From the NCBI RefSeq assembly GCF_002959775.1, contig NZ_PPCX01000010.1:372001-436000 (forward strand): 64,000 nt of DNA, given 5' to 3'. This DNA is from Veillonella rogosae JCM 15642. GTDB lineage: Bacteria; Bacillota; Negativicutes; Veillonellales; Veillonellaceae. The position numbers and the translations under genes are program-made. The notes under the pieces are model-generated. The model was given only the letters and a program-made list of their open reading frames with translations, did not search any database and was not told the origin of the DNA. Numbering within the stretch: position 1 is the stretch's first letter; each line of letters starts with the position of its first letter. Below are positions 1-64,000 of the stretch, in pieces.

Positions 1-142
1 TCTTCTTGTGGAAGTCGCCACCTTTTAACGCCTTTTCAACTTCAGCCTGCCATTGTTCATACGTAGGTTTCTCAAATTCGTCAAAGGATACAGGTGCTAA
101 TAGATCGCGTTCTGCGTCCTTCGAAGTCTTTTTGTCAGACAT
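1..142 (-). CDS. mutA: Methylmalonyl-CoA mutase small subunit, N-terminal part (truncated by window edge)
   Basis: Only the first ~47 codons are present. The protein starts MSDKKTSK and contains EKPTYEQWQAEVEKALKGG, which matches the N-terminus of methylmalonyl-CoA mutase chains (linker then the W-x-x-x-V-E-K-x-L-K-G segment before the TIM barrel). In Veillonella the enzyme interconverts succinyl-CoA and methylmalonyl-CoA in propionate formation and needs adenosylcobalamin. The ATG at 142 has a GGAGG site about 8 nt upstream. A cobalamin riboswitch and terminator lie upstream on the same strand. Subunit assignment (small rather than large) is by N-terminal style and less certain than the family. 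Confidence 0.75.
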   Translation of the reverse strand, partial: MSDKKTSKDAERDLLAPVSFDEFEKPTYEQWQAEVEKALKGGDFHKK

Positions 143-325
143 ATATGTGCCTCCTTTTCAACTCGAAACCATACCGAGAAACAGCGCACCGTACCTGCGA
201 AATGTTCTATCTATGAATCACACGAGCTTTCCTATACTTGGATCACATCAACCTCAAATCTGTATCCATTAATTCAATAATTATAAAGCCTGATTCATAT
301 GCTAAACAGCCACTTTCAAGGGCAA

Positions 326-356
326 TAAAAAACGTGCCACCCAAAAGTGACACGTA
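326..356 (-). terminator. Riboswitch expression-platform terminator
   Basis: Hairpin ACGTGTCAC / GTGGCACGT followed by a run of U on the minus strand, directly after the riboswitch and ~185 nt before the mutA start. It is probably the regulated terminator. Confidence 0.75.
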
Positions 357-364
357 AGGTTTCT

Positions 365-605
365 TATTGAAAGGTACACCAAAAAACACTGAAGCCAGCA
401 TACCTCAATCCCCTTCCTATCGCTCGTAGGTACATAACGGTGATTATCAAATAGGCAGTTCTCCTGGCTCGGGCTCATTGCCTCGCTTTCGCCTTCCCAG
501 ATTTCTCCAGTGACATATATGAAAGCAGGCTCGTCCTTACAGTGGCGGGACCGCATCGGCTTGTACCGATTTCTCTATTAAGTCTTGCGACACCTATTCT
601 CTATA
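365..605 (-). promoter_or_regulatory. Cobalamin (B12) riboswitch
   Basis: Read on the minus strand, the hallmark blocks occur in the correct order: GCCACTGT (546-539), GGGAAGGCGA (498-489) and the B12 box GAGCCAGGAGAACTGCC (470-454). An intrinsic terminator follows at 356-326 and then mutA. This is the arrangement of an AdoCbl-class riboswitch acting by transcription termination. Confidence 0.9.
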
Positions 606-836
606 TTCGTTGTTCTAAGTCCAATATAGTGTAAGATTATGCACAAAGTCAATGAACATAACAGTTAATCATAAGTACCAAATTTTAGGTTATAACTGAA
701 AGTCATGTGTGATAACTAAAATACATAATGCTATTTTAAGTATTCATGAAATAGTTAAAAGTATACTTACTATTATCAACACTATACATGCTATCAGCAT
801 GATATAATGATTTTATCAATACGAGGAGGTTACATC

Positions 837-1733
837 ATGAATGAAATAAGCAAAAAAGGGCTCAGTACGACTTTACTCTGTTGCTTAATCTGGGGATTAC
901 TCCCCCTATATTGGGCACTACTTAATCAAGTTTCTTCCTTTTCAGTGCTATCGCACCGCATCATCTGGTCCGGTGTTTGGATGTTTTTCCTTGTTATCAT
1001 CACCGGTCGCCAACAACTACGCATCGATATCCACTATTTACGCACCAACCTTACTCAATTAGGACTATTATTACTGGCTGCTATGTTGATTAGTATCAAT
1101 TGGTTCACCTATATTTGGGCTGTTACCAACCAACACGTTCTCGATACTAGCCTCGGATACTATATCAATCCACTACTCAATGTATTACTAGGTATCGTCA
1201 TCTATAAAGAAACCTTGCTGTGGTCACAAAAATTAAGCATCGCTATCGCCGTGCTAGGCGTATCTATCATGACCTATGAGCTAGGCTCGTTGCCGACCGT
1301 TTCCATTGCACTAGCCGTAACTTTCAGCCTCTATGGAGCCGTCAAAAAACGACTCACCATCCATCCATTTTCGAGCATTGCCTTGGAGGCGTGGCTTATT
1401 ACACCTATAGCTCTATGGTATGTACTAACAGTAGATACTACATCATGGTCTTTTATTGAAAACATGACCCCCACCGGTCTACTACTCGTTTGTTCAGGCT
1501 TTACTACATCCGTGCCCCTAATCCTTTTTTCATATGGGGCTCGTTTATTGCCACTTAACGTGTTAGGATTCTTACAATACCTCTCTCCAACTATGGGCTT
1601 TTTCTTGGCCATCTTCTACTTTGGTGAAAGCTTTGGCACACCACAAATGATCGCCTTCGGTTGTATATGGATAGCATTAGTATTATTCTCGTTATCAAGC
1701 CAAATTACAACACGCATTAGCCTAAAAAAGTAA
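837..1733 (+). CDS. rarD: RarD-type EamA/DMT-superfamily transporter
   Basis: A 298-residue hydrophobic protein with about ten membrane helices. It matches the RarD branch of the drug/metabolite transporter superfamily: the N-terminal G-x-x-x-x-x-x-C-x-x-W-G-x-x-P-x-Y-W (residues ~7-28) and the later SINWFTYIWAV and LGYYINPLLNVLLG segments are typical. The ATG at 837 has GAGGAGG 7 nt upstream; an in-frame start at 807 has no such site. Substrate unknown; the RarD name is by family. The sequence contains one GTGAAAGC copy (1624). The HicB gene follows by 35 bp on the same strand and may be cotranscribed. Confidence 0.85.
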   Translation: MNEISKKGLSTTLLCCLIWGLLPLYWALLNQVSSFSVLSHRIIWSGVWMFFLVIITGRQQLRIDIHYLRTNLTQLGLLLLAAMLISINWFTYIWAVTNQHVLDTSLGYYINPLLNVLLGIVIYKETLLWSQKLSIAIAVLGVSIMTYELGSLPTVSIALAVTFSLYGAVKKRLTIHPFSSIALEAWLITPIALWYVLTVDTTSWSFIENMTPTGLLLVCSGFTTSVPLILFSYGARLLPLNVLGFLQYLSPTMGFFLAIFYFGESFGTPQMIAFGCIWIALVLFSLSSQITTRISLKK

Positions 1734-1768
1734 GATATATCCTATATCAACTAAAATAAGGAGGAACT

Positions 1769-2146
1769 ATGAAATTTATATACCCTGCCATAATCCATGA
1801 TGACGCCGATGGTTTCTGGGCTGAGTTTCCAGACTTAGCATATACAAGTAGTACGGGCGCAACACTAACAGAGCTCGTAACTAATGCTCAAGAAGCAATG
1901 GAGCTATATATTTTAGGAGCTTTAGAAGATGGAGAAAGCTTACCTACACCTACATCTATTCGAAACTTACCTTGTACGGATACAACCTATCCTACGCTAG
2001 TACAAACAGATATTGATTTAGCTAAAAATAGTAAGTCCGTAAAGAAAACCTTAACAATTCCAGCATGGCTTAACGATAGAGCACTAGCTAAAGGGATTAA
2101 TTTTTCTCAGCTTTTACAAGAAGCGTTAGTAGAGAAAACAATGTAA
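1769..2146 (+). CDS. Orphan HicB-family antitoxin-like protein
   Basis: A 125-residue protein. The N-terminal half is the HicB partial RNase-H-like fold: Y-P-A-I-I-H-D-D-A-D-G-F-W-A-E-F-P-D-L, then a helix of the L-T-E-L-V-T-N-A-Q-E-A type. The C-terminal ~35 residues (KKTLTIPAWLNDRALAKG) look like a ribbon-helix-helix DNA-binding segment, as in two-domain HicB proteins. HicB normally neutralises a ~60-residue HicA mRNA-cleaving toxin encoded next to it. No HicA fits the 35 bp before it or the 10 bp after it, so this looks solitary. SD AGGAGG precedes the ATG. Confidence 0.85.
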   Translation: MKFIYPAIIHDDADGFWAEFPDLAYTSSTGATLTELVTNAQEAMELYILGALEDGESLPTPTSIRNLPCTDTTYPTLVQTDIDLAKNSKSVKKTLTIPAWLNDRALAKGINFSQLLQEALVEKTM

Positions 2147-2156
2147 ATTTACACCA

Positions 2157-2570
2157 TCAATTACTTAGTAAAATTAGAACTACGGTCCATGCAATGATTG
2201 CCAGCGTTAGTAAGCCTACACAAATCATCCACATGATGGTCACGAAATAGAGCAATAGTTTCAACACATAGAGCACATCAAACCAAACGCTATGTCGGTC
2301 CTCTAGCTGCTCCATGTAGGAACTGAGACAGCGCTCTAAATAGGGCGGTTTAGTATTAGGATTTAGTTTTTTCCAGTAAAATACTAGATACGGCGTCACA
2401 AAACAGCCTACCAATACGATATAGGTAAGAAAGATTGGTGTTTCTATGTTGTACTGAGTCATAAAACCTGACCAGTCCATGATCATTAATCTGCCTACGT
2501 ACAAAAAGCCAAGCCAATATACGAAGCCTATTAACTTTATAATAAGGCGAATGATTTGTTTACTATCCAT
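2157..2570 (-). CDS. Small integral membrane protein, paralog of the 29-34 kb membrane family
   Basis: A 137-residue protein with about four membrane helices. The middle segment (Y-L-V-F-Y-W-K-K-L-N-P-N-T-K-P-P-Y-L-E) matches the W-C-K-R-L-x-P-A-F-N-K-P-K segment of the proteins at 29333, 33198 and 33813 and the F-Y-C-P-G-L-N-P segment of the one at 20705. All share the plan of two helices, a basic cytoplasmic or periplasmic hook, an amphipathic stretch and two more helices. Function unknown; no known family recognised. It lies tail-to-tail with the HicB gene with only 10 bp between stops. Confidence 0.7.
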   Translation of the reverse strand: MDSKQIIRLIIKLIGFVYWLGFLYVGRLMIMDWSGFMTQYNIETPIFLTYIVLVGCFVTPYLVFYWKKLNPNTKPPYLERCLSSYMEQLEDRHSVWFDVLYVLKLLLYFVTIMWMICVGLLTLAIIAWTVVLILLSN

Positions 2571-2621
2571 TATGACAATCCCATTACTATCAATAATCTA
2601 GTCTTTTCGAGTGTTATAAGC

Positions 2622-3224
2622 CTATAATCCAACTAATGTTTTAAATCGCGTATTATTGTGAAAGCGCTCGAAATGGTCTTGTTCTGCTGCCACAGCTTTT
2701 ACAGATGGATCAATTTTAATCGCCTTTTCAAGCCAATCAAGGGCCTTAGTATCATCCCCTTGGTCTGCATAAATGGTAGCAATGCCATAGACGGACCAAG
2801 TATTACTAGGGTCCTTTTCTAATACCTTTTCAAACCACTGTTTAGAATCGTTTAACTGACCTTGTAGCTTATATACCATGGCCATATTATAGTAATTAGC
2901 TACATTGTTTGGATCTAAATCGTAAGCCTTTTTAGTATCTGCTAAACCTTTAGCTGTATCGCCATTCAACGCCGTAGCAAAGCCACGAACCGAATAAGCG
3001 TCTGCATTATTTGGATTATCCTTAATAGAAGCTGTTGCCTCCTCGATGGCTTTAGCATAATCACCAGAGGATAGAGCTTGCTTAGCGGCTATAACATGAG
3101 CATCTTGCTCTGTTTTAACTTGTTCGTTAGCTGTTGTTGTAGTTTTAGTGTCTTGTTGGGTCTTAGTATCTGTGCCACAACCTAATAGACTAAGCAAACA
3201 CATACATAATAGAATATATTTCAT
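2622..3224 (-). CDS. TPR-repeat lipoprotein
   Basis: A 200-residue protein with a lipoprotein signal peptide (lipobox L-L-G-C, lipidated Cys ~16), a Lys/Thr-rich linker and three to four tetratricopeptide repeats: residues ~48-80 (A-L-S-S-G-D-Y-A-K-A), ~82-114, ~116-148 and ~150-182, with N-P-N-N / D-P-S-N turns. TPRs are protein-binding scaffolds. The likely location is the cell envelope, facing the periplasm. GAGG precedes the ATG. It shares its orientation with the membrane protein downstream (~50 bp apart). One GTGAAAGC copy lies near its 3' end (2658). Confidence 0.85.
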   Translation of the reverse strand: MKYILLCMCLLSLLGCGTDTKTQQDTKTTTTANEQVKTEQDAHVIAAKQALSSGDYAKAIEEATASIKDNPNNADAYSVRGFATALNGDTAKGLADTKKAYDLDPNNVANYYNMAMVYKLQGQLNDSKQWFEKVLEKDPSNTWSVYGIATIYADQGDDTKALDWLEKAIKIDPSVKAVAAEQDHFERFHNNTRFKTLVGL

Positions 3225-3357
3225 ATATTACCTCTATATTATCTATATAATACAACCACATTATGTCGTATATCTTCATTGTTTACTATGATTACAATAG
3301 GTAGTACTATTACATAATTTATTAAATACCATTACAATTATACCAAAACTATATACA

Positions 3358-3389
3358 AAAAAGGACGAGCCGCAACTCGTCCTTTTTCG
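3358..3389 (-). terminator. Intrinsic terminator of the D-lactate dehydrogenase gene
   Basis: Hairpin AAAGGACGAG / CTCGTCCTTT with A- and T-tracts on the two sides, ~27 bp after the stop of the minus-strand gene. It could work in both directions. Confidence 0.85.
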
Positions 3390-3415
3390 TTATATGGTAG
3401 GTAATGTTATAAATC

Positions 3416-6238
3416 TTATTTTTTTGCTTTAGAGCAACGGTCTAGTAGGAATGCAACGCCTACGAATGGGATGCCACCGTTTTCACCAAGACCAATTTCA
3501 CATGTGGAGCTGGAGCTTACGCCTAGTGTAGCGCCGTATTCAGCGATTTCGCCAGCCAAGTCTTTTGTGGCAGATTTGTTAAGTTCTGGTGTGAAGAAGC
3601 CTTTTTGACCAGCAAAGCCATCGCACGCAAAGGATTTAATGTTGAATACATGGTCAGTGCAGAGGCGTGCCAAGTCTTCAATGTATTGAGATTTGTTCAA
3701 AGATTTAATCTTACATTGTTTGTGTACGATAACTCGTTCATCGCATTTTTCAATGTCGAGATGCGGCACAACATATTTGCACAAAAATTCAGAAATATCG
3801 TTAATTTCTAAGTCTGGCATATGTTTGAAAGCATGGTTGAAGCATGCGCTATGATCGATTACAATTGGGTATTTACCATTTTGAGATGCTTTCATCAATG
3901 CATCGTGCAAGTCTTTTACAGCCCGTTCATGAACGTCGTCGTAGTTTTCAAAGCTCAAGCCACAGCAGAGGTTTTCAATATGTTGTGGGTAAATAATATC
4001 GATATGAGCCTTGTTGCAGAGGCTTTCCACGACTTGTTGTAAGCTACGATCATCATCATAACCTTGGTTCGGTTTGAAGGCACGGTTCGCACAAGTACTG
4101 AAGTATACAACCTTTTCAAAGTTAGTTGGTTTAATGCGATTTCTCAATCTATAATGGTTAGCCTTAGGCGTTGTCTTAGGTAAGTACGGTGTAATACCTG
4201 TGACACCATGTAAACCGTCGGTAATCTTGGAAATTGCTTTTTGCGTAATGATAGAACCAGCAATGCCTTCGAGGCTTACGCCGGCACGAGCCATTTGAAG
4301 GGTTGTGGAGAAGTTGTCGTAAATCTTCTTAGCCAATTCTGGTGCAGGCGGATCGATGCGGCGCATGGACAATGCGATTTGAGCAGTATCGATGCTAAGT
4401 GGACAAAGACCTTTACACATAGAGCAGGCTGCACAAGTTTCCACACCGTAGTATTCATAGCCCTTTCTGAGCTCAGATGCCAATGTGAAGTTACCTTCGT
4501 TTTCAAGGCGTTTCGTTTCGCGCAACAACGCAATACGTTGACGTGGCGTCAATGTTAAATTACGGCTTGGACAATGTTTTTCACAGAAACCGCATTCCAT
4601 ACAGATTGTGAAAGCATCATCGATAGCACATTGTGCCTTAAGGTTTTTCTTGTACACATCTGGATCATCTGTGATGATTACATCAGGGTTCAAGATACGA
4701 GTAGGGTCAAAGATGGCTTTGATGCGACGATTGATTTCGTACGCTTTTTTGCCCCATTCCATTTCAACAAATGGTGCTACCATCCGGCCTGTACCGTGTT
4801 CAGCTTTCAAAGAACCACCGAAACCAGATACGCGCTCAGACATTTCTTTTACTAAATCTCCAAAGTTCTTAGTATCTTTAGGGTCGCTGAAATCGGGTGT
4901 AATATTAAAGTGAACGTTACCAGACAGAGCATGACCGAAGATTACACCACCGTCTACGAAATCGTATTTATGGAACAATTCCGTAATCATTTCGATGCCC
5001 TTAGTGAAGTCTTCAATTTGGAAGCAAACGTCCTCTGTAATAACAGTGGTGCCTTTTCTACGTTGACCTCCAACGATTGGCAAGATACCTTTACGGATAG
5101 CCCACCAAGAATCGTATTCCTTAGGGTCTTGAGAGTAAAGACTAGGGATGGCTGTAGGGATATCTTTCAATTGGTCTTTAATGAAAGCCAAGTTTTCATC
5201 TACTGTTTCTTTCGTGTAGCTTTCAGTTTGGAACAAGATAGCGCTTGTACCTTCAGGCACTTCACGAACGAAGTCAGGTACATTTTCAAGGCTTTGAACG
5301 GCGCGCAAGGACTGATAGTCCATCATTTCTGCAGCGATAACCTTTTCACGGCCCATATTAGCGAGCGCTACAACTGCAAGGGATGCATCGTTCAATGTTT
5401 TGAAGAACATGAGGCCACAGCCTTTATGAGGCACGTCTTCAACAGTGTTGTACACGATTTCAGATACGAAGCCCAATGTACCTTCGGAGCCGATGAACAA
5501 GTGGTTGATGATGTCGATAATATCTTCAAAATCAACGAGGGAGTTCAAACCGTAACCTGTAGTATTTTTAATTTTATATTTGTGATGAATCAAATGCGTC
5601 AATTCTTCGTCAGCTAAGATTTCCTTGCGCAATTGCAAGAGATCTTCTACCATTTGAGGTTTTTCTTTGAGGAATTGATCGATACTCTTTTGGTCGGACG
5701 TATCAAGAATAGAGCCGTCTAATAAAACAACGCGAATAGAACGAATTGTTTTATACGAGTTCTGCGCTGTACCACAGCACATACCAGAGGAGTTATTATT
5801 CAAAATACCGCCCACTAATGCTGTAGCAAGCGTTGCAGGATCTGGACCAATTTTACGATTGTACGGTTTCAATAAATCGTTTGCATCAGAACCGATAACA
5901 CCGCACTCACATTTTAAGGCTTTTCCATCGTCGATAACTTCCATTTTTTTGAAGCCATCATTACATACGATGAGCACGTCTTCACTGGAACACTGACCAG
6001 ACAACGAAGAACCAGCTGCACGGAATGTAAATGGCGTGCCGCATTGTTGGCATAGACGAATAAGGCGTCTTACTTCGCGTTCGTCCTCAGCTTTTACAAC
6101 AACCTTTGGTAAATAGCTATAGCAGGACGCATCAACGCCATACGCATAACGACGTAAATGATCGGTATACACGCGACCTTTACAAATCTCTTTTGCCTCC
6201 TTGGCAAAACGTTCATAATCTCTAATAAGCGTACTCAC
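3416..6238 (-). CDS. FAD/Fe-S D-lactate dehydrogenase (GlcD-type flavoprotein fused to a CCG-type iron-sulfur domain)
   Basis: A 940-residue fusion. Residues ~35-270 are a PCMH-type FAD-binding domain (P-F-T-F-R-A-A-G-S-S-L-S-G-Q and L-V-G-G-I-L-N-N-N-S-S-G). Residues ~270-530 are the FAD-oxidase C-terminal domain, with G-H-A-L-S-G-N-V-H-F and E-H-G-T-G-R. Two 4Fe-4S motifs follow (C-M-E-C-G-F-C-E-K-H-C-P and C-A-A-C-S-M-C-K-G-L-C-P), then CCG-type cysteines (C-C-G-L-S-F, C-E-I-G-L-G). This plan fits quinone- or flavodoxin-linked D-lactate dehydrogenases; lactate is the main carbon source of Veillonella. The start is GTG at 6238 with AGGAGG 8 nt upstream. Lactate rather than another 2-hydroxyacid is inferred. 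Confidence 0.85.
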   Translation of the reverse strand: MSTLIRDYERFAKEAKEICKGRVYTDHLRRYAYGVDASCYSYLPKVVVKAEDEREVRRLIRLCQQCGTPFTFRAAGSSLSGQCSSEDVLIVCNDGFKKMEVIDDGKALKCECGVIGSDANDLLKPYNRKIGPDPATLATALVGGILNNNSSGMCCGTAQNSYKTIRSIRVVLLDGSILDTSDQKSIDQFLKEKPQMVEDLLQLRKEILADEELTHLIHHKYKIKNTTGYGLNSLVDFEDIIDIINHLFIGSEGTLGFVSEIVYNTVEDVPHKGCGLMFFKTLNDASLAVVALANMGREKVIAAEMMDYQSLRAVQSLENVPDFVREVPEGTSAILFQTESYTKETVDENLAFIKDQLKDIPTAIPSLYSQDPKEYDSWWAIRKGILPIVGGQRRKGTTVITEDVCFQIEDFTKGIEMITELFHKYDFVDGGVIFGHALSGNVHFNITPDFSDPKDTKNFGDLVKEMSERVSGFGGSLKAEHGTGRMVAPFVEMEWGKKAYEINRRIKAIFDPTRILNPDVIITDDPDVYKKNLKAQCAIDDAFTICMECGFCEKHCPSRNLTLTPRQRIALLRETKRLENEGNFTLASELRKGYEYYGVETCAACSMCKGLCPLSIDTAQIALSMRRIDPPAPELAKKIYDNFSTTLQMARAGVSLEGIAGSIITQKAISKITDGLHGVTGITPYLPKTTPKANHYRLRNRIKPTNFEKVVYFSTCANRAFKPNQGYDDDRSLQQVVESLCNKAHIDIIYPQHIENLCCGLSFENYDDVHERAVKDLHDALMKASQNGKYPIVIDHSACFNHAFKHMPDLEINDISEFLCKYVVPHLDIEKCDERVIVHKQCKIKSLNKSQYIEDLARLCTDHVFNIKSFACDGFAGQKGFFTPELNKSATKDLAGEIAEYGATLGVSSSSTCEIGLGENGGIPFVGVAFLLDRCSKAKK

Positions 6239-6645
6239 TTGTATTTCCTCCTATCCTCTCATAAGGAACATGTGTTACTTTTAGTATACGCCGTTCTCAT
6301 TCTCACTACTATAATTATGCATAAATTATATGTCTTCTAATAATTCTCGATATGCATCGCTTTTTTATTTCTTTACTTGAAAGTGCATCTCAATGGCATT
6401 ATCATGTACTCATTTCTTCACATATCTAATCAAGAATCCTTATTTATTAAGGATTAATCGATATATTTTATAGATATATACGAAAACCTAGATAAACTAT
6501 GATTTATACTGCATATAATTCTATAGGAAATAGATTACAAAGCTCATGCATAAAACTATTATGATTTACTAATTTTAATTTTTCCATTCTCAATTACAAA
6601 GTCCTATGACTTTTAGTTATACCCTTTTAAAAAACGTCAGAAATT
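6239..6645. other. Intergenic region, ~400 bp, no gene seen
   Basis: AT-rich spacer between the lactate dehydrogenase start and the terminator of the TauE/SafE gene. It must contain the promoter for the dehydrogenase. No clear operator or ncRNA was recognised. Confidence 0.5.
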
Positions 6646-6700
6646 CAAAAAGCCCTCTAGTGATACAACTCTTACGAGCTACCACCAGAGGGCTTTTATT
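6646..6700 (-). terminator. Intrinsic terminator of the ClC-TauE operon
   Basis: Long hairpin AAAAGCCCTCT...AGAGGGCTTTT with a large loop, ~55 bp after the TauE stop on the minus strand. Confidence 0.8.
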
Positions 6701-6753
6701 AAACTATGCTTATTAAAGATATGGCTCATCTTAATGAATTGATACCATAAACC

Positions 6754-7548
6754 TTATCCTAGAATCCCCGATTTAAGGATGAGTCGTACAGCCAACGCAA
6801 ACACGGCTACGCTCATAAGGGCAAGGATTGCTTTTGCCTTGAGGCGTTTGGCAATGCGCGCACCAGCTTGAGCCCCAAAGATGGCTCCAATACTAGTAGG
6901 AATAGCAATGCTAAAGACGATATGATTCTCTATTAAATGTGTAATAACACCAACCGTAGTAGATACGGCGAGGATGGATTGGCTAGTGGCTGTCGCCATA
7001 TGCGTAGGGAAGCCCATTAAATAAATCAAGGCCGGTACGTGAATCAGCCCGCCACCAATACCAAAGATACTGGAAATAAAACCTACAACGATGCTAATGC
7101 TAATACCAACGGGCTTACTATAGGTTAGCTGATCCAAGGTAAGGGATTCTTCCTTGCGCTCTCCTTTACGGAAGTTCTTGAACCCAATCAAGAAGGAAGC
7201 ACAGAGCATAAAGCAACCAAAGGCAAACATAAAGCCTTTACCAGAGAACCACCCCGACATTTGAGCCCCTAAAATAGCCCCTGGGAAGGTAGCAACACTA
7301 AAGACGAGAGCCGCACTGATATATACTTTTTTCTGTTTAAGATACGCTATAGATCCAGAGATAGCATTACACATAACAGAAAAGAGTGACGTCCCTACAA
7401 TCATAGACGGAGACCATTCAGGGAACCAGTACATAAAAAGAGGTACAAATATAAGGCCTCCACCAGCACCAATGATAGTGCCTAGCATAGCCGCTAAAAA
7501 GCCAACTATAGTAAAGAATATATAGAATAATACTATGTTATCTAACAT
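6754..7548 (-). CDS. TauE/SafE-family sulfite/anion exporter-like membrane protein
   Basis: A 264-residue, eight-helix membrane protein. Two internally related halves carry the TauE/SafE signatures: F-L-A-A-M-L-G-T-I-I-G-A-G-G-G-L-I-F-V-P near the N-terminus and G-F-I-S-S-I-F-G-I-G-G-G-L-I-H-V-P in the second half. The family moves sulfite, sulfonates or related organic anions across the inner membrane; the substrate here is unknown. The ATG at 7548 has AAAGGAGGG 6 nt upstream and is preferred to the upstream in-frame start at 7590, which would overlap the ClC gene. The ClC gene ends 13 bp upstream, so the two form an operon. Confidence 0.85.
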   Translation of the reverse strand: MLDNIVLFYIFFTIVGFLAAMLGTIIGAGGGLIFVPLFMYWFPEWSPSMIVGTSLFSVMCNAISGSIAYLKQKKVYISAALVFSVATFPGAILGAQMSGWFSGKGFMFAFGCFMLCASFLIGFKNFRKGERKEESLTLDQLTYSKPVGISISIVVGFISSIFGIGGGLIHVPALIYLMGFPTHMATATSQSILAVSTTVGVITHLIENHIVFSIAIPTSIGAIFGAQAGARIAKRLKAKAILALMSVAVFALAVRLILKSGILG

Positions 7549-7561
7549 GGTAAGCCCTCCT

Positions 7562-9106
7562 TTAATTAGACTGGAAGAATGCTTTTGCATCTTTCAATCG
7601 ACCTCGTTCACACGAAACTTGTAGTTCATCACCTGGTTCAAGTTTCACATCCCCAAGAGGTACAATGTAGGTACCATTTCGGCGAATACTTACGATTAAT
7701 GTCCCCTCTGGCAATGCCAAGTCTTGTAGTTGTACATCTGTATAGTTTGCCACTACAGGCACCTTGGTTTGGAAGAAGGTTTGTACAGCTTCTAGATTGC
7801 TTTGCCCAGTCATAGCTTGCAATAAGGAATCGTAAATCGGCGGCTCTTTTAAAAGATCTGCCACAAGATAGGCCACCAATGTAACGATACCAATAGCGTA
7901 AATATTAGAAAAACTATTCGTCATTTCAAGAACGAGTAGAATCGCCAAAATCGGGGTTCGCATAGCAGCTGCTAGCATACCACCCATGGCACAGATGACG
8001 AATTGAGGTACAAAATCAGGAGAAATGAGGCCTAACGTTGAAAGTAGGCTTTCACAAAAGGCACCTGCTGACGCACCGATAACAAGCATGGGTAAAAAGA
8101 TGCCCCCTTGAGCACCACTGCCATAACAGAAGGTAGTGAGCAACATCTTGCCTAGCACGATGCCCGCCAAGAGCAACACGCCATGAGATTGAAAGGCGAG
8201 CTGACCTACGAGATCATTGCCGCCACCTAAAAGAAGTTGCGAGTCATAGCCGATGACGGCCACAGTCACAAAGGTGAGGGCTAATTTCAAGAACCGAGAG
8301 CATTTAAGCCACTCAAAGAATTTCTTGAACACAAAGATCATGCGACAGAAAAGCACCCCACAAAGTCCCATAATAACGCCCACCATAAGCAGTACAGGAA
8401 AGTACTCAAGAGGAACCCCTGAGGTTACCGAAAATCCAAGAGCTGGGTCGAGACCAAAGATACTAACTGTAATATAGTTAGAAATCAATGTGGCCACAAA
8501 GGTTGGCACAACGAGGTACGGATAAAAGCTTTTATGAACCTCTTCAAAGACGAATATCGCCCCCGATACAGGTGCACTAAAGGCAGCCGTTAAGCCGGCC
8601 CCTGCGCCAGCAGAAGTCAAGATGCGCTGCTCACGCAGCCCTGAATTCATCCAATAGGATACAATTTTACCGGCAGAGCCCCCGATTTGTACGGCTGGCC
8701 CTTCACGACCTACGGAAAAGCCCGCAAATCCAGTCAGTACGCCACCAATCATCTTTGACACAAGCGTCCGATAAGGCTTCATATCAAAGAGACCTAGCAT
8801 CTCCCCTTCGATTTGAGGAATACCAGAACCACCAGACAACGGTGCCCAAGTCAATAATCGATCTACGATAAAGGCAAAAACGACCATAGCTATGAGCCAA
8901 CCTAAAGCCCACTCCAGAGTAATGCCCTCCATCAACTGCCAACGCAAATGCTCGGACTCTAAGATTAAATAGCGATATGTAGCCCCGCAAAAACCTGCCA
9001 CAACGCCAACGACAGCGCCCTTTGCGATAAGCTCCGTTAAGAGTACACGATTCATGGACATATCTGCTAAGGTAGAACTGCGCTTATTAAATTTCCATAG
9101 TTTCAT
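7562..9106 (-). CDS. ClC-family chloride/proton exchanger with C-terminal TrkA-C (RCK_C) domain
   Basis: A 514-residue protein. Residues ~1-430 hold the ClC fold with the anion-binding motifs G-S-G-I-P, G-R-E-G-P-A-V-Q and G-G-I-F-L-P. The glutamate of G-R-E-G-P (external gate) and the acidic pair in V-F-E-E-V are present, favouring an H+-coupled antiporter over a passive channel. Residues ~435-514 form a TrkA-C/RCK_C domain (L-P-E-G-T-L-I-V-S-I-R-R-N-G), a common ligand-sensing tail of bacterial ClC proteins. GAGGAGG precedes the ATG. It is first gene of an operon with the TauE/SafE gene. One GTGAAAGC copy at 8048, minus orientation. Confidence 0.92.
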   Translation of the reverse strand: MKLWKFNKRSSTLADMSMNRVLLTELIAKGAVVGVVAGFCGATYRYLILESEHLRWQLMEGITLEWALGWLIAMVVFAFIVDRLLTWAPLSGGSGIPQIEGEMLGLFDMKPYRTLVSKMIGGVLTGFAGFSVGREGPAVQIGGSAGKIVSYWMNSGLREQRILTSAGAGAGLTAAFSAPVSGAIFVFEEVHKSFYPYLVVPTFVATLISNYITVSIFGLDPALGFSVTSGVPLEYFPVLLMVGVIMGLCGVLFCRMIFVFKKFFEWLKCSRFLKLALTFVTVAVIGYDSQLLLGGGNDLVGQLAFQSHGVLLLAGIVLGKMLLTTFCYGSGAQGGIFLPMLVIGASAGAFCESLLSTLGLISPDFVPQFVICAMGGMLAAAMRTPILAILLVLEMTNSFSNIYAIGIVTLVAYLVADLLKEPPIYDSLLQAMTGQSNLEAVQTFFQTKVPVVANYTDVQLQDLALPEGTLIVSIRRNGTYIVPLGDVKLEPGDELQVSCERGRLKDAKAFFQSN

Positions 9107-9392
9107 AAGATTTCCTCCTCAGCATATATAACGATTATGTACCTATTTGGATTACTATTATTACTAATCCTTGTAATTTTAGTAGTAATACATCAACGGA
9201 TAAATAAGCCTAACTACTATTTAACTAGTATCTTTCCGAATTGTGATCTAGTCTAACAATTATCTATTCATATCTTTAGTATACTTATGTAAATTATGAT
9301 TTTCAAGGCGCTATTAAAAGTAAATCTAGACAGCTGTCCATCGCAGTAAGCACCTCAAAAAGTAAATCTAGATATGACGCTAAGCTCCTAAA
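9107..9392. other. Intergenic region with a short degenerate direct repeat
   Basis: Contains the ClC promoter region. At about 9315-9405 there are three degenerate copies of a word like AAAGTAAATCTAGA, spaced ~40 bp apart, the last merging into the terminator at 9393. No gene seen. Confidence 0.45.
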
Positions 9393-9441
9393 AAACAAAA
9401 CTAGACATCTCTACAGCAAAAGAGATATCTAGTCTTGTTTA
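9393..9441 (-). terminator. Intrinsic terminator of the iron-alcohol dehydrogenase gene
   Basis: Hairpin ACAAAACTAGACATCTCT paired with AGAGATATCTAGTCTTGT, with T-rich flanks, ~70 bp after the stop of the minus-strand gene. Confidence 0.75.
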
Positions 9442-9510
9442 GCAAGTGTTTATAGATGTTGTCTTTACATAATCGGAGGCATACGAGCGGTGTAGAATCT
9501 AATTTGGTTG

Positions 9511-10662
9511 TTAGTATATAGATTCATAGATGCCAATGATTTCTTCTAAGGATACATCACGTGGGTTACCAGGTGTACATGCATCGTTGAAAGCAGATTC
9601 AGCGAGGAATGGAATATCTTCCCGTTTTACGCCTGCTTCGCTAAGAGATTTAGGAATACCTACGTCATCAGCTAATTTTTGAATTACGTCAATAGCTGCT
9701 TGACGATAGGCTGCTTCATCCATAGCGTCTACATTAGGAACGCCCATAACGCGAGCGATTTCACGATATTTTTCGCCTGTTGCAGGAGCATTGAATTTCA
9801 ATACGGCTGTTAAAAGCATAGCACAAGCCTTGCCATGAGGGATATCGTACACAGCACTCAATGGATGCGCCATGGAGTGAACGATGCCGAGGCCAACGTT
9901 AGAGAAGCCCATGCCCGCAATGTATTGACCTAAGGACATAGCTTCGCGGCCTGCATAATCACCAGCCACAGCACTGCGCAAGGAACGACCGATGATTTCA
10001 ATAGCTTTCAAATGAAGCATATCAGTAAGTTCCCACGCACCTTTTGTGATATACCCTTCTACAGCATGTACGAGAGCATCCATGCCTGTTGCCGCACAAA
10101 GGCCTGTCGGCATAGACGCGGACATATCAGGATCTACGATAGCTACGATTGGGATGTCATGAGGGTCAACGCAAACGAATTTGCGGTTCTTTTCAACGTC
10201 TGTAATAACGTAGTTGATGGTAACCTCTGCAGCCGTACCAGATGTAGTTGTAACAGCGATGATTGGCAAGCAAGGGTTCTTAGTAGGCGCTAAACCTTCA
10301 AGGCTGCGCACATCGGCGAACTCAGGATTCGTAATAATAGTAGCAATCGCCTTACTTGTATCGATTGGGCTACCGCCACCAACAGCAACGATAACATCGG
10401 CGCCAGCTGCTTTACAAGCATCAACGCCAGCCGTTACGTTTTCGATCGTAGGATTTGGTTTAATGCCGTCATAGATTTCATAATCGATGCCTGCCGCATC
10501 AAGTAAATCTGTTACCTTAGTAGCCACTTTAAATTCAAATAAATCTGGTGTAGATGTAACGAGGGCTTTTTTGAAATGACGATTCTTAATTTCGTTCACA
10601 ATCTCCTGAATCGCCCCTTGTCCAAAATAGGACGTACCATTCAACATAATTCTGCGAGCCAT
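9511..10662 (-). CDS. Iron-containing alcohol dehydrogenase (group III)
   Basis: A 383-residue protein, the usual length of the Fe-ADH family. The nucleotide-binding signature G-G-G-S-P-I-D-T-S-K-A lies at ~95-105. Metal ligands are visible in D-A-L-V-H-A-V-E-G-Y (Asp ~194, His ~198), H-S-M-A-H-P (His ~263) and H-G-K-A-C-A-M (His ~277). These enzymes reduce aldehydes or oxidise alcohols with NAD(P); the substrate cannot be told from sequence. The ATG at 10662 has CAGGAG upstream and gives the family length; a TTG six codons earlier is less likely. Monocistronic, with terminators on both sides. Confidence 0.93.
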   Translation of the reverse strand: MARRIMLNGTSYFGQGAIQEIVNEIKNRHFKKALVTSTPDLFEFKVATKVTDLLDAAGIDYEIYDGIKPNPTIENVTAGVDACKAAGADVIVAVGGGSPIDTSKAIATIITNPEFADVRSLEGLAPTKNPCLPIIAVTTTSGTAAEVTINYVITDVEKNRKFVCVDPHDIPIVAIVDPDMSASMPTGLCAATGMDALVHAVEGYITKGAWELTDMLHLKAIEIIGRSLRSAVAGDYAGREAMSLGQYIAGMGFSNVGLGIVHSMAHPLSAVYDIPHGKACAMLLTAVLKFNAPATGEKYREIARVMGVPNVDAMDEAAYRQAAIDVIQKLADDVGIPKSLSEAGVKREDIPFLAESAFNDACTPGNPRDVSLEEIIGIYESIY

Positions 10663-10700
10663 ATACTTCACTCCTGACAAAACAAACTATACAATAAAAA

Positions 10701-10748
10701 ATAAACCGACAGAGAATCACTTTACTTATTAATTCTCTATCGGTTTAT
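10701..10748 (-). terminator. Intrinsic terminator after the first NagZ-like gene
   Basis: Hairpin ATAAACCGACAGAGAAT / ATTCTCTATCGGTTTAT, 75 bp after the stop at 10824. Confidence 0.85.
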
Positions 10749-10823
10749 TAAAATCCTTGATAGCTCGTTATGTATACACTATATATTTTTATACAGAATG
10801 TAGAGTATAAATGTATCTCTGAC

Positions 10824-11972
10824 TTACATACCTCTGCTCATTTTCATAAGCAAGATTCGTTTCACAGATTCATCGAGTCTCTCTTTAGAGATACGCCCGT
10901 CTTTCACGGCTTTCATAAGGCCATTGTAAGCCTCTTGCATGTGTTCGTATTCATGGCATACGAGCAAGATATCGCTGCCAGCGAGGATGGATTGCACCGC
11001 CATATCACCGAAGGTATAATGTTTCGCGAGGGCACCCATGTCCATATCGTCCGTTACGACCACGCCGTTATAGCCCATATCCTTGCGCAACCAGTCCGTA
11101 ATAATGGCCTTAGACAAGCTAGATGGATGGTCTGGATCGATTTGTGGGTACATTGCGTGAGACACCATGATTGTATATGTATTCGGTTTGGACTGCTTAA
11201 TGAGGTCTACGAACACCTTTGTGTCCTCTGAAAGCAGCGTTTCTTTAGATACAGGAACGATACTTGTGTCTGCGTGCAAGTCTACGTCAGTCTTACCGAT
11301 GCCTGGGAAGTGTTTATAGGAATACCACAGGCCCGCTTCGTCGTAAGATTTACCAACAGCGCTAGCATAGCGAACCACTTCATCAGGGTTCGTACTATAG
11401 GAGCGGCCATAGGTTAATCCTAAGTCGGCTACAGGAGCAAAATTAATGTTAAAACCTAAGTCTTTTAACTCAGTTCCTACCTCTTTCGCCAAGGCTGCAG
11501 CTTGCTCTACAGGCTCCTTACCTACCTCTTCCGCAGGAGGAACCTTGATGAGCTTATCGTCCATGCGCGCTACAGCACCACCCTCTTGGTCGATACCGAG
11601 GAACAATGGCGTTAAGCCCGCGCTTTTACCGGCCTTGTTAATATCTGCAATGAGCGTCTTAACTTGATCCTTGGATTCCATGTTACGGTCAAACAAGATA
11701 ATGCCGCCCACACGATACTCATTAAGCATGAATTTAGCATCATCGTTCAAGGACTTGCCGTGAATACCAATCATCATCAATTGACCAACCTTGTCCGCAT
11801 CGGACATATTAGCCACTAATTTATCTACCTTTTGCTCTGGTGAAAGCTCGCTCTGTGCTACGGATTCATAGGTCACAGGCTCAGCCTTTGAAGTAAATGG
11901 ATTATGTAAACCGCAACCCGTGGTGATCGCTAAGGCGCCAATCATCGTAGCTGCTACAAAACGTCGAAACAT
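10824..11972 (-). CDS. nagZ: Glycoside hydrolase family 3 lipoprotein, NagZ-like beta-N-acetylglucosaminidase
   Basis: A 382-residue protein with a lipoprotein signal peptide (lipobox T-T-G-C, Cys ~20). The GH3 N-terminal domain fills the rest: V-G-Q-L-M-M-I-G, F-L-G-I-D-Q-E-G-G-A-V-A-R (substrate site), Y-K-H-F-P-G-I-G with the following D-L-H, and the nucleophile segment V-V-T-D-D-M-D-M-G-A. NagZ releases GlcNAc from peptidoglycan fragments. The usual K-H-F-P-G-H-G reads K-H-F-P-G-I-G here, but the other active-site residues are kept, so activity is plausible. The ATG at 11972 has GGAGG 5 nt upstream. Being a lipoprotein it would act in the envelope, not the cytosol. A diverged paralog lies at 48786-49934. 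Confidence 0.88.
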   Translation of the reverse strand: MFRRFVAATMIGALAITTGCGLHNPFTSKAEPVTYESVAQSELSPEQKVDKLVANMSDADKVGQLMMIGIHGKSLNDDAKFMLNEYRVGGIILFDRNMESKDQVKTLIADINKAGKSAGLTPLFLGIDQEGGAVARMDDKLIKVPPAEEVGKEPVEQAAALAKEVGTELKDLGFNINFAPVADLGLTYGRSYSTNPDEVVRYASAVGKSYDEAGLWYSYKHFPGIGKTDVDLHADTSIVPVSKETLLSEDTKVFVDLIKQSKPNTYTIMVSHAMYPQIDPDHPSSLSKAIITDWLRKDMGYNGVVVTDDMDMGALAKHYTFGDMAVQSILAGSDILLVCHEYEHMQEAYNGLMKAVKDGRISKERLDESVKRILLMKMSRGM

Positions 11973-12144
11973 ATATACCTCCAAAATCTCTAAAAAGTAT
12001 TATGTATAGTATATCAAATAATCAGCCCCAACAAACTAAGATATTTAGTTTCCCCATAATACTAAATACTATGAATAGTACGATATGCTATCACATCCAT
12101 CAACACAAATTCTAGTTAATACTGCAAAATAATAGGTTATAACG

Positions 12145-12206
12145 AAAAAAGACTATTACCCAAAACCTACGTATACCGTATTGGTTCGAAGTAATAGTCT
12201 TTATAT
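12145..12206 (-). terminator. Intrinsic terminator of the BFD-like ferredoxin gene
   Basis: Hairpin AAAGACTATTAC / GTAATAGTCTTT with a ~30-nt loop; minus-strand transcription runs into a U-run. Next to it (12207-12262) is a short run of GTTAA/GTTAAC-type repeats. Confidence 0.7.
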
Positions 12207-12259
12207 GAGTTAATGTTTAAGTTAACGTTTGAGTTAACTGTTTCAGTTAAATAGTTAAC

Positions 12260-12493
12260 TTAAATTTTGCCTTGCTCTTTCATTTCAGCTAAGAGCTTTA
12301 CGATGCGAGGGCCACAGCCTTTACCACCGCAAGCGCCCGTGCCAGCACGAGTTGCTTCTTTTACCTCTGGAAATGTATGAGCCCCATCTAAAATGGCTTC
12401 TTTAATCGTTTTGCGCGTAATGCTACGGCACGTACACACCTTTGTAAGCTTGTCCAGAATTGCCTCTGGCACTTGATTATCTTCAAAATTCAT
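12260..12493 (-). CDS. BFD-like [2Fe-2S]-binding protein
   Basis: A 77-residue protein that is a single bacterioferritin-associated-ferredoxin-like domain. The four ligands are seen in V-C-T-C-R (Cys ~20, ~22) and G-A-C-G-G-K-G-C-G-P (Cys ~54, ~59), with the helix-turn frame typical of the BFD domain also present in nitrite reductases and NADH-dependent oxidoreductases. As a stand-alone protein it is probably an electron carrier or iron-release partner. No bacterioferritin gene adjoins it. Monocistronic. Confidence 0.85.
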   Translation of the reverse strand: MNFEDNQVPEAILDKLTKVCTCRSITRKTIKEAILDGAHTFPEVKEATRAGTGACGGKGCGPRIVKLLAEMKEQGKI

Positions 12494-12733
12494 ATGTAAT
12501 TCCTCATCTATTCACTTGAATATCTATATACTATATCGATTTAATATATCGAAAATTTACGATTTCTGTACTTAGTATATCATATTTTACGAATTATATC
12601 GATACTTTTTAATATAGTGAAGAATCTAACATAAAATTTAAAAGATAGCACTTGCCATAAAACGTTTATTATATGGTAAAAGCTATATAGTGTTACCATG
12701 TAGCTTTTACCATATTAGCCTTACGCTAAATCC

Positions 12734-13366
12734 CTATAAAATAATGCTCACAATGCGTTCAAAGAATTGCAAAATAGTTTGTTGTAATGGAATGAAGATC
12801 TTACTCGCAATTGGTGTATTAAGCACTAAGATAAGTACAATCAAGCTGACAAAGCTTAACCGTTCCAATGTAAATTGCAAGTCCCTAGGCAACAAGCTTG
12901 TAATAATGCGACTACCATCAAGTGGTGGTATGGGCATCATGTTGAGAATGGCAAAGTTAATATTATATACAACAATCAGTGTCAGTACTAACTCTAATGA
13001 GTCATTTGTCAACAAGCCGTAGCTTCCAAGAAAACGTAGTGCTAAGTAGCCTAAAAAGGCCATCAACACATTAGACGCCGGTCCCGCAATAGATACTAAG
13101 GTATAGTCTGTGCGAGGATCGCGGAAGTTAGACGTATCAACCATTACAGGCTTAGCCCATCCAAACCCACCGATAAGGAAGGCTATAGAGCCGATTAAAT
13201 CAAGGTGTGCCACGGGATTCAAGGTCAAGCGGCCCATGGAGCGCGGCGTAGAGTCGCCGAGCATATCTGCTACCTTGGCATGAGCAAATTCATGCCCTGC
13301 AGCTGCAATGATAAGCGCTGGAATAGACGCTAAAATCATCGTTAAACTAATACCAGAAAATAACAT
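12734..13366 (-). CDS. Site-2 protease family (M50) membrane zinc metalloprotease
   Basis: A 210-residue membrane protein of the short FtsH-less S2P subgroup. The zinc motif H-E-F-A-H is at ~25-29 in the first helix, and the third ligand is in M-P-I-P-P-L-D-G-S (Asp ~148) near the fourth helix. S2P enzymes cut transmembrane substrates in the bilayer; the target of this subgroup is generally unknown. AAAGGAG precedes the ATG. It follows the CMD-family gene by 9 bp, so the two are probably cotranscribed. Confidence 0.9.
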   Translation of the reverse strand: MLFSGISLTMILASIPALIIAAAGHEFAHAKVADMLGDSTPRSMGRLTLNPVAHLDLIGSIAFLIGGFGWAKPVMVDTSNFRDPRTDYTLVSIAGPASNVLMAFLGYLALRFLGSYGLLTNDSLELVLTLIVVYNINFAILNMMPIPPLDGSRIITSLLPRDLQFTLERLSFVSLIVLILVLNTPIASKIFIPLQQTILQFFERIVSIIL

Positions 13367-13375
13367 AAAACTCCT

Positions 13376-14146
13376 TTATTGTTTGGCTTCCCATGCGGTG
13401 TAGCCGTCTTGAATGCAACGAAGGGCATTCAAGGTACGCGGATATCCGATGTACGGTACGCATTGGGATGCGATATTAATCAAATATTGTTTGCTGTTCC
13501 CTACGTTCAAGTTGCCTTCTACGTGAGCCTTCAGCTGAGGTTCACAGCCACCTTGAGCGGCCAAGAAGCAGAAGGTAATCATTTCGCGATGAGCTACGCT
13601 AAGGCCTTTGCGAGTATAATAATCACCAAACATATTGGCCAGCCACTTCTTGATGTGACGTGTATCCTCAGGACCTTCTTGATAGGAATTACGCACAGCT
13701 TCACCAAAGATTTCCACTTGTTTTTCCACGCCTTTTTCAAGACGAGACTCACCAGTGATCGTGCTTCGAGATGGATCAGTAATGGTTTCTCCACGATAGT
13801 CAAAAATCTTGTTCGTCACCTTAAAGAATGGGCGCACACGACCAATACCAAGATATGGTACCGCCTGATAAATGAGCTCCACCACTTCGTCAGGAATCAA
13901 CCCAAAGTTGAGCGCTGCTGGTAGCATCAATGCGTATTCATCAACAGCAAAGGCACCAACTAAGGTAGCAAGAATAGCCAAGAAGCGATCCTTTGCAGGC
14001 ACATTGCGGCCTTCTTCAGTGATGACTTCATCGAATGCAAAATTATCAAACAAAACTTCAAACTCAGGATCAATATAACCTGCTGGGGCTGCAATATCAG
14101 GGAACATGCGCTCCGTATAGGCTTGAGCAAATTCAGATTTAGACAT
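13376..14146 (-). CDS. Carboxymuconolactone decarboxylase (CMD) family protein, double domain
   Basis: A 256-residue protein with two CMD/AhpD-like helical domains (about 30-110 and 150-240). The first keeps the pattern K-D-R-F-L-A-I-L-A-T-L-V-G; the second has H-R-E-M-I-T-F-C-F-L-A-A-Q-G-G-C-E. Only one Cys (in F-C-F-L-A and G-G-C-E) falls where AhpD proteins place a C-x-x-C, so no classical peroxidase motif is seen. Function is likely decarboxylase or redox related and cannot be fixed from sequence. SD GGAGG precedes the ATG. It heads the operon with the M50 protease. Confidence 0.8.
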   Translation of the reverse strand: MSKSEFAQAYTERMFPDIAAPAGYIDPEFEVLFDNFAFDEVITEEGRNVPAKDRFLAILATLVGAFAVDEYALMLPAALNFGLIPDEVVELIYQAVPYLGIGRVRPFFKVTNKIFDYRGETITDPSRSTITGESRLEKGVEKQVEIFGEAVRNSYQEGPEDTRHIKKWLANMFGDYYTRKGLSVAHREMITFCFLAAQGGCEPQLKAHVEGNLNVGNSKQYLINIASQCVPYIGYPRTLNALRCIQDGYTAWEAKQ

Positions 14147-14167
14147 AGAAAAACCTCCATAAACAAC

Positions 14168-14200
14168 ACTGGTGAAAGCCCAAAAGGAGCTTTCACCAGC
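14168..14200 (-). terminator. Terminator built from an inverted pair of the GTGAAAGC motif
   Basis: CTGGTGAAAGC (14170-14179) pairs with GCTTTCACCAG (14189-14199) around a short loop, between the stop of the small secreted protein gene (14237) and the CMD gene start. The stem is exactly the repeated octamer plus 3 bp, the arrangement known for uptake sequences in Neisseria and Pasteurellaceae. Confidence 0.75.
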
Positions 14201-14236
14201 AATAGTTATGTAATTATTACGGCAAGCGCCACTAAA

Positions 14237-14635
14237 TTATAACGCTGGGAAAGAGAAGTCAGTGCCGTATACTTCTTTCCAAGCAGCCATGAACATATTG
14301 AATTCGTTGCTACCAGGTTGGAGTTGATATACTTGACCATCTGGGGAGAAACGATATACAGTATGCAAGCTTGGGTGTACAAGATATTTGAACAATGTAG
14401 CTTCACCGTATTGGTTATTATGCATGTTAATTACATTAATACCAAATACATAGTTGCGGCTGCTGTCGATACCTTTGAACTCAGATGCTTTATCGAAGAA
14501 ATACGTTTCTGTACCATTTGCACTGTTTGGAACCTCTGGGTAGTTAGCTAAACCATTCCAGTTTGCTGCGTTTGCAACGCCACCCACTAATAATGTACCT
14601 GCTAATACAAATGCACCTAATAAATTTTTATTCAT
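14237..14635 (-). CDS. Small secreted protein of unknown function
   Basis: A 132-residue protein with a clear Sec signal peptide (M-N-K-N-L-L then a hydrophobic run; cleavage after V-A-N-A). The mature part (N-W-N-G-L-A-N-Y-P-E-V...) has aromatic-rich beta-type sequence, no cysteines and no family recognised. The start at 14635 has AAGGAGC 6 nt upstream; the frame runs on to 14668 without a better site. Monocistronic with the inverted-octamer terminator downstream. Periplasmic or surface location is inferred. Confidence 0.75.
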   Translation of the reverse strand: MNKNLLGAFVLAGTLLVGGVANAANWNGLANYPEVPNSANGTETYFFDKASEFKGIDSSRNYVFGINVINMHNNQYGEATLFKYLVHPSLHTVYRFSPDGQVYQLQPGSNEFNMFMAAWKEVYGTDFSFPAL

Positions 14636-14788
14636 AATGCGCTCCTTTATGCCACGAAGGCCACTCACAATTAGGTCATACTCTCACATGACCTCTGTAC
14701 AATACGCTATATGTATAGTATATCACATATTTAATAAAATATAGGATATCTTCGGTTACAGAATGAATGCATATGAGGTTCTATAAAA

Positions 14789-15307
14789 TTAGCCTTTAAA
14801 AGTTTGTGCCGTTTTATTATTGGCGTTATCGATTGCTTGTAATAATTTATTAAGCAACTGACGCAGTTGACGCGTTTCTTCTACGTCGAAAATTGGACCT
14901 GCAGCTTCAGACAAGCGGCGCGGTATATGAACAGCTTCGTCACGTAATGCTTTACCAGTATCAGTAAGGGTTACCATAACTACTCGTTCATCTTGACGAC
15001 TACGTTTACGCTTCAAGAATGCTTTTGCTTCTAATTTCTTTAAAAGCGGTGTTAACGTACCAGAATCAAGGCGCAATACTTGACCTAATTCTTTAACGGA
15101 TAAGTCACCATATTCCCACAATGCCATCATTACGATGTATTGAGTATATGTCAAATTCAAAGGATCTAAGTGACTACGATATGCATTAACAATCTCCTTC
15201 GCCACTACATAAAGTGGGAAGCTCAACTGGTTTTCTAATCTTAAATATTCAGAATCTGGAACATCTTCTTTATGTTTATATCCTTCGAGTACGCCGATCT
15301 CTGCCAT
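14789..15307 (-). CDS. MarR-family regulator, OhrR-like
   Basis: A 172-residue winged-helix protein. The core (L-N-L-T-Y-T-Q-Y-I-V-M-M-A-L-W-E, L-R-L-D-S-G-T-L-T-P-L-L-K-K-L-E, D-E-R-V-V-M-V-T-L-T-D-T-G-K) matches the OhrR/DUF24-distinct MarR group that senses organic peroxides through an N-terminal Cys. That cysteine seems absent: no Cys is seen in the N-terminal 60 residues, so redox sensing is uncertain. An OhrR-like palindrome lies just upstream, implying autoregulation. No ohr gene adjoins it. The nitroreductase at 15821 is transcribed away 500 bp off and could be a target. Confidence 0.85.
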   Translation of the reverse strand: MAEIGVLEGYKHKEDVPDSEYLRLENQLSFPLYVVAKEIVNAYRSHLDPLNLTYTQYIVMMALWEYGDLSVKELGQVLRLDSGTLTPLLKKLEAKAFLKRKRSRQDERVVMVTLTDTGKALRDEAVHIPRRLSEAAGPIFDVEETRQLRQLLNKLLQAIDNANNKTAQTFKG

Positions 15308-15321
15308 ATTCTACCTCCACA

Positions 15322-15360
15322 TGCACACAATTATCTACCTAATTAATTGTACACAATTTT
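15322..15360. promoter_or_regulatory. Probable MarR/OhrR operator and promoter
   Basis: Contains CCTAATTAATTGTAC, close to the OhrR consensus TACAATTAATTGTA, flanked by two copies of ACACAATT. It sits ~20-50 bp upstream of the regulator start. Assignment is by pattern only. Confidence 0.5.
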
Positions 15361-15362
15361 AC

Positions 15363-15820
15363 AGTAAGCAGTCAACGATAAACCCCTACTTGGTTCAGAT
15401 ATTTTTAAATTTGTCAATTAATTAATATTTTTTTTCTTATTCGTTAATAATTGCCAATTTCTATAGAATTCATGCCCAAAAATCTTACCATAAAACTGTG
15501 AACCTAGTTATAATTTTTTTTGATATTAGACTTCTATGTTACACGCTTTCATCGCTTCTTCAAGTCGCTTTGCATGGTCTAATTCTATAATAAGCTATAT
15601 AGATTTAAAACTTTAAGTAACTACTCACGTATGAGTACTCAACAAAATCAAAAGTTACAAATATAATTTTATACAATTATTATTGTAAACCCTATATCTA
15701 TTTTTGTCAATATGCTTGTTTTAATTAGATAGTTAGTAAAATGTAGCCTCTTCTAGGTTCGTCCTTGTAGTATAATAAAAGAAACTCTATATCAAATCTC
15801 ATTTGTCATAGGAGGCCCTC
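15363..15820. other. AT-rich intergenic region with a gene remnant
   Basis: About 460 bp with long A/T runs. It should hold the promoter for the nitroreductase gene. Apart from the reading-frame remnant at 15526-15590, no gene is seen. Confidence 0.5.
15526..15590 (-). pseudogene. Short C-terminal coding remnant
   Basis: On the minus strand a stretch reads L-I-I-E-L-D-H-A-K-R-L-E-E-A-M-K-A-C-N-I-E-V-stop, protein-like and amphipathic, but preceded by a stop and with no start or SD. It could be the tail of a lost gene. No family can be named with confidence. Confidence 0.3.
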
Positions 15821-16411
15821 ATGAATACCTTAGAATGTATCAAAACTCGTCATAGTACGCGTAAGTTTAAAGCTGATCAATTATCTCGAGAGCTCATTGA
15901 TCAAGTGCTCGACGCTGGTCGCCGTGCTCCGTCTGGTGGCAATACACAATTAACACATTTCATGGTTATCACGAACCAAGATGTGCTAAGCGAACTAGTA
16001 ACACTCGTTCAGGAAGAATACGGCAAAATGCCGATTACAGAAAACACATTGCCATATATGGTGAATATCATTAAAATGTCCGCTGAAGGCAAGTTTGTAT
16101 TTAACTATGGAGCGCCTGTACTCATCGTATTGGCTAGCAAACCAAGTTATGCCAACAACTTTGCTGACGTGTCATGTGCAATGCAAAACATGATGCTCGC
16201 TTGCAACGAACTAGAACTTGGCAGCTGCTGGGTTAACCAAATCCGCCATCTTCAAGATAACGAACGCATTCAAGCTAAAATGCGTGAACTAGGCCTTGGA
16301 GAAGACGAAAAAGTCTACGCTAGCCTAGCAATCGGCTATCCAAATTTGCCAAACGGCCTGAACCGCCGCGAAATTGAGCCAAAAGGCTACAAAGTGACAT
16401 ATGTAGATTAA
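15821..16411 (+). CDS. Nitroreductase-family flavoprotein
   Basis: A 196-residue FMN-dependent nitroreductase-fold protein. The N-terminal R-H-S-T-R-K-F (residues ~10-16) and R-R-A-P-S-G-G-N-T-Q (~33-42) are the FMN-phosphate contacts; the late G-S-C-W-V-N-Q-I-R and A-S-L-A-I-G-Y-P segments are also typical. The family reduces quinones, flavins or nitro compounds with NAD(P)H; the true substrate is unknown. AGGAGG is 6 nt before the ATG, and a terminator follows at 16460. Monocistronic. Confidence 0.9.
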   Translation: MNTLECIKTRHSTRKFKADQLSRELIDQVLDAGRRAPSGGNTQLTHFMVITNQDVLSELVTLVQEEYGKMPITENTLPYMVNIIKMSAEGKFVFNYGAPVLIVLASKPSYANNFADVSCAMQNMMLACNELELGSCWVNQIRHLQDNERIQAKMRELGLGEDEKVYASLAIGYPNLPNGLNRREIEPKGYKVTYVD

Positions 16412-16459
16412 CGATATTGTTTACCTACAACTATGCCTATAAGATAATTAATGAATACA

Positions 16460-16493
16460 AAAATCCCCTAGTAAACTAATTACTAGGGGACTT
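16460..16493 (+). terminator. Intrinsic terminator of the nitroreductase gene
   Basis: Hairpin TCCCCTAGTAA / TTACTAGGGGA followed by CTTT, 50 bp after the stop. Confidence 0.85.
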
Positions 16494-16573
16494 TAATTTA
16501 GGTAATATACTTCAATTTATGTGACTTACTGTAATTTACGCGACTCACGTTAATGTATATGAGTCATTGTAAT

Positions 16574-17347
16574 TTACGCAACGCACAAAGAGCCGTCTAA
16601 TACTTTCAGATTATACACGAGACCAAGTCGCACCAAACCATGTAAGGCAACCGCCGTTACAGGATTAATGGAACCGAACACACCAGCACCGATGATGCCT
16701 ATGTGGAATAGAACGGACACGATGAGCAGGCCCAAATGACACTGTTTTGCCTCTTTTGAAAGCTCTGCCGTCGGAGAATTATTATCCACAAGGGAGCCCA
16801 TCATGAGCGCCACGAGAATGAGCTCCAAAGAGCATGGGCAAAGCACTAATAACAAGGTCGCCGTATGCATGAGATCACCAGTTAATGCAAAGGATCCCAT
16901 GGATAGCAACATAACGGCCACGACGATAACCGATGAATAGTTATTGATACCTTGACGCAATGCTACAAGCTGTGTTGGCATAGTCGGTAACATATCAACA
17001 TCCAAGGTGTAATGCGTCTCACCTGTAATGAGCTGCTCCAAGAAGAAGCCAGCGTGCACCATGATACCCACATAAGCCGCTGTATGATAATCACCAACGG
17101 CGATGAGCGCTACCATAGCTACAACAATAAGAAAATTAGCGTGAATCTCTAAATTATCCCAAATGCTCTGCACACTATTAATCAGCAATGGCAACCCACA
17201 AACGATAACAGTGACCCAAGCCAAATCAATGACTGGATACAAAGGCTCTGTGATTAAATCTAATAGTATAAACAAAATACCTAGCGCCAAAATGCTACCT
17301 TGCGTACGCAACGACACCTGCGCTACTAATGATTGTAAAAGCTTCAT
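16574..17347 (-). CDS. P1B-ATPase-like membrane protein lacking the actuator, phosphorylation and nucleotide domains
   Basis: A 257-residue membrane protein whose helices match those of heavy-metal P-type ATPases. Residues ~60-100 (E-I-H-A-N-F-L-I-V-V-A-M-V-A) resemble the pre-actuator helices. Residues ~140-180 hold the helix with L-V-L-C-P-C-S-L-E-L, the C-P-C metal-site motif of transporting ATPases. Residues ~200-255 resemble the two C-terminal helices. The actuator domain is shrunk to ~25 residues and the D-K-T-G-T phosphorylation site and ATP-binding domain are absent. No frameshift or stop explains this. It cannot be an ATPase by itself; a metal-binding or regulatory role is possible. 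A CsoR-like operator lies upstream. Confidence 0.7.
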   Translation of the reverse strand: MKLLQSLVAQVSLRTQGSILALGILFILLDLITEPLYPVIDLAWVTVIVCGLPLLINSVQSIWDNLEIHANFLIVVAMVALIAVGDYHTAAYVGIMVHAGFFLEQLITGETHYTLDVDMLPTMPTQLVALRQGINNYSSVIVVAVMLLSMGSFALTGDLMHTATLLLVLCPCSLELILVALMMGSLVDNNSPTAELSKEAKQCHLGLLIVSVLFHIGIIGAGVFGSINPVTAVALHGLVRLGLVYNLKVLDGSLCVA

Positions 17348-17411
17348 AAATACCTCTCTAGGTACTAGAACCGGCCAAACTCAGTCCGGAAAGAAATACA
17401 AAAACAAAACA

Positions 17412-17427
17412 ATACCCATAGGGGTAT
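17412..17427 (-). promoter_or_regulatory. CsoR/RcnR-type metal-repressor operator
   Basis: The palindrome ATACCCATAGGGGTAT closely matches the CsoR-family operator (ATACCC-N-GGGTAT type). It lies ~65 bp upstream of the minus-strand start of the P1B-ATPase-like gene, in promoter position, implying copper- or nickel-type control. Confidence 0.7.
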
Positions 17428-17500
17428 ATCTACGGTACAAATATTATACATAAAATACGTAATAAATACAAATTAAAATTATTGATAAGTAAGAACGCTG

Positions 17501-17665
17501 TATTGAAGATTTAAATTTCTTCATTAGACGTAGAAAGAACAGGTCCCTAAAAACGACTTAGCTCGCTTTGGAGACCTTTTAATAAGTCTTAGTTGAAGAT
17601 ACTGATTTCATATAAAAAGAAAAGCCCCCATCTCTAAAAATGACTTAACACTAAGAGGTATTAGT
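17501..17665. repeat. Decayed copies of the conserved-loop hairpin element
   Basis: At 17525-17573 the 3'-side arm and loop core of the element at 17671-17780 are repeated almost exactly (arm AGAAAGAACAGGTCCCTAAA plus loop core ACGACTTAGCTCGCTTTGGA), but the other arm is missing. A more decayed loop (TGACTTAACACTAAGAGG) is at ~17641-17658. They look like tandem partial duplications. Confidence 0.7.
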
Positions 17666-17670
17666 TGATA

Positions 17671-17780
17671 GCTCTAATTTCTTTATTAGATGTAGAAAGA
17701 ACAGGTCCCTAAAAACGACTTAGCTCGCTTTGGAGGCTTTTAGGGACCTGTTCTTTCGGTTACTGATATGAAATTAGAGC
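17671..17780 (-). repeat. Long hairpin element with conserved apical loop, copy 1
   Basis: Outer stem GCTCTAATTTC (17671-17681) with GAAATTAGAGC (17770-17780). Inner 20-bp perfect stem 17695-17714 with 17738-17757. Apical loop from 17715 has core ACGACTTAGCTCGCTTTGGA. The outer arm overlaps the stop codon of the ArsC/Spx-like gene. Stems differ wholly from those of copies at 54281, 55077 and 62336; the loop does not. Confidence 0.85.
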
Positions 17781-18127
17781 TTCAACGCCTCAATCCATTC
17801 TGCTTCTTTAAAGCCAACGAGAACTTTGTCTTTTAGAACCAAGATAGGACGTTTTACTAACATGCCATTAGATGCTAATAAAGCTACTTTTTCTTCTTCG
17901 CTAAGGTTTGGCAATTTATCCTTTAATTGTTGTTCACGGTAGATCATACCAGATGTATTAAAGAATGCTTTCAAATCCTTGCCAGATTGTGGATACCAAG
18001 CAGCGATTTCCTCTGCTGTAGGATTTTCAGCTTTAATATCACGAGCAGTGTACTTAACTTTATGATCATCTAAGAATTTCTTTGCTTTTTTGCATGTTGT
18101 GCATTTAGGGTATTCAACGAATAGCAT
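17774..18127 (-). CDS. ArsC/Spx-family thioredoxin-fold protein
   Basis: A 117-residue protein, the usual size. The N-terminus F-V-E-Y-P-K-C-T-T-C-K-K-A-K-K-F-L contains the C-x-x-C of Spx/YffB-like members (Cys ~9 and ~12). It is followed by D-I-K-A-E-N-P-T-A-E-E-I and the cis-Pro loop L-V-K-R-P-I-L-V. Proteins of this type are either glutaredoxin-like arsenate reductases or RNA-polymerase-binding stress regulators. The R-P motif fits both, so the role is undecided. SD GGAG precedes the ATG. The 3' end overlaps hairpin element copy 1. Confidence 0.85.
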   Translation of the reverse strand: MLFVEYPKCTTCKKAKKFLDDHKVKYTARDIKAENPTAEEIAAWYPQSGKDLKAFFNTSGMIYREQQLKDKLPNLSEEEKVALLASNGMLVKRPILVLKDKVLVGFKEAEWIEALKL

Positions 18128-18211
18128 AAGTTCTCCTTATATCAATATTCAATATTATAACAACTTATTTATATATTAAGTATACCAAATATATCGAAAA
18201 TTATCAATATC

Positions 18212-18532
18212 TTATTGGCAATCTACAGGTTCTAATGCTTCACAATGCTTAATAGATGCTAGCGCTTCTTCCATACCTGCACTAAGTTTTGCCGTTCGTA
18301 AATCAACATCCATCTGCAAACGTAAAAAATAACCTTCTGAAACGCCAAAATATTTTGCCAGACGCAAAGATGTATCTGCAGAAATAGACCGTGTGCCATT
18401 CAGAATTTCTTGGACTCGTGAGACAGGCACATGTATATCCTTAGCTAATCTATACGCAGATAACCCTAATGGCTCCATAAACTCTTCCTTCAATATTTCA
18501 CTAATGGTAGGTGTCGAAATAAACTTATCCAT
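18212..18532 (-). CDS. higA: HigA-family antitoxin (XRE HTH)
   Basis: A 106-residue protein of the HigA addiction-module family: P-T-I-S-E-I-L-K-E-E-F-M-E-P-L-G-L-S-A-Y-R-L-A, then the HTH recognition part I-L-N-G-T-R-S-I-S-A-D-T-S-L-R-L-A-K-Y-F and the tail Y-F-L-R-L-Q-M-D-V-D-L-R-T-A. HigA binds and neutralises the ribosome-dependent mRNase HigB and represses the operon. GAGAGGG precedes the ATG. The higB gene upstream survives only as a C-terminal fragment, so this is a free-standing antitoxin. Confidence 0.9.
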   Translation of the reverse strand: MDKFISTPTISEILKEEFMEPLGLSAYRLAKDIHVPVSRVQEILNGTRSISADTSLRLAKYFGVSEGYFLRLQMDVDLRTAKLSAGMEEALASIKHCEALEPVDCQ

Positions 18533-18548
18533 ATATATTCCCTCTCTA

Positions 18549-18720
18549 TCAATGATAATCTATAATTTCTACATCATAAAAACTATTAATGTCTTTTACT
18601 TTAAAACATAGCCTATACTGGCTATTAATTCGTAAACTATACTGACCAAAGCGATCTCCTTGGAGCAATTCCAATCGGTTTCCCGGTGGAGCCATGAAAT
18701 CATAGAATCTCTCCTTTGAT
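18549..18720 (-). pseudogene. higB: HigB toxin remnant (C-terminal half)
   Basis: The minus strand reads S-K-E-R-F-Y-D-F-M-A-P-P-G-N-R-L-E-L-L-Q then G-D-R-F-G-Q-Y-S-L-R-I-N-S-Q-Y-R-L-C-F and ends E-I-I-D-Y-H-stop, matching the HigB/RelE C-terminal sheet (L-x-G-D-R-x-G-x-x-S-I-x-V-N-x-x-W-R-I). Upstream the frame meets a stop and no SD/start is found. The stop lies 17 bp before the higA start, as in intact higBA operons. The N-terminal catalytic fold half is lost. Confidence 0.75.
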
Positions 18721-18952
18721 TATACCTGAATAACAGGCATATTGAACATTAAAATGATTCTGCATGCCATTTCGGTAAAAGATTTCTAGATAATACCAGT
18801 CAAATCCTACTTTAACAGTGACTCTATTGGTCACCTATTTCGGAACGTAAGGATCTATATCTATCAACTTACTTGAATCGAAGAATATCATCAACTTGAT
18901 TAAGTTGAGAAATATCATGAGTTAATTTATTACGAAATAATTTTAGAAAATA

Positions 18953-19021
18953 AAAAGACCTATATCCTCCACCGTTTCATGTACAAGGTGTACATCAAAG
19001 GTTTAGAGGATATAGGTTTCT
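18953..19021 (-). terminator. Intrinsic terminator of the DUF554 gene
   Basis: Hairpin AAGACCTATATCCTC / GAGGATATAGGTTT around a loop that itself contains a TGTACA..TGTACA dyad; minus-strand U-run at the base. It lies ~25 bp after the stop. Confidence 0.75.
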
Positions 19022-19044
19022 TATAATGATATTTGTAGTACTAT

Positions 19045-19761
19045 TTACAGCAAGAATGTTAGGCCCATAGCCACGAAGATAGCTGGCAAGAGGTTAGCGA
19101 TACGTATTTTACCAGGCCAGATGAGGTCGATACCAACGCAGAAAATTAGGATGGAGCCCACGTAGGACAGGTTATCGATAGCACTCGGTGTCATCAACGG
19201 TGCTGCGATGTGTGCCATGGCAGTGATAATCCATTGGGTGATGCCTACAGGAATAAAGGAGAACAGCGCCCCTTTGCCCATGGATGATACCATAACCATA
19301 ACGATGATACCGTCGAGGATGCCTTTCAGTAATAGCGTCTGGTAATTACCAGTAAGACCGTCTTGAATGGAACCTAGTACGCCCATTGCACCTACGGTAA
19401 AGGTAAGGGATGCTGTAATGAAAGCATGGGTAAACTTTGGATCACCGGCGTTACCTGTACGAGCTTTCACCCAGTCACCAAACACAGTAATCCATCGATT
19501 AAGATCGATGACCTCGCCAATAATGGCGCCAACCACCATGCTAATAATCATCAGCAAAGGCCCCGTCGTTTGTAGCGTACCGTTCACGATAACGAGCATA
19601 TACTGCATGGCGCCACTCATACCGAGGAGTAACACGATGATGCCGCTCACCACCATGAGTGTCTGTTTTAAATTTTCTTTCATAAACCGACCAAATGCGA
19701 GGCCACAAAGGCTGCCGGCTATAATAAGACCAATGTTAATGGCCGTTCCCAAACCAATCAT
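19045..19761 (-). CDS. DUF554 family membrane protein
   Basis: A 238-residue protein with about seven membrane helices and the DUF554 landmarks: G-T-A-I-N-x-x-x-I-I-x-G-S near the start, M-V-V-G-A-I-I-G-E-V-I-D in the middle, and G-S-I-Q-D-G-L-T-G-N-Y-Q-T-L-L-L-K-G-I-L-D-G later. The family is widespread in Firmicutes and has no established function; a transport role is often assumed. SD AAGGGAA is near the ATG. Monocistronic with its own terminator. One GTGAAAGC copy (19463, minus). Confidence 0.9.
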   Translation of the reverse strand: MIGLGTAINIGLIIAGSLCGLAFGRFMKENLKQTLMVVSGIIVLLLGMSGAMQYMLVIVNGTLQTTGPLLMIISMVVGAIIGEVIDLNRWITVFGDWVKARTGNAGDPKFTHAFITASLTFTVGAMGVLGSIQDGLTGNYQTLLLKGILDGIIVMVMVSSMGKGALFSFIPVGITQWIITAMAHIAAPLMTPSAIDNLSYVGSILIFCVGIDLIWPGKIRIANLLPAIFVAMGLTFLL

Positions 19762-19865
19762 ATATTTCCCTTCTTTAATTGTGAAAGTAACTGTGTTAAA
19801 TCATGTTTAGTATAGCAACTACATCGAAATAAATCAATTTATATGGTATGCAACTAAATGAACAC

Positions 19866-19902
19866 AAAAAGCCTCTATCCACTTAAGGACAGAGGCTTTA
19901 TG
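19866..19902 (-). terminator. Intrinsic terminator downstream of tag
   Basis: Hairpin AAAGCCTCTATCC / GGACAGAGGCTTT with A/T flanks, ~195 bp after the tag stop. The stretch between (19903-20096) holds no gene. Confidence 0.7.
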
Positions 19903-20096
19903 CAGATTTATAGCGTTTGAGAGAGAAGATTATGAGAGTTCCGCTTTGGAGAGAGAATGTGTTTGTATATAAAGCGGACTGACATATGATGAGTCGCTAT
20001 CACCTCATCGACTTTAGTGTACACCCGACTCTATAGAATAACAAGTTCACCTTTGTAACATCTACTATGCACGAAAATTATTGTTAACTTATAATA

Positions 20097-20705
20097 CTAG
20101 TATCCTTCTTCGTCGGCAGGTAGTCGCACTATATCTGCACTTTGATTGATCTCATCAAAGCAAGGACAGTCTTTACCGTGATCGTTGATAAGGCCGCTAG
20201 CTTGAAGATGCGAATAGATGGTAACAGGTCCAACAAACTTGAAGCCCCACTTCTTTAGGTCTTTGCTAATCCGCGTAGATAGGCCGTTCTTAGCTGGTAC
20301 CTGCCCTTCAGGATGATTTTCATAGATAATTGTCTTGTTATCTGTGAAAGCCCAAATATAATTGCAGAACGAACCAAATTCAGATTGAATACGTTTAAAA
20401 GCGGAAGCATTGTTTATAATTGCTACGATTTTAGGACGAGATTTGAGCATCCCCTCGGTTTGCAGAATCCGGTCGATGTCGCTTTCACCATAAGAAGAGA
20501 CTGCCTCAATATCAAAGTTATCAAAGCAGCCTCGAATGATGTCGCGTTTATTTAAAATAGTAAGCCAGCTAAGGCCACATTGGAGGCTTTCAAGACAAAG
20601 ATGTTCAAATTGAAGCCTATCATCATGAATTGGTCGGCCCCACTCATGATCGTGATACGCCTGATACAAAGGTGTCGTCGGCCATTCACAAGTAATCTTT
20701 TTCAT
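20097..20705 (-). CDS. tag: DNA-3-methyladenine glycosylase I
   Basis: A 202-residue protein of the Tag family, which removes 3-methyladenine from alkylated DNA. The start (C-E-W-P-T-T-P-L-Y-Q-A-Y-H-D-H-E-W-G-R-P) carries the zinc ligands Cys and His. The middle has L-S-W-L-T-I-L-N-K-R, and the end I-Y-S-H-L-Q-A-S-G...H-G-K-D-C-P-C-F carries the other zinc ligands (His and Cys). The ATG at 20705 is in the TAATG overlap with the upstream gene's stop, with GGGGGTG upstream, indicating translational coupling. Two GTGAAAGC copies fall in the gene (20344 +, 20481 -). Confidence 0.95.
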   Translation of the reverse strand: MKKITCEWPTTPLYQAYHDHEWGRPIHDDRLQFEHLCLESLQCGLSWLTILNKRDIIRGCFDNFDIEAVSSYGESDIDRILQTEGMLKSRPKIVAIINNASAFKRIQSEFGSFCNYIWAFTDNKTIIYENHPEGQVPAKNGLSTRISKDLKKWGFKFVGPVTIYSHLQASGLINDHGKDCPCFDEINQSADIVRLPADEEGY

Positions 20706-21148
20706 TATACACCCCCATGTGCCCATACAAGGACGTCATACATGAGCGCCACCACAAGGCCCATCACAAGATGTCCACCTACGTAAAATGGCACGAGATA
20801 ATAGATGAATAACAATAGAGAATGCAAGGCTTTGCGAAGCCATACAATCGGTGTAGACGTACCGCCACCCACCTTGCCGTCGAGCCAATTATGGACGATG
20901 TAAATGGGCGTACCCAAACGATGAATCCAATCTGGTACGCGCACTCTAGGGTTTAAGCCAGGGCAATAGAAAATCACTAGCGGTAAAGCCACCGCATCAA
21001 GGATGAGCAAGACGGTTAACATCAAAGCAAACCAGTCAACTTCGCCTTCCCACGTGAGAGGATGTGCTACAAAACGAGCGCCCCACAAATAGGCTTTGTA
21101 TACGATATACGGTTCTAATAGCCATAATAAGGGCTTCACTACACTCAT
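20705..21148 (-). CDS. Small membrane protein of the 2157/29333-type family
   Basis: About 147 residues from the ATG at 21148 (M-S-V-V-K-P-L-L-W-L); an upstream M-R-S-F-Y-Y start is possible and the frame stays open to 21379, so the start is uncertain. There are four membrane helices. The central hook V-I-F-Y-C-P-G-L-N-P-R-V-R-V-P-D-W-I aligns with W-C-K-R-L-x-P-A-F-N-K-P-K-x-Y-Y of the other members. Function unknown. Its stop overlaps the tag start by one base (TAATG). Confidence 0.6.
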   Translation of the reverse strand: MSVVKPLLWLLEPYIVYKAYLWGARFVAHPLTWEGEVDWFALMLTVLLILDAVALPLVIFYCPGLNPRVRVPDWIHRLGTPIYIVHNWLDGKVGGGTSTPIVWLRKALHSLLLFIYYLVPFYVGGHLVMGLVVALMYDVLVWAHGGV

Positions 21149-21587
21149 GGGACTACCTACGCCAAACACAAAATAATAAAAACTACGCATCTGCGTAGTC
21201 GTTTCATATATACAACGTTCCGATCGCATCGATTTAATTATAAGAACTACAGATATTTTTAGGCCCAAAGGTGAATCTAAAAACATCAATTCACACACAC
21301 GATTTTTAGTCCTTTTATACATCGATTTCTGTACTATTATTATATCAGATTTTGGCTTTTTTGTGGGGTTAAAAGTCACAAAATTTTGCTAAAATATACA
21401 ATTTATAGTAGTTATCAATAAAAGAACCCACTATATAAGCCATTCTGCACTAATGGTTCATATATGCTTATTTTTCATCAAATTTATGACTTATTTTGAT
21501 AAATACCGTCTCACTTTCTACGTTAAACAACGGCAAAAATCATTTTAGCTATATTTTTTTATCTATTAAATTATATATTTTTGCAGT
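21149..21587. other. Intergenic region, ~440 bp
   Basis: Contains a perfect dyad ACTACGCATCTGCGTAGT at 21182-21199. The rest is AT-rich with no convincing gene, though an open frame from the downstream membrane protein extends back to 21379 without an SD. Confidence 0.45.
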
Positions 21588-22166
21588 TTAGCGATCACTA
21601 ATAATAATTTTCGTCACCTTACTGCCATTGTGCTCGAAAAATATACCTATGATATTGTCACTGTTATAACGTAGATACCCATAGAACCAACGATTATCAA
21701 AGTCGATAAAATCGGGACGGCCGTAAATATCCATTACTTTTTTCAAGGAATCTCCAACAGCAATGCCACGAGATGTCACGGCATCACGATTGCTGACAGT
21801 CATATACCATACGATAGGGCGACTATCTTGCATCAATGTATGTCCAAATTTAATCCCTCCATACGTGAGCTCATCACGTTTCTCACTCGTTGGCTGACCT
21901 AGGCTAGCTTTTACCGCATCAAAGGACGTACCTAGTGAAACGCCGGCAAGCTTCATATCTTCAGCAGGCAAAGGGGCTCCAATAACTTGTCCTGGTCGAT
22001 AATGACGATATTGCTCTGCTTTAGGCCAATTTGGTGAAAGCTTAGCATTACTTGTTTCCAATCGATCCATGGCTTTACTCAGCCAACTAGCATCAGCAAC
22101 TGAACTCACATTACTAGCCAGTAATAAAGCCACACCTAAACTAATTGCAATAGATTTTGTTTTCAT
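21588..22166 (-). CDS. Secreted protein with two BamE/SmpA-like repeats (paralog of 30365-30940)
   Basis: A 192-residue protein with a Sec signal peptide (cleavage near V-A-D-A). The N-terminal mature part has W-L-S-K-A-M-D-R-L-E-T-S-N-A-K and W-P-K-A-E-Q-Y-R-H-Y. Two related repeats follow: G-V-S-L-G-T-S-F-D-A-V-K-A-S-L-G-Q-P (~75-95) and G-I-A-V-G-D-S-L-K-K-V-M-D-I-Y-G-R-P (~138-156). The G-x-x-x-G-x-x-x-x-x-V-x-x-x-x-G-x-P pattern is that of BamE/SmpA-like folds. It is strongly similar to the protein at 30365-30940. An envelope role is inferred; the actual function is unknown. Confidence 0.8.
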   Translation of the reverse strand: MKTKSIAISLGVALLLASNVSSVADASWLSKAMDRLETSNAKLSPNWPKAEQYRHYRPGQVIGAPLPAEDMKLAGVSLGTSFDAVKASLGQPTSEKRDELTYGGIKFGHTLMQDSRPIVWYMTVSNRDAVTSRGIAVGDSLKKVMDIYGRPDFIDFDNRWFYGYLRYNSDNIIGIFFEHNGSKVTKIIISDR

Positions 22167-22357
22167 GTTTCTCTCCTAGTTTCTCAAACTATTAATGACC
22201 TATAGGGCAATATTAACATAATCACATGGAAACTAGAACCTAATGCTTCATACAACTTAAAAATATAGTCATTTAGTTATATAATTATACTTAATAACTT
22301 AGCCTATGGATTACTACAATATCAATAGATATGAGAGTATAAACGGGAGATACTACC

Positions 22358-23707
22358 ATGATAAAACTACCACTATTAGCGGGTATTTTCATGATGAGCA
22401 CTATCTTATCATCAGTAGGAGCCATCAATGTTAATATTCCTGGCGCAGATCCGAAGATTCCAAAGGATGCCTACATAAATTACAAAACCACGAATCCTGA
22501 TATTGAAAAGGATGTAGCAAACTATGTGGAAACACTAAAAGCAACGGACAAAACTGAAGGTATTAACAAAAGCGAAATGGAGTACGCTAAAGCTGCCGCC
22601 ATATATCGCGGTCAACATTACCATAATACGGTCATTTCCGTTCATGACAAATACAACCAAATCCGGCTTTCATTCCCCGTAGCGGGCATAAAAAGTGATT
22701 ATAATATAGGGCGTTACAAAAATCCGAGTCGAACCATTGAGGACTATCGAGTGTTTACCGATAATGGAAGTCTCAATTTAGAAATTGACTATGCTGATTA
22801 CAAAGACTATGACTGGCGTAACACAAAAATAGCTTATGAAAAACTAACGGACAAGAATGTTCGTGATTTCTTTCAGGACATGGCAAAACATAATCCAGCA
22901 AAACACATTTCTGATATAAAGGGCACTGTATTTTCATATCCTACTGTTACCTACAGCACTTGGGATAGCATGAAGATGCCGCACCTTGAAAACGGTAAAA
23001 AAACAACGCTCACTATCGACACGATCAATTTTAAATTTAAGGGCTATAACATGCGTCATCCCTTATATCACGCAGGATTTGTCTATTATAATAATACCCC
23101 CGTTCTGAACAAGGTTCCTACAGATAAAGTACTGGCCAATTATGTACTTCCCTCTGTGCAAAACCTAAATGAATTAAATCAATATTCACGCATAGAAAAC
23201 TTAAACGGTGTACAATACCGCGTACCAAAAGACGCCATATACAAAGGTGAAGAAAAGGGCACCGAGTACCAAGATATTAGATACTACAAAAAAGGGAACA
23301 TAACATTCTTTGTTTCTACTAATAATATTCCTAAAAACCCATATGCGCGCGATCTTGTTGTAAACGGTCATTACAATTTTAAAATTAATTTAAATACGTT
23401 CTGGGATATTTACTATTACCAACCAACATCAGATTATATTAATTATACCGTTATATGGAATAATAATATTCCTGGACTATCCACACACATCTATACACCT
23501 CATAAGGATGATCACATCCTAACCTTTCAATCCTATGATGGGACCTATAGCTTTACCTATATCATCTTTTACCCAAGTTTTTTACATACTGAGGAAGTTC
23601 AAAAATTACGGAATATGATCGAGTTTTTTGAGTCTACCAATAATCCTAACTTTAAACTGAAAGTGCATGTTCTATTCCCAGAAACAGAGGTAAGCGATAC
23701 CCATTAA
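22358..23707 (+). CDS. Secreted ~45 kDa protein, divergent member of a five-copy paralog family
   Basis: A 449-residue protein with a signal peptide (cleavage near S-V-G-A). Mature start I-N-V-N-I-P-G-A-D-P-K-I-P-K-D-A-Y matches the I-P-x-x-A-Y-x-N-Y start of the proteins at 23853, 26633, 27958 and 36362. It also keeps the family marks A-N-Y-V-L-P-S-V, Y-R-V-P-K, V-I-W-N-N-N-I-P-G and L-R-N-M-I-E-F. No known domain is recognised. It is the only plus-strand copy and the most diverged. GGGAG precedes the ATG. Confidence 0.8.
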   Translation: MIKLPLLAGIFMMSTILSSVGAINVNIPGADPKIPKDAYINYKTTNPDIEKDVANYVETLKATDKTEGINKSEMEYAKAAAIYRGQHYHNTVISVHDKYNQIRLSFPVAGIKSDYNIGRYKNPSRTIEDYRVFTDNGSLNLEIDYADYKDYDWRNTKIAYEKLTDKNVRDFFQDMAKHNPAKHISDIKGTVFSYPTVTYSTWDSMKMPHLENGKKTTLTIDTINFKFKGYNMRHPLYHAGFVYYNNTPVLNKVPTDKVLANYVLPSVQNLNELNQYSRIENLNGVQYRVPKDAIYKGEEKGTEYQDIRYYKKGNITFFVSTNNIPKNPYARDLVVNGHYNFKINLNTFWDIYYYQPTSDYINYTVIWNNNIPGLSTHIYTPHKDDHILTFQSYDGTYSFTYIIFYPSFLHTEEVQKLRNMIEFFESTNNPNFKLKVHVLFPETEVSDTH

Positions 23708-23754
23708 AACACCATTCAAAATCAACCTAATAGTATCAAACGTGTAAACCAAAC

Positions 23755-23790
23755 AGCCAGTACTGCAAATCGCAATACTGGCTGTTTTTC
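23755..23790 (+). terminator. Intrinsic terminator of the plus-strand secreted paralog gene
   Basis: Hairpin CAGCCAGTACTGC / GCAATACTGGCTG followed by TTTTT, ~50 bp after the stop. Confidence 0.85.
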
Positions 23791-23852
23791 TCTCTATATT
23801 TCTTTTTAGACACAAGTGTACCCAAGCAGATAGATAACATATTAATTAAGCT

Positions 23853-25094
23853 TTAAGGCAATTTAAAAACATCAGCTTCCCAAAGGTGCTTCAGCACAGG
23901 AAACTCTTGCTTATTCTGACGACTAATCAGCCTTGCCATTTCTACCATATTACGAATATCATGATAAGACCTCTTCACCTCATTGGCTTTATAAGCAACT
24001 TCAATGCTATACACATATTGATCATCACGGATTGTAAAATATGTATAATTAGTACCATTATCAAATTTTATACTGCCGCTAAATGCAGGCACACCATTAT
24101 TCCAAATGGTAGCATTATCATTAGCTGAGTACGGATATTTTCGACTCACCGTATCTATCGTAGCAAAAGCACCTGCATAAAAATGTTTTTCATCATTTGG
24201 GAAAATCGGACGACGCTTAACTAGCTGCACTATACCGCCACCCTCGTAAACGCGTGTTTCCTCACCATAGGAGGTAGGCTCGTAATCAGCTTTTCGCTTA
24301 CTATTCTTGAACACACGATATTCAAAGTTTCCCCATTTTTCAACATTAGAATATCGATCTATTGCTTTTGTATCCTCTACCGATGGGATCACATAATTCG
24401 CTAAAGCCCCTTCTGCATAATTAATATGATCAGGATTGCCATTGCCACGGTTTATGATGTTAACACGATACACATGGTTCATATCACTAGGTAAGGAAAA
24501 CTCAACACCCGTACTCGTACGTGGCTCAGTCTTCTCCTCTTTTCCAGGGATGCGTGTTATAATCCCATACTTCTGCTGCCACTGGCCATTTTTTACCGTT
24601 TTATATGTGAAAGCACGATCCGCATAGGTGGTCTTATGGTCTACATCCACAACGATATCTGCATTCATACTTTTAATATAATATTGAGGGCTACCATTTA
24701 CTACATTAACTACTGAATTAGTGCCATCATTAATCACCTTATTTTCAAGGCTTGGATAAGGCATAGAAAAACGAATATGCTGTGTATCATTGTCAAAGAT
24801 AAACACCGTACTCTGATTAGCTTGACGTTTTAAAAACTTAGCATTACCCTCCATATATGACTTAGCTTGCTCCAAGGTCCTACGCCCATCTCTTACAGTC
24901 TGTGCTACAACAGGACCTGAACGACGTCTAAATTGAGCCTCCACAAGATCCATATCAGCACTATTATAAGAATAGCTTTCATAAGCAGTATCAGGCACCA
25001 TGGCATCACCACCAGGGATATCTATATTGGCAGCATGAGCTGTTACCATAAGGCCAAGTGAGCAAAGACCTGTTAAAATTGCTTTCTTTATCAT
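23853..25094 (-). CDS. Secreted ~46 kDa paralog-family protein
   Basis: A 413-residue protein with a signal peptide (cleavage near A-H-A-A). It has mature start I-D-I-P-G-G-D-A-M-V-P-D-T-A-Y-E-S-Y and family marks A-N-Y-V-I-P-S-V, N-F-E-Y-R-V, T-I-W-N-N-G-V-P-A and I-R-N-M-V-E-M. There are no cysteines in the mature part and no membrane helix beyond the signal, so it is periplasmic or exported. Function unknown. It follows the flavin reductase gene by ~35 bp and may share its transcript. One GTGAAAGC at 24607. Confidence 0.8.
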   Translation of the reverse strand: MIKKAILTGLCSLGLMVTAHAANIDIPGGDAMVPDTAYESYSYNSADMDLVEAQFRRRSGPVVAQTVRDGRRTLEQAKSYMEGNAKFLKRQANQSTVFIFDNDTQHIRFSMPYPSLENKVINDGTNSVVNVVNGSPQYYIKSMNADIVVDVDHKTTYADRAFTYKTVKNGQWQQKYGIITRIPGKEEKTEPRTSTGVEFSLPSDMNHVYRVNIINRGNGNPDHINYAEGALANYVIPSVEDTKAIDRYSNVEKWGNFEYRVFKNSKRKADYEPTSYGEETRVYEGGGIVQLVKRRPIFPNDEKHFYAGAFATIDTVSRKYPYSANDNATIWNNGVPAFSGSIKFDNGTNYTYFTIRDDQYVYSIEVAYKANEVKRSYHDIRNMVEMARLISRQNKQEFPVLKHLWEADVFKLP

Positions 25095-25129
25095 ATAATT
25101 CCCTCAATATAAATAGGCCTTATATAAGA

Positions 25130-25666
25130 CTAACCTTCTATAGCCTCAACTACTTCGCCGATGTACATATAATGTGGTTCCCAACGATCATGACCAATTT
25201 GAGTATAGGCAGTAGGGTTTGCTGCATAATATTCCTTTATTTTATCTGCCAAATGAGCTTCATCGAATTGGTGTTCATATAACTTTTTACATACAAATGT
25301 TAAATCTGCTTCTTTGAAAGTCACTCCATCACCGACTGCCACTGGTGTTAAACCAGAATTGGCAACCTTATCTTCATCGCGACCAGAATGAGAGCCTAAA
25401 TAGCCAAGAGCCTTACGCTGGCTGTTAGGGAATAAGCTAACTGTAAAAGTATCGTATTTCGCCATGAATTCTTGAGTATAGCGAGCTGGATGAATGTACA
25501 CAGTCACGGTAGATATATCATTGCCAAGCATGCCCCACATGTTACCCATACTGCCCCAACTAACTGTACACGTATTAAAATCATCAAGCGTACCCGCTGT
25601 AACAAGAGCCCAACGTTCCTCAAACATGGTAAACGCCTTATAATCTTTTGTTTCAAATGCTTTCAT
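25130..25666 (-). CDS. Flavin reductase family protein
   Basis: A 178-residue protein of the FMN-binding split-barrel flavin reductase-like group: A-L-V-T-A-G-T-L-D-D-F-N-T-C-T-V-S-W-G-S-M-G, V-T-V-Y-I-H-P-A-R-Y-T-Q-E-F and the closing H-Y-M-Y-I-G-E-V-V. These proteins bind FMN and reduce flavins, or act in detoxification; the specific substrate is unknown. GGAGG precedes the ATG. It sits between two secreted-protein genes of the accessory region on the same strand; the upstream gene ends 21 bp away, so an operon is likely. Confidence 0.85.
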   Translation of the reverse strand: MKAFETKDYKAFTMFEERWALVTAGTLDDFNTCTVSWGSMGNMWGMLGNDISTVTVYIHPARYTQEFMAKYDTFTVSLFPNSQRKALGYLGSHSGRDEDKVANSGLTPVAVGDGVTFKEADLTFVCKKLYEHQFDEAHLADKIKEYYAANPTAYTQIGHDRWEPHYMYIGEVVEAIEG

Positions 25667-25687
25667 AATAACCTCCGAACATAGAAT

Positions 25688-26287
25688 TTAATTAACAATA
25701 ACCTCATCAAAATGTTCTTTATATACTTCATAATACACCGCATCAGCGATATCGTAAAACTCTTTATTTAGAGAATCTTTCACAACGGGTCTGCGCGCAA
25801 AAGCACCTCGATGGATAGGTCGAGGCGTTCCGTCAAAACCAAAGCGACTGATTTCCTCTTCATCGTGCATAATACCTGGATTAGACCACATATCTTCATT
25901 CATATTCATATCCATATTCGCATCCGCATCAGTATTAACCTTCGTTGTCCCTTGCTGTTGCGCCCGATAGATCTTACTAGCTGCTGAATTACTACTATCA
26001 TAGGTGAAAGTCATGTCCTTAACGGTAATCACTTTCTCATCATTCCACTGATACGCTTTATATACCGTCGCCTTAATCGTATAAATAGGCGGCTCAAACC
26101 CGATTACCTTTACCGTATTCACATCAATATAGGACGCGCCACGCTCGTCTACATTAGGAATATCCGACACAAACTGAGATACCTGCTTAAACTGCGGCTG
26201 AGACGTGAGCTCCTCAATCGTAATTGCTTGGGCTGGAATGGTGAAAGCTAGCATAAGCCCTAGCGTTATTAAAAATCGATGTAACAT
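25688..26287 (-). CDS. Secreted ~22 kDa protein, member of a three-copy family
   Basis: A 199-residue protein with a signal peptide ending A-F-T-I-P-A-Q-A. Mature start I-T-I-E-E-L-T-S-Q-P-Q-F-K-Q-V matches I-T-L-Q-E-L-Q-T-S-P-Q-F-K-L-V of the protein at 32045, and the end F-Y-D-I-A-D-A-V-Y-Y-E-V-Y-K-E-H-F-D-E-V matches its A-M-F-M-A-A-Y-Q-Q-H-F-D-D-I. A D/M/N-rich insert lies at ~140-160. The start at 26287 has GAGAGG upstream; further upstream Mets belong to the promoter region. The signal peptide codons A-F-T spell the GTGAAAGC motif. Function unknown. Confidence 0.75.
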   Translation of the reverse strand: MLHRFLITLGLMLAFTIPAQAITIEELTSQPQFKQVSQFVSDIPNVDERGASYIDVNTVKVIGFEPPIYTIKATVYKAYQWNDEKVITVKDMTFTYDSSNSAASKIYRAQQQGTTKVNTDADANMDMNMNEDMWSNPGIMHDEEEISRFGFDGTPRPIHRGAFARRPVVKDSLNKEFYDIADAVYYEVYKEHFDEVIVN

Positions 26288-26325
26288 ATATCCTCTCATC
26301 TTTCTAAACATGTACAAAATAAATA

Positions 26326-26376
26326 AACACAACCTTATAAGCATAAGTATACTATGCAAACAAGACTGTGCCTATT
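26326..26376 (-). repeat. Promoter-bearing dyad, copy 1
   Basis: Imperfect inverted repeat centred on AAGTATACTATGC. The minus strand contains TAGGCA-N17-TATACT, a plausible promoter for the gene at 25688-26287. The same layout recurs at 29219, 29821, 32657, 33674 and 37602. Confidence 0.65.
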
Positions 26377-26457
26377 ATTTATTATCTATTATTTATCATT
26401 TATAGTTTAGATTGTATAGGAGTTATCTCTATTAGTACTTATAATGTTTATCTTAAT

Positions 26458-26601
26458 TTGACGATATATATCTTTATCCCTATAATATAAGTAGATAGTC
26501 AGACGAGTCGCAACGTCAGGCTCATCTCTAAATCAGTAAAAAAATTAGGAAATGGCCTTTCTGTTTACTTAGCTACCATGCGGTAACGGAGGGCTATTTG
26601 C
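26458..26601 (+). ncRNA. Orphan antisense-RNA gene of a holin-like toxin module (copy 1, toxin lost)
   Basis: Promoter TTGACG (26458)-N17-TATAAT (26481) on the plus strand, start near 26493, and an A/T-flanked hairpin ending at ~26600. It is nearly identical to the antisense genes at 29940, 32792 and 35968. Only the last codons of the toxin remain here. Confidence 0.65.
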
Positions 26602-26620
26602 TTTTTGTAAGGCAAATAAA
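26594..26620 (-). pseudogene. Holin-like toxin, C-terminal remnant
   Basis: The minus strand reads F-I-C-L-T-K-S-K-stop, identical to the toxin tail at 32925-33026. The N-terminal part is replaced by the end of the secreted-protein gene at 26633. Confidence 0.65.
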
Positions 26621-26632
26621 AAACAAAATTTC

Positions 26633-27889
26633 TTATTGAGCTAATATATTAATCCATCCCATATACCACTGATTAAAGCTTGGATCCGTATCAAATTTCT
26701 TTTTATGGCTATTATCTATACGCCACTGCGTGTTTTTTCGTAAACTTTCAGCATTATCAAAGCTGACATACTCGATCATATCGCGCAATTGTTTATGTTT
26801 ATACAAAGATTTGCTTTCATCATAATCAATGCGATAACTATAATAATATTCAGAATCCTTTGTAAAATGGCGCAAAAAAGACTCTCCATTAGGTTTATAT
26901 CGATCAATTAAGAATCCTGGAAGACCATTATTCCAAACTGTTGCATACTGTGTAGGAGCCTCAAGATCACCATATTTATTCAAAAAGGTAAAAATTTGTT
27001 TTTTTGCTAAGCTTTTATCAACAATATTAGGATCTATTCGAAAGCGTAATACACGAATTTTAACTCCTACATCTTCATAAGTACGAACCTCATATTTATT
27101 ATCTTCCATAGCTTCGCTCACCAGCTTAGCCTTTTTAGGAATACGATAACCGAAATTATCCCAATGCTTAACATGGCTATAATTATCTAGCCCAGACAAA
27201 GGCTCAATAGATGGAATAATATAATTACTCATTACCACTTCAGCAAATTTATCTTGGTATGGATCCTTCACATCGCCACCACCAAGATACGTAATACCAT
27301 ACGTCGTTTTTGTCTTACTTGGCGTAAACTCCGTATACATCACATGTGTCTTACCTTTAAAAATTTTCCAAGATGCATTCTCTAACCCTGGATATGTATA
27401 TATTCCCTCATTCTGTATATATTTATTAATCTTCTTACCATGTGGTGGCCCTACCAATAAAATGCCTGTATAACCATGAACAGCAAATAAAAGCCCATCA
27501 CTCGATTTAGATTCAACCGTATCTCCACGCAAGCTAATATTTGGCACAGATAAACGAATATTATTTTCTCCTTCATGAAGTAAGATAACAGTAGATTCTG
27601 AGAATTCCCCTAGCTTAACAGCTTGAGCCAATCCAGTTTTCTCCTTAAAAACCTTTTCTATCGCAGTCTTGGGTTTTTCCACATTTTTCTGTACTTTAGC
27701 GCTAAATATCTCCGCCTCTTGTATTGCCTTTTCATTAATATAGGAATAATTTTCGTAAGCATTAGCAGGAATACTCGCATCCGCACCTGGAACGGGTGGT
27801 TGCCACTTTGGGACTTCAATCTGCACAGCACTTACATTCATGGTGAAAGCGGCTGCTAATGCCATCATGATTATACTTTTACGTAACAT
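26633..27889 (-). CDS. Secreted ~47 kDa paralog-family protein
   Basis: A 418-residue protein with signal peptide M-L-R-K-S-I-I-M-M-A-L-A...A-F-T-M-N-V-S-A, identical to that at 27958. Mature start V-Q-I-E-V-P-K-W-Q-P-P-V-P-G-A-D-A-S-I-P-A-N-A-Y-E-N-Y. Family marks S-N-Y-I-I-P-S-I, Y-R-I-P-K, T-V-W-N-N-G-L-P-G and L-R-D-M-I-E-Y are present. Function unknown; exported. It is followed closely upstream by its sister gene (68 bp gap), suggesting tandem duplication with conversion of the 5' end. One GTGAAAGC (27843) lies in the signal-peptide codons. Confidence 0.8.
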   Translation of the reverse strand: MLRKSIIMMALAAAFTMNVSAVQIEVPKWQPPVPGADASIPANAYENYSYINEKAIQEAEIFSAKVQKNVEKPKTAIEKVFKEKTGLAQAVKLGEFSESTVILLHEGENNIRLSVPNISLRGDTVESKSSDGLLFAVHGYTGILLVGPPHGKKINKYIQNEGIYTYPGLENASWKIFKGKTHVMYTEFTPSKTKTTYGITYLGGGDVKDPYQDKFAEVVMSNYIIPSIEPLSGLDNYSHVKHWDNFGYRIPKKAKLVSEAMEDNKYEVRTYEDVGVKIRVLRFRIDPNIVDKSLAKKQIFTFLNKYGDLEAPTQYATVWNNGLPGFLIDRYKPNGESFLRHFTKDSEYYYSYRIDYDESKSLYKHKQLRDMIEYVSFDNAESLRKNTQWRIDNSHKKKFDTDPSFNQWYMGWINILAQ

Positions 27890-27957
27890 AAAACCCTCTT
27901 AAAATTTACAAACTAAATACACACAACTGCATTACATTTTCGTATTTTATTTTCGTA

Positions 27958-29178
27958 TTACATTCTTTCTTGACTTTGAATGCGGATTACCTTATTTCTC
28001 AATGTTTCAACATTTGCAAAGTCAGAATATTCTACCGTATTGCGTAGCTGAATATGAGAATATGGTATAGCTCCATCAGTATAAACTAGACTCATAATAT
28101 ATACATTCTTGTCATCGTATAAGAATCGATGCATTATAGATCTTTTTCCTGGTTGATAATTATCTACTAAAAGACTAGGAACGCCATTATTCCAAACAGA
28201 TGCTGCCTGAATAGGCGCATCACCTATTATCTGGCGCTCTGGTCGTACTTCTACAAGTTCATTAAAAAAGGAATACATATATTTATCTTTTACTTTTATA
28301 GGTTTCTTGGCCACAACAAATCGTATACCCGCTCCACGATAGTCCCTCACTTCAGTAGAGTCCTTTAAGGATTTCTGTGCTATGAGTTTAAGACCTTTAG
28401 GAATACGATACATGAGATTATCCCAGTTGATACTTTCACTATACTGATCCATATCATCTAAAGAGCGAATCGACGGAATCACATAATTACTCATAACGCG
28501 TTCGAGCTTGTCAGTAACGGGCTGATTTTTGTAGCTAAGCCCTATGATATATTCTTGATTTGGCTGATTATCTAAACCAACTACGGCAACCATAGCAGGC
28601 CTATTTTCGCCGAAAGACTCGGTTTCAATAGCCCATTTACCATGTGTGATCCCGGGATATATAAACTCCCCTTTTCGCTCTGTTTTTAGTTTGCCTAATG
28701 CATCATCATAATTCTGTTTCGTACCGATGGCAAAAAACACGGAATGTTCTCTTACAATAGATAAACGTTCACCATCACTGAGTTTTGGATAGTATTTACT
28801 TGCTAATAGTAGTCCAGGAACAGATGCTCGGATGTTAGTACGATCATCATGCAATAACACAACTGCAGACTCATTAGCGATTAAATCTATCACCTTTTTA
28901 GAACCACTTGCTATCTCATTAGCTTCATCTCGTGTTAGTCCCCAGTCGGTTATGAACATTTCCTTATTCTTTTCAGATTTAGAATCTAACTTTATAACAT
29001 CACTAGTTCCTATATTACTCAAGCTACCGGCCCGATAATTCTCATATGCATTGGCAGGAATACTCGCATCAGCACCTGGCATAGGTGGCTGTCCAGCTGG
29101 AACTTCGATCTGTACAGCGCTTACATTCATGGTGAAAGCAGCCGCTAATGCCATCATGATTATACTTTTACGTAACAT
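27958..29178 (-). CDS. Secreted ~46 kDa paralog-family protein
   Basis: A 406-residue sister of the protein at 26633. It has the same 23-residue signal peptide and almost the same first 40 mature residues (V-Q-I-E-V-P-A-G-Q-P-P-M-P-G-A-D-A-S-I-P-A-N-A-Y), then diverges strongly. Family marks S-N-Y-V-I-P-S-I, Y-R-I-P-K-G, S-V-W-N-N-G-V-P-S-L-L-V-D-N-Y-Q-P-G and L-R-N-T-V-E-Y. The strong 5' identity with weak 3' identity suggests gene conversion. Driven by the promoter dyad at 29219. GTGAAAGC at 29132 in the signal-peptide codons. Function unknown. Confidence 0.8.
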   Translation of the reverse strand: MLRKSIIMMALAAAFTMNVSAVQIEVPAGQPPMPGADASIPANAYENYRAGSLSNIGTSDVIKLDSKSEKNKEMFITDWGLTRDEANEIASGSKKVIDLIANESAVVLLHDDRTNIRASVPGLLLASKYYPKLSDGERLSIVREHSVFFAIGTKQNYDDALGKLKTERKGEFIYPGITHGKWAIETESFGENRPAMVAVVGLDNQPNQEYIIGLSYKNQPVTDKLERVMSNYVIPSIRSLDDMDQYSESINWDNLMYRIPKGLKLIAQKSLKDSTEVRDYRGAGIRFVVAKKPIKVKDKYMYSFFNELVEVRPERQIIGDAPIQAASVWNNGVPSLLVDNYQPGKRSIMHRFLYDDKNVYIMSLVYTDGAIPYSHIQLRNTVEYSDFANVETLRNKVIRIQSQERM

Positions 29179-29218
29179 ACAACCCTCTCTTCTTTTCTTC
29201 TCTCACATTTACAACATA

Positions 29219-29273
29219 AATAAGCACAACCTTATTAGCATAAGTATACTATGCAAATAAGGTCGTGCCTATT
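29219..29273 (-). repeat. Promoter-bearing dyad, copy 2
   Basis: Inverted repeat GCACAACCTTATT / AATAAGGTCGTGC with an inner GCATA..TATGC. Minus-strand TAGGCA-N17-TATACT. It lies 45 bp upstream of the secreted-protein gene at 27958-29178. Confidence 0.7.
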
Positions 29274-29332
29274 ATTTATAATTTTATATTTAAGTGTTTA
29301 TTCTATTCATATGAATCAGACATGTAAGTTAT

Positions 29333-29785
29333 TTAAATGAATAGAGATCGGAAATAAAATATGTAATGAAATATAGCATATATAAAGTAAGGAATTAATG
29401 CAAGCAAAGTTCCAATGGCGATAATAATATATATCAAAAGACACAATGCTAGTAAAACCACCAGACTATTAATGATGACTTTATAAATCAGTGCCTGCTC
29501 TTTCTTAGATTGTATCCAAGCTTTAGCCCTATAATATACTTTAGGTTTATTAAAGGCTAGTGGTAATCGTTTACACCATAGAACAAGCCAAGGAATAAAG
29601 AGGATATTACCAGAGAGAAAAATCATATATAAGTCATAACTCCCTAAGGGATATAAGTACGGCGTTAAGTCAGGTTTCTGTAAGCTATGAATAAACGCCT
29701 CTATGGAGCCTATCCATAGAGAAACGAGCAAATACTTAACGTAAAGCACTAGTATAATTTTAAAAATGTATTTAAATGTACTCAT
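29333..29785 (-). CDS. Small four-helix membrane protein (paralog family)
   Basis: A 150-residue protein. Helices at about 5-30, 45-70, 100-120 and 122-145. The hook L-V-L-W-C-K-R-L-P-L-A-F-N-K-P-K-V-Y-Y-R-A-K-A-W-I is shared with the proteins at 33198 and 33813 and the frameshifted copy at 30986-31460. Function unknown. Expressed from dyad copy 3. The family always lies next to holin-like toxin modules in this region, but a role in toxicity or immunity is only speculation. Confidence 0.7.
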   Translation of the reverse strand: MSTFKYIFKIILVLYVKYLLVSLWIGSIEAFIHSLQKPDLTPYLYPLGSYDLYMIFLSGNILFIPWLVLWCKRLPLAFNKPKVYYRAKAWIQSKKEQALIYKVIINSLVVLLALCLLIYIIIAIGTLLALIPYFIYAIFHYIFYFRSLFI

Positions 29786-29820
29786 TTGCTATTCTCTATC
29801 TAATCATATACATAGTAAAA

Positions 29821-29869
29821 GTAACTTAATAGCATAAGTATACTATGCAAATAAGACTGTGCCTATTAT
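29821..29869 (-). repeat. Promoter-bearing dyad, copy 3
   Basis: Same centre (GCATAAGTATACTATGC) and same TAGGCA-N17-TATACT on the minus strand as the other copies; the distal arm is degraded. It precedes the membrane protein gene at 29333-29785. Confidence 0.6.
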
Positions 29870-29939
29870 CTATTATCTATTTATATTTTAGATTGTGTAG
29901 GAATTTTCTCTAATTAGTATATATAATGTTTATCTTAAT

Positions 29940-30081
29940 TTGACGATATATATCTTTATCCCTATAATATAAGTAGATAGTCAGACGAGTAGTGACGTCA
30001 GGCTCATCTCTAAACTAAATGAAACATGTAGAAATGGCCTTTTCGTTTTATCTAATTTCCGAAGAAACGAAGGGCTATTTT
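29940..30081 (+). ncRNA. Antisense RNA antitoxin gene of holin-like toxin module 2
   Basis: Plus-strand promoter TTGACG (29940-29945), 17-bp spacer, TATAAT (29963-29968). Predicted start ~29975. It ends in hairpin AAATGGCCTTTTCG / CGAAGGGCTATTT (30032-30081), which contains the toxin stop codon on the opposite strand. RNA ~105 nt, overlapping the toxin mRNA 3' end and 3' UTR, as for txpA/RatA-type type I systems. Confidence 0.75.
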
Positions 30082-30176
30082 GCTATTTCTAGACAAATAA
30101 GCGCCACAAGTGCTCCAAAGGATATCATGACTGATAAAATCCCAAGGATAATCATAATGATTTTATAACCACTCAT
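30075..30176 (-). CDS. Holin-like toxin of a type I toxin-antitoxin module (copy 2)
   Basis: A 33-residue peptide: M-S-G-Y-K-I-I-M-I-I-L-G-I-L-S-V-M-I-S-F then G-A-L-V-A-L-I-C-L-E-I-A-K. It is a single membrane helix with a short polar N-terminus and a Lys end, resembling the Firmicute putative holin-like toxin family (Hol_Tox). The ATG has GAAGGGAGGG upstream, but this SD is paired in a 9-bp leader hairpin. Two other full copies lie at 32925 and 36101. The antisense RNA gene overlaps its stop codon. Membrane depolarisation is known for such toxins; it is inferred here. Confidence 0.75.
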   Translation of the reverse strand: MSGYKIIMIILGILSVMISFGALVALICLEIAK

Positions 30177-30264
30177 AAGCAACCCTCCCTTCAAAAACGA
30201 AGAGAGGCCCAACCTCGTCTAACTATCCTAAGTCTATTATAGAACGAACTAATATACGATACAA
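30177..30264 (-). promoter_or_regulatory. Toxin promoter and SD-sequestering leader (copy 2)
   Basis: Minus-strand TTGTAT (30264-30259), 17-bp spacer, TATAAT (30241-30236). The leader contains CCTCTCTTC, able to pair over 9 bp with GAAGGGAGG (the SD), leaving a TTTTT-type loop. This is typical translational silencing in type I toxin mRNAs. Confidence 0.7.
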
Positions 30265-30298
30265 TAAGCATTACATTATACAAATATACGAATTAACT

Positions 30299-30342
30299 AA
30301 TAAAAGCTGAGCTAATTCTATAACTAAATAGCTCAGCTTTTT
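30299..30342 (-). terminator. Intrinsic terminator between the BamE-like gene and the toxin promoter
   Basis: Hairpin AAAAGCTGAGCTA / TAGCTCAGCTTTTTT, 22 bp after the stop of the gene at 30365. Confidence 0.85.
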
Positions 30343-30364
30343 TGTGCCTGATATTCCAATATAA

Positions 30365-30940
30365 TTATCTATAAATCAAAATTTTGCTGACTTTATCGCC
30401 TTTTTGTTCAAATTGTATTCCATGCATAATATCAGTCCGATAGCGATATTTTCCATAAAACCATCGATTGTTAGAATCCACTAAATCAGGTCTACCATAT
30501 ACATTGAGAACTTTTCGCATGGAATCGCCTACGGCAATACCTCTATGTGTAACGGCATCACGATTCTCAATCATCATATATGTAACGATTGGCCCTACAC
30601 CATCCATTTTTAAATTTCCAAATGTAACACCACCATAGGTAAGTCCTCTACTTGTCTCTTTAGTAGGCTGTCCTAGACTAGCTTTCACACTATCAAATGT
30701 ATTGCCTAGTGAAACACCAAGAATCATCATATCCGCTTCTGGCAAAGTATCCCCTACAATTTGCCCACCCGCATAATGAGTGTATTGCTCAGCTTTCGGC
30801 CAATCATTAGACTGCTTTGCTGCATTTGTTTCAAGACGGTCCCAAGTTTTACTCAGCCAACTTGCATCTGCCATATAACTATAACCACTTACCACTTGCA
30901 TGCCTATAACAAGCCCCATAATTATAAGTTTCCTTTTCAT
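30365..30940 (-). CDS. Secreted protein with two BamE/SmpA-like repeats (paralog of 21588-22166)
   Basis: A 191-residue protein with a signal peptide (cleavage near M-A-D-A). It has the same W-L-S-K-T-W-D-R-L-E-T-N-A-A-K-Q-S start as its paralog and repeats G-V-S-L-G-N-T-F-D-S-V-K-A-S-L-G-Q-P and G-I-A-V-G-D-S-M-R-K-V-L-N-V-Y-G-R-P. The start at 30940 has TAGGAGAG upstream, preferred over the in-frame codon at 30970. Envelope location is inferred; function unknown. GTGAAAGC at 30681 (minus). Confidence 0.8.
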   Translation of the reverse strand: MKRKLIIMGLVIGMQVVSGYSYMADASWLSKTWDRLETNAAKQSNDWPKAEQYTHYAGGQIVGDTLPEADMMILGVSLGNTFDSVKASLGQPTKETSRGLTYGGVTFGNLKMDGVGPIVTYMMIENRDAVTHRGIAVGDSMRKVLNVYGRPDLVDSNNRWFYGKYRYRTDIMHGIQFEQKGDKVSKILIYR

Positions 30941-30985
30941 AGCCTCTCTCCTAAACGTTCTGATAAACAACTCAAACTAGTAATT

Positions 30986-31460
30986 TTATATAATACTGTC
31001 TAAAAGCTGATGACATATCATGCTAATGATTGCCAATAGCACTGGTCCTATAATAATACAAGCTAGCATTATAATCGTGCCATATATGAGCAAACATAAC
31101 TTTATAAAAAACTCTATGCTATAAAAGATAAGCACCCCTACGTGGGATTGCTCTTTCAAAGAAACGAACCAATCTTTTACTCCATAATATACCTTAGGCG
31201 TATCAAATGCGGGGTATAGCTTTTTACCACAAAATAAGCCACGGCAAAATCCAAATATTTCCAAAGGTAAATATTAATACGGGAAGATAATGCCCTAATG
31301 GATATGCTTCTAATACATATCGATCATAGAGTAATTCATAAAAAACCCAAATAGAGACTCCCCAAATAAACAAAAGTATAAGTTTTAACATGAGCCCAAA
31401 AACAAGTTTAATTATCCATCGGAGTCTATTCGCTGTTCTAACCATTCCAGTACTATTCAT
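30986..31460 (-). pseudogene. Frameshifted member of the small membrane-protein family
   Basis: Two overlapping frames together make one family member. The first (31460-31224) runs to G-N-I-W-I-L-P-W-L-I-L-W-stop. The second (from ~31230 down to 30986) continues K-K-L-Y-P-A-F-D-T-P-K-V-Y-Y-G-V-K-D-W. Intact paralogs read L-V-L-W-C-K-R-L-x-P-A-F-N-K-P-K. The break fits loss of 2 bp in a TGGTGTAAA context (now TGGTAAA) near 31228. Either a real pseudogene, a phase-variable site, or a sequencing error. Confidence 0.75.
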
Positions 31461-31466
31461 AAGCTA

Positions 31467-32036
31467 TCACGGCTCATCATCGTAAGCTATATCATATGCT
31501 TTTTGATAGAGCAAATTCGGCAATTTATATTTTTCATCACCAAAATCAGCAGGTAGAATCATAGCTTTTAGATTTTCTGCATAGATTCGTTGTTGACGAT
31601 TCTGCCCATTATTGTAATAGGTACCACCATCATTAACAGTTCCAGTGATTCCTGAGTTCCCTTGTTTTGTACGCCAAATAGAGATATACGGTATCTTATT
31701 GCCTTGTTTTAGAGCTTTATCATGAGCATTAATCAAATGGCGCAAAGAACGATCTATTTGGTAATCGTATTGTACTGAAAGTCCTTGAATCATATTAGCA
31801 GCAGGCATAGAAACATAGATGACCGCTTCGATACGACGATGACCATTCGGTGCCGTTACAGGCTTAACAGATGAAAGGTCCAAATATTTTCCATCCCCTC
31901 GTCCAGAGTCAGCACTCGAATCGATGTGCTCAAATCGCTCTGCGTTTAATAAGTCAGCCTGTGATACGGCTTGACCTTTCATGGGCAATACGATGCAGGC
32001 TAATAACCATAGTGAAAGTAAATATATGCGTTTCAT
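31467..32036 (-). CDS. Secreted ~21 kDa protein (three-copy family)
   Basis: A 189-residue protein with a signal peptide (cleavage near K-G-Q-A). Mature part V-S-Q-A-D-L-L-N-A-E-R-F-E-H-I and end L-P-N-L-L-Y-Q-K-A-Y-D-I-A-Y-D are related to the proteins at 25688 and 32045. The start at 32036 is used because GAGGTGG lies just upstream, overlapping the stop of the preceding gene (8 bp gap), so the two are translationally coupled. Function unknown. Confidence 0.75.
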   Translation of the reverse strand: MKRIYLLSLWLLACIVLPMKGQAVSQADLLNAERFEHIDSSADSGRGDGKYLDLSSVKPVTAPNGHRRIEAVIYVSMPAANMIQGLSVQYDYQIDRSLRHLINAHDKALKQGNKIPYISIWRTKQGNSGITGTVNDGGTYYNNGQNRQQRIYAENLKAMILPADFGDEKYKLPNLLYQKAYDIAYDDEP

Positions 32037-32044
32037 CGTCCACC

Positions 32045-32617
32045 TCACTGTACCACAATATCATCAAAATGCTGCTGATAGGCAGCCATAAACATAGCCT
32101 CTGCTATACCATACATAATGGTATTATTTCGCTTGAGTGGGAACTTGCGCATATCATTTCGATACTGCATTTGCTGTACTGCCCCATCGAATGAATATTT
32201 TGCCACAGCTACGTCCACTAGAGATAAGCCAGATTTACTTTCACTAGCCTCAATCAAAGCCAACGTAGACGGGCTAGGATTCATCATATGAGACGAATGG
32301 ATTAAGGTAGCTAGAGAATAGTTTGTATCATAATCCACAGTAAGTTGTTTCTCTTCAATCGTAGATTGGTAATCTGTATCTATTACGACATAATAGGTAC
32401 CACGCAAAGAATACTGTGGGGGTGCATAATGAGTTGCCTCAATAGAATAGGTGTTCAAATAGATATACAAGCCACCACTCGCCATGGGACCATTCATCGA
32501 TCGAGTATGAACTAACTTAAACTGTGGTGATGTCTGTAATTCTTGTAATGTAATCGCCTCTGTGGGCATGGTGAAAGCTAACAACACAAGGGCTAGCATC
32601 AAAATACGTTGAACCAT
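32045..32617 (-). CDS. Secreted ~21 kDa protein (three-copy family)
   Basis: A 190-residue protein with a signal peptide ending A-F-T-M-P-T-E-A. Mature start I-T-L-Q-E-L-Q-T-S-P-Q-F-K-L-V; later E-K-Q-L-T-V-D-Y-D-T-N-Y-S-L-A matches V-K-D-M-T-F-T-Y-D-S-S-N-S-A-A of the protein at 25688. GAGAGAGG precedes the ATG at 32617. First gene behind promoter dyad copy 4. The gene at 31467, the frameshifted membrane protein and possibly the BamE-like gene follow. Function unknown. GTGAAAGC at 32571 in signal codons. Confidence 0.75.
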   Translation of the reverse strand: MVQRILMLALVLLAFTMPTEAITLQELQTSPQFKLVHTRSMNGPMASGGLYIYLNTYSIEATHYAPPQYSLRGTYYVVIDTDYQSTIEEKQLTVDYDTNYSLATLIHSSHMMNPSPSTLALIEASESKSGLSLVDVAVAKYSFDGAVQQMQYRNDMRKFPLKRNNTIMYGIAEAMFMAAYQQHFDDIVVQ

Positions 32618-32656
32618 AAAAACCTCTCTCAAAAAATAATCTTATCTCTCAATAAA

Positions 32657-32710
32657 ATAAGCACAACCTTATTAGCATAAGTATACTATGCAAACAAGGC
32701 TGTGCCTATT
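32657..32710 (-). repeat. Promoter-bearing dyad, copy 4
   Basis: Inverted repeat GCACAACCTTATT / AACAAGGCTGTGC, inner GCATAAGTATACTATGC, minus-strand TAGGCA-N17-TATACT; 40 bp before the gene at 32045-32617. Confidence 0.7.
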
Positions 32711-32791
32711 ATTAATAATTTTATAATTTAGTATATAGGATTTACTTCTATTGATATTTCTAAGATTGATATTTATAAGGTTTATCTCTAT

Positions 32792-32932
32792 TTGACGATA
32801 TATATCTTTATCCCTATAATATAGGTAGATAGTCAGACGAGTAGTGACGTCAGGCTCATCTCGAAATTGAAAAAAGATTAGGAAATGGCCTTTCAGTTAT
32901 CTAGTCACACTAGGCAACGGAGGGCTATTTGC
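32792..32932 (+). ncRNA. Antisense RNA antitoxin gene of holin-like toxin module 3
   Basis: Promoter TTGACG (32792-32797)-N17-TATAAT (32815-32820), start ~32827, terminator hairpin AAATGGCC..GGGCTATTT ending ~32930. Overlaps the toxin stop at 32925-32927. Confidence 0.75.
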
Positions 32933-33026
32933 TTTTTGTAAGGCAAATAAGGGCTACTAAGGCTCCAAAAGCAATGACAATAGCCAAGACTTGTAAGAGG
33001 AGCATGATTATTTCATAATCACTCAT
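32925..33026 (-). CDS. Holin-like toxin of a type I toxin-antitoxin module (copy 3)
   Basis: A 33-residue peptide: M-S-D-Y-E-I-I-M-L-L-L-Q-V-L-A-I-V-I-A-F then G-A-L-V-A-L-I-C-L-T-K-S-K. The M-S-x-Y-E-x-I-M-L-L-L start and single helix fit the Hol_Tox family best of the three copies. The SD GAAGGGAGGG lies 12-20 nt before the ATG within a hairpin. Own promoter upstream, antisense gene downstream. Expression would be lethal or growth-arresting by analogy; not shown here. Confidence 0.78.
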   Translation of the reverse strand: MSDYEIIMLLLQVLAIVIAFGALVALICLTKSK

Positions 33027-33116
33027 AGACTTATCCCTCCCTTCAAAAACGAAGAGAGGCCCAACCTCGTCTAACTATCCTAAGCCTATTATAAAACGAA
33101 CTAATATACGATACAA
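33027..33116 (-). promoter_or_regulatory. Toxin promoter and SD-sequestering leader (copy 3)
   Basis: Minus-strand TTGTAT (33116-33111)-N17-TATAAT (33093-33088); the leader CCTCTCTTC can pair with the SD GAAGGGAGG. Confidence 0.7.
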
Positions 33117-33152
33117 TAAGCATTACATTATACAAATATACGAATTAACTAA

Positions 33153-33192
33153 TAAAAGCCGAGTTACGCATCAATAAGTAACTCGGCTTTCA
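33153..33192 (-). terminator. Intrinsic terminator after the membrane protein gene at 33198
   Basis: Hairpin AAAGCCGAGTTAC / GTAACTCGGCTTT. It abuts the stop of the gene at 33198 and separates it from toxin module 3. Confidence 0.8.
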
Positions 33193-33197
33193 GATTC

Positions 33198-33659
33198 TTA
33201 AATAATTAAAGTGGTAATAAGAGACAGTATCCCAAATAAAAATGGAAGGCTTACAGCAATACAGTAGCCAAGTAAAATAGCAAGATAAATTACTAAATAT
33301 GCTTTTACCAGAATACCTAAGCAGAGAAAAATAACCTTATAAGTAAATGCTTCTTCTTTCTTGGTGTGGATCCAGTCTTTAGCCCTATAGTATATTTTCG
33401 GTTTATTAAAGGCCGGAGATAATCGTTTACACCATAACACAAGCCACGGGATACAGCATATATTCCCCAATAAGAGAATTATATATAATTTTAAATCCCC
33501 TAGTGAATAGGGCTCTAATGCGGGATTATAGGACATCGTAGAAAAAAGACCTACGGAAATCCCCCATATAATCACAAGCAAAAGCTTGAAATAAAGCACT
33601 AGTATAGTTTTAATGACGTATATAAGTTTACCCACTGAATCTAACCAATCTTTAACCAA
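33198..33659 (-). CDS. Small four-helix membrane protein (paralog family)
   Basis: A 153-residue protein; strong match to the proteins at 29333 and 33813 (hook L-V-L-W-C-K-R-L-S-P-A-F-N-K-P-K-I-Y-Y-R-A-K-D-W-I). The N-terminus carries an extra amphipathic segment M-V-K-D-W-L-D-S-V-G-K that may derive from duplication of the K-D-W-I region. Driven by dyad copy 5. Function unknown. Confidence 0.7.
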   Translation of the reverse strand: MVKDWLDSVGKLIYVIKTILVLYFKLLLVIIWGISVGLFSTMSYNPALEPYSLGDLKLYIILLLGNICCIPWLVLWCKRLSPAFNKPKIYYRAKDWIHTKKEEAFTYKVIFLCLGILVKAYLVIYLAILLGYCIAVSLPFLFGILSLITTLII

Positions 33660-33673
33660 CTTTTAAGCAATCT

Positions 33674-33728
33674 AATAGGCACAATCCTATTATCATAAGT
33701 ATACTATGCAAGTAGGATCGTGCCTATT
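33674..33728 (-). repeat. Promoter-bearing dyad, copy 5
   Basis: AATAGGCACAATCCTA.. pairs with TAGGATCGTGCCTATT; both arms differ from copies 2 and 4 in a compensating way. Minus-strand TAGGCA-N17-TATACT precedes the gene at 33198-33659. Confidence 0.7.
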
Positions 33729-33753
33729 ATTTGCTTTTTGTAAGACAAATAAA
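33727..33753 (-). pseudogene. Holin-like toxin, second C-terminal remnant
   Basis: The minus strand reads F-I-C-L-T-K-S-K-stop, again the toxin tail, fused directly to dyad copy 5. No antisense promoter remains here. Confidence 0.6.
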
Positions 33754-33788
33754 ACCGAGCTACTAATCAAATAGTAACTCGGTTTTTA
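33754..33788 (-). terminator. Intrinsic terminator of the membrane protein gene at 33813
   Basis: Hairpin AAACCGAGCTACT / AGTAACTCGGTTT with T-run; 25 bp after the stop. Confidence 0.8.
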
Positions 33789-33812
33789 GTGTATTTAAAT
33801 TTTGAAAATAGA

Positions 33813-34214
33813 CTAATAATCTATCAATGGAATACTTAAAACAGTAGAGACAGCGATTAAGATATACACTACAAGACATAGTTTTAGCAAAAGCAGTAAA
33901 CTGCCAAATAGAACTTTATAGATAGGTGCTTCTTGTTTCTTGGATCGTATCCAGTCTTTAATTTTATAATATATTTTTGGTTTGTTAAAAGCTGGCGGTA
34001 ATCGCTTACACCATAAAACAAGCCACAGAATACAACATATATTACCAAAGAGAAAGAATAGAAATAGGCCGAACTGCTCCAATGAAGATACTTTCAATAC
34101 ATAAATATAATAGAGTAGCTGAGTAAAGGTCTCTACAGAGTTAATCCATAGATAAACAAGATAAGCCTTAAACAAAAGCACTAATATAATTTTGATGTAC
34201 TTGAGTATACTCAT
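33813..34214 (-). CDS. Small four-helix membrane protein (paralog family)
   Basis: A 133-residue protein from the ATG at 34214 (M-S-I-L-K-Y-I-K-I-I-L-V-L-L-F-K), which has AGGAGAGAGG upstream and matches the start of the paralog at 29333. The frame is open to 34370, but that part crosses a terminator and is not coding. The hook L-V-L-W-C-K-R-L-P-P-A-F-N-K-P-K-I-Y-Y-K-I-K-D-W is present. Function unknown. Confidence 0.7.
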   Translation of the reverse strand: MSILKYIKIILVLLFKAYLVYLWINSVETFTQLLYYIYVLKVSSLEQFGLFLFFLFGNICCILWLVLWCKRLPPAFNKPKIYYKIKDWIRSKKQEAPIYKVLFGSLLLLLKLCLVVYILIAVSTVLSIPLIDY

Positions 34215-34228
34215 TGCCTCTCTCCTAT

Positions 34229-34268
34229 CTAATACCATAAAAAAGCCCGTCATTAACGGGCTATTTTT
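34229..34268 (-). terminator. Terminator-like hairpin in the leader of the membrane protein gene
   Basis: TAGCCCGTTAATGACGGGCTTTTTT on the minus strand (stem AGCCCGTTAA/TGACGGGCT), just 15-50 nt upstream of the start at 34214. It is either an attenuator or the end of a short upstream transcript. Confidence 0.65.
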
Positions 34269-34428
34269 TACTCCTACTATATATACATTCTCCAACGCGC
34301 CAAGAAACTCCTCGTTGTAATTTCCCCTATTTTTAGGGATAATAAAGTTATACTTGCGTACACACCACAAGTAGGTAAGGGTGATTTAGTATGTGTCTCT
34401 AACTAGTTTGTAGTTTAGGAGGTGGCAT

Positions 34429-35844
34429 ATGGATTCTTTAACTATTATATGGGTTATTGTTTGTGCCTATTTATTACTGAATTTATTGGTCGGCGTGTAT
34501 TGTCATATTCGTGTAAAAGATAGTACTGACTATCTACTCGCAGGTCGTCGTATTGGGGTTCTTATGACGGCAGGCACGTTAGCAGCTACGGAGATCGGTG
34601 GCGGGAGTACCGTTGGTGTAGCCGCGAAAGCGTATGGTTCTTGGGGTTTATCTGCAGGTTGGTACGTAGTCTCTGCAGGGATTGGGGTTATTCTCGTTGC
34701 TTTCATCGCACCGCTTTTACGTCGTGCTATGGCAACAACAGTGCCAGAGATCATCGGTCGTCGCTTCGGTGGCTCTAGCCATCTAATTACGTCTATTCTG
34801 TCCATGCTTGCCACAATTACATTAGCAGGTGTACAGATTACAGCGACAGCAACTATTATTAGCGTTCTCACCGGGCTTTCAACAGAACTCGCCATCCTCA
34901 TCTGCGGCGCGGTTCTCGTAATTTACACCATGTCCGGCGGTATGTGGAGCGTAACAATGACGGACGTTATCCATTTCTTCGTTCTCGTTGGGGGCTTCTC
35001 CCTCGCTGTGCCGTTCGTATTGCACAATGTGGGCGGTTGGGAATCGGTAGTGACAAAATTACCACCTGAACAGCTCGGCTTCACTAAGGTAGGTTGGAAA
35101 ACCATCATCGGCCTTATTATCATGTACTTCATGACCTTCTCCACCGGCCAAGAGTCCGTACAACGGTACTTCGCCGCGAAGGACGAAAAAACAGCCGTTC
35201 TTGGTTCCATCATTTGTGGTATTATCATGGCTCTATTTGCCTTCGTTCCCGCCGTATTGGGCCTCGTAGCATTGGCTGAGTTCCCGAACATCGAAGCGAA
35301 CAACGCGGTGGCAACGGTAGCACTTAACCTCATGCCTCCAATTATGGCTGGCTTCGTTATGGCCGCTGTCGTATCGGCTACGCTTTCATCAGGCGCAGGC
35401 GACCTATTAGGCGCCGCTACTGTATTTACCAAGGATATTGTAGAACATCATTTTGGTAAAAGCCTCACTGATGCACAGCTCACAAGTTATAGCCGTCTAT
35501 GCGTACTATTCCTCGGCATCATCGCCATCGTTATCTCCCTTGTAAGCAAAGCCATCATTCCGATGCTCGTATTTGCTTTCACTATGAGATCCGCTGGCCC
35601 ATTCGCTGCATTCCTACTTGGCCTCACTTGGAAAAATGCAACAGCTGGCGCTGGCATTTGGTCTATCGTGCTCGGCTCTATCGCAGGCGTGTACTGGGAA
35701 TTCGTGGGCAACCCATACGGCATTATGTCCATCATCTTCGGTTCCATCGTCAGCCTCATCGTCTTTGTGGCTGTGGTGTTCATTGAAAGATCCATGGGTA
35801 AACCACCGGCTCCACCGGCAATTCCTGATCATTTAAAAGAATAA
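34429..35844 (+). CDS. Sodium:solute symporter (SSS family)
   Basis: A 471-residue transporter with about 13 helices. Family marks: D-Y-L-L-A-G-R-R-I-G-V-L (residues ~33-44), A-A-T-E-I-G-G-G-S-T-V-G-V, T-M-S-G-G-M-W-S-V-T-M-T-D-V-I, F-S-T-G-Q-E-S-V-Q-R-Y-F-A-A-K-D and S-A-T-L-S-S-G-A-G-D-L-L-G-A-A. The last contains the small-residue Na+-site segment. Substrate unknown; the Q-R-Y-F-A-A-K segment is common in pantothenate/proline-like and uncharacterised members. Sequence is more GC-rich and repeat-free than its neighbours, so it looks like core genome inside the accessory region. AGGAGG precedes the ATG. Confidence 0.93.
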   Translation: MDSLTIIWVIVCAYLLLNLLVGVYCHIRVKDSTDYLLAGRRIGVLMTAGTLAATEIGGGSTVGVAAKAYGSWGLSAGWYVVSAGIGVILVAFIAPLLRRAMATTVPEIIGRRFGGSSHLITSILSMLATITLAGVQITATATIISVLTGLSTELAILICGAVLVIYTMSGGMWSVTMTDVIHFFVLVGGFSLAVPFVLHNVGGWESVVTKLPPEQLGFTKVGWKTIIGLIIMYFMTFSTGQESVQRYFAAKDEKTAVLGSIICGIIMALFAFVPAVLGLVALAEFPNIEANNAVATVALNLMPPIMAGFVMAAVVSATLSSGAGDLLGAATVFTKDIVEHHFGKSLTDAQLTSYSRLCVLFLGIIAIVISLVSKAIIPMLVFAFTMRSAGPFAAFLLGLTWKNATAGAGIWSIVLGSIAGVYWEFVGNPYGIMSIIFGSIVSLIVFVAVVFIERSMGKPPAPPAIPDHLKE

Positions 35845-35879
35845 TGTAAAAGAACATTCTAAAAGAATACACTAAAGAG

Positions 35880-35917
35880 AAAACTCCTATCGGTGAAAGC
35901 CAATAGGAGTTTTCTTA
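35880..35917 (+). terminator. Symporter terminator with GTGAAAGC in its loop
   Basis: Stem AAAACTCCTAT / ATAGGAGTTTT with loop CGGTGAAAGCC; 38 bp after the stop. The motif fills the loop completely. Confidence 0.8.
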
Positions 35918-35967
35918 TGTTACAACCACATCATCCAATTGTGTACTATACACGTGTTCATCATAAT

Positions 35968-36107
35968 TTGACGATATATCATAACCTTATTATAATATAA
36001 ATAGATAGTCAGACGAGTCGTAACGTCAGGCTCATCTCTAAAAGCAAAGAATCTTGAGAAATGGCCTTTTAGTTATCGAATCATCTAAGATAACGAAGGG
36101 CTATTTG
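35968..36107 (+). ncRNA. Antisense RNA antitoxin gene of holin-like toxin module 4
   Basis: Promoter TTGACG (35968-35973)-N17-TATAAT (35991-35996), start ~36003, terminator hairpin ending ~36106 and containing the toxin stop on the other strand. Confidence 0.75.
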
Positions 36108-36202
36108 TCTTTTCCAAGACAAATAAGCGCTATTAATGCCCCAAAGGCAATAACCACAGTTATCACCTGTAATAAGAGCATGATTAATTCATAATCACTC
36201 AT
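36101..36202 (-). CDS. Holin-like toxin of a type I toxin-antitoxin module (copy 4)
   Basis: A 33-residue peptide: M-S-D-Y-E-L-I-M-L-L-L-Q-V-I-T-V-V-I-A-F then G-A-L-I-A-L-I-C-L-G-K-D-K. Same length, helix and gene layout as copies 2 and 3, with conservative changes spread through the helix, which argues for selection on the peptide. SD GAAGGGAGGG in a leader hairpin. Antisense gene at 35968 overlaps the stop. Confidence 0.77.
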   Translation of the reverse strand: MSDYELIMLLLQVITVVIAFGALIALICLGKDK

Positions 36203-36292
36203 AGGCTTATCCCTCCCTTCGATGACGAAGAGAGGCCCAACCTCATCTGACTATCCTAAGTCTATTATAGAACGAACTAATATACGATACAA
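36203..36292 (-). promoter_or_regulatory. Toxin promoter and SD-sequestering leader (copy 4)
   Basis: Minus-strand TTGTAT (36292-36287)-N17-TATAAT (36269-36264). The leader keeps the CCTCTCTTC/GAAGGGAGG pairing while the loop changes to GTCATC-type. Confidence 0.7.
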
Positions 36293-36329
36293 TAAGGAAC
36301 GAATAATAGAAATATATAGATAAACACTG

Positions 36330-36361
36330 AAAAGACCGCACCCCAAGGTACGGTCTTTTTC
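36330..36361 (-). terminator. Intrinsic terminator of the secreted-protein gene at 36362
   Basis: Hairpin AAAGACCGCACC / GGTACGGTCTTT with flanking A and T runs, abutting the stop. Confidence 0.85.
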
Positions 36362-37582
36362 TTATTTCTTTAATCTTTTATTCCTAGCTTGTCTTATTTG
36401 CTTCGCATTTCCAAAGTCTAAATATTCCATTATATTGCGTAGTTCAATATGGCTATACTTGTTTTTACCATCTTCATAGGTAAGGAACATATAATATTCA
36501 TACTTATCATCTGTTATCAGTTGATAAATACGAGATTTCTTACCCGGATTATATTGATCTAGAAGATAAGAAGGAACACCATTATTCAATACTAAAGCTG
36601 CTTGAAGAGGTATATCCTTTAATAATGTTGGATTCTTTTTATAAAAAAAGTGGTTTAAAACTCTCTGAGTATACAGTTGGATTGGCTCTCCCTTATCAAC
36701 TAAAGGACTCCGTGCAACAACGAGTTTCATACCATCTCCAACATACACACGACCTTGAAAATCATCGCTTTTATCCACAATATCTAAAGTCATTCCCTTA
36801 GGTAGTCGATAACTCAGATTATCCCATGTAATAGCATCACTAGTATTATCTAAATTCTCTAATGATTGAATAGAAGGGATTACAAAATTAGCCATTGTAG
36901 ATTCTAGATTATTTGTAATAGGTTGATTCTTATTACCTAAGATGACCATATACGTCTGATTTGGGTATTTATCAAAAGTAACGGCACCATACATTATAGG
37001 TAGATTTCCATTCGCATATTGCTCTCTTATTCCCCAGTATCCTTTACTAATACCCGGATACATAAATTCCCCTTTACGTTGAGCTTTTTTATTAAATCCT
37101 GAATCTTCAACTCGTTCATTAGCACCTACTAGACCAGCAGTAACACTGTGTTCAAAAACATACGAGCCTTTCCCCTTTTTATCCAAGTCCTCAAAATAAC
37201 TTTCTACCACTACAATAGGCAATGTCACTTTAGCCTTATAGTCACCTTCGTGCAATAAAATTACGGTGGATTCATGCGTAATTAAATCCAAATACTTCGC
37301 ATAGGCTTTTTTTAATTGCTCTGCTTGCTCTGCAGTGCCTTTCTTCTCAAGAACCTCACCATCAATCCGCTTATTATACTCTTCAATTTTCTTAATGTGA
37401 TCAGCAGTGGTAATATTACGAGTCTTATCATAACGATAGTTCTGATACGCATTATCTGGAATACTTGCATCAGCCCCTGGCACAGGTGGTTGCCCGTCAG
37501 GAACAGTGTACTGCGCTGCATCAATAGGCATGGTGAAAGCGACTGTCACAGCCAAGCTCAACAAAATACTTTTTAGTTTCAT
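36362..37582 (-). CDS. Secreted ~46 kDa paralog-family protein
   Basis: A 406-residue protein with a signal peptide ending A-F-T-M-P-I-D-A. Mature start Q-Y-T-V-P-D-G-Q-P-P-V-P-G-A-D-A-S-I-P-D-N-A-Y and marks A-N-F-V-I-P-S-I, Y-R-L-P-K-G, L-V-L-N-N-G-V-P-S-Y-L-L-D-Q-Y-N-P-G and L-R-N-I-M-E-Y. It is closest to the protein at 27958. The start at 37582 has GAGAGG upstream. Driven by dyad copy 6. Function unknown. GTGAAAGC at 37533. Confidence 0.8.
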   Translation of the reverse strand: MKLKSILLSLAVTVAFTMPIDAAQYTVPDGQPPVPGADASIPDNAYQNYRYDKTRNITTADHIKKIEEYNKRIDGEVLEKKGTAEQAEQLKKAYAKYLDLITHESTVILLHEGDYKAKVTLPIVVVESYFEDLDKKGKGSYVFEHSVTAGLVGANERVEDSGFNKKAQRKGEFMYPGISKGYWGIREQYANGNLPIMYGAVTFDKYPNQTYMVILGNKNQPITNNLESTMANFVIPSIQSLENLDNTSDAITWDNLSYRLPKGMTLDIVDKSDDFQGRVYVGDGMKLVVARSPLVDKGEPIQLYTQRVLNHFFYKKNPTLLKDIPLQAALVLNNGVPSYLLDQYNPGKKSRIYQLITDDKYEYYMFLTYEDGKNKYSHIELRNIMEYLDFGNAKQIRQARNKRLKK

Positions 37583-37601
37583 ACAACACCTCTCAAACAA
37601 T

Positions 37602-37664
37602 AATAGGCACGTTCTCTCATTAGTATTAGAATAAGTATACTATATCCTCGAGAACGTGCCTATT
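37602..37664 (-). repeat. Promoter-bearing dyad, copy 6 (compensated arms)
   Basis: AATAGGCACGTTCTC pairs perfectly with GAGAACGTGCCTATT although both arms differ from the other five copies. Minus-strand TAGGCA-N17-TATACT again precedes a secreted-protein gene. Confidence 0.75.
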
Positions 37665-37669
37665 TATGC

Positions 37670-38671
37670 TTATTGTAATTTTTGTAACGCTGCTTTAATT
37701 TCGTTTACTTCAGCCCGTAGTTCTTCGTTGTCTGCGCGCAGTGATGCATTGTCAGCTTGTAGGTCTTTGATTTGTTTTGCCATTTCAAAGCGACTTGTTT
37801 TGAGTGTCGGATCTTGTTCGCCTACCTTGAAAGAAGCACCGATGTTAAACATGCTTTCACCACCAACGGTAACGCCAGCGTGAACCATGGAGTTTTCGTT
37901 CGGCTGATAGGACGCACCGATAGCACCAGCCGTGGAGTGTTTATAGTGGCCCAAGCTAGTGGCAAAGGACCATTTATCGTTTGGATTGTAGTCGAGATAA
38001 TGGAGGCCCGCTAATGCCGCAGAGGCAGCGCCAACCTTGGAGACTTGACGATCCGTGTAGGACTTGGCATTGTTGAGCACCTTGTCACCAATGTTAACCG
38101 TGTTATTTTCGAGCGTAGAAATGCGATTCGTATTATTGTCCACCTGCGTTTTCACTTCGTGCAACTGACTGCCGTTGATAGCGTCAGTAGACGTCTTGGA
38201 AACCTCACCCTTGGACACATTCACGATTTTATGGTTACCGTTATTGAGTCCGTTGTCTGTTAAAGAAACGATAGTATCAGTATTATTGTCTCCATCGGCT
38301 TTTTCAATAACAATGCCATTAGGGCCATACATCGTTCTATTAATCTGATCTGTGTCGCTTTCAACAACCAATCCATCTAAGGTTAAGCTAGAATATTTGA
38401 CGCCATCAGTATGAGATACTTTGATTTCATTACCATTAATTTCAACATATTTATCGCGTCCAGCTGGATTATCTGACACCTCAATGGATCGAAGACCTTG
38501 AACATCTTCGCTCAATCCAACAGTATAACTCTTTTGGCCATTCTCATTTTCAGTTTCGTCTACCGTAATATTATTAAGACTACCTACAATAGTTCTCATA
38601 TCTGCTTCTGCCATCACGTTAATGCTCAACACAGACATAATCCCAGCTAATACTAACAACTTCTTATTCAT
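37670..38671 (-). CDS. Short YadA-type trimeric autotransporter adhesin
   Basis: A 333-residue protein: signal peptide to ~22 (V-M-A-E-A), beta-rich stalk/head ~25-170, neck-like segment K-I-V-N-V-S-K-G-E-V-S-K-T-S-T-D-A-I-N-G-S-Q-L, coiled coil to ~210, and a YadA-like membrane anchor ~215-290 (Q-V-S-K-V-G-A-A-S-A-A-L-A-G-L-H-Y-L...G-A-S-Y-Q, F-N-I-G-A-S-F-K-V-G). Unusually, ~45 residues of heptad coiled coil (L-Q-A-D-N-A-S-L-R-A-D-N-E-E-L) follow the anchor. It would be an outer-membrane adhesin trimer. The start at 38671 has a GGGGGAG site. Confidence 0.88.
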   Translation of the reverse strand: MNKKLLVLAGIMSVLSINVMAEADMRTIVGSLNNITVDETENENGQKSYTVGLSEDVQGLRSIEVSDNPAGRDKYVEINGNEIKVSHTDGVKYSSLTLDGLVVESDTDQINRTMYGPNGIVIEKADGDNNTDTIVSLTDNGLNNGNHKIVNVSKGEVSKTSTDAINGSQLHEVKTQVDNNTNRISTLENNTVNIGDKVLNNAKSYTDRQVSKVGAASAALAGLHYLDYNPNDKWSFATSLGHYKHSTAGAIGASYQPNENSMVHAGVTVGGESMFNIGASFKVGEQDPTLKTSRFEMAKQIKDLQADNASLRADNEELRAEVNEIKAALQKLQ

Positions 38672-38855
38672 GATGACTCCCCCTGAATTCATAGTAAAAC
38701 CTTAGCCATACAACCCCTTATAGTATGGTCTAACTAACTATAAACATACAAAAAACAATACTAACCCAAAATTTCACAATATACTACAATTATAAGCTTA
38801 GCTTATTTTTATTTCAATGATTAACTTTGATAAACTTTCATTATTTATTCATTTT

Positions 38856-38893
38856 AAATAAAAAGACGCTCCTCTAAAAGAGCGTCTTTTTAT
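38856..38893 (-). terminator. Intrinsic terminator of the 770-residue protein gene
   Basis: Hairpin AAAAAGACGCTCCT / AGAGCGTCTTTTT, 15 bp after the stop. Confidence 0.85.
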
Positions 38894-38907
38894 TACCTTA
38901 CATATAC

Positions 38908-41220
38908 TTACATATATAGACAAATCATATGTGTCTGGAAAAATTCTTTATATTCACCAATAGTGGAGAATGCCCCTTTATTCTCCTTTATAACAGACTC
39001 AAAATTAGGTTTCGTCACGACTACGACAGGTTGACTACTAGCTGCTGTAAGTTTTATTTCAATTATTGATGACTGAGTTCCGTTCCAGAGGCTGTTACAT
39101 TTACTTTCATAGTAAGCCCAACAAGCTTGTGTATAGGCTTGTGTAACATAGGCCTTATCATAGTACTCTTGCGCTGAATCTAGATGACCAAGGGCTTCGT
39201 CGATTTGAGCCATCGTATAGAAAGCAAAAGTGGACCAACTATAATCACTTGGTACAGTCTCACGCCAATGTCTTGCCCTCTCAAAGCTGGTGTGTAAATC
39301 CTGCTTGATTCGTTCTGCCACCGCTCTATCTCCCATGTACATAGCGAGCACAGCCATATACTTAGCACATAAGCATTCTGCGTAATAGTCTTGGAAATTT
39401 CGTTTACCATACATAGACCATAATCGGAGCAATTCATTCCATAGATTTCGGTCTAATTGATCTAGGTAGAAACGATGAATTGATTTCAAAAGAACTAAGA
39501 AATATACAATATCATTACTATTGAGTTTAGTTTCTATGTCTAGCAAGTTGTGTATTTGCCCATATGCCTTAAAAGGCATCTTGAAATACGGATGATCAAT
39601 AGACTGAATACGCTGTTCAAAGCTTTCACAATCACCTATTTCAATATCATGATGCAATAATAAGTACTGCAAGCATTCAAGATTAAAGACATTGTCCTGA
39701 CAGCTTACATCACAAATATAATTATTAAAATAAGGCTCATGAACCAATGGCGTTTGTTTCTGCGCGGCAATGAGTTCTTCCAATAGATTTCGATAGGCAT
39801 TATTTCCTGTGAAAGCATGTCCTAACATGCGATACCATTTAGATAGGCGAGATACTCTCTGCACATATTCAGCCTGCCAAGAGTCAGAAGATTCGATATC
39901 TACCTCACCTATAGCTGCGTCCAAAGCATCGACGATAGAAACTAGTACTTCATAATTCTGGTATCGTCGAACAGCCTCATAACAAACATCTAGAAGGCAA
40001 TATATACGTTCTAATACCGTTAACTGAGCACCTTTATGAGACAGTGATTCTACATGAGACAATAGATCTACACCGATATTCTCAGCATTAGTTATATCAT
40101 CAGGACAATCATCATCTTCTTTAACTCCTATGTGTATAAGCATTTTCTTTGCATAGCTAGTATAAGGCACCAAGAAATCAAAATACGCTCTAGCTTTATC
40201 AAAACCAGGATACAAATCGATGCGTAGCTTTTCCTGAGATAGTTCTCTAACAAGATCATCCGCCAAAGGACTCAGTATACGATGCCTTACGTAACCAAGT
40301 ACACCTTCATTTCCTTCCTCCCAGTAGTCTATCCCCTCACTGAATCTATCATATAGATTATATATATAATCATGTAACAAGCAATCAGTCCAGTCGTTGC
40401 TTTCATCATATACAGAAATGATGGCATCATTGGTCAAATTCCTATAAAATCGATGAACAGGTTCACAAACTTTGCGGAAAAAAGGATCTTTGGACAATGT
40501 ATCTAGCTGTTCAGATTCTGTCTGACCATGCATGGCCTGCACCATATAGGCGCCTAGTACATCAGCAATCAGCAGAAACTCAGACCGGTTCGATTCATCC
40601 ATAGAATATGTATTATCTAAGGCTTGAACTGCAATCAACTCAGGTAAATAATATCTATCAACGCGATTTATTGCTTGATGAATGGTATAACACCGCAAAG
40701 GAGTGGTAATACGCTGTGCTCCTGCTGCCATTCCAAAAATGCCGCTCCTACCATATAAAGACTCTATTAAATATCCCACCATATGGTCAGATAAGTAAAG
40801 AAGCCCATTTGTATCCCTATAATTGCGTTGGAATAGTAAATCCCGTCCACGCTCGCTCTTGTACAAGGCATGGACATTGTAACTCCCTCTTCTCTTTGTT
40901 GAAAGTAGCTCTTCACCTTTATAGGTACCATCGAGCATAAACTCAGGCAAAGCCTTTACGAACTCATCTCGTAATTCGTTATACGGTTTACCATGTTCTG
41001 CACAAAGAGCTGCCACAAAAGAGCGAATTCGTTCATGCTCTAACTCAATCTCAGGACTATTATCTGTAATATCATCGCCCTCTTCAAAAGGCAAAATATC
41101 ATCCGTACTATACTCCAAAGCATTTATAAACGTAATCCCTTCCTTGCCCTCTACTAGAGGGAACAATGATGGTCGAATTTCATCGAATATGCCTGTCGTC
41201 GTAATTGTTACATTATACAT
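38908..41220 (-). CDS. Large hypothetical protein (770 residues), cytoplasmic
   Basis: No signal peptide or membrane helix and no family recognised. The N-terminus M-Y-N-V-T-I-T-T-T-G-I-F-D-E-I-R-P looks like a beta strand-rich start, followed by an acidic linker (~45-60). The remainder is helical with many aromatic residues. Near the C-terminus (~680-725) Y-T-M-A-Q-I-D-E-A-L-G-H-L-D-S-A-Q-E-Y-Y-D-K-A resembles a TPR. Monocistronic, with its own terminator. Two GTGAAAGC copies (39622, 39809). It may be a helical-repeat scaffold; not assigned. Confidence 0.6.
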   Translation of the reverse strand: MYNVTITTTGIFDEIRPSLFPLVEGKEGITFINALEYSTDDILPFEEGDDITDNSPEIELEHERIRSFVAALCAEHGKPYNELRDEFVKALPEFMLDGTYKGEELLSTKRRGSYNVHALYKSERGRDLLFQRNYRDTNGLLYLSDHMVGYLIESLYGRSGIFGMAAGAQRITTPLRCYTIHQAINRVDRYYLPELIAVQALDNTYSMDESNRSEFLLIADVLGAYMVQAMHGQTESEQLDTLSKDPFFRKVCEPVHRFYRNLTNDAIISVYDESNDWTDCLLHDYIYNLYDRFSEGIDYWEEGNEGVLGYVRHRILSPLADDLVRELSQEKLRIDLYPGFDKARAYFDFLVPYTSYAKKMLIHIGVKEDDDCPDDITNAENIGVDLLSHVESLSHKGAQLTVLERIYCLLDVCYEAVRRYQNYEVLVSIVDALDAAIGEVDIESSDSWQAEYVQRVSRLSKWYRMLGHAFTGNNAYRNLLEELIAAQKQTPLVHEPYFNNYICDVSCQDNVFNLECLQYLLLHHDIEIGDCESFEQRIQSIDHPYFKMPFKAYGQIHNLLDIETKLNSNDIVYFLVLLKSIHRFYLDQLDRNLWNELLRLWSMYGKRNFQDYYAECLCAKYMAVLAMYMGDRAVAERIKQDLHTSFERARHWRETVPSDYSWSTFAFYTMAQIDEALGHLDSAQEYYDKAYVTQAYTQACWAYYESKCNSLWNGTQSSIIEIKLTAASSQPVVVVTKPNFESVIKENKGAFSTIGEYKEFFQTHMICLYM

Positions 41221-41313
41221 ACAACATCCTTTTACTATAAAACTATGTATACACTAAGAACGATACGTAATATATACCTATTGTAACACTAAAAAATAGT
41301 GCGAATATAGCAT

Positions 41314-41352
41314 AGAAAAGGGCTCTACCTCAAAATAAGGTAGAGCCTTTAG
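41314..41352 (-). terminator. Intrinsic terminator of the gene at 41372
   Basis: Hairpin AAAGGGCTCTACCT / AGGTAGAGCCTTT, 20 bp after the stop. Confidence 0.85.
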
Positions 41353-41371
41353 TTAATTGTAACTTACATCA

Positions 41372-42103
41372 TTATGTGTTATAAACGGTCAATGAAACCT
41401 CTTTACCTCCAAAGAATATATATTCACCGTGACCGATAGAGAATGGTCCTTGGTATTTATCTTTTGAAAGTTCAGACGGGATTCTATTAAATTGATAGAA
41501 GTTGTAATAATCTAACATTGATGAATCGATACTCAATCCAGATTTTGCAAAATGAGCACCTTTACCAATAAGAGTAATAACGGTAACCATATTATGCTCA
41601 GTCACTATCTTAAGGTCTAGATTAGTATATATTAATGTTTCACGACTATACATTTTTTCAATGGAACTTGGTGTGCCTAGTAAATCAATAACTGCTTGTC
41701 GATTCATACCTAAATAAACGCCATGAACAGATTCATAATGCTCTTTTTGTAGTTGATTGGTTAATTGATCTTTTTTATTCATGATTAAGGTCTTATGCTC
41801 ACCATTCCCTAACCATTGCAAATGAATAGCTTTTCTACCTTGAGCCTCTTGGATAATAAAAACCCCTGCACCAGGATAGCCACCTACAAAATCAGCACCA
41901 TCAACAATACGGCAACCATTAATATATCCATTAGAAATGCTCAACACCTTATTACCACTAGCATCATACCAATCACCTGCAACCTTTTGAGATGCACGAA
42001 TAACACTATCTAGTGACACTTGAGCTGCTTCAATAGTTAATGCAGAAAATAAGCACATAATACTAAAACACATACAAACAAATAACTTCAGTTTTGATTT
42101 CAT
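41372..42103 (-). CDS. Secreted protein with a BamE-like segment, unknown function
   Basis: A 243-residue protein with a signal peptide (cleavage near I-E-A-A). Mature part: S-V-I-R-A-S-Q-K-V-A-G-D-W-Y-D-A-S-G-N-K-V-L-S-I (a lipocalin/DUF-like opening), then G-V-Y-L-G-M-N-R-Q-A-V-I-D-L-L-G-T-P at ~135-152, which has the BamE-like G-x-x-x-G...G-x-P pattern seen in the 21588/30365 family. Otherwise unassigned. Same strand as the next gene (70 bp gap), possibly an operon. Confidence 0.65.
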   Translation of the reverse strand: MKSKLKLFVCMCFSIMCLFSALTIEAAQVSLDSVIRASQKVAGDWYDASGNKVLSISNGYINGCRIVDGADFVGGYPGAGVFIIQEAQGRKAIHLQWLGNGEHKTLIMNKKDQLTNQLQKEHYESVHGVYLGMNRQAVIDLLGTPSSIEKMYSRETLIYTNLDLKIVTEHNMVTVITLIGKGAHFAKSGLSIDSSMLDYYNFYQFNRIPSELSKDKYQGPFSIGHGEYIFFGGKEVSLTVYNT

Positions 42104-42172
42104 ATTAAAACTCCCTAATAGACTATATATTACAATAAATAGTAATAGATAAACGTTATAGCTCTAACAATA

Positions 42173-42754
42173 TTAGAGCAAATATGGTAATAGATGATAA
42201 CTATCAACATCACTCATTACACGGCTATTACCATGTCTATTCTGTTGATATCTAATTAAAACAACTTTATTAGTATATTTGTTAAAAACAAATGACAAAC
42301 CACTATTATGTGCCCCTACATATTCTCCAACATAATAACCACTGTAATTACCGTATCCCTTTTCTATTTCTCCATAAGGTTCTACCGGATTTTGATAAAT
42401 CGAGTACGTCACTAAAGGGCCATAAGTATCTTCTACATCACTTCGGCTCATCCCTACAGTTATTCCCTTATTAGTAGCGTAACCTGGCTTTATAATATAG
42501 ATATCTGGCTGCAATCTATTCCCCCATAAAGAAACTATGACTGCCTTATCAGACGAAATATACATATCATGACGAGAATACCTATGGTCGGCCAACATTA
42601 ATGAATAATTATAGTTATTCAAATACCCATATATATCGGAATTATTTTCTAATCCACCAAGTACACCTGAATCATCAGTATGTGCTATTACACCTTGAGC
42701 CAAGCTAACACCTAAAAAAGACAATAACAATAACTTCCTTACAAAGCGTTTCAT
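42173..42754 (-). CDS. Small secreted protein, unknown function
   Basis: A 193-residue protein with a signal peptide (cleavage near V-I-A-H). It is Tyr/Asn-rich (Y-G-Y-L-N-N-Y-N-Y-S-L) and has one G-I-T-V-G-M-S-R-S-D-V-E-D-T-Y-G-P pattern at ~110-127, again BamE-like. The start at 42754 has a GAGGTAG site; the frame to 42799 lacks an SD. Probably an envelope protein related in fold to its downstream neighbour. Confidence 0.65.
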   Translation of the reverse strand: MKRFVRKLLLLSFLGVSLAQGVIAHTDDSGVLGGLENNSDIYGYLNNYNYSLMLADHRYSRHDMYISSDKAVIVSLWGNRLQPDIYIIKPGYATNKGITVGMSRSDVEDTYGPLVTYSIYQNPVEPYGEIEKGYGNYSGYYVGEYVGAHNSGLSFVFNKYTNKVVLIRYQQNRHGNSRVMSDVDSYHLLPYLL

Positions 42755-42936
42755 AATAACTACCTCATTGTATACAAAAGTAGAAAACATAACTCTCATT
42801 ATTTACACTATACTACTTACATTTAAACAAATAATTATAAATATGAAACCCTTTCATAAAATGAATATAAAATGAAAAAACCTCATAAATTCGACAAAGG
42901 GTAACCGTAATTTAATGAGTCTATAAAACATAAAGG

Positions 42937-42962
42937 GGCTGTAAAAAACAGCCCCCTTTTTA
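42937..42962 (+). terminator. Terminator-like hairpin between divergent genes
   Basis: AAAGGGGCTGT / ACAGCCCCCTTTTT. It lies upstream of both flanking genes, so it ends neither; it may insulate them or end an unseen short transcript. Confidence 0.6.
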
Positions 42963-43071
42963 TACCTCCATCCTCACTTTATTATCTACTTTTTTATAAT
43001 ATTTGATCTCTACCTCAAAGTGTGATCTAATATTTATAAAGAATGTATTAATGTATACGGGAGGTAGTAAT

Positions 43072-44793
43072 ATGGGGATTATTAACTCAAATCTAACAAA
43101 GCTAGGTTCTTTCTTAGGGAATGAAAAATTGTATATTCCAGAGTATCAGCGGGGTTATTCTTGGGAAGAAACTCAACTAGATGACTTTTGGCTAGACTTA
43201 GAACAAATTTACGAAGAAAATACACATGATGAACACTTTCTTGGACAAGTTGTTATTCACAAAAATAAGGAAGATGGTAAACGCTATATTATTGATGGCC
43301 AGCAACGTATCTCAACCACAATTATCTTCCTAGATATCTTGCGAACAAAATTTAAAGAAATTGCCGAATCAACAAACAATAATGATGCAAATGACGACTC
43401 TGAGGATATTAATGCTAAATATATTGGCCGCATATCTGAAAGCAAGCGAGAGCAATATTTATCTATGGGTGGTGTTGATAAAGAGTTCTTCTTTGAATAT
43501 GTACAAAAACGTGGAGCCATTGATTATACTGACAAAAAATTTGATAAAAAGAAACTTAAACCATCTAACTATAATATCTTCTATGCAAGTAAATTCTTTA
43601 GTGGAAAGGTAAATGATTTTCTTGAAAAGAATGAGTCTAATCAATACAAAGCACTAAATAAACTATACCAAGCCTTAATTAATCAGTTTATCCTTATGAC
43701 AGTTGAAACTGATGATATTAACGAAGCTTATATTATCTTTGAGTCCCTCAATGCTCGTGGTAAAGCACTAGAAACCGCTGACTTATTAAAGAATCATATT
43801 CTTCGTATGGCACAAAATGACTTACCTAGCGCTACTGAAACTTGGAATACTATTATTGATAATCTTGATAATATAGATCCAACAAAATTTATTCGCTACT
43901 ATTGGAACAGTACAAAGCGCTTTGCTCGAGAAAAAGATTTATTTAAAGCATTACGTACAGATATAACATCACAATCTGATGTTAATACATTATTAGCAAA
44001 TCTACGCTCTTTATCTAAGGTATGTGCAGCTATACTACACCCTGACGATAACAAGGACTTTGATTTAACTGAGCTGAACGAACGTCTTATTGAGATGCAA
44101 AAATTAGATGCATCCTCGTATATTCCTATAATCTTTGCTCTAAGACTACAAAACTACTCTGAGGAGGATATAAATGAGGTTTTAAAAGCGATAGAAACAC
44201 TAGTAGTGCGTAACTTTGTAGTTTCAGGACTAGTTGCCAATAAGTATGAGCTTGTATTTGCACAAATCGCTAGAAGTATTAGCGATAAAACTTGGCCACC
44301 TAATAGTGATAGTGCATCCAGTAAAAAACCAACAAAAGATGACATCCTAAAAAAACTATATTCTCTTATGGTATCAGATGAGGAATTCATCAATAACTTC
44401 AGAATTTTCAACTCTAAGAAAAACGCAGTTATACGTTATTTGCTTCGTAAGATAAATAACTTTGATATTAATGAAACAAAGATTGTAGATGACTCAAACC
44501 GTGTTCATGTAGAACATATTCTTCCTAAAAAGATTAATGATGAATGGATCAACTTCAATGACGAAGACCACGAAACATACCTATGGCGTTTAGGTAACCT
44601 AACTCTATTAGGCCAAGAATATAACAATAGAGCTAAGAACAAAGGCTTTGATAAAAAGAAAGAAATCTATAAGAAATCTGAAATTAAAATGACTCGTGAC
44701 CTAGTCTCAATTGATGATTGGACCACATTCACAATTGTAAAACGCCAAGAAGACTTTGCTGAAATAGCACTAAAAATTTGGCCAAGAAATTAA
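43072..44793 (+). CDS. GmrSD-type (DUF262 + DUF1524) type IV restriction protein
   Basis: A 573-residue protein. The N-terminal DUF262/ParB-like NTPase part has I-P-E-Y-Q-R-G-Y-S-W and Y-I-I-D-G-Q-Q-R-I-S-T-T. The C-terminal DUF1524 HNH-type nuclease part has V-H-V-E-H-I-L-P-K, then W-R-L-G-N-L-T-L-L-G and N-N-R-A-K. Single-chain GmrSD systems cleave modified (for example glucosylated hydroxymethylcytosine) phage DNA. The start at 43072 has GGGAGG upstream. Lys/Asn-rich, AT-rich composition unlike the neighbours suggests transfer. The terminator at 44836 follows. Monocistronic. Confidence 0.87.
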   Translation: MGIINSNLTKLGSFLGNEKLYIPEYQRGYSWEETQLDDFWLDLEQIYEENTHDEHFLGQVVIHKNKEDGKRYIIDGQQRISTTIIFLDILRTKFKEIAESTNNNDANDDSEDINAKYIGRISESKREQYLSMGGVDKEFFFEYVQKRGAIDYTDKKFDKKKLKPSNYNIFYASKFFSGKVNDFLEKNESNQYKALNKLYQALINQFILMTVETDDINEAYIIFESLNARGKALETADLLKNHILRMAQNDLPSATETWNTIIDNLDNIDPTKFIRYYWNSTKRFAREKDLFKALRTDITSQSDVNTLLANLRSLSKVCAAILHPDDNKDFDLTELNERLIEMQKLDASSYIPIIFALRLQNYSEEDINEVLKAIETLVVRNFVVSGLVANKYELVFAQIARSISDKTWPPNSDSASSKKPTKDDILKKLYSLMVSDEEFINNFRIFNSKKNAVIRYLLRKINNFDINETKIVDDSNRVHVEHILPKKINDEWINFNDEDHETYLWRLGNLTLLGQEYNNRAKNKGFDKKKEIYKKSEIKMTRDLVSIDDWTTFTIVKRQEDFAEIALKIWPRN

Positions 44794-44835
44794 TATTTCT
44801 ATATATGGCGTAAATAATATTTTGTAAAAACATAC

Positions 44836-44890
44836 AAAAGGGGCTGTAACAGAATGCGGTTTTACCGCATTCTAGTTGCAGTCCCTTCTT
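44836..44890 (+). terminator. Intrinsic terminator of the GmrSD-type gene
   Basis: Nested hairpin: AAGGGGCTG(T) / CAGTCCCTT outside and AGAATGCGGT / ACCGCATTCT inside. Confidence 0.85.
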
Positions 44891-45017
44891 GGAATATATT
44901 TAAGTGTTTGAGGCGTATTGTTTATTTCTGATCACCTAATTGTTTCTGTATTATATTTTCTCCCTATATGTCCTCCTTTTCTCTCCCCTCTTAATCCTAC
45001 TTTCACCCCCTAACGTT

Positions 45018-45626
45018 TTATCTCGTTAAGTCTCTCCAGGCGATAAATAGTTCGGCCACGACTTGTGGGTTTTGGCTGAGTTTGATGCGGGCTAGCATTT
45101 TACGCACGTAGTTGCAGTGTTCTAGCATGGCTTCGTTCAGTTTGTGTTTAACGTGACGCGGGGATTGGTACACCAAAATCGGTGCGAAGTTCCCTACGTG
45201 AATATAGCTCGTATCGGGTTCCGGACCTTCCGTAACGATATATTCATAAGGTATAGCCACGTTAAAGAGGCCGTACACCACGTCTTTGCCGACAGGGCGC
45301 CGACATTTGATATGGGCAAAGGTTAGATGCGGACCATAGGTCTTAGGCGATGTATAGCTACTGCGCCGACCGTCGCTGGTCATAATATAATTGGGCCTTA
45401 GCCCTTCCTGTACCGCCAGCTCCCGCGTAATAGTTCGCATCGGCAGACAGACCAGTTCTTCACGGCCATCTACGAAATAGCACTTCGTACTGTCCCCACC
45501 ACCGGGCTCATAAGTAGGAATAAAACAAACAATGTGATTCTTTGGATTCGTATAGATCAAATCCAAATCCTCTCCCTTAGATAGCCGAGCGGCCATCATA
45601 TCTGTTAATTCATCATGTGTTATCAT
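45018..45626 (-). CDS. Hypothetical protein next to the sigma-like factor
   Basis: A 202-residue cytoplasmic protein from the ATG at 45626 (M-I-T-H-D-E-L-T), with GGGGAGAG upstream. The frame is open to 45767. The order V-C-F-I-P-T-Y...T-K-C-Y-F-V-D-G, L-P-M-R-T-I-T-R-E-L, D-G-R-R and A-H-I-K faintly recalls the competence regulator ComK (L-P...S-K-I, P-L-Q-I-V-D-R-S, A-G-R-K, V-H-V-K), but similarity is too weak to assign. Basic C-terminus. One GTGAAAGC (45688) lies in its leader. Confidence 0.55.
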   Translation of the reverse strand: MITHDELTDMMAARLSKGEDLDLIYTNPKNHIVCFIPTYEPGGGDSTKCYFVDGREELVCLPMRTITRELAVQEGLRPNYIMTSDGRRSSYTSPKTYGPHLTFAHIKCRRPVGKDVVYGLFNVAIPYEYIVTEGPEPDTSYIHVGNFAPILVYQSPRHVKHKLNEAMLEHCNYVRKMLARIKLSQNPQVVAELFIAWRDLTR

Positions 45627-46030
45627 AGGAATTCTCTCCCCTCTAATTAGGAACATTCCTTTCAACAATACAATGAACACGTGTTCTGTGAAAGCAGATT
45701 CGCATGCTTTAATCTGCTGCTGATTTAATTGTATACTACGTTGAATATTTTGTAAATATATACACAAAACTATAGAAATTTATGTATAATTAAAGACTTT
45801 ATGATCTTGTAAAAGTTACATATACCTTGATGTGTCAATATTTTCTCATTTAAATTGAGAAATGCATATTTTATGTATATCTATTAATCGAGATTAACAG
45901 AAATATACAAATTTCGGAATATAAATAAGAAATTAAATTATATTAACACATGTACATTACACTAACGCTTCTTAGGACTAATGTATTCTATACATTCGAG
46001 ATAGACCTAGTTCAATAGACTAAATTTGCT
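45627..46030. other. Intergenic region, ~400 bp, AT-rich
   Basis: Contains the leader of the gene at 45018 and one GTGAAAGC (45688). The rest has no gene, clear hairpin or repeat. Confidence 0.45.
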
Positions 46031-46921
46031 CTAATGCACTTTTATCTTATTAAAATCTGTGGTCAAGTACCTCCGCAGCTTTCGAATGGCTCGTTCATGG
46101 CGTCGCTGGATGGCTTGGCGGCTACAGTTCAGTTCTTCACTGACCGATACCAAGCTTTGGCATTCTCCGTAAACGCGACGCAATAGGTCACGCTGATCTG
46201 GAGACAGTCTGCCTAACGCCCATACGAGACGGGCTCGCAGCCTTTGTTCTTCATCGGCGGTCATAATCATGTCTGCTATATTCTCGCCAGATGCGAAGAT
46301 ATCCATACCCACCGCTACATCTCCATCGTCGGTAGTGCGGTCTGGGATGTGAATCTCACGATGATTTCGCAATCGCTCCCGCTTCCAGTACCGCATGTAA
46401 CCGTATCTAACACCAGCTTTCACAAAGCCAGCAAATGGTACGGGCCCCTCAAGGTCAAAGCTATAGATGGACTCCATGAGGATAGCCCATAAATAGCTCT
46501 CTACATCCTCGCGGAACTCGCGGTTCCCCGTGCGATTCGTGTAGTGCAAAATGAGTGGTCGATACCTGCGACAGAGCTCGATTTGTGCCGCATCATGGCG
46601 CAGCTCATCAACGGTCCACGGCTGGTACCCAACCGTCTGAATCCGCATATTTGGATTTTGACAGATCGACACGAGGCTCTTATCCGATAAGGATGTTAAT
46701 ACCTGATGCCCACAGATGAGCGTCTGTAATTTCAGCTCCTCTGGCACCTTGTACTCTGATTCCTTAGAAGATATTTCCTCAGATTGTGCCTTTTCAGACA
46801 ATGGTTTCTTAGATACTGTTTCATTAGATACTGATTTTCTAGAATCTAATACCTCAGATTGTAAGCTTGCAGTTTTTATACATGTTCTTTGTACTAAAGG
46901 TTCTTCGTTTTGGTATAACAT
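46031..46921 (-). CDS. Sigma-70-like transcription factor
   Basis: A 296-residue protein. The first ~65 residues are a Ser/Glu/Lys-rich low-complexity tail. Residues ~125-185 resemble sigma region 2 (Y-R-P-L-I-L-H-Y, Y-S-F-D-L-E-G-P-V-P-F-A-G-F-V-K-A-G-V-R-Y). Residues ~230-290 are region 4 with HTH (A-L-G-R-L-S-P-D-Q-R-D-L-L-R-R-V-Y-G, S-V-S-E-E-L-N-C-S-R-Q-A-I-Q-R-R-H-E-R-A-I). The layout is close to alternative sigma factors of conjugative elements or competence (ComX/SigH type). Targets unknown. The ATG at 46921 has AGGGGA upstream. GTGAAAGC at 46416 (minus). Confidence 0.8.
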   Translation of the reverse strand: MLYQNEEPLVQRTCIKTASLQSEVLDSRKSVSNETVSKKPLSEKAQSEEISSKESEYKVPEELKLQTLICGHQVLTSLSDKSLVSICQNPNMRIQTVGYQPWTVDELRHDAAQIELCRRYRPLILHYTNRTGNREFREDVESYLWAILMESIYSFDLEGPVPFAGFVKAGVRYGYMRYWKRERLRNHREIHIPDRTTDDGDVAVGMDIFASGENIADMIMTADEEQRLRARLVWALGRLSPDQRDLLRRVYGECQSLVSVSEELNCSRQAIQRRHERAIRKLRRYLTTDFNKIKVH

Positions 46922-47190
46922 AAATCCCCTTTCCTGCCATGGCATAGCGCTTAACTACACAATAACGCGGAACGGGGATTTTGACAAATCGGCAATTCTT
47001 TGGAGTTCCTATTTATTTAATTGTATTTATAATGTAATTTCTATCCATACTATGTCATAACTATACGATCAACACAGTAATTGCTGAAAATAGAAAATTA
47101 CTAGAATCTACTTACTAAAGACTAGTAATAAGTACTAGTAGATAAAATAACCAGTGAATAATAGTAGTAAATACTAATATTATATACAAA

Positions 47191-47226
47191 AATAACACCA
47201 CATCCTATGATGTGGTGTTATTTTAT
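47191..47226 (-). terminator. Bidirectional terminator hairpin
   Basis: AAAATAACACCACATC / GATGTGGTGTTATTTT, a perfect 16-bp stem between the ATPase stop (47297) and the sigma-like gene start. Confidence 0.85.
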
Positions 47227-47296
47227 AAGAGGAATATAGTGCTATCATTGGGTAATAGTACTCAATCAAAGATTGGCAAATATAAACAATCTTAGA

Positions 47297-48361
47297 TTAG
47301 ATAGCAATGCACGCCGCTTGCACAAAGTCTTTGAGCTGCGGTTTTACATGTGTGTGGTACACATCAGCGCCGTTACCGCGCACGATGTCACCCCAGTATT
47401 TATACACATAGCGGTACCAGAAATGGAACATGCTATTGGTAAAGTGGTAATCTGCGTATTTAGCAGGTCCACGGCTATTGGCTTGAATGCGACCTACGAG
47501 CCCCATGGACATAAGATCGTTCAAGCGGGATGTAAAGGTGCCGCTTTTAATTTGGCTTGCTTGTAAAAGCTCCACGTAGTATGGTCTTTCAAGAGTAGCA
47601 AGGCCAGACAGGATAGCGTTAGCACCTGTTATGTTTTTCATATCTCGATGTAAGATATTCTGTGTTTCTTCAAATAGAGCGCCCGATACGGAGAAGAACA
47701 AATTAATGATATTCGTATCGATACTTTCACCATTATCAAAGTACTGCACGTACGCAGGCAAACCGCCTGTCACGGCGAATACAGTGCGCAAATCGTCCTT
47801 GGCATAGTGAAGACCCAAGGATTTCATATCCACCAAGGAGAATGGTTTCACCTCGAAGTATTCGGACACGAACGGACCGATGAGGCTGCGTTCACCAATG
47901 ATGCGGCCATCCAGCTGTTCTAGACCATTGGCCATCAAAATGATGTTCAAACGACTCGTATCTTTATACGTATCTAATAAATCACGCAAGTGAATCGGGA
48001 ATTGTGGCACCGCCTCCACTATGGAAGGATAGTCATCAATCACCACGGTTTGCGGAGTTTTTACACTGCTTTCAAAAAGCCCGACAAAGGCTTGATGCAA
48101 GCTATCTACAGGCTCGAACTTGTCCTGATCATCAGTCGGAACAAAACGTGCCTCCAGAGCTCTATTCATATCAGCCACATGGACTGATTCATTAGCCATG
48201 CGCCCCGCCAAATACAACGCCTTATGACGGCGTACAAGCTGCGAAGCCACATAGGATTTACCACTGCGATGAGGACCGTACACAACACACAAGCTCATAT
48301 TGTCCTCAGCGATACGGGACTGGATACTCTCTATAATCTCAGCACGTCCCACAAAATTCAT
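47297..48361 (-). CDS. AAA+ ATPase of the archaeal-ATPase/DUF234 group
   Basis: A 354-residue protein. Walker A G-P-H-R-S-G-K-S-Y-V (~30-39), Walker B T-V-V-I-D-D-Y-P-S-I (~105-115), a sensor region (I-L-M-A-N-G), then a winged-helix part (I-L-S-G-L-A-T-L-E-R-P-Y-Y-V-E-L-L) and the DUF234-type end (Y-H-F-T-N-S-M-F-H-F-W-Y-R-Y-V). Such STAND-like ATPases are common in prokaryotes and have no clear general function; several are linked to defence or mobile elements. Monocistronic. SD AGGTGAG near the ATG. Confidence 0.88.
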   Translation of the reverse strand: MNFVGRAEIIESIQSRIAEDNMSLCVVYGPHRSGKSYVASQLVRRHKALYLAGRMANESVHVADMNRALEARFVPTDDQDKFEPVDSLHQAFVGLFESSVKTPQTVVIDDYPSIVEAVPQFPIHLRDLLDTYKDTSRLNIILMANGLEQLDGRIIGERSLIGPFVSEYFEVKPFSLVDMKSLGLHYAKDDLRTVFAVTGGLPAYVQYFDNGESIDTNIINLFFSVSGALFEETQNILHRDMKNITGANAILSGLATLERPYYVELLQASQIKSGTFTSRLNDLMSMGLVGRIQANSRGPAKYADYHFTNSMFHFWYRYVYKYWGDIVRGNGADVYHTHVKPQLKDFVQAACIAI

Positions 48362-48617
48362 ATACTCTCACCTCCAACTGTCTATGGAGATTATTATATC
48401 ATAAATTTAAATCATTTTTAAACTTATTTTCATATTATTAACATGACTTTTGATTATGTTAAATTTTTTACGCATAAAATATACTTATTTTATGGTTTGT
48501 TTTTTACTCATACCATTGTAAAAGTATAGATATTTACTACGTTTATATAGGTATATAGGTATTGAAGGAGCATACGGGGTACGGTATATAATCTGTATTT
48601 TACAGTCAACAAATATA

Positions 48618-48656
48618 AAAAATGACGTGCCTCCTAGAAGATAAGACACGTCATTT
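48618..48656 (-). terminator. Intrinsic terminator of the second NagZ-like gene
   Basis: Hairpin AAATGACGTG / CACGTCATTT around a ~20-nt loop, ~130 bp after the stop. Flanking sequence 48362-48617 holds no gene. Confidence 0.75.
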
Positions 48657-48785
48657 GCATTTTACTCATATTGAATTATTGCTCAACATGTATAGCTAAT
48701 TAGTAATACTGAATTCTTATCACAAAATTTATAATGCTGAATTCGTATTACTAGCTATTTTATAGTAATCATTTCTTGTTACATT

Positions 48786-49934
48786 TTATTGTTGAATTTG
48801 TGCTTGCATTTTCATGGATAGAATACGCTTAACCGCTTCGTTAAGGCGTTCATTGGTTATCGTTCCATTTGCCACCGCCTGTGTTAACGCTCGATGGACT
48901 TCGTCGATGTGAACTGTGTCCGCATCAACGAGGATGAGATCGCTACCAGCCACAACGGAGGCTACAGCGTAATCACCTATCTTTTGGTTCGCCTGCAAAG
49001 CGCCCACATCGATACGGTCCGTCATGACGATACCGTCATAGCCGAGGTCCTTGCGAAGCCAGTCTTGGATAACTGGTTTTGACGCACTCGCCAAGTGCTG
49101 GTTATCAATAGCTGGAATTTGAATATGGCTCATAACGAGCATATAGGTATTGGCTGTCGTCTGTGCGATGAGTCGTTTAAAGACGGCTACATCATTATTG
49201 TTGAGGTAGTTTTTCGCCTCATCAGCGGTATTAAAGGATGCGTCCCCAAGGGTCACCGCAGGGAAGTAGTTATAACCAAACCACATTTGATTGATTTGGT
49301 AACGCTCCGCCATGGCTAGGTCCATATAGCCTGCCCAAGTCGGGTCAGATGTGTAGGACACATTTGGCACACCAAGGTTCGCATTGGGTCCAATCACAAG
49401 GTTAAAGCCCATATCGTGCATTTCAATGGCCGATCGGGTGGCCAAGTTAATGATACGCTCCATCGGCAATTGACCTAACCGATTAGGTTCTGGCAAGCGC
49501 AAGAAACTATCGTTAGTGCGCAACACTTTGTCGCGATTCACCGCGATGTACGGCGTCACCATGCTGGCAGTCATCGCCGTTTGCATGATATCGTTGTTGA
49601 AAGCTTTCACTTGATTTTTATTATGTATATTTTCATTGGTTAGCATAACGCCGCTCACGCGATATTTGCGGATTACATCCTTTTGGGATTGCCCCAATGT
49701 GTTGCCATGGAGGCTGATCATCATCAGCTGTCCCACCTTGTCCTCTCGTGACATGGCTCCAAGCCAAGTGTTCACCTTTTCAGGGACGGGCTTGTTTGAT
49801 TCCATGACGGCGCGGTACGATACGGTTCGTACCTCCTCTTGCTCTGCCTGACTCTCATGTTGGCATCCAGTTGTACCAACGGCAGCAACTATCAAGGCTA
49901 TGCCACACAGGACACGCCGTAAAAACTGGTTCAT
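48786..49934 (-). CDS. NagZ-like GH3 lipoprotein with altered active site, paralog of 10824-11972
   Basis: A 382-residue lipoprotein (lipobox T-T-G-C). The same GH3 frame as the first copy can be followed throughout (V-G-Q-L-M-M-I-S-L-H-G-N-T-L-G, D-W-L-R-K-D-L-G-Y-D-G-I-V-M-T-D). But D-Q-E-G-G-A-V-A-R is replaced by N-R-D-K-V-L-R-T-N, K-H-F-P-G is replaced by N-Y-F-P-A, and T-D-D-M reads T-D-R-I. Substrate-binding and general-acid residues are thus lost while the nucleophile Asp position is kept. Probably a non-catalytic sugar-binding or regulatory paralog. SD AGGAGAG. GTGAAAGC at 49613 (minus). Confidence 0.82.
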   Translation of the reverse strand: MNQFLRRVLCGIALIVAAVGTTGCQHESQAEQEEVRTVSYRAVMESNKPVPEKVNTWLGAMSREDKVGQLMMISLHGNTLGQSQKDVIRKYRVSGVMLTNENIHNKNQVKAFNNDIMQTAMTASMVTPYIAVNRDKVLRTNDSFLRLPEPNRLGQLPMERIINLATRSAIEMHDMGFNLVIGPNANLGVPNVSYTSDPTWAGYMDLAMAERYQINQMWFGYNYFPAVTLGDASFNTADEAKNYLNNNDVAVFKRLIAQTTANTYMLVMSHIQIPAIDNQHLASASKPVIQDWLRKDLGYDGIVMTDRIDVGALQANQKIGDYAVASVVAGSDLILVDADTVHIDEVHRALTQAVANGTITNERLNEAVKRILSMKMQAQIQQ

Positions 49935-50247
49935 CTCTCCTAGAAACTCCTTACTGCTTATGCAATATGATAGCTATGGGCCTCTCTATGTATTTCTCTC
50001 CACACACACCCATAGTTCTCCCTTTGATTCAAATAGTATGATTCTATATTATACACTATATAATTCATCTTTTCCTCATGATAAAAGCAAGTTCTTATAC
50101 TGAATTCTCATAATAGGGTTATACAGTGAGAATAGTTCATCAACTAAATATATAATCTCTACACGCTTAAATAGGTATCGAGTAATAAGTACTCTATATA
50201 ATCCAATGCGTATTTAAGTATATAAAATGAAACGTATTAAACCCTAT
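49935..50247. other. Intergenic region, ~310 bp
   Basis: No gene. Holds the NagZ-like gene promoter and AT-rich sequence before the structured element at 50248. Confidence 0.4.
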
Positions 50248-50344
50248 AAAAATAAAATCCTACGAATCGTTTGTAAGGTGATGCTTACAATAGCCGAAGC
50301 TATTAAAGTATCAAGTCACTCATGACTCGTAGGATTCTATTTTT
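50248..50344 (-). terminator. Branched hairpin at the 3' end of the [FeFe]-hydrogenase gene
   Basis: Outer stem AATCCTACGA / TCGTAGGATT, extended by A/T to ~18 bp with one mismatch (50248-50265 with 50327-50344). Inside are three small hairpins: TTGTAAG/CTTACAA, TAGC-CGAA-GCTA and AGTCA-CTCA-TGACT. Minus-strand U-run at the outer base. Terminator is the simplest reading, but the four-way shape is unusual. Confidence 0.7.
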
Positions 50345-50452
50345 ATATTGTTATACCCTAAAGAGTTAGTGCAATCTTAACTCCTTTGATTACTAAAACA
50401 TTTGCAGGTTCAATAATCAATCATTCATCAATTGCTAACGAGCTATTCAAGA

Positions 50453-51883
50453 TTAGCCTTTGAATTTAGGGGATGTTGGACAAGTTTCAGGTGTTACGTC
50501 TTTGCGAGTACCAAGAACCGCGCTGCGGTCTGTGTAATGTGTATGCAAGAGTTCATGTGCTTTGTGTCCCAATGGTTCACCTAGGAAATCTTTGTACAAC
50601 GCTTGGATCTCTTCGTTTTCGTAGGAAGCAACCCATTTGTAGTTCGCATCAGCTTCGTAAAGACCACCGATACGAGCTTCTTTAGTTTTAACTGCTTGAG
50701 GCAATTTAGTGCGCGGTTGACCGCCGCCACCGATACAGCCGCCTGGGCAAGCCATAACTTCGATGAAGTCATAGTGTTTGCCATTTTCTTTCAAAGCATT
50801 CAAGAAGTCACGAGCGTTTTTACCACCGTGAACTACAGCAACGGACAATGTTACATCATCACCTAATTGTACAGTCGCTTCTTTTACACCTTCCATACCA
50901 CGAACTTCCTCAAGGTGAGTCAATGCGTGTGGAGGTGGCTCATTGCCAGTCACGAGTTTGTAAGCTGTACGCATAGCTGCTTCCATAACACCACCAGTGT
51001 TACCAAAGATGATGGATGCACCAGTTTCCATACCAATCAAGTCATCGAATTGGGAATCTTCAATAGCATTGAAGTCGAGGTTTTCCTCTTGGATCCAACG
51101 GATAAACTCACGAGTTGTGATGGAAATATCTGTATCCATGCCAATGGAATCGTCGTTGTGGAAACGAGCTGCCGCATTCTCTTCTTCACGTTTTGTTTCT
51201 GCTTTTTTAGCTGTACAAGGATTTACAGATACAGACACAATCTTACGAGGATCGATGCCTTTTTTCTCAGCAAAGTATGTTTTAATCATAGCCGCTTCCA
51301 TAGCGATACAAGAACGTGTGGAAGACAAGTTAGGAAGCAATTCTGGGAAGTAGATTTCCGCAAAGCGTACCCACGCTGGGCAGCAGCTTGTGAACTGAGG
51401 AATTTGACCACCTTTATTAAGACGATCTACAAGCTCAGATGCTTCTTCCATGATTGTTAAGTCCGCACCAAAGTTAGTGTCTACTACATAGTCTGCACCA
51501 AGTGCACGCAATGCACCAACCATTTTACCTTCAAGGAACGTACCTGGTTCATAGCCGAAGCCTTCACCGATAGCTACACGAACAGCTGGAGCTGTTTGGA
51601 TAACAACGATTTTTTCAGGATCTGCAAGAGCTGCTTTCACCTTATCAAGCTCGGAACGAGCATGCATGGAGTCAAATGGACATGCAGCCGCACATTGACC
51701 ACAGTGAATACATACAGGAACATCACCATTTGCATCAAGATCGTAATAATCAAGTACGCTCATTACGTCCGCACAAGCGCGACGGCATAACGTACAATTT
51801 TTACATTTATCAAGATCATGAGTAATAGACGGATTGTTGAGTGCAATCGGTACACGTTTATCGATTAATTGATATTGAGACAT
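50453..51883 (-). CDS. [FeFe]-hydrogenase, monomeric with two N-terminal 4Fe-4S clusters
   Basis: A 476-residue protein. Residues ~25-75: ferredoxin-like C-K-N-C-T-L-C-R-R-A-C and C-I-H-C-G-Q-C-A-A-A-C-P. H-cluster motifs: L1 F-T-S-C-C-P-A-W-V (~175), L2 V-N-P-C-T-A-K-K-A-E (~230) and L3 V-M-A-C-P-G-G-C-I-G-G-G-G-Q-P (~375). The C-terminal small-subunit-like segment G-H-K-A-H-E-L-L-H-T-H-Y is fused. It reduces protons with ferredoxin electrons, disposing of reductant from pyruvate oxidation. L2 has Asn where Met is usual (M-P-C). The ATG at 51883 has GGAGGAGG upstream. Maturation genes are not in the window. Confidence 0.95.
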   Translation of the reverse strand: MSQYQLIDKRVPIALNNPSITHDLDKCKNCTLCRRACADVMSVLDYYDLDANGDVPVCIHCGQCAAACPFDSMHARSELDKVKAALADPEKIVVIQTAPAVRVAIGEGFGYEPGTFLEGKMVGALRALGADYVVDTNFGADLTIMEEASELVDRLNKGGQIPQFTSCCPAWVRFAEIYFPELLPNLSSTRSCIAMEAAMIKTYFAEKKGIDPRKIVSVSVNPCTAKKAETKREEENAAARFHNDDSIGMDTDISITTREFIRWIQEENLDFNAIEDSQFDDLIGMETGASIIFGNTGGVMEAAMRTAYKLVTGNEPPPHALTHLEEVRGMEGVKEATVQLGDDVTLSVAVVHGGKNARDFLNALKENGKHYDFIEVMACPGGCIGGGGQPRTKLPQAVKTKEARIGGLYEADANYKWVASYENEEIQALYKDFLGEPLGHKAHELLHTHYTDRSAVLGTRKDVTPETCPTSPKFKG

Positions 51884-52232
51884 GAGGACCTCCTCCAACA
51901 AACTATAACTACCAAACCTTTTCGGACGAAATATGCTAAACTACGGAGCACTTCGCCCTAACCATACTTCTTCATCGTATCTATAGTATACGCTATAGTG
52001 AAAGTTTATACTATGTAGAATTGTTACACTTTTATACAAAATCTCTAAAAAAGTGTAATATAAATCACATTTTATCACGAATGAAAAAATAATTCACCTA
52101 TTTTAAAGGAATTAAAAGAATAATACACAATAGACTTATATAAATAATTAATAGATAAAATGCTAATAATTAATAGATAGCATGCTAATAATTAAAATAT
52201 AAACAAGCAAGACTATTGTCCACATTAGACAA
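51884..52232. other. Intergenic region with promoter dyad and tandem repeats
   Basis: Near 51980-52005 is a dyad around CTATAGTATACGCTATAG upstream of the hydrogenase gene. At ~52135-52200 a ~20-bp unit (ATGCTAATAATTAATAGAT) occurs about three times in tandem. No gene seen. Confidence 0.5.
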
Positions 52233-52266
52233 AAAACGCACGCCCTCCATAGGAGAACGTGCGTGT
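52233..52266 (-). terminator. Likely terminator of the small secreted protein gene at 52359
   Basis: Imperfect hairpin AACGCACGCCCTCC / GGAGAACGTGCGT with A-run on the plus strand, ~95 bp after the stop. Confidence 0.6.
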
Positions 52267-52358
52267 GTGAAGCTTTTACAATAATCATTAATCTAAACGA
52301 GGCATGACTGTTCAACAGTGTATTACGGCTAAGCCCTGTGCTCGTCTATAGGATTAGA

Positions 52359-52733
52359 TTATTTACCGCCCCAGATAAGTTGAAATACTGCTTGTGCAGG
52401 AGTACCTGGCTCAACCTTACGGCTGTTTTTGTTAGGTTGTTCCTCTTTCACAACATAACCTTGTGGATCGTAAAGAGTAACCTTAAGGTCTTTTACCTCT
52501 TGTTTTTTATGATTGAACTCTTCAGTCACGATGTAGTGGTAACCTTCGTAGTCCATAGCTTTAATGTCCATTACAGCTTTTTTATCATCTTTTTTAACGG
52601 AATCATTGTCGATAGACCAAGTGATACCATTGCTGTCAGTACCTACAGTGTACCAGTTAGCAGCATCAACACTACCGATGCCACCAATCAATAAAGCGCC
52701 TGCTGCCAAAACAGCTGCTAATGTTTTTTTCAT
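52359..52733 (-). CDS. Small secreted adhesin-E-like protein, copy A
   Basis: A 124-residue protein with a signal peptide (cleavage near S-V-D-A-A). Mature part N-W-Y-T-V-G-T-D-S-N-G-I-T-W-S-I-D-N-D-S-V-K-K-D-D, then alternating strands. The W-Y-x-x-x-x-D-x-x-x-x-x-x-I-D-N-x-S-V frame is shared with the proteins at 54396 and 55230 and resembles surface-adhesin protein E-like folds. Periplasmic or surface location inferred. GAGAGG precedes the ATG. Function unknown. Confidence 0.75.
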   Translation of the reverse strand: MKKTLAAVLAAGALLIGGIGSVDAANWYTVGTDSNGITWSIDNDSVKKDDKKAVMDIKAMDYEGYHYIVTEEFNHKKQEVKDLKVTLYDPQGYVVKEEQPNKNSRKVEPGTPAQAVFQLIWGGK

Positions 52734-52822
52734 ATTATACCTCTCGAATTAAATACAAGAATATTAAATCTAGTATATTCGATAAAACTAAATATTTTAT
52801 GAAAGACAAACGTGCTCAACCT

Positions 52823-53866
52823 TTATATCTTCACATAATAGGTCGAACGTCCGCCCCCCTTACGACTAATTATACCATTCTTCACAAGCGTACGAACTGC
52901 GCCCTCAATAGAACTATCACTGAGATTTGGGCACCATTCTCGGATATGTTGCTTTGTGAAAGCCCCTAAATGATTGTCTATAGCAGTTTGCACCTGACGT
53001 ATCACAGAGGTGCTATTTACTAATAAAGAACTGCGGTCTTCAAAGTCATGATACGCGGCCAATAACATTTGTAACCAATACCGAATGAAAGCCGTAGGAC
53101 AAGAGCTTTCACCATACCAGGCATCACTAGACTCGCGCAAAGCGGCATAATACATATCCTTGTTCGCGGCAATTTTAGCCTCTAAGGACACATATTTACC
53201 AACCATAAAGCCACTACGATACAACAACAATGTCGTCAACAATCGACTCATGCGACCATTGCCATCGTTAAAGGGGTGAATGCACAAGAAATCATGAATA
53301 AATATAGGAATCGCCAATAGCGGCTCCACCTCACCATTGCCGACAACACGATTATATTCCGTGCAAATCTGATCTAAAGCCTCCGCCGTTTCATATGGGG
53401 CCAATGGAGTAAACAAAACCTCAGTACGGCCATCTGGATAGGTGGCGCTAATATAATTCTGCACACTCTTTAACTGCCCTCCACGGGCATTAAACTGGTA
53501 CTGATAGAGAATTTTATGTAACTGTAAAATATGATTTCGTGACAGCGTTATAGAATCATAACTATCATGGATGATATTCAACGCATCACGATAACCCATA
53601 ATCTCTTGCTCATCCCGATTTCGAGGCGTCGTCTTATCCGCCACCAACTGCCGAAGCCGTGTACTCGTCGTCACAATCCCTTCAATCGCATTCGAAGCCT
53701 CCGTACTCTGCACCTTTGCCAACTCCACAAGAGACTCCAACACCGCAGGACTCTGAGAAAGCAAAACCTCCTCCTTGCCATTTGCCCGATAAATCCCAGC
53801 GATAAGACTTAACATATCCATATCCCATGACAAAGACTGAATCCGACCATACTCAAAACGACGCAT
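52823..53866 (-). CDS. Fic-family AMP-transferase, class II
   Basis: A 347-residue protein. The Fic motif H-P-F-N-D-G-N-G-R-M-S-R is at ~200-211 with the catalytic His; the flap region lies before it. An inhibitory helix motif S-N-A-I-E-G (S/T-x-x-x-E-G) at ~57-62 is N-terminal, which defines class II autoinhibited Fic proteins. A C-terminal winged-helix segment follows (I-R-E-W-C-P-N-L-S-D-S-S-I-E-G-A-V-R-T-L-V). They transfer AMP (or related groups) to proteins; the target is unknown. The ATG at 53866 has GGAGG upstream. Two GTGAAAGC copies (52956 +, 53105 -). Confidence 0.92.
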   Translation of the reverse strand: MRRFEYGRIQSLSWDMDMLSLIAGIYRANGKEEVLLSQSPAVLESLVELAKVQSTEASNAIEGIVTTSTRLRQLVADKTTPRNRDEQEIMGYRDALNIIHDSYDSITLSRNHILQLHKILYQYQFNARGGQLKSVQNYISATYPDGRTEVLFTPLAPYETAEALDQICTEYNRVVGNGEVEPLLAIPIFIHDFLCIHPFNDGNGRMSRLLTTLLLYRSGFMVGKYVSLEAKIAANKDMYYAALRESSDAWYGESSCPTAFIRYWLQMLLAAYHDFEDRSSLLVNSTSVIRQVQTAIDNHLGAFTKQHIREWCPNLSDSSIEGAVRTLVKNGIISRKGGGRSTYYVKI

Positions 53867-53948
53867 ACACACACCTCCAATCCGTTCTAATCCCTTACAA
53901 ATCATATTATTCCCTTAAATTATACCATAAAATAAGGGAATAAATAAT

Positions 53949-54280
53949 TTAGATACATTTAATCATACGTACAAAAAGGATTCTATCCCTTTGAGACCGA
54001 CTTAGGTCTCTTTCTTCTGAAACGCCGATTTGGATACATTTCCTCATCAGGAAATAAGAAAACGGGTGAATATATCTCGTAGGACGACTTAGCTCGCTTT
54101 TTCCCGAACGCAAATATCGTAAATTTCCTCATTAGGATTAGAAGAAAACGGGATATATCTCGTAGGACGACTTAGCTCGCTATTCCCCTACGCAGTTTTG
54201 AGTAAATTTAATCATACGTACAGAAAGGGTTCTATCTCTTTGAGACCGACTTAGGTCACTTTCTTCTAAAACGCCGTTTT
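53949..54280. repeat. Tandem array of partial conserved-loop hairpin elements
   Basis: A ~110-bp segment (TAATCATACGTACA..GACCGACTTAGGTC..ACGCCG..TTTGGATACATTTCCTC) appears twice, at ~53949-54045 and ~54207-54290. Between them are two partial elements with loops at ~54083 and ~54167, each followed by unrelated sequence instead of the second arm. They flank the complete copy at 54281-54400. Confidence 0.7.
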
Positions 54281-54400
54281 GGATACATTTCCTCATCAGG
54301 AAATGAGAAAACGGGTGAATATATCTCGTAGGACGACTTAGCTCGCTTTGGAGGACGTAGAGATATATTCACCCGTTCATAACCGAAGAGGAAATTTACC
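54281..54400 (-). repeat. Long hairpin element with conserved apical loop, copy 2
   Basis: Outer stem GGATACATTTCCTC (54281) / GAGGAAATTTACC (54388). Inner stem ACGGGTGAATATATCTC (54311) / GAGATATATTCACCCGT (54360). Loop core starts at 54333. The right outer arm overlaps the stop codon of the gene at 54396. Confidence 0.85.
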
Positions 54401-54761
54401 AAATCAAGTGATACACGTGATCTAGATTACTTCCTTCTTGTATTTGTATTTCTGTATTGTCATATGTTTGGCCACCGATCATATAGCCTGCTGGATTGTA
54501 TGCTTTCATCTCGAGCAGTTTCGCAGTCTTTGCAGCACGATTAAATTGCAAAGTATAAATAGAGTGATCACCGCTAGGGTCAACAATCTTTAAATTCAAC
54601 TTAGCCTGTGCATCGTCTTTCTCTACCGTATCGTTGTCGATGTAACCAGTACGACCATCCGCATCAGTATTAAGAGGATACCAACTTTCAGCATGAGACA
54701 CGCCCACACCAGCACTGAATAACAAACCTGCTACCGCTAAACATGCAAACCATTTTTTCAT
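54396..54761 (-). CDS. Small secreted adhesin-E-like protein, copy B
   Basis: A 121-residue protein with a signal peptide (cleavage near S-H-A-E). Mature E-S-W-Y-P-L-N-T-D-A-D-G-R-T-G-Y-I-D-N-D-T-V-E-K-D-D matches copy A. It ends V-Y-H-L-I-W, aligning with V-F-Q-L-I-W of copy A. The start at 54761 has CAGGAGAG upstream. The stop codon is inside the outer arm of hairpin element copy 2. Function unknown. Confidence 0.75.
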   Translation of the reverse strand: MKKWFACLAVAGLLFSAGVGVSHAESWYPLNTDADGRTGYIDNDTVEKDDAQAKLNLKIVDPSGDHSIYTLQFNRAAKTAKLLEMKAYNPAGYMIGGQTYDNTEIQIQEGSNLDHVYHLIW

Positions 54762-54889
54762 AACCGTTCTCTCCTGATTAGAAAATCTAAACAACTATGC
54801 ATTTCGCATAATACAATTCACTATGACTTCATTATAACACCATAATTGCATAATGCTAATAAAAACTCTATTAAATGCATAAATTATAT

Positions 54890-55076
54890 AGACCCCCTAA
54901 GGAACGTCTAGCGAGGCCCCTATGGGCTTTAAATAATCCAATGGATTTGAGGCTGATATTCGCCCTGTAAGATTGGTAAGAAAATAGAAAGCCCCGAACT
55001 GTTCTGAAAACGACTTAGCCTATTCCTCTAGGAACGTCTAGCGAGGTCCCTATGGGATTAAATAATCGTATTGTAA
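54890..55076. repeat. Decayed hairpin-element sequence and short direct repeats
   Basis: AGGAACGTCTAGCGAGG plus CCCTATGGG occurs twice (~54899 and ~55029). A partial loop AACGACTTAGCCTATTCCTC is at ~55008. No gene. Confidence 0.6.
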
Positions 55077-55219
55077 TAGGGATGCCCATACTAAGATTAG
55101 TGTAAATGAGAAATAAAAAGGCCCAACACTTCTATGAAAACGACTTAGCTCGCTTTGGAGGCTTTCATAGAAGTGTTGGGTCTACTATCTAAACACACTG
55201 TCTAGAATGGGCATCCCTA
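55077..55219 (-). repeat. Long hairpin element with conserved apical loop, copy 3
   Basis: Outer stem TAGGGATGCCCAT (55077) / ATGGGCATCCCTA (55207). Inner 18-bp perfect stem (55122-55139 with 55163-55180). Loop core starts at 55140. It ends 11 bp from the stop of the gene at 55230. Followed by a U-run on the minus strand after the inner stem, so it may terminate transcription. Confidence 0.88.
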
Positions 55220-55229
55220 CACCGAAGGA

Positions 55230-55601
55230 TTATTTACCCCATAGGGCCTGCATAACTTCCGCGCCCATGGTATCTTCTTCAATTTTCGTAGGTTTTTGTG
55301 CGTCTTTGCTGGACAACAACGCTACACCAGATGCACTGTATACTGTTGTATCAAGTTCTGTCCATGTTTTTTCTTTACGATCGATGCGTACTGTGTAGAT
55401 GTATGTGAAGCCTTCTACATTGTTAATTTTAACAAGTACTGTAGCCGCATCATCTGTTTTATATACAGAAGAGTTGTCGATAAACCATGCTGCATCATCA
55501 GCATCAGCATCGATATAATACCAATCAGCGGCATTCGCTTGGCCAAAGCCACCTACAAAGAAAACCCCTGCTGCAAACATAGCAGCTAACCATTTTTTCA
55601 T
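55230..55601 (-). CDS. Small secreted adhesin-E-like protein, copy C
   Basis: A 123-residue protein with a signal peptide (cleavage near A-N-A-A). Mature D-W-Y-Y-I-D-A-D-A-D-D-A-A-W-F-I-D-N-S-S-V-Y-K-T-D matches copies A and B; it ends V-M-Q-A-L-W. The start at 55601 has AAGGAG upstream. Lies ~75 bp after gyrA's stop side on the same strand. Hairpin element copy 3 follows it. Function unknown. Confidence 0.75.
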   Translation of the reverse strand: MKKWLAAMFAAGVFFVGGFGQANAADWYYIDADADDAAWFIDNSSVYKTDDAATVLVKINNVEGFTYIYTVRIDRKEKTWTELDTTVYSASGVALLSSKDAQKPTKIEEDTMGAEVMQALWGK

Positions 55602-55676
55602 TTCTAACTCCTTAACGCTAGAGACGACCATCTAAGATGGCCGCCCATAGTTTCTTACATATAGTATTAATACAAA

Positions 55677-58151
55677 TTATTCTTCAGTTACATCTTCTTC
55701 GATTTCAGAACCTGGAATAACAGCAATGCTAGCTACTTTATCACCTTCGTCGAGGTTTTGTGTTTTCACACCAGAAATAGCTTTGCCTTTTTTAACAGCA
55801 ATATCATTCATGTTGAAGCGGATGATTTTGCCTTGTTCAGAGATAAGCATTACTTCATCATCGTTATGAACAACTTCAACAGCAACTACGTCACCTGTTT
55901 TGTTCGTAATCTTGAAGTTCTTAGAGCCTTTACCACCGCGTTTTTGCAATGTGTAAGCTTCCGCATCATTGCGTTTACCGAAACCTTCTTCGGAGATAGT
56001 AAACACTTGTGCTTCGCTTTCATCAGCATTAATAACACCAGCACCTACAACCACGTCGCCTGCATTGAGTTTAATGCCCCGCACGCCGTGAGCCGCACGT
56101 TTCATAAGGCGTACATCGCTTTCACTGAATCGAATAGCGATACCCAATTTAGTACCGATCAAGATATCTTGGTCACCAGTCGTTACGTTGACGGAAATCA
56201 AGTGATCTCCTTCGTCGAGGTTGATAGCGTTGAGACCAGAACGACGGATATTGCGGTATTCTTCGATAGCTGTACGTTTTACAACGCCGAACTCAGTTAC
56301 CATGAATAAGTTTACATCTTCTTGAACGCGTTCAAGGTCGATCATAGTCGTAACAGATTCGCCTACAGCTAGTGGCAATACGTTAACCATAGCAGTACCA
56401 CGAGAGTTGCGGGAACCTGCTTCTGGCACTTCGTATGCTTTGAGGCGGTATGTACGGCCTGTGGACGTGAAGAATAGCAATGTATTATGCGTGCGAACAT
56501 GCATAATTTGCGTTACATAATCGTCTTCCTTCGTTTTCATGCCGATAACGCCAGCGCCACCTTTATGTTGGTTGCGATATACGTTCGCGTTCATCCGTTT
56601 GATATAACCTTGTTTAGTCAAGGTAATAACCATCTCTTCGTCAGCGATGAGGTCCTCTACATCAAGGTCAGACGTATCGATTGTGATTTCAGAACGACGA
56701 GGGTCGCCGTATTTCTTCTTCATATCTTCAAGTTCGTCTTTGATGATTTGACGTTGACGCGCTTCGCTAGCCAAGATAGCTTTCAAGTCTTCGATCAATG
56801 CCAACAATTCCTTGTATTCCTCTTCGATTTTTTCGCGTTCCAAGCCTGTTAAACGGCGTAAACGCATGTCGAGGATGGCTACTGCTTGTTTTTCTGAAAG
56901 CCCGAATTTTTGCATCAATGCGTTACGTGCGATTTCATCAGTTTGAGAGCTGCGAATTGTAGCGATAACTTCATCGATGTGGTCAAGGGCGATCAACAAG
57001 CCTTCCAAGATGTGTGCACGCGCTTCAGCTTTATTAAGCTCGAATTGAGTGCGGCGTACGATTACTTCGAGACGGTGATCTAAGTAGTAACCCAATACTT
57101 CTTTCAAATTCAATACGCGAGGATGACCATCTACGAGGGCCAACATGATCACGCCGAAAGATTCTTGAAGTTGAGTGTGTTTATATAATTTGTTAAGAAC
57201 GATATCTGGTTGCACATCAGCGCGCAATTCGATAACGATGCGCATACCTTGACGGTCAGATTCGTCACGAAGTGCTGTGATGCCATCAATAACCTTGTCG
57301 CGGCTCAAGTTCGCAATCGTTTCGATAACGCGAGCCTTATTAACTTGGTATGGGATCTCAGTCACTACGATTTTATGCTTGCCCTTCGCCATTTCTTCAA
57401 TGGTTGCACGAGCGCGCATTTTTACGCTGCCACGACCTGTGGAGTATGCTTTTTTAATGCCTTCCCGGCCCAAAATGAGCGCCCCAGTCGGGAAGTCTGG
57501 ACCTTTGATTTGCGTCATCAATTCGTCCACAGTTACATCTGGATTATCGATGAGCATGGTAAGGCCATTACATACCTCGTTAAGGTTATGCGGCGGAATA
57601 TTTGTCGCCATCCCTACGGCGATACCGCTGGAACCATTGATAAGAAGATTTGGAATCTTCGCTGGCAATACTGTAGGTTCTTGCAAGCTTTCATCATAGT
57701 TCGGCATGAAATCAACAGTTTCCTTGTCAATATCAGCGAGCATTTCTTGCGTAATTTTCGCCATACGTACTTCGGTATAACGCATCGCAGCGGCACTATC
57801 ACCGTCGATGGAACCAAAGTTACCGTGGCCGTCTACCAAGAGGTAGCGCGTATTGAAATCTTGCGCTAAACGAACCGTTGCGTCGTAAACGGAGCTATCA
57901 CCATGTGGATGGTACTTACCAAGTACGTCACCGACGATACGAGCGGATTTCTTGTACGGTTTATTTGGCGTCATGCCTGTTTCGTGCATCGCGTACAAAA
58001 TACGACGATGTACTGGTTTCAAGCCATCGCGCACATCTGGAAGAGCACGCATTACGATTACGGACATTGCATAATCGATATAGGCGTTCTTCATTTCTTT
58101 ATCAATCTGAACGGGATGAATATTCCCGTGGGACCATTGTTGGTCTGCCAC
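55677..58151 (-). CDS. gyrA: DNA gyrase subunit A
   Basis: An 824-residue type II topoisomerase A subunit. The catalytic Tyr is in A-A-M-R-Y-T-E-V-R (~122). The QRDR reads [10 protein letters not shown], wild type at the two main quinolone positions (Ser and Asp). Six C-terminal beta-pinwheel repeats follow, with the GyrA box-like Q-K-R-G-G-K-G identifying gyrase rather than topoisomerase IV. An acidic tail (E-E-D-V-T-E-E) closes it. With GyrB it introduces negative supercoils. GAGG precedes the ATG. One GTGAAAGC (56118, minus). Confidence 0.97.
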
Positions 58152-58265
58152 AATCTCACCTCATTTTACTAACACTGATTATAATACATCATAATATTAT
58201 AGCATTTTTAGGTAACTAAAGCCATGTTTTATAAAAGAAGAGTAAAGCAAATATATAGAAACTAA

Positions 58266-58315
58266 AATAAAAAAACAGTACTCATCAATACTTTATAAAG
58301 TATTGATGAGACTGC
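58266..58315 (-). terminator. Intrinsic terminator of the restriction-modification operon
   Basis: Near-perfect stem CTCATCAATACTT / AAGTATTGATGAG with a minus-strand U-run, ~45 bp after the methyltransferase stop. Confidence 0.85.
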
Positions 58316-58360
58316 TTTCAATGCTTCTATTACAATTAAGAGTATAAATTAATATAGTAA

Positions 58361-59641
58361 TTATTGATTTTTATAATAATTATCTAAAACCTTTTTACAT
58401 GATTGAGCAAGCGCTCTTGCCAACGGTGGTGGCACAGCATTTCCCACATGCTCACATCTTTTAGAGTGATTACCAAAAAATTTATAATTTAAAGGAAAAC
58501 CTGTAATAGTCGCAGCTTCCCTTACAGTTATACTCCTATGTTCTTTAGGATGAACTGGAAAATTACTATGCCCAGGCACTAAAGTTGGACTTGGTTGATT
58601 ACCAGCCAACCTCATTGTCGCTCCCCTAGAATAAAATTTACTAATTTTTAACTCATCTGGCAATAAATCCATATGATTCGCTATATTATCGCCTTCAGGA
58701 ATATATTTAAATCGCCGAACTGTCTTTTCACTATGATTCATAGGTAAATTATCTATATCATCAACATCTTTATAATCTATTAACCTAAGTGCATCATTAA
58801 CAGTTTTAGGAGAAGGTAATTTTAATAAATTCTTGTCAAGCCCTGATCTATATATCGACTGATCCATATACTGGGGTTGAGGATATTCAAATATATCCTC
58901 AACATCATTTCTTATAGCTACTATTATCAATCTTTCTCGTTTTGTTGCAGCACCATACCATGCAGAATTCAGAATATCCATATGGACAGTATATCCCATC
59001 TCCTCATATAATCTTTTAATATCTTCTACAACAGAGATATAATTTGGTGAACTTTGTAAACGTTTTAAAAGTAATTCTTTACGCTTTTTTAATGCTTTTC
59101 CTTCAGCTTCAAAAGTTTCATCAATTTTATTTATTTTACGTAATGCAGCTTTTTTACCTTTATAATTCTCTAATGCTTGCCAAAGATTTTCTATCTCATT
59201 TCGAAGCTCAGCGTCATCACCAACTAAAACTTTAGCATTTCGCATTCCAGGAACATTTTCAATAATAGAAATTTTAGGTCTAAAGGCTTTAACCAAATTT
59301 AGTTGCGCATGATATAAATAATTACGCTCATCTATAGGATTTCTCTCTCCAGCTAAACTAAAACCTTTACAAACAACGCCCCCAAAAAAAACATCAATTT
59401 CTCCAATAGTCACACCTAATTTATTTCTGAGTGCTTCGGCATCAATCTTATCAATTGAAGTATTATCTATATAAGCACCTTCTTCTATTAAGTTTTGATT
59501 ATTATATACTAATGTTTTTAGACAATCATCAATAAAGTCATTAACATAAACAGTTCTAAAGTTTTCTTGCATAAACCCTATATGAGATCCACCTGCACCA
59601 ACGAAGGTTTCAAATATAGTATATCCTGTATTTGCCGACAT
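58361..59641 (-). CDS. DNA (cytosine-5) methyltransferase with atypical catalytic loop
   Basis: A 426-residue C5-MTase. Motif I F-E-T-F-V-G-A-G-G-S-H-I-G (~9-21), motif IV F-F-G-G-V-V-C-K-G-F-S, motif VI I-I-E-N-V-P-G, a motif VIII-like R-E-R-L-I-I-V-A-I, motif IX R-S-I-T-V-R-E-A-A-T-I-T-G-F-P and motif X G-N-A-V-P-P-P-L-A-R-A. The catalytic Cys is kept, but the usual P-P-C-Q is V-V-C-K. The target recognition domain is between VIII and IX. It pairs with the putative endonuclease 11 bp upstream. AT-rich composition suggests transfer. A GGAGG site precedes the ATG. Confidence 0.9.
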   Translation of the reverse strand: MSANTGYTIFETFVGAGGSHIGFMQENFRTVYVNDFIDDCLKTLVYNNQNLIEEGAYIDNTSIDKIDAEALRNKLGVTIGEIDVFFGGVVCKGFSLAGERNPIDERNYLYHAQLNLVKAFRPKISIIENVPGMRNAKVLVGDDAELRNEIENLWQALENYKGKKAALRKINKIDETFEAEGKALKKRKELLLKRLQSSPNYISVVEDIKRLYEEMGYTVHMDILNSAWYGAATKRERLIIVAIRNDVEDIFEYPQPQYMDQSIYRSGLDKNLLKLPSPKTVNDALRLIDYKDVDDIDNLPMNHSEKTVRRFKYIPEGDNIANHMDLLPDELKISKFYSRGATMRLAGNQPSPTLVPGHSNFPVHPKEHRSITVREAATITGFPLNYKFFGNHSKRCEHVGNAVPPPLARALAQSCKKVLDNYYKNQ

Positions 59642-59652
59642 CTATCCACCTC

Positions 59653-60828
59653 CTAATTAAAATGTATCTGATTCTGAGCTAATATATCAACAATAATTCT
59701 ATTGATATTCGCTTCAAAAGAGTCTACATACTGCTTAGCATTTGAATATTCTTTAATCTTTCTAGTCAAATCTGATTGCTGCAGCTCACTTGGTTTATAA
59801 ATTATCTTACGTTCAGAGCTCCTTGCTTCGAATTGAATACATCCAAAATCATCTCTCATAATATTAAGCCAGCTAGAAATATAGCGACCATTACTTTCTG
59901 TTAAGAAAAGAACATCTTTGCCCTCATATCGAGTTCTTATTAAATTGCTAATCTGTTGATTATTAAGATTACACATATTGTCTGTACTATTTTCTATCAA
60001 TATATCCATTAATATATCAATATATGGATACAGATAATCCTTATACATAGACGATATAAAGTTATAAACATCTGAAGGTATAAGCTGAGCTTCAATATTA
60101 CTAAGTCCGTCTCTTCTACTCATAAAACCTAAACTAGATAAAGTTATGAAAGCATTTCTCCAATTACGATTATTTATAACCTCAACTTGTCTTAAGATTT
60201 TATTTTCAATATCAGATCTATTAAGACTTATATGTAAATGCTTTAATATCCCTATAACACGCAATGCTATATAGCATTCAAATAAACGATTATCACGAAC
60301 ATAATATTGGGAAATAGTTTTAAGACTCTCTACTGTTGCATCCGCCAATTTTGTCAGTTCGTCTTTTGATATTTCTCTAACCCTATTATTATTAACATGA
60401 ACCTCTAGTATCTTAGCAGTTTCAGGATAACAAAAAAGTCCTATATTGAGATTTGTATTAGCTATAAAACTTGATGGTATAACTAATACATTTCTATTTT
60501 CTCTATCATTGTAACTAATCTGTGATAAATTTTTAGGTCGAATACCTTTCTTTTGAAAGTGTTCATATTGAAATAACTGCCCAACTCCACGAACATATTC
60601 GGTAACACCAATATCTGCTCGCTTACATTCTATAATTGCCTGCATTTCATTCGTTTCTGTATTAGATATAATAAAGTCTGCCGTTATCCCATTAACAAAT
60701 TCAATTTCACGCTTTAACAAAAAGCTATTTTGATCTATATCAAGTGCATTAACTAAATTCTCTTGAATTTCTAAGCTATTATAAATTTTATCTTGAAACT
60801 CCCTTTCAAGCATTCTTTCATTTGGCAT
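59653..60828 (-). CDS. Putative type II restriction endonuclease
   Basis: A 391-residue protein. The PD-(D/E)xK-like core is at ~45-75: G-I-T-A-D-F-I-I-S, then M-Q-A-I-I-E-C-K-R-A, with the acidic and lysine catalytic residues, followed by Y-V-R-G-V-G-Q-L-F-Q-Y-E-H-F, a frequent helix of such nucleases. The C-terminal ~200 residues are helical and probably bind DNA. Placed directly before a C5-methyltransferase on the same strand, it is most likely its cognate endonuclease. Specificity cannot be read from sequence. SD GAGGTG. Confidence 0.78.
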   Translation of the reverse strand: MPNERMLEREFQDKIYNSLEIQENLVNALDIDQNSFLLKREIEFVNGITADFIISNTETNEMQAIIECKRADIGVTEYVRGVGQLFQYEHFQKKGIRPKNLSQISYNDRENRNVLVIPSSFIANTNLNIGLFCYPETAKILEVHVNNNRVREISKDELTKLADATVESLKTISQYYVRDNRLFECYIALRVIGILKHLHISLNRSDIENKILRQVEVINNRNWRNAFITLSSLGFMSRRDGLSNIEAQLIPSDVYNFISSMYKDYLYPYIDILMDILIENSTDNMCNLNNQQISNLIRTRYEGKDVLFLTESNGRYISSWLNIMRDDFGCIQFEARSSERKIIYKPSELQQSDLTRKIKEYSNAKQYVDSFEANINRIIVDILAQNQIHFN

Positions 60829-60887
60829 TTTATTAACACCTCACATTTAAATAATACTTTGAAAACTCCCTACATTAACTTACGATA

Positions 60888-60922
60888 TGTAAAAACGGTC
60901 CGACAATTTCGTCAGACCGCTA
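60888..60922 (-). terminator. Intrinsic terminator
   Basis: CGGTCCGACAAT-TTCGTCAGACCG hairpin with A-run on the plus strand (U-run on minus). It ends the minus-strand transcript of the gene at 61212. Confidence 0.7.
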
Positions 60923-61211
60923 ATTATTTAATTTAAGCTTTTAAAGCTATAAAATAATATACAATATCTTTCTTTAATATTATACCATAACTATAATTAT
61001 TATCCTATATTAGTCATCCTCTAAAAGCTGTTAACAAATAAGTACTTCTAGTTGAAATACATTTATTTCTAGCATTAGTATATAAAGTCTACGATATACT
61101 ATTTTATTAACATTTATAATAATAGCTTACGATTTAAAAGTTATTTTACTTATTATTGACTAGTTAAGCCAAACGTCAATATATGTATATCTCATACCAT
61201 AGATTTCAAAG
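60923..61211. other. Intergenic region, ~290 bp
   Basis: AT-rich; no gene, repeat or promoter that can be supported. Confidence 0.4.
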
Positions 61212-61799
61212 TTAATATTTCACATGCTTTATCATATGATCTAAAATGCTAACAAACTCTCGTTCCACAGCCGAAGTGTCTGCACCGGTGCTACCAATCC
61301 CAGTTAGCATAGTTTCTTTCCAATCATTCTTTGCCTTAAATCTAAATGAGATCAAATACTTAGCTTTTGTTTTGTCCGCTTCTCCTTTTGGCAAATAGTA
61401 AAAGCCTATGCTTCTTTCAGTAGGCAACAGTGCTGGATTGTCTTGCGGTTTATATTGGCTATATATGGACTTCATAAAGGTTAGAACATCTTCACCCATT
61501 ACAGATGTATCAACAAAGACGATTTCATCGTACGTAAATAGAGGTATCTTATTAGTGCCAGCAACGCGTGTCGCTTTAGATTTAGCTAACTCCAACGCCT
61601 CCTCATGAGTGGCCATCCGCATGCCATACCGCTTAGCACTCTCCACCAAAGAGGAGTTCAAATGAACTAAATACGCCTGTGAATAAGCAAAATCTGCATC
61701 ATTATCTCTCTCACCACCAGGTGCAGGCAAGGTTAGACGATGCACCACAGAATTTATGGTAAAAGAAAAACCGTTGCTTTCATCGTAAAAAACATACAC
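61212..61799 (-). CDS. Hypothetical protein, probably a 5'-truncated gene
   Basis: 195 residues from a GTG-type start; no family recognised. It contains Y-G-M-R-M-A-T-H-E-E-A-L-E-L-A-K, D-T-S-V-M-G-E-D-V-L and C-terminal G-I-G-S-T-G-A-D-T-S-A-V-E-R-E-F. The beginning (Y-V-F-Y-D-E-S-N-G-F-S-F) looks like mid-protein sequence and follows directly on a rhuM fragment in another frame, so the original 5' end is probably lost. Its last ~58 codons are duplicated at 62123-62297. Confidence 0.5.
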   Translation of the reverse strand: MYVFYDESNGFSFTINSVVHRLTLPAPGGERDNDADFAYSQAYLVHLNSSLVESAKRYGMRMATHEEALELAKSKATRVAGTNKIPLFTYDEIVFVDTSVMGEDVLTFMKSIYSQYKPQDNPALLPTERSIGFYYLPKGEADKTKAKYLISFRFKAKNDWKETMLTGIGSTGADTSAVEREFVSILDHMIKHVKY

Positions 61800-62058
61800 A
61801 TTGCGCTGGAAAGGCTTCTCCTTCTATTTGAACTTGTTCCATTTTGGAACAAGTTCCTAGCTTTTCTAATTCGCCGTCAGAATAAATATTATTTAAATGC
61901 TTGGATATAGCCTGTGGATTAACATCAAATAGTTTTGCCATATCTTTTTGTGTCATCCAAAATGTTTCATCTTTGAATAGAACATTCGTAGAAACAGATT
62001 CATTCTCTGCTTGATATACAATCACATTTCCTGTAATCGCACTTTCTAAGGATGTCAT
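61780..62058 (-). pseudogene. RhuM-family protein, N-terminal fragment
   Basis: 92 residues. V-L-F-K-D-E-T-F-W-M-T-Q-K-D-M-A-K-L-F-D-V-N-P-Q-A-I-S-K-H-L is the conserved HTH start of the RhuM virulence-protein family (usually ~330 residues). The frame is lost after ~75 residues and ends A-Q-C-V-C-F-L-R, running into the gene at 61212. A fused breakpoint rather than an intact gene. Confidence 0.75.
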
Positions 62059-62122
62059 ATAATCCCCCTCTATATTTATATCTCATTTTATTTCATACTT
62101 ATAAGCTATTCCTGCTTATTAT

Positions 62123-62297
62123 TTAATGAGCTGCATGATATATCATATCGTCCAAAATCTTAACAAAGTCTCGTTCCACACCTGAAGTATCATTACCAGT
62201 ACTACCTATGCCTGTTAGCATAGTTTCTTTCCAATCATTCTTTGCCTTAAATCTAAATGAGATCAAATACTTAGCTTTTGTTTTATCCGCTTCTCCC
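62123..62297 (-). pseudogene. Duplicated 3' fragment of the gene at 61212
   Basis: Minus-strand translation A-D-K-T-K-A-K-Y-L-I-S-F-R-F-K-A-K-N-D-W then M-L-T-G-I-G-S-T-G and end D-D-M-I-Y-H-A-A-H-stop matches the C-terminus of the protein at 61212-61799. It begins abruptly at 62297, next to hairpin element copy 4. Confidence 0.8.
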
Positions 62298-62335
62298 AAT
62301 TAGGGGCCTCGCCCCATGCGAAAGGAAAAGTGCTT

Positions 62336-62478
62336 TTGTTGTTGGGACTAGTCCACATATAGGGTTGTAAAAAAGTTAGACACTTGTGAATGAGCGACTT
62401 AGGTCACTATGGAGCGAAGGAATAAGTGTCTAACTTTTTTAACTAGTAAACCACTATGTGACGGGGCCCCAACAACAA
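62336..62478 (-). repeat. Long hairpin element with conserved apical loop, copy 4
   Basis: Outer stem TTGTTGTTGGG (62336) / CCCCAACAACAA (62467). Inner stem AAAAAAGTTAGACACTT (62369) / AAGTGTCTAACTTTTTT (62424). Loop 62394-62416 is the variant GCGACTTAGGTCACTATGGA. It abuts the sfsA stop codon and the duplicated gene fragment. Confidence 0.8.
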
Positions 62479-63639
62479 TCACTTAACTAGCGCATCCAAT
62501 TTATTCATTCGGTAGTCTTCCACTACGTCCATAAATTTCTTATTGTGTATCGGATTTTCCGTCATCCCAAATAGGTGGCTTTTACAGTCACAGTCAGAGG
62601 ATCCAAATTTAGGCACGTCCCATTCGGCAACGACACAGACCACATCAGCGAGAGTGCATTCCGCATCATCTAGGCTAGTTCGAATCGGCAGACCTGCTAT
62701 CATTTCGCAGTGACCGCGGAAGTAATCTAAATGCCAGTGCATTTTCTTCCGTTTTCGCTTATGGCGCTCAATGCGCTTCGTTAAATTCGCCTTCGCAGAG
62801 CCTACATACATATAGTAGCCCGCCTTGAAATGCATCATTCCTTTAGAGCCGATCTCAAGGTCTAGCTCATGGTCGAGATGCATGACCATTACGTACACGC
62901 CACTATCGTGAGCCTCTGTGTCAAGAATGCTGCTTGGATAGGAACATTCATGGGTTACAGTGGGCATAGTAAAAGTATCATCCCAAGCTACAGCAACGGC
63001 TTTCCAGTCTAAAGAAGGGGCTACCTCTTTAAAGGTTTTGGCAAACTCCAAATCTGTATGGTAGTCTGGCAAGAACCACTGCGCCTTATCCCATTGTACG
63101 AGGAATAAAACACCGGTGTGGTAACCTTCGTTTTGTAGTTCTTTCAAATGTAATAAATGCTTACGCCCTCGTTCTGTAATAGCATCAGGGAACATGGCTC
63201 CCGTCTTGGAGAATAACGTACAAGACTTAACCTCTAACAAGAACTCCTCACCTTTATCATTGGTGAGAAGCAAGTCAAAACGTGATGATGTGCCATGTAG
63301 TTTAACCGTATACTCCCGTCTCACAACGCGCCACTCTTCCCATCCAGGGATGAGTTTATTTTCGATCAAATGCTGCGCTACATCGTTACTATAGTTGGTA
63401 TCGAGCATAATCACTACGCCATCACGCTCGATGCCAACCACGCGATATTTCGTTTTCGCATCAGGTTTATCATGAGGTACGATGTACATCGTTACACCAG
63501 TAAACAAAAGCTCCCACATGCGACCAGGATTTGGCAAATGAGCGAGCACACTTTCACCATTTAAATCTAAAGTCACCACAAAACGGTTCGGGCGACCTGT
63601 ATATTTCGCTTTTAAAATTGTATTGTAAAGGACTTTCAT
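62479..63639 (-). CDS. sfsA: SfsA fused to a GIY-YIG (DUF123) domain
   Basis: A 386-residue fusion. Residues ~1-230 are SfsA (R-P-N-R-F-V-V-T-L-D-L-N-G, A-H-L-P-N-P-G-R-M-W-E-L-L, L-L-E-V-K-S-C-T-L, F-P-D-A-I-T-E-R-G-R-K-H-L), a sugar-fermentation/DNA-binding nuclease-fold protein. Residues ~250-375 are DUF123 of the GIY-YIG group: G-V-Y-V-M, Y-Y-M-Y-V-G-S-A, K-R-I-E-R-H, H-W-H-L-D-Y and C-D-C-K-S-H-L-F-G. The fused form is found in some Firmicutes; the joint function is unknown but suggests nucleic-acid processing. SD GGAG before the ATG. Confidence 0.9.
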   Translation of the reverse strand: MKVLYNTILKAKYTGRPNRFVVTLDLNGESVLAHLPNPGRMWELLFTGVTMYIVPHDKPDAKTKYRVVGIERDGVVIMLDTNYSNDVAQHLIENKLIPGWEEWRVVRREYTVKLHGTSSRFDLLLTNDKGEEFLLEVKSCTLFSKTGAMFPDAITERGRKHLLHLKELQNEGYHTGVLFLVQWDKAQWFLPDYHTDLEFAKTFKEVAPSLDWKAVAVAWDDTFTMPTVTHECSYPSSILDTEAHDSGVYVMVMHLDHELDLEIGSKGMMHFKAGYYMYVGSAKANLTKRIERHKRKRKKMHWHLDYFRGHCEMIAGLPIRTSLDDAECTLADVVCVVAEWDVPKFGSSDCDCKSHLFGMTENPIHNKKFMDVVEDYRMNKLDALVK

Positions 63640-63800
63640 CGGTACTCCTACATCAAGAATAATCTATGTGTCTATTATACGCTATTTTGTTACAGGATGA
63701 GAGTCCTACGGATTATACTTTGAAAGTCCTTACAAATTGCATGATGAATGCCCTAAGAAAAGTCTAAGAAGTAACACCTTACATATTTACAAAATATGAA

Positions 63801-64000
63801 TTAATAATTCACCACAGTTACAGGATCATTATTGCGGTATTTCCGATTACTACGTTGATAATCTCGTTCTACCAAATTCTGTAGCGCTTCACCTAATAAC
63901 GTCCAAAAACCATCAGAATCTTCCGTTGGTATACCAAGAACAATGGAGTTTCCTTTGGAATAGGTAATACATGTGGAGGTTATGTTATCAATAATTGGCA
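63801..64000 (-). CDS. C-terminal end of a CDS cut by the window edge
   Basis: The minus strand is open from the edge to a TAA at 63801 and reads C-I-T-Y-S-K-G-N-S-I-V-L-G-I-P-T-E-D-S-D, then L-G-E-A-L-Q-N-L-V-E-R-D-Y-Q-R, ending V-T-V-V-N-Y. Protein-like and well composed, but no family can be named from 65 residues. Confidence 0.55.
   Translation of the reverse strand, partial: PIIDNITSTCITYSKGNSIVLGIPTEDSDGFWTLLGEALQNLVERDYQRSNRKYRNNDPVTVVNY

Follow-up and report, generated by a model that had tools for sequence, protein, structure and literature searches.

In P-type ATPases, the membrane domain is driven by the cytoplasmic ones. The PacL1-CtpC pair of Mycobacterium tuberculosis includes a small membrane protein without catalytic activity that is encoded beside a P1B exporter and aids metal resistance (PMC9374683). 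In ZntA and sCoaT, the glutamates E202 and E120, respectively, act as transient release ligands (PMC8880997). In Synechocystis, a bacterium without NikR, the region upstream of the nik import operon is bound by InrS, a CsoR-family sensor of Ni(II) (PMC7055735). The open-access literature that we searched held no description of a conserved membrane-only P1B protein, and no literature on the protein reported here was found for Veillonella.

A P1B membrane domain with short linkers in place of its cytoplasmic loops

The window analyzed here is a 64,000-nucleotide stretch of DNA from Veillonella rogosae JCM 15642. Its minus strand encodes, at 16574-17347, a 257-residue protein (the short protein), which an earlier note had taken for a P1B-ATPase of which only the membrane part is left. 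The gene and the two linkers that define it are as follows.

16574-17347, minus strand: membrane-only P1B-type protein, 257 aa, with eight predicted helices (open reading frame, alignment, profile-profile comparison, orthologues)
16937-17023, minus strand: residues ~109-137, a ~30-residue linker standing in for the whole actuator (A) domain (alignment, profile-profile comparison)
16739-16786, minus strand: residues ~188-203, a ~15-20-residue linker standing in for the P and N domains, DKTGT etc. (alignment)

Alignment to full-length P1B ATPases of the same genus gave the order MA, MB, M1, M2, linker, M3, M4 with CPC, linker, M5 and M6. The match to intact ATPases stops at ATPase residues ~153/256, where the A domain is missing, and restarts only at M5-M6, with the P and N domains missing. 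Profile-profile comparison with ATPases of the neighboring type gave a probability of 99.1% (E 1.3e-18) and placed the ATPase insertions at the A domain position. The NCBIfam model TIGR01512 (Cd-type ATPase) matched all five members scanned (E 1e-4 to 1e-5) at residues 71-116 only, and the score for the short protein, 21.2 bits, was far under the cut-off of 313.5. Pfam has no family for the short protein, and a PDB sequence search using the short-form profile returned no match. Hydropathy and two weak AlphaFold models were consistent with eight transmembrane helices; with a pLDDT of 53-54, the models were insufficient to display a metal site. A Foldseek search with the first model returned generic helical bundles only and was not used.

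The short protein thus has what marks a P1B membrane domain, eight helices with a CPC/SPC-type motif in M4. As the earlier note had it, CPC is kept (residues 170-172) and DKTGT is lost; the DKTGT site and the P domain are absent from all 10 short proteins, and the short protein also lacks TGES, the HP motif of the nucleotide-binding domain and GDGxND. The note was right that the actuator had suffered a loss, but not about its extent, since the whole domain, rather than most of it, is missing in the alignment. The reading frame, which the note had called unbroken, is indeed so in 10 of the 14 genus genomes. These results confirmed the short protein as a P1B metal ATPase pared down to its membrane part, short linkers having taken the place of both cytoplasmic loops. 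Because it is without any ATP-using motif, it would not pump.

Three intramembrane positions stood out in the alignment.

16832-16840, minus strand: C170-P171-C172, the metal-site motif of M4, kept in 9 of 10 short proteins and CPS in G003 (alignment)
16703-16705, minus strand: H215 in M5, Asn in the full ATPases (alignment)
16640-16642, minus strand: H236 in M6, the counterpart of the His in the VHNGGS motif of the full ATPases (alignment)

C170, P171, C172 and H236 are retained from the full ATPases in 9 of 10 short proteins, and the newly acquired H215 is fixed in the same proportion. To judge by alignment, C170, C172, H215 and H236 would together form one metal site. Such binding would not extend to the whole family, since in G003, which branches first, CPS, Tyr and Phe occupy these positions and both His residues are lost. 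Residues conserved among the short proteins and missing from the ATPases are H88, Y92, H161 and K201; H88 is fixed in 10/10, and Tyr replaces ATPase residue E92 in 10/10. We considered E92 as the equivalent of the ZntA release glutamate and weakened that claim, because the alignment sets it one helical turn from the position of ZntA E202 and sCoaT E120.

Conservation of the short gene and decay of its parent pump

The full 257-residue gene was found in 9 of the 14 Veillonella genomes, the window's included, with the other eight proteins 80-85% identical to the window's; the loci include those of V. parvula SKV38 and V. denticariosi JCM 15641. G003 carries a diverged 262-residue relative (35% identity), G001 has the ATPase without the short gene, and G002 lacks the short gene and retains an ATPase remnant. 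Outside the genus, no short-form relative turned up among 61 genomes of the order or in the evenly drawn samples of the class (350 genomes) and the phylum (398 genomes), nor was one found on plasmids. The earlier note had proposed comparing orthologue lengths across Veillonella, full-length orthologues pointing to a deletion in this one; the orthologues proved to be of the same length. Orthologues of the same architecture in 10 genomes ruled out a recent deletion or an assembly artefact. Pairwise dN/dS of the short gene was 0.02-0.10, with dS saturated in the most distant pairs and the argument borne by the close ones, and neither a stop nor a length change occurred in the nine genomes. The short gene is a fixed gene under strong selection.

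In a tree built from the helices, the short proteins formed one long-branched clade (support 100/100) that joined the full-length ATPases of its own locus (89/96). G003 has the two genes immediately adjacent in head-to-tail orientation, and an opposite-strand gene for an MFS-type transporter separates them in G004 and G010. Tandem duplication followed by loss of the loops in one copy fits both the tree and the gene order.

The neighboring ATPase is intact in 3 of the 10 genomes with a short gene and is deleted or reduced to scraps in the other seven, among them the window's. In G008, G009 and G012, the scrap consists of ATPase residues 247-304, with CPC, fused out of frame to residues 572-664 (M5-M6); this common deletion junction indicates that the ATPase was dead before these three genomes split. 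Only residues 538-570 are left in G005 and G006, and no remnant was detectable in G011 or the window's genome. In G002, a 75-residue open reading frame (L134:4362-4666), located beyond a nitroreductase gene and behind two CsoR-type sites 35 bp apart, resembles an N-terminal scrap of the lost ATPase.

Among G008, G009 and G012, dN/dS of the short gene is 0.02-0.035. Because it stays this low after the common ATPase deletion, the short gene is selected without the neighboring pump. An obligatory subunit of the adjacent ATPase is therefore ruled out for most species, and with it, in that form, the earlier suggestion of a partner to a full ATPase. The note had proposed looking for a full-length copA; other full-length P1B ATPases are kept in all 14 genomes, and one of them may be a partner. 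G005, G006 and G011 have neither the neighboring ATPase nor the other ATPase of the HN type, so that any partner there would be of the commoner CopA, ZntA or 716-residue types.

A CsoR-type operator and the candidate inducing metals

The region upstream of the short gene carries the following elements.

17466-17471, minus strand: -35-like box TTGTAT, 17 bp upstream of the -10 box (sequence, alignment)
17443-17448, minus strand: -10 box TATAAT, invariant in 10 genomes (alignment)
17412-17427, no strand assigned: CsoR-type operator ATACCCATAGGGGTAT, 15 nt downstream of the -10 box (site scan, alignment)
17371-17389, minus strand: conserved leader element CCGG-N11-CCGG (alignment, genome scan)
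17353-17359, minus strand: ribosome-binding site AGAGAGG (sequence, alignment)

The palindrome ATACCCCTATGGGTAT lies 15 nt past TTGTAT-17-TATAAT, and its form agrees with published type-2 CsoR operators (PMC3902906). It is near-invariant at fixed spacing in 10/10 loci, compared with an average of 76% for the remaining well-filled upstream columns; G003 retains the -10 box and most of the operator. The window holds one perfect site, compared with none in 100 shuffles, and the whole genome holds two, compared with about 0.1 expected from base composition. The CsoR-type operator claimed in the earlier note is therefore upheld, as a perfect site kept in the orthologues. Each intact ATPase promoter has two such palindromes, and in G010, G004 and G001 one of the two sits inside the -35/-10 spacer.

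The leader element, which has a conserved AGT/G core and closely precedes the ribosome-binding site, occurs in 9 of 10 short-gene loci and has no further copy in the genome. Rfam gave no match for it; an RNA hairpin was considered, but the sole stem change (G010) is uncompensated. Farther upstream, between an ArsC/Spx-like gene and the short gene, the 28-base intergenic repeat GAACAGGTCCCTAAAAACGACTTAGCTC occurs in two exact copies 162 bp apart (window 17537-17564 and 17699-17726), and a similar sequence lies upstream of the G009 orthologue.

The earlier note had also suggested looking for csoR elsewhere. A CsoR-family gene is present in all 14 genomes, two in G001 and one in each of the others, and is unlinked to the short-gene locus. 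The repressor has the ligand pattern Cys-His-Cys (C34, H59, C63); the metal cannot be named from it, because Pro and Asp replace Y35 and E81 of M. tuberculosis CsoR. The same palindrome precedes genes for NikA-like binding proteins; in the window's genome it lies 14 nt past a -10-like box. The NikA-like proteins score under the NikA cut-offs. NikR was found in none of the 14 Veillonella genomes.

L075:5777 and L078:4603 (G000:C1:52776 and G008:C1:145602): CsoR-type palindrome before NikA-like ABC transporter genes

Since genes for a P1B ATPase and for NikA-like proteins lie behind the same type of operator, nickel is as credible as copper, and the inducing metal may be either. In some species, the palindrome of a second nik-like ABC operon adjoins a Fur-box-like sequence (AATGATAATGATTCT / AATGAGAATCATTCT); from these sites, this metal importer is seemingly controlled by a CsoR-family protein and a Fur-like one together.

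Function of the short protein and comparison with known systems

We tentatively favor a metal-induced, non-catalytic membrane protein that would bind metal as an accessory or buffer, a reading for which we claim somewhat less than an even chance. A P1B-type heavy-metal exporter would have been duplicated in tandem, and in an ancestor of the genus one copy would have shed both cytoplasmic loops and become fixed as a membrane protein without catalytic activity. The one CsoR-family repressor of the genome would block the promoter from just downstream of the transcription start, and a rise in Cu(I) or Ni(II) would switch on the short gene together with the NikA-like binding protein and, in genomes that still have it, the exporter. 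The short protein might then hold metal within the membrane, unpumped, as a buffer or relay aiding the other exporters that every genome keeps. A wider formulation seems possible but doubtful to us: an ATP-independent membrane metal protein, channel or buffer, that may have arisen from a loop-less P-type ATPase, working alone under a CsoR-family switch and outliving the parent pump in most Veillonella species.

The main rival, which we consider unlikely, is a passive metal channel or uniporter, in which the P1B pore minus its ATP-driven gates would let metal flow down its gradient, possibly for uptake with the NikA-like proteins. None of the eight helices or metal-site residues has been lost, the short gene functions without its ATPase neighbor, and its promoter is laid out much like the one of the NikA-like gene. 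InrS binds upstream of the nik operon in Synechocystis, which has no NikR (PMC7055735), and NikR was not found in the 14 Veillonella genomes either. However, if the repressor lets go when metal is plentiful, the resulting inward leak would be ill-timed, and ATPase residue E92, a single helical turn away from the glutamate through which ZntA and sCoaT release metal (PMC8880997), is Tyr in every short protein.

A role in sensing metal at the membrane or in regulation, or as a negative (dominant) partner to other P1B ATPases, appears improbable. A metal site without a pump would suit sensing, and the new conserved residues H88, Y92, H161 and K201 could serve such a role, but there is no signaling domain, the cytoplasmic linkers are short, and the short gene is not co-retained with the original ATPase. 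We find it similarly hard to credit that the protein has departed from metal biology altogether, its helical scaffold reused and its operator a leftover of metal control. In G003, the frame, the -10 box and most of the operator persist after the loss of CPC and both His residues; set against this, all four candidate ligands occur in 9/10 short proteins and the operator is among the best-conserved parts of the promoter. A decaying, still unbroken pseudogene, which the decay of the neighboring ATPase in the same genomes and the loss of CPC in a second reduced P1B line of another family of the class might suggest, is scarcely credible and was rejected on the dN/dS of 0.02-0.10, with the absence of stops and length changes in nine genomes and the fixed promoter also against it.

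This second line was found in one genus (g46) of another Negativicutes family, where seven genomes carry a different reduced P1B-like protein, of 402 residues in G190 (L132:5590-6798) and in frames of ~270-320 residues in the six others (L137-L142). These proteins resemble the short protein as P1B derivatives in which the A domain is missing and DKTGT and GDGxND are not intact, but they keep a dead, degenerate and shrunken P-domain remnant, six are without M1-M2, most are without CPC, and they probably come from another P1B branch. Their C-terminal EKKFAF stretch is strikingly conserved, and the G190 gene adjoins a gene resembling that for ribosomal protein S20. With this line beside the Veillonella short form, the catalytic parts of P1B ATPases have been lost at least twice here.

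Compared with the Cd/Zn-type P1B ATPases (CadA, ZntA; TIGR01512, TIGR01525) and the full-length CPC/HNGGS ATPase of the same locus, the short protein shares the helix order MA, MB, M1-M6, the CPC motif of M4 and the His of M6. It differs in lacking the actuator, phosphorylation and nucleotide domains, which makes ATP use impossible; the helices are 26-30% identical, with Asn changed to His in M5 and ATPase E92 to Tyr. The putative regulon resembles those of CsoR and InrS in its TACCC-type palindrome, in the P1B exporter behind the same operator and in the Cys-His-Cys ligands of the repressor (PMC3902906, PMC7055735). InrS additionally acts on a nik importer (PMC7055735), a likeness to the NikA-like genes here, whereas the Veillonella set differs in including a membrane-only P1B protein and in having csoR unlinked.

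A membrane-only gene kept after the death of its parent pump is a natural test of what the membrane domain does alone, be it holding metal, leaking it or helping a pump. The PacL1 gene encodes a non-catalytic membrane protein beside a P1B ATPase (PMC9374683), an arrangement that holds here in G003, holds with one gene between in G004 and G010 and does not hold in seven genomes. Compared by architecture, PacL1 has a transmembrane domain, cytoplasmic Glu/Ala repeats and a C-terminal metal-binding motif (PMC9374683), whereas the short protein has eight helices and no such repeats. PacL1 is required by its ATPase (PMC9374683), whereas the Veillonella short gene outlives its own.
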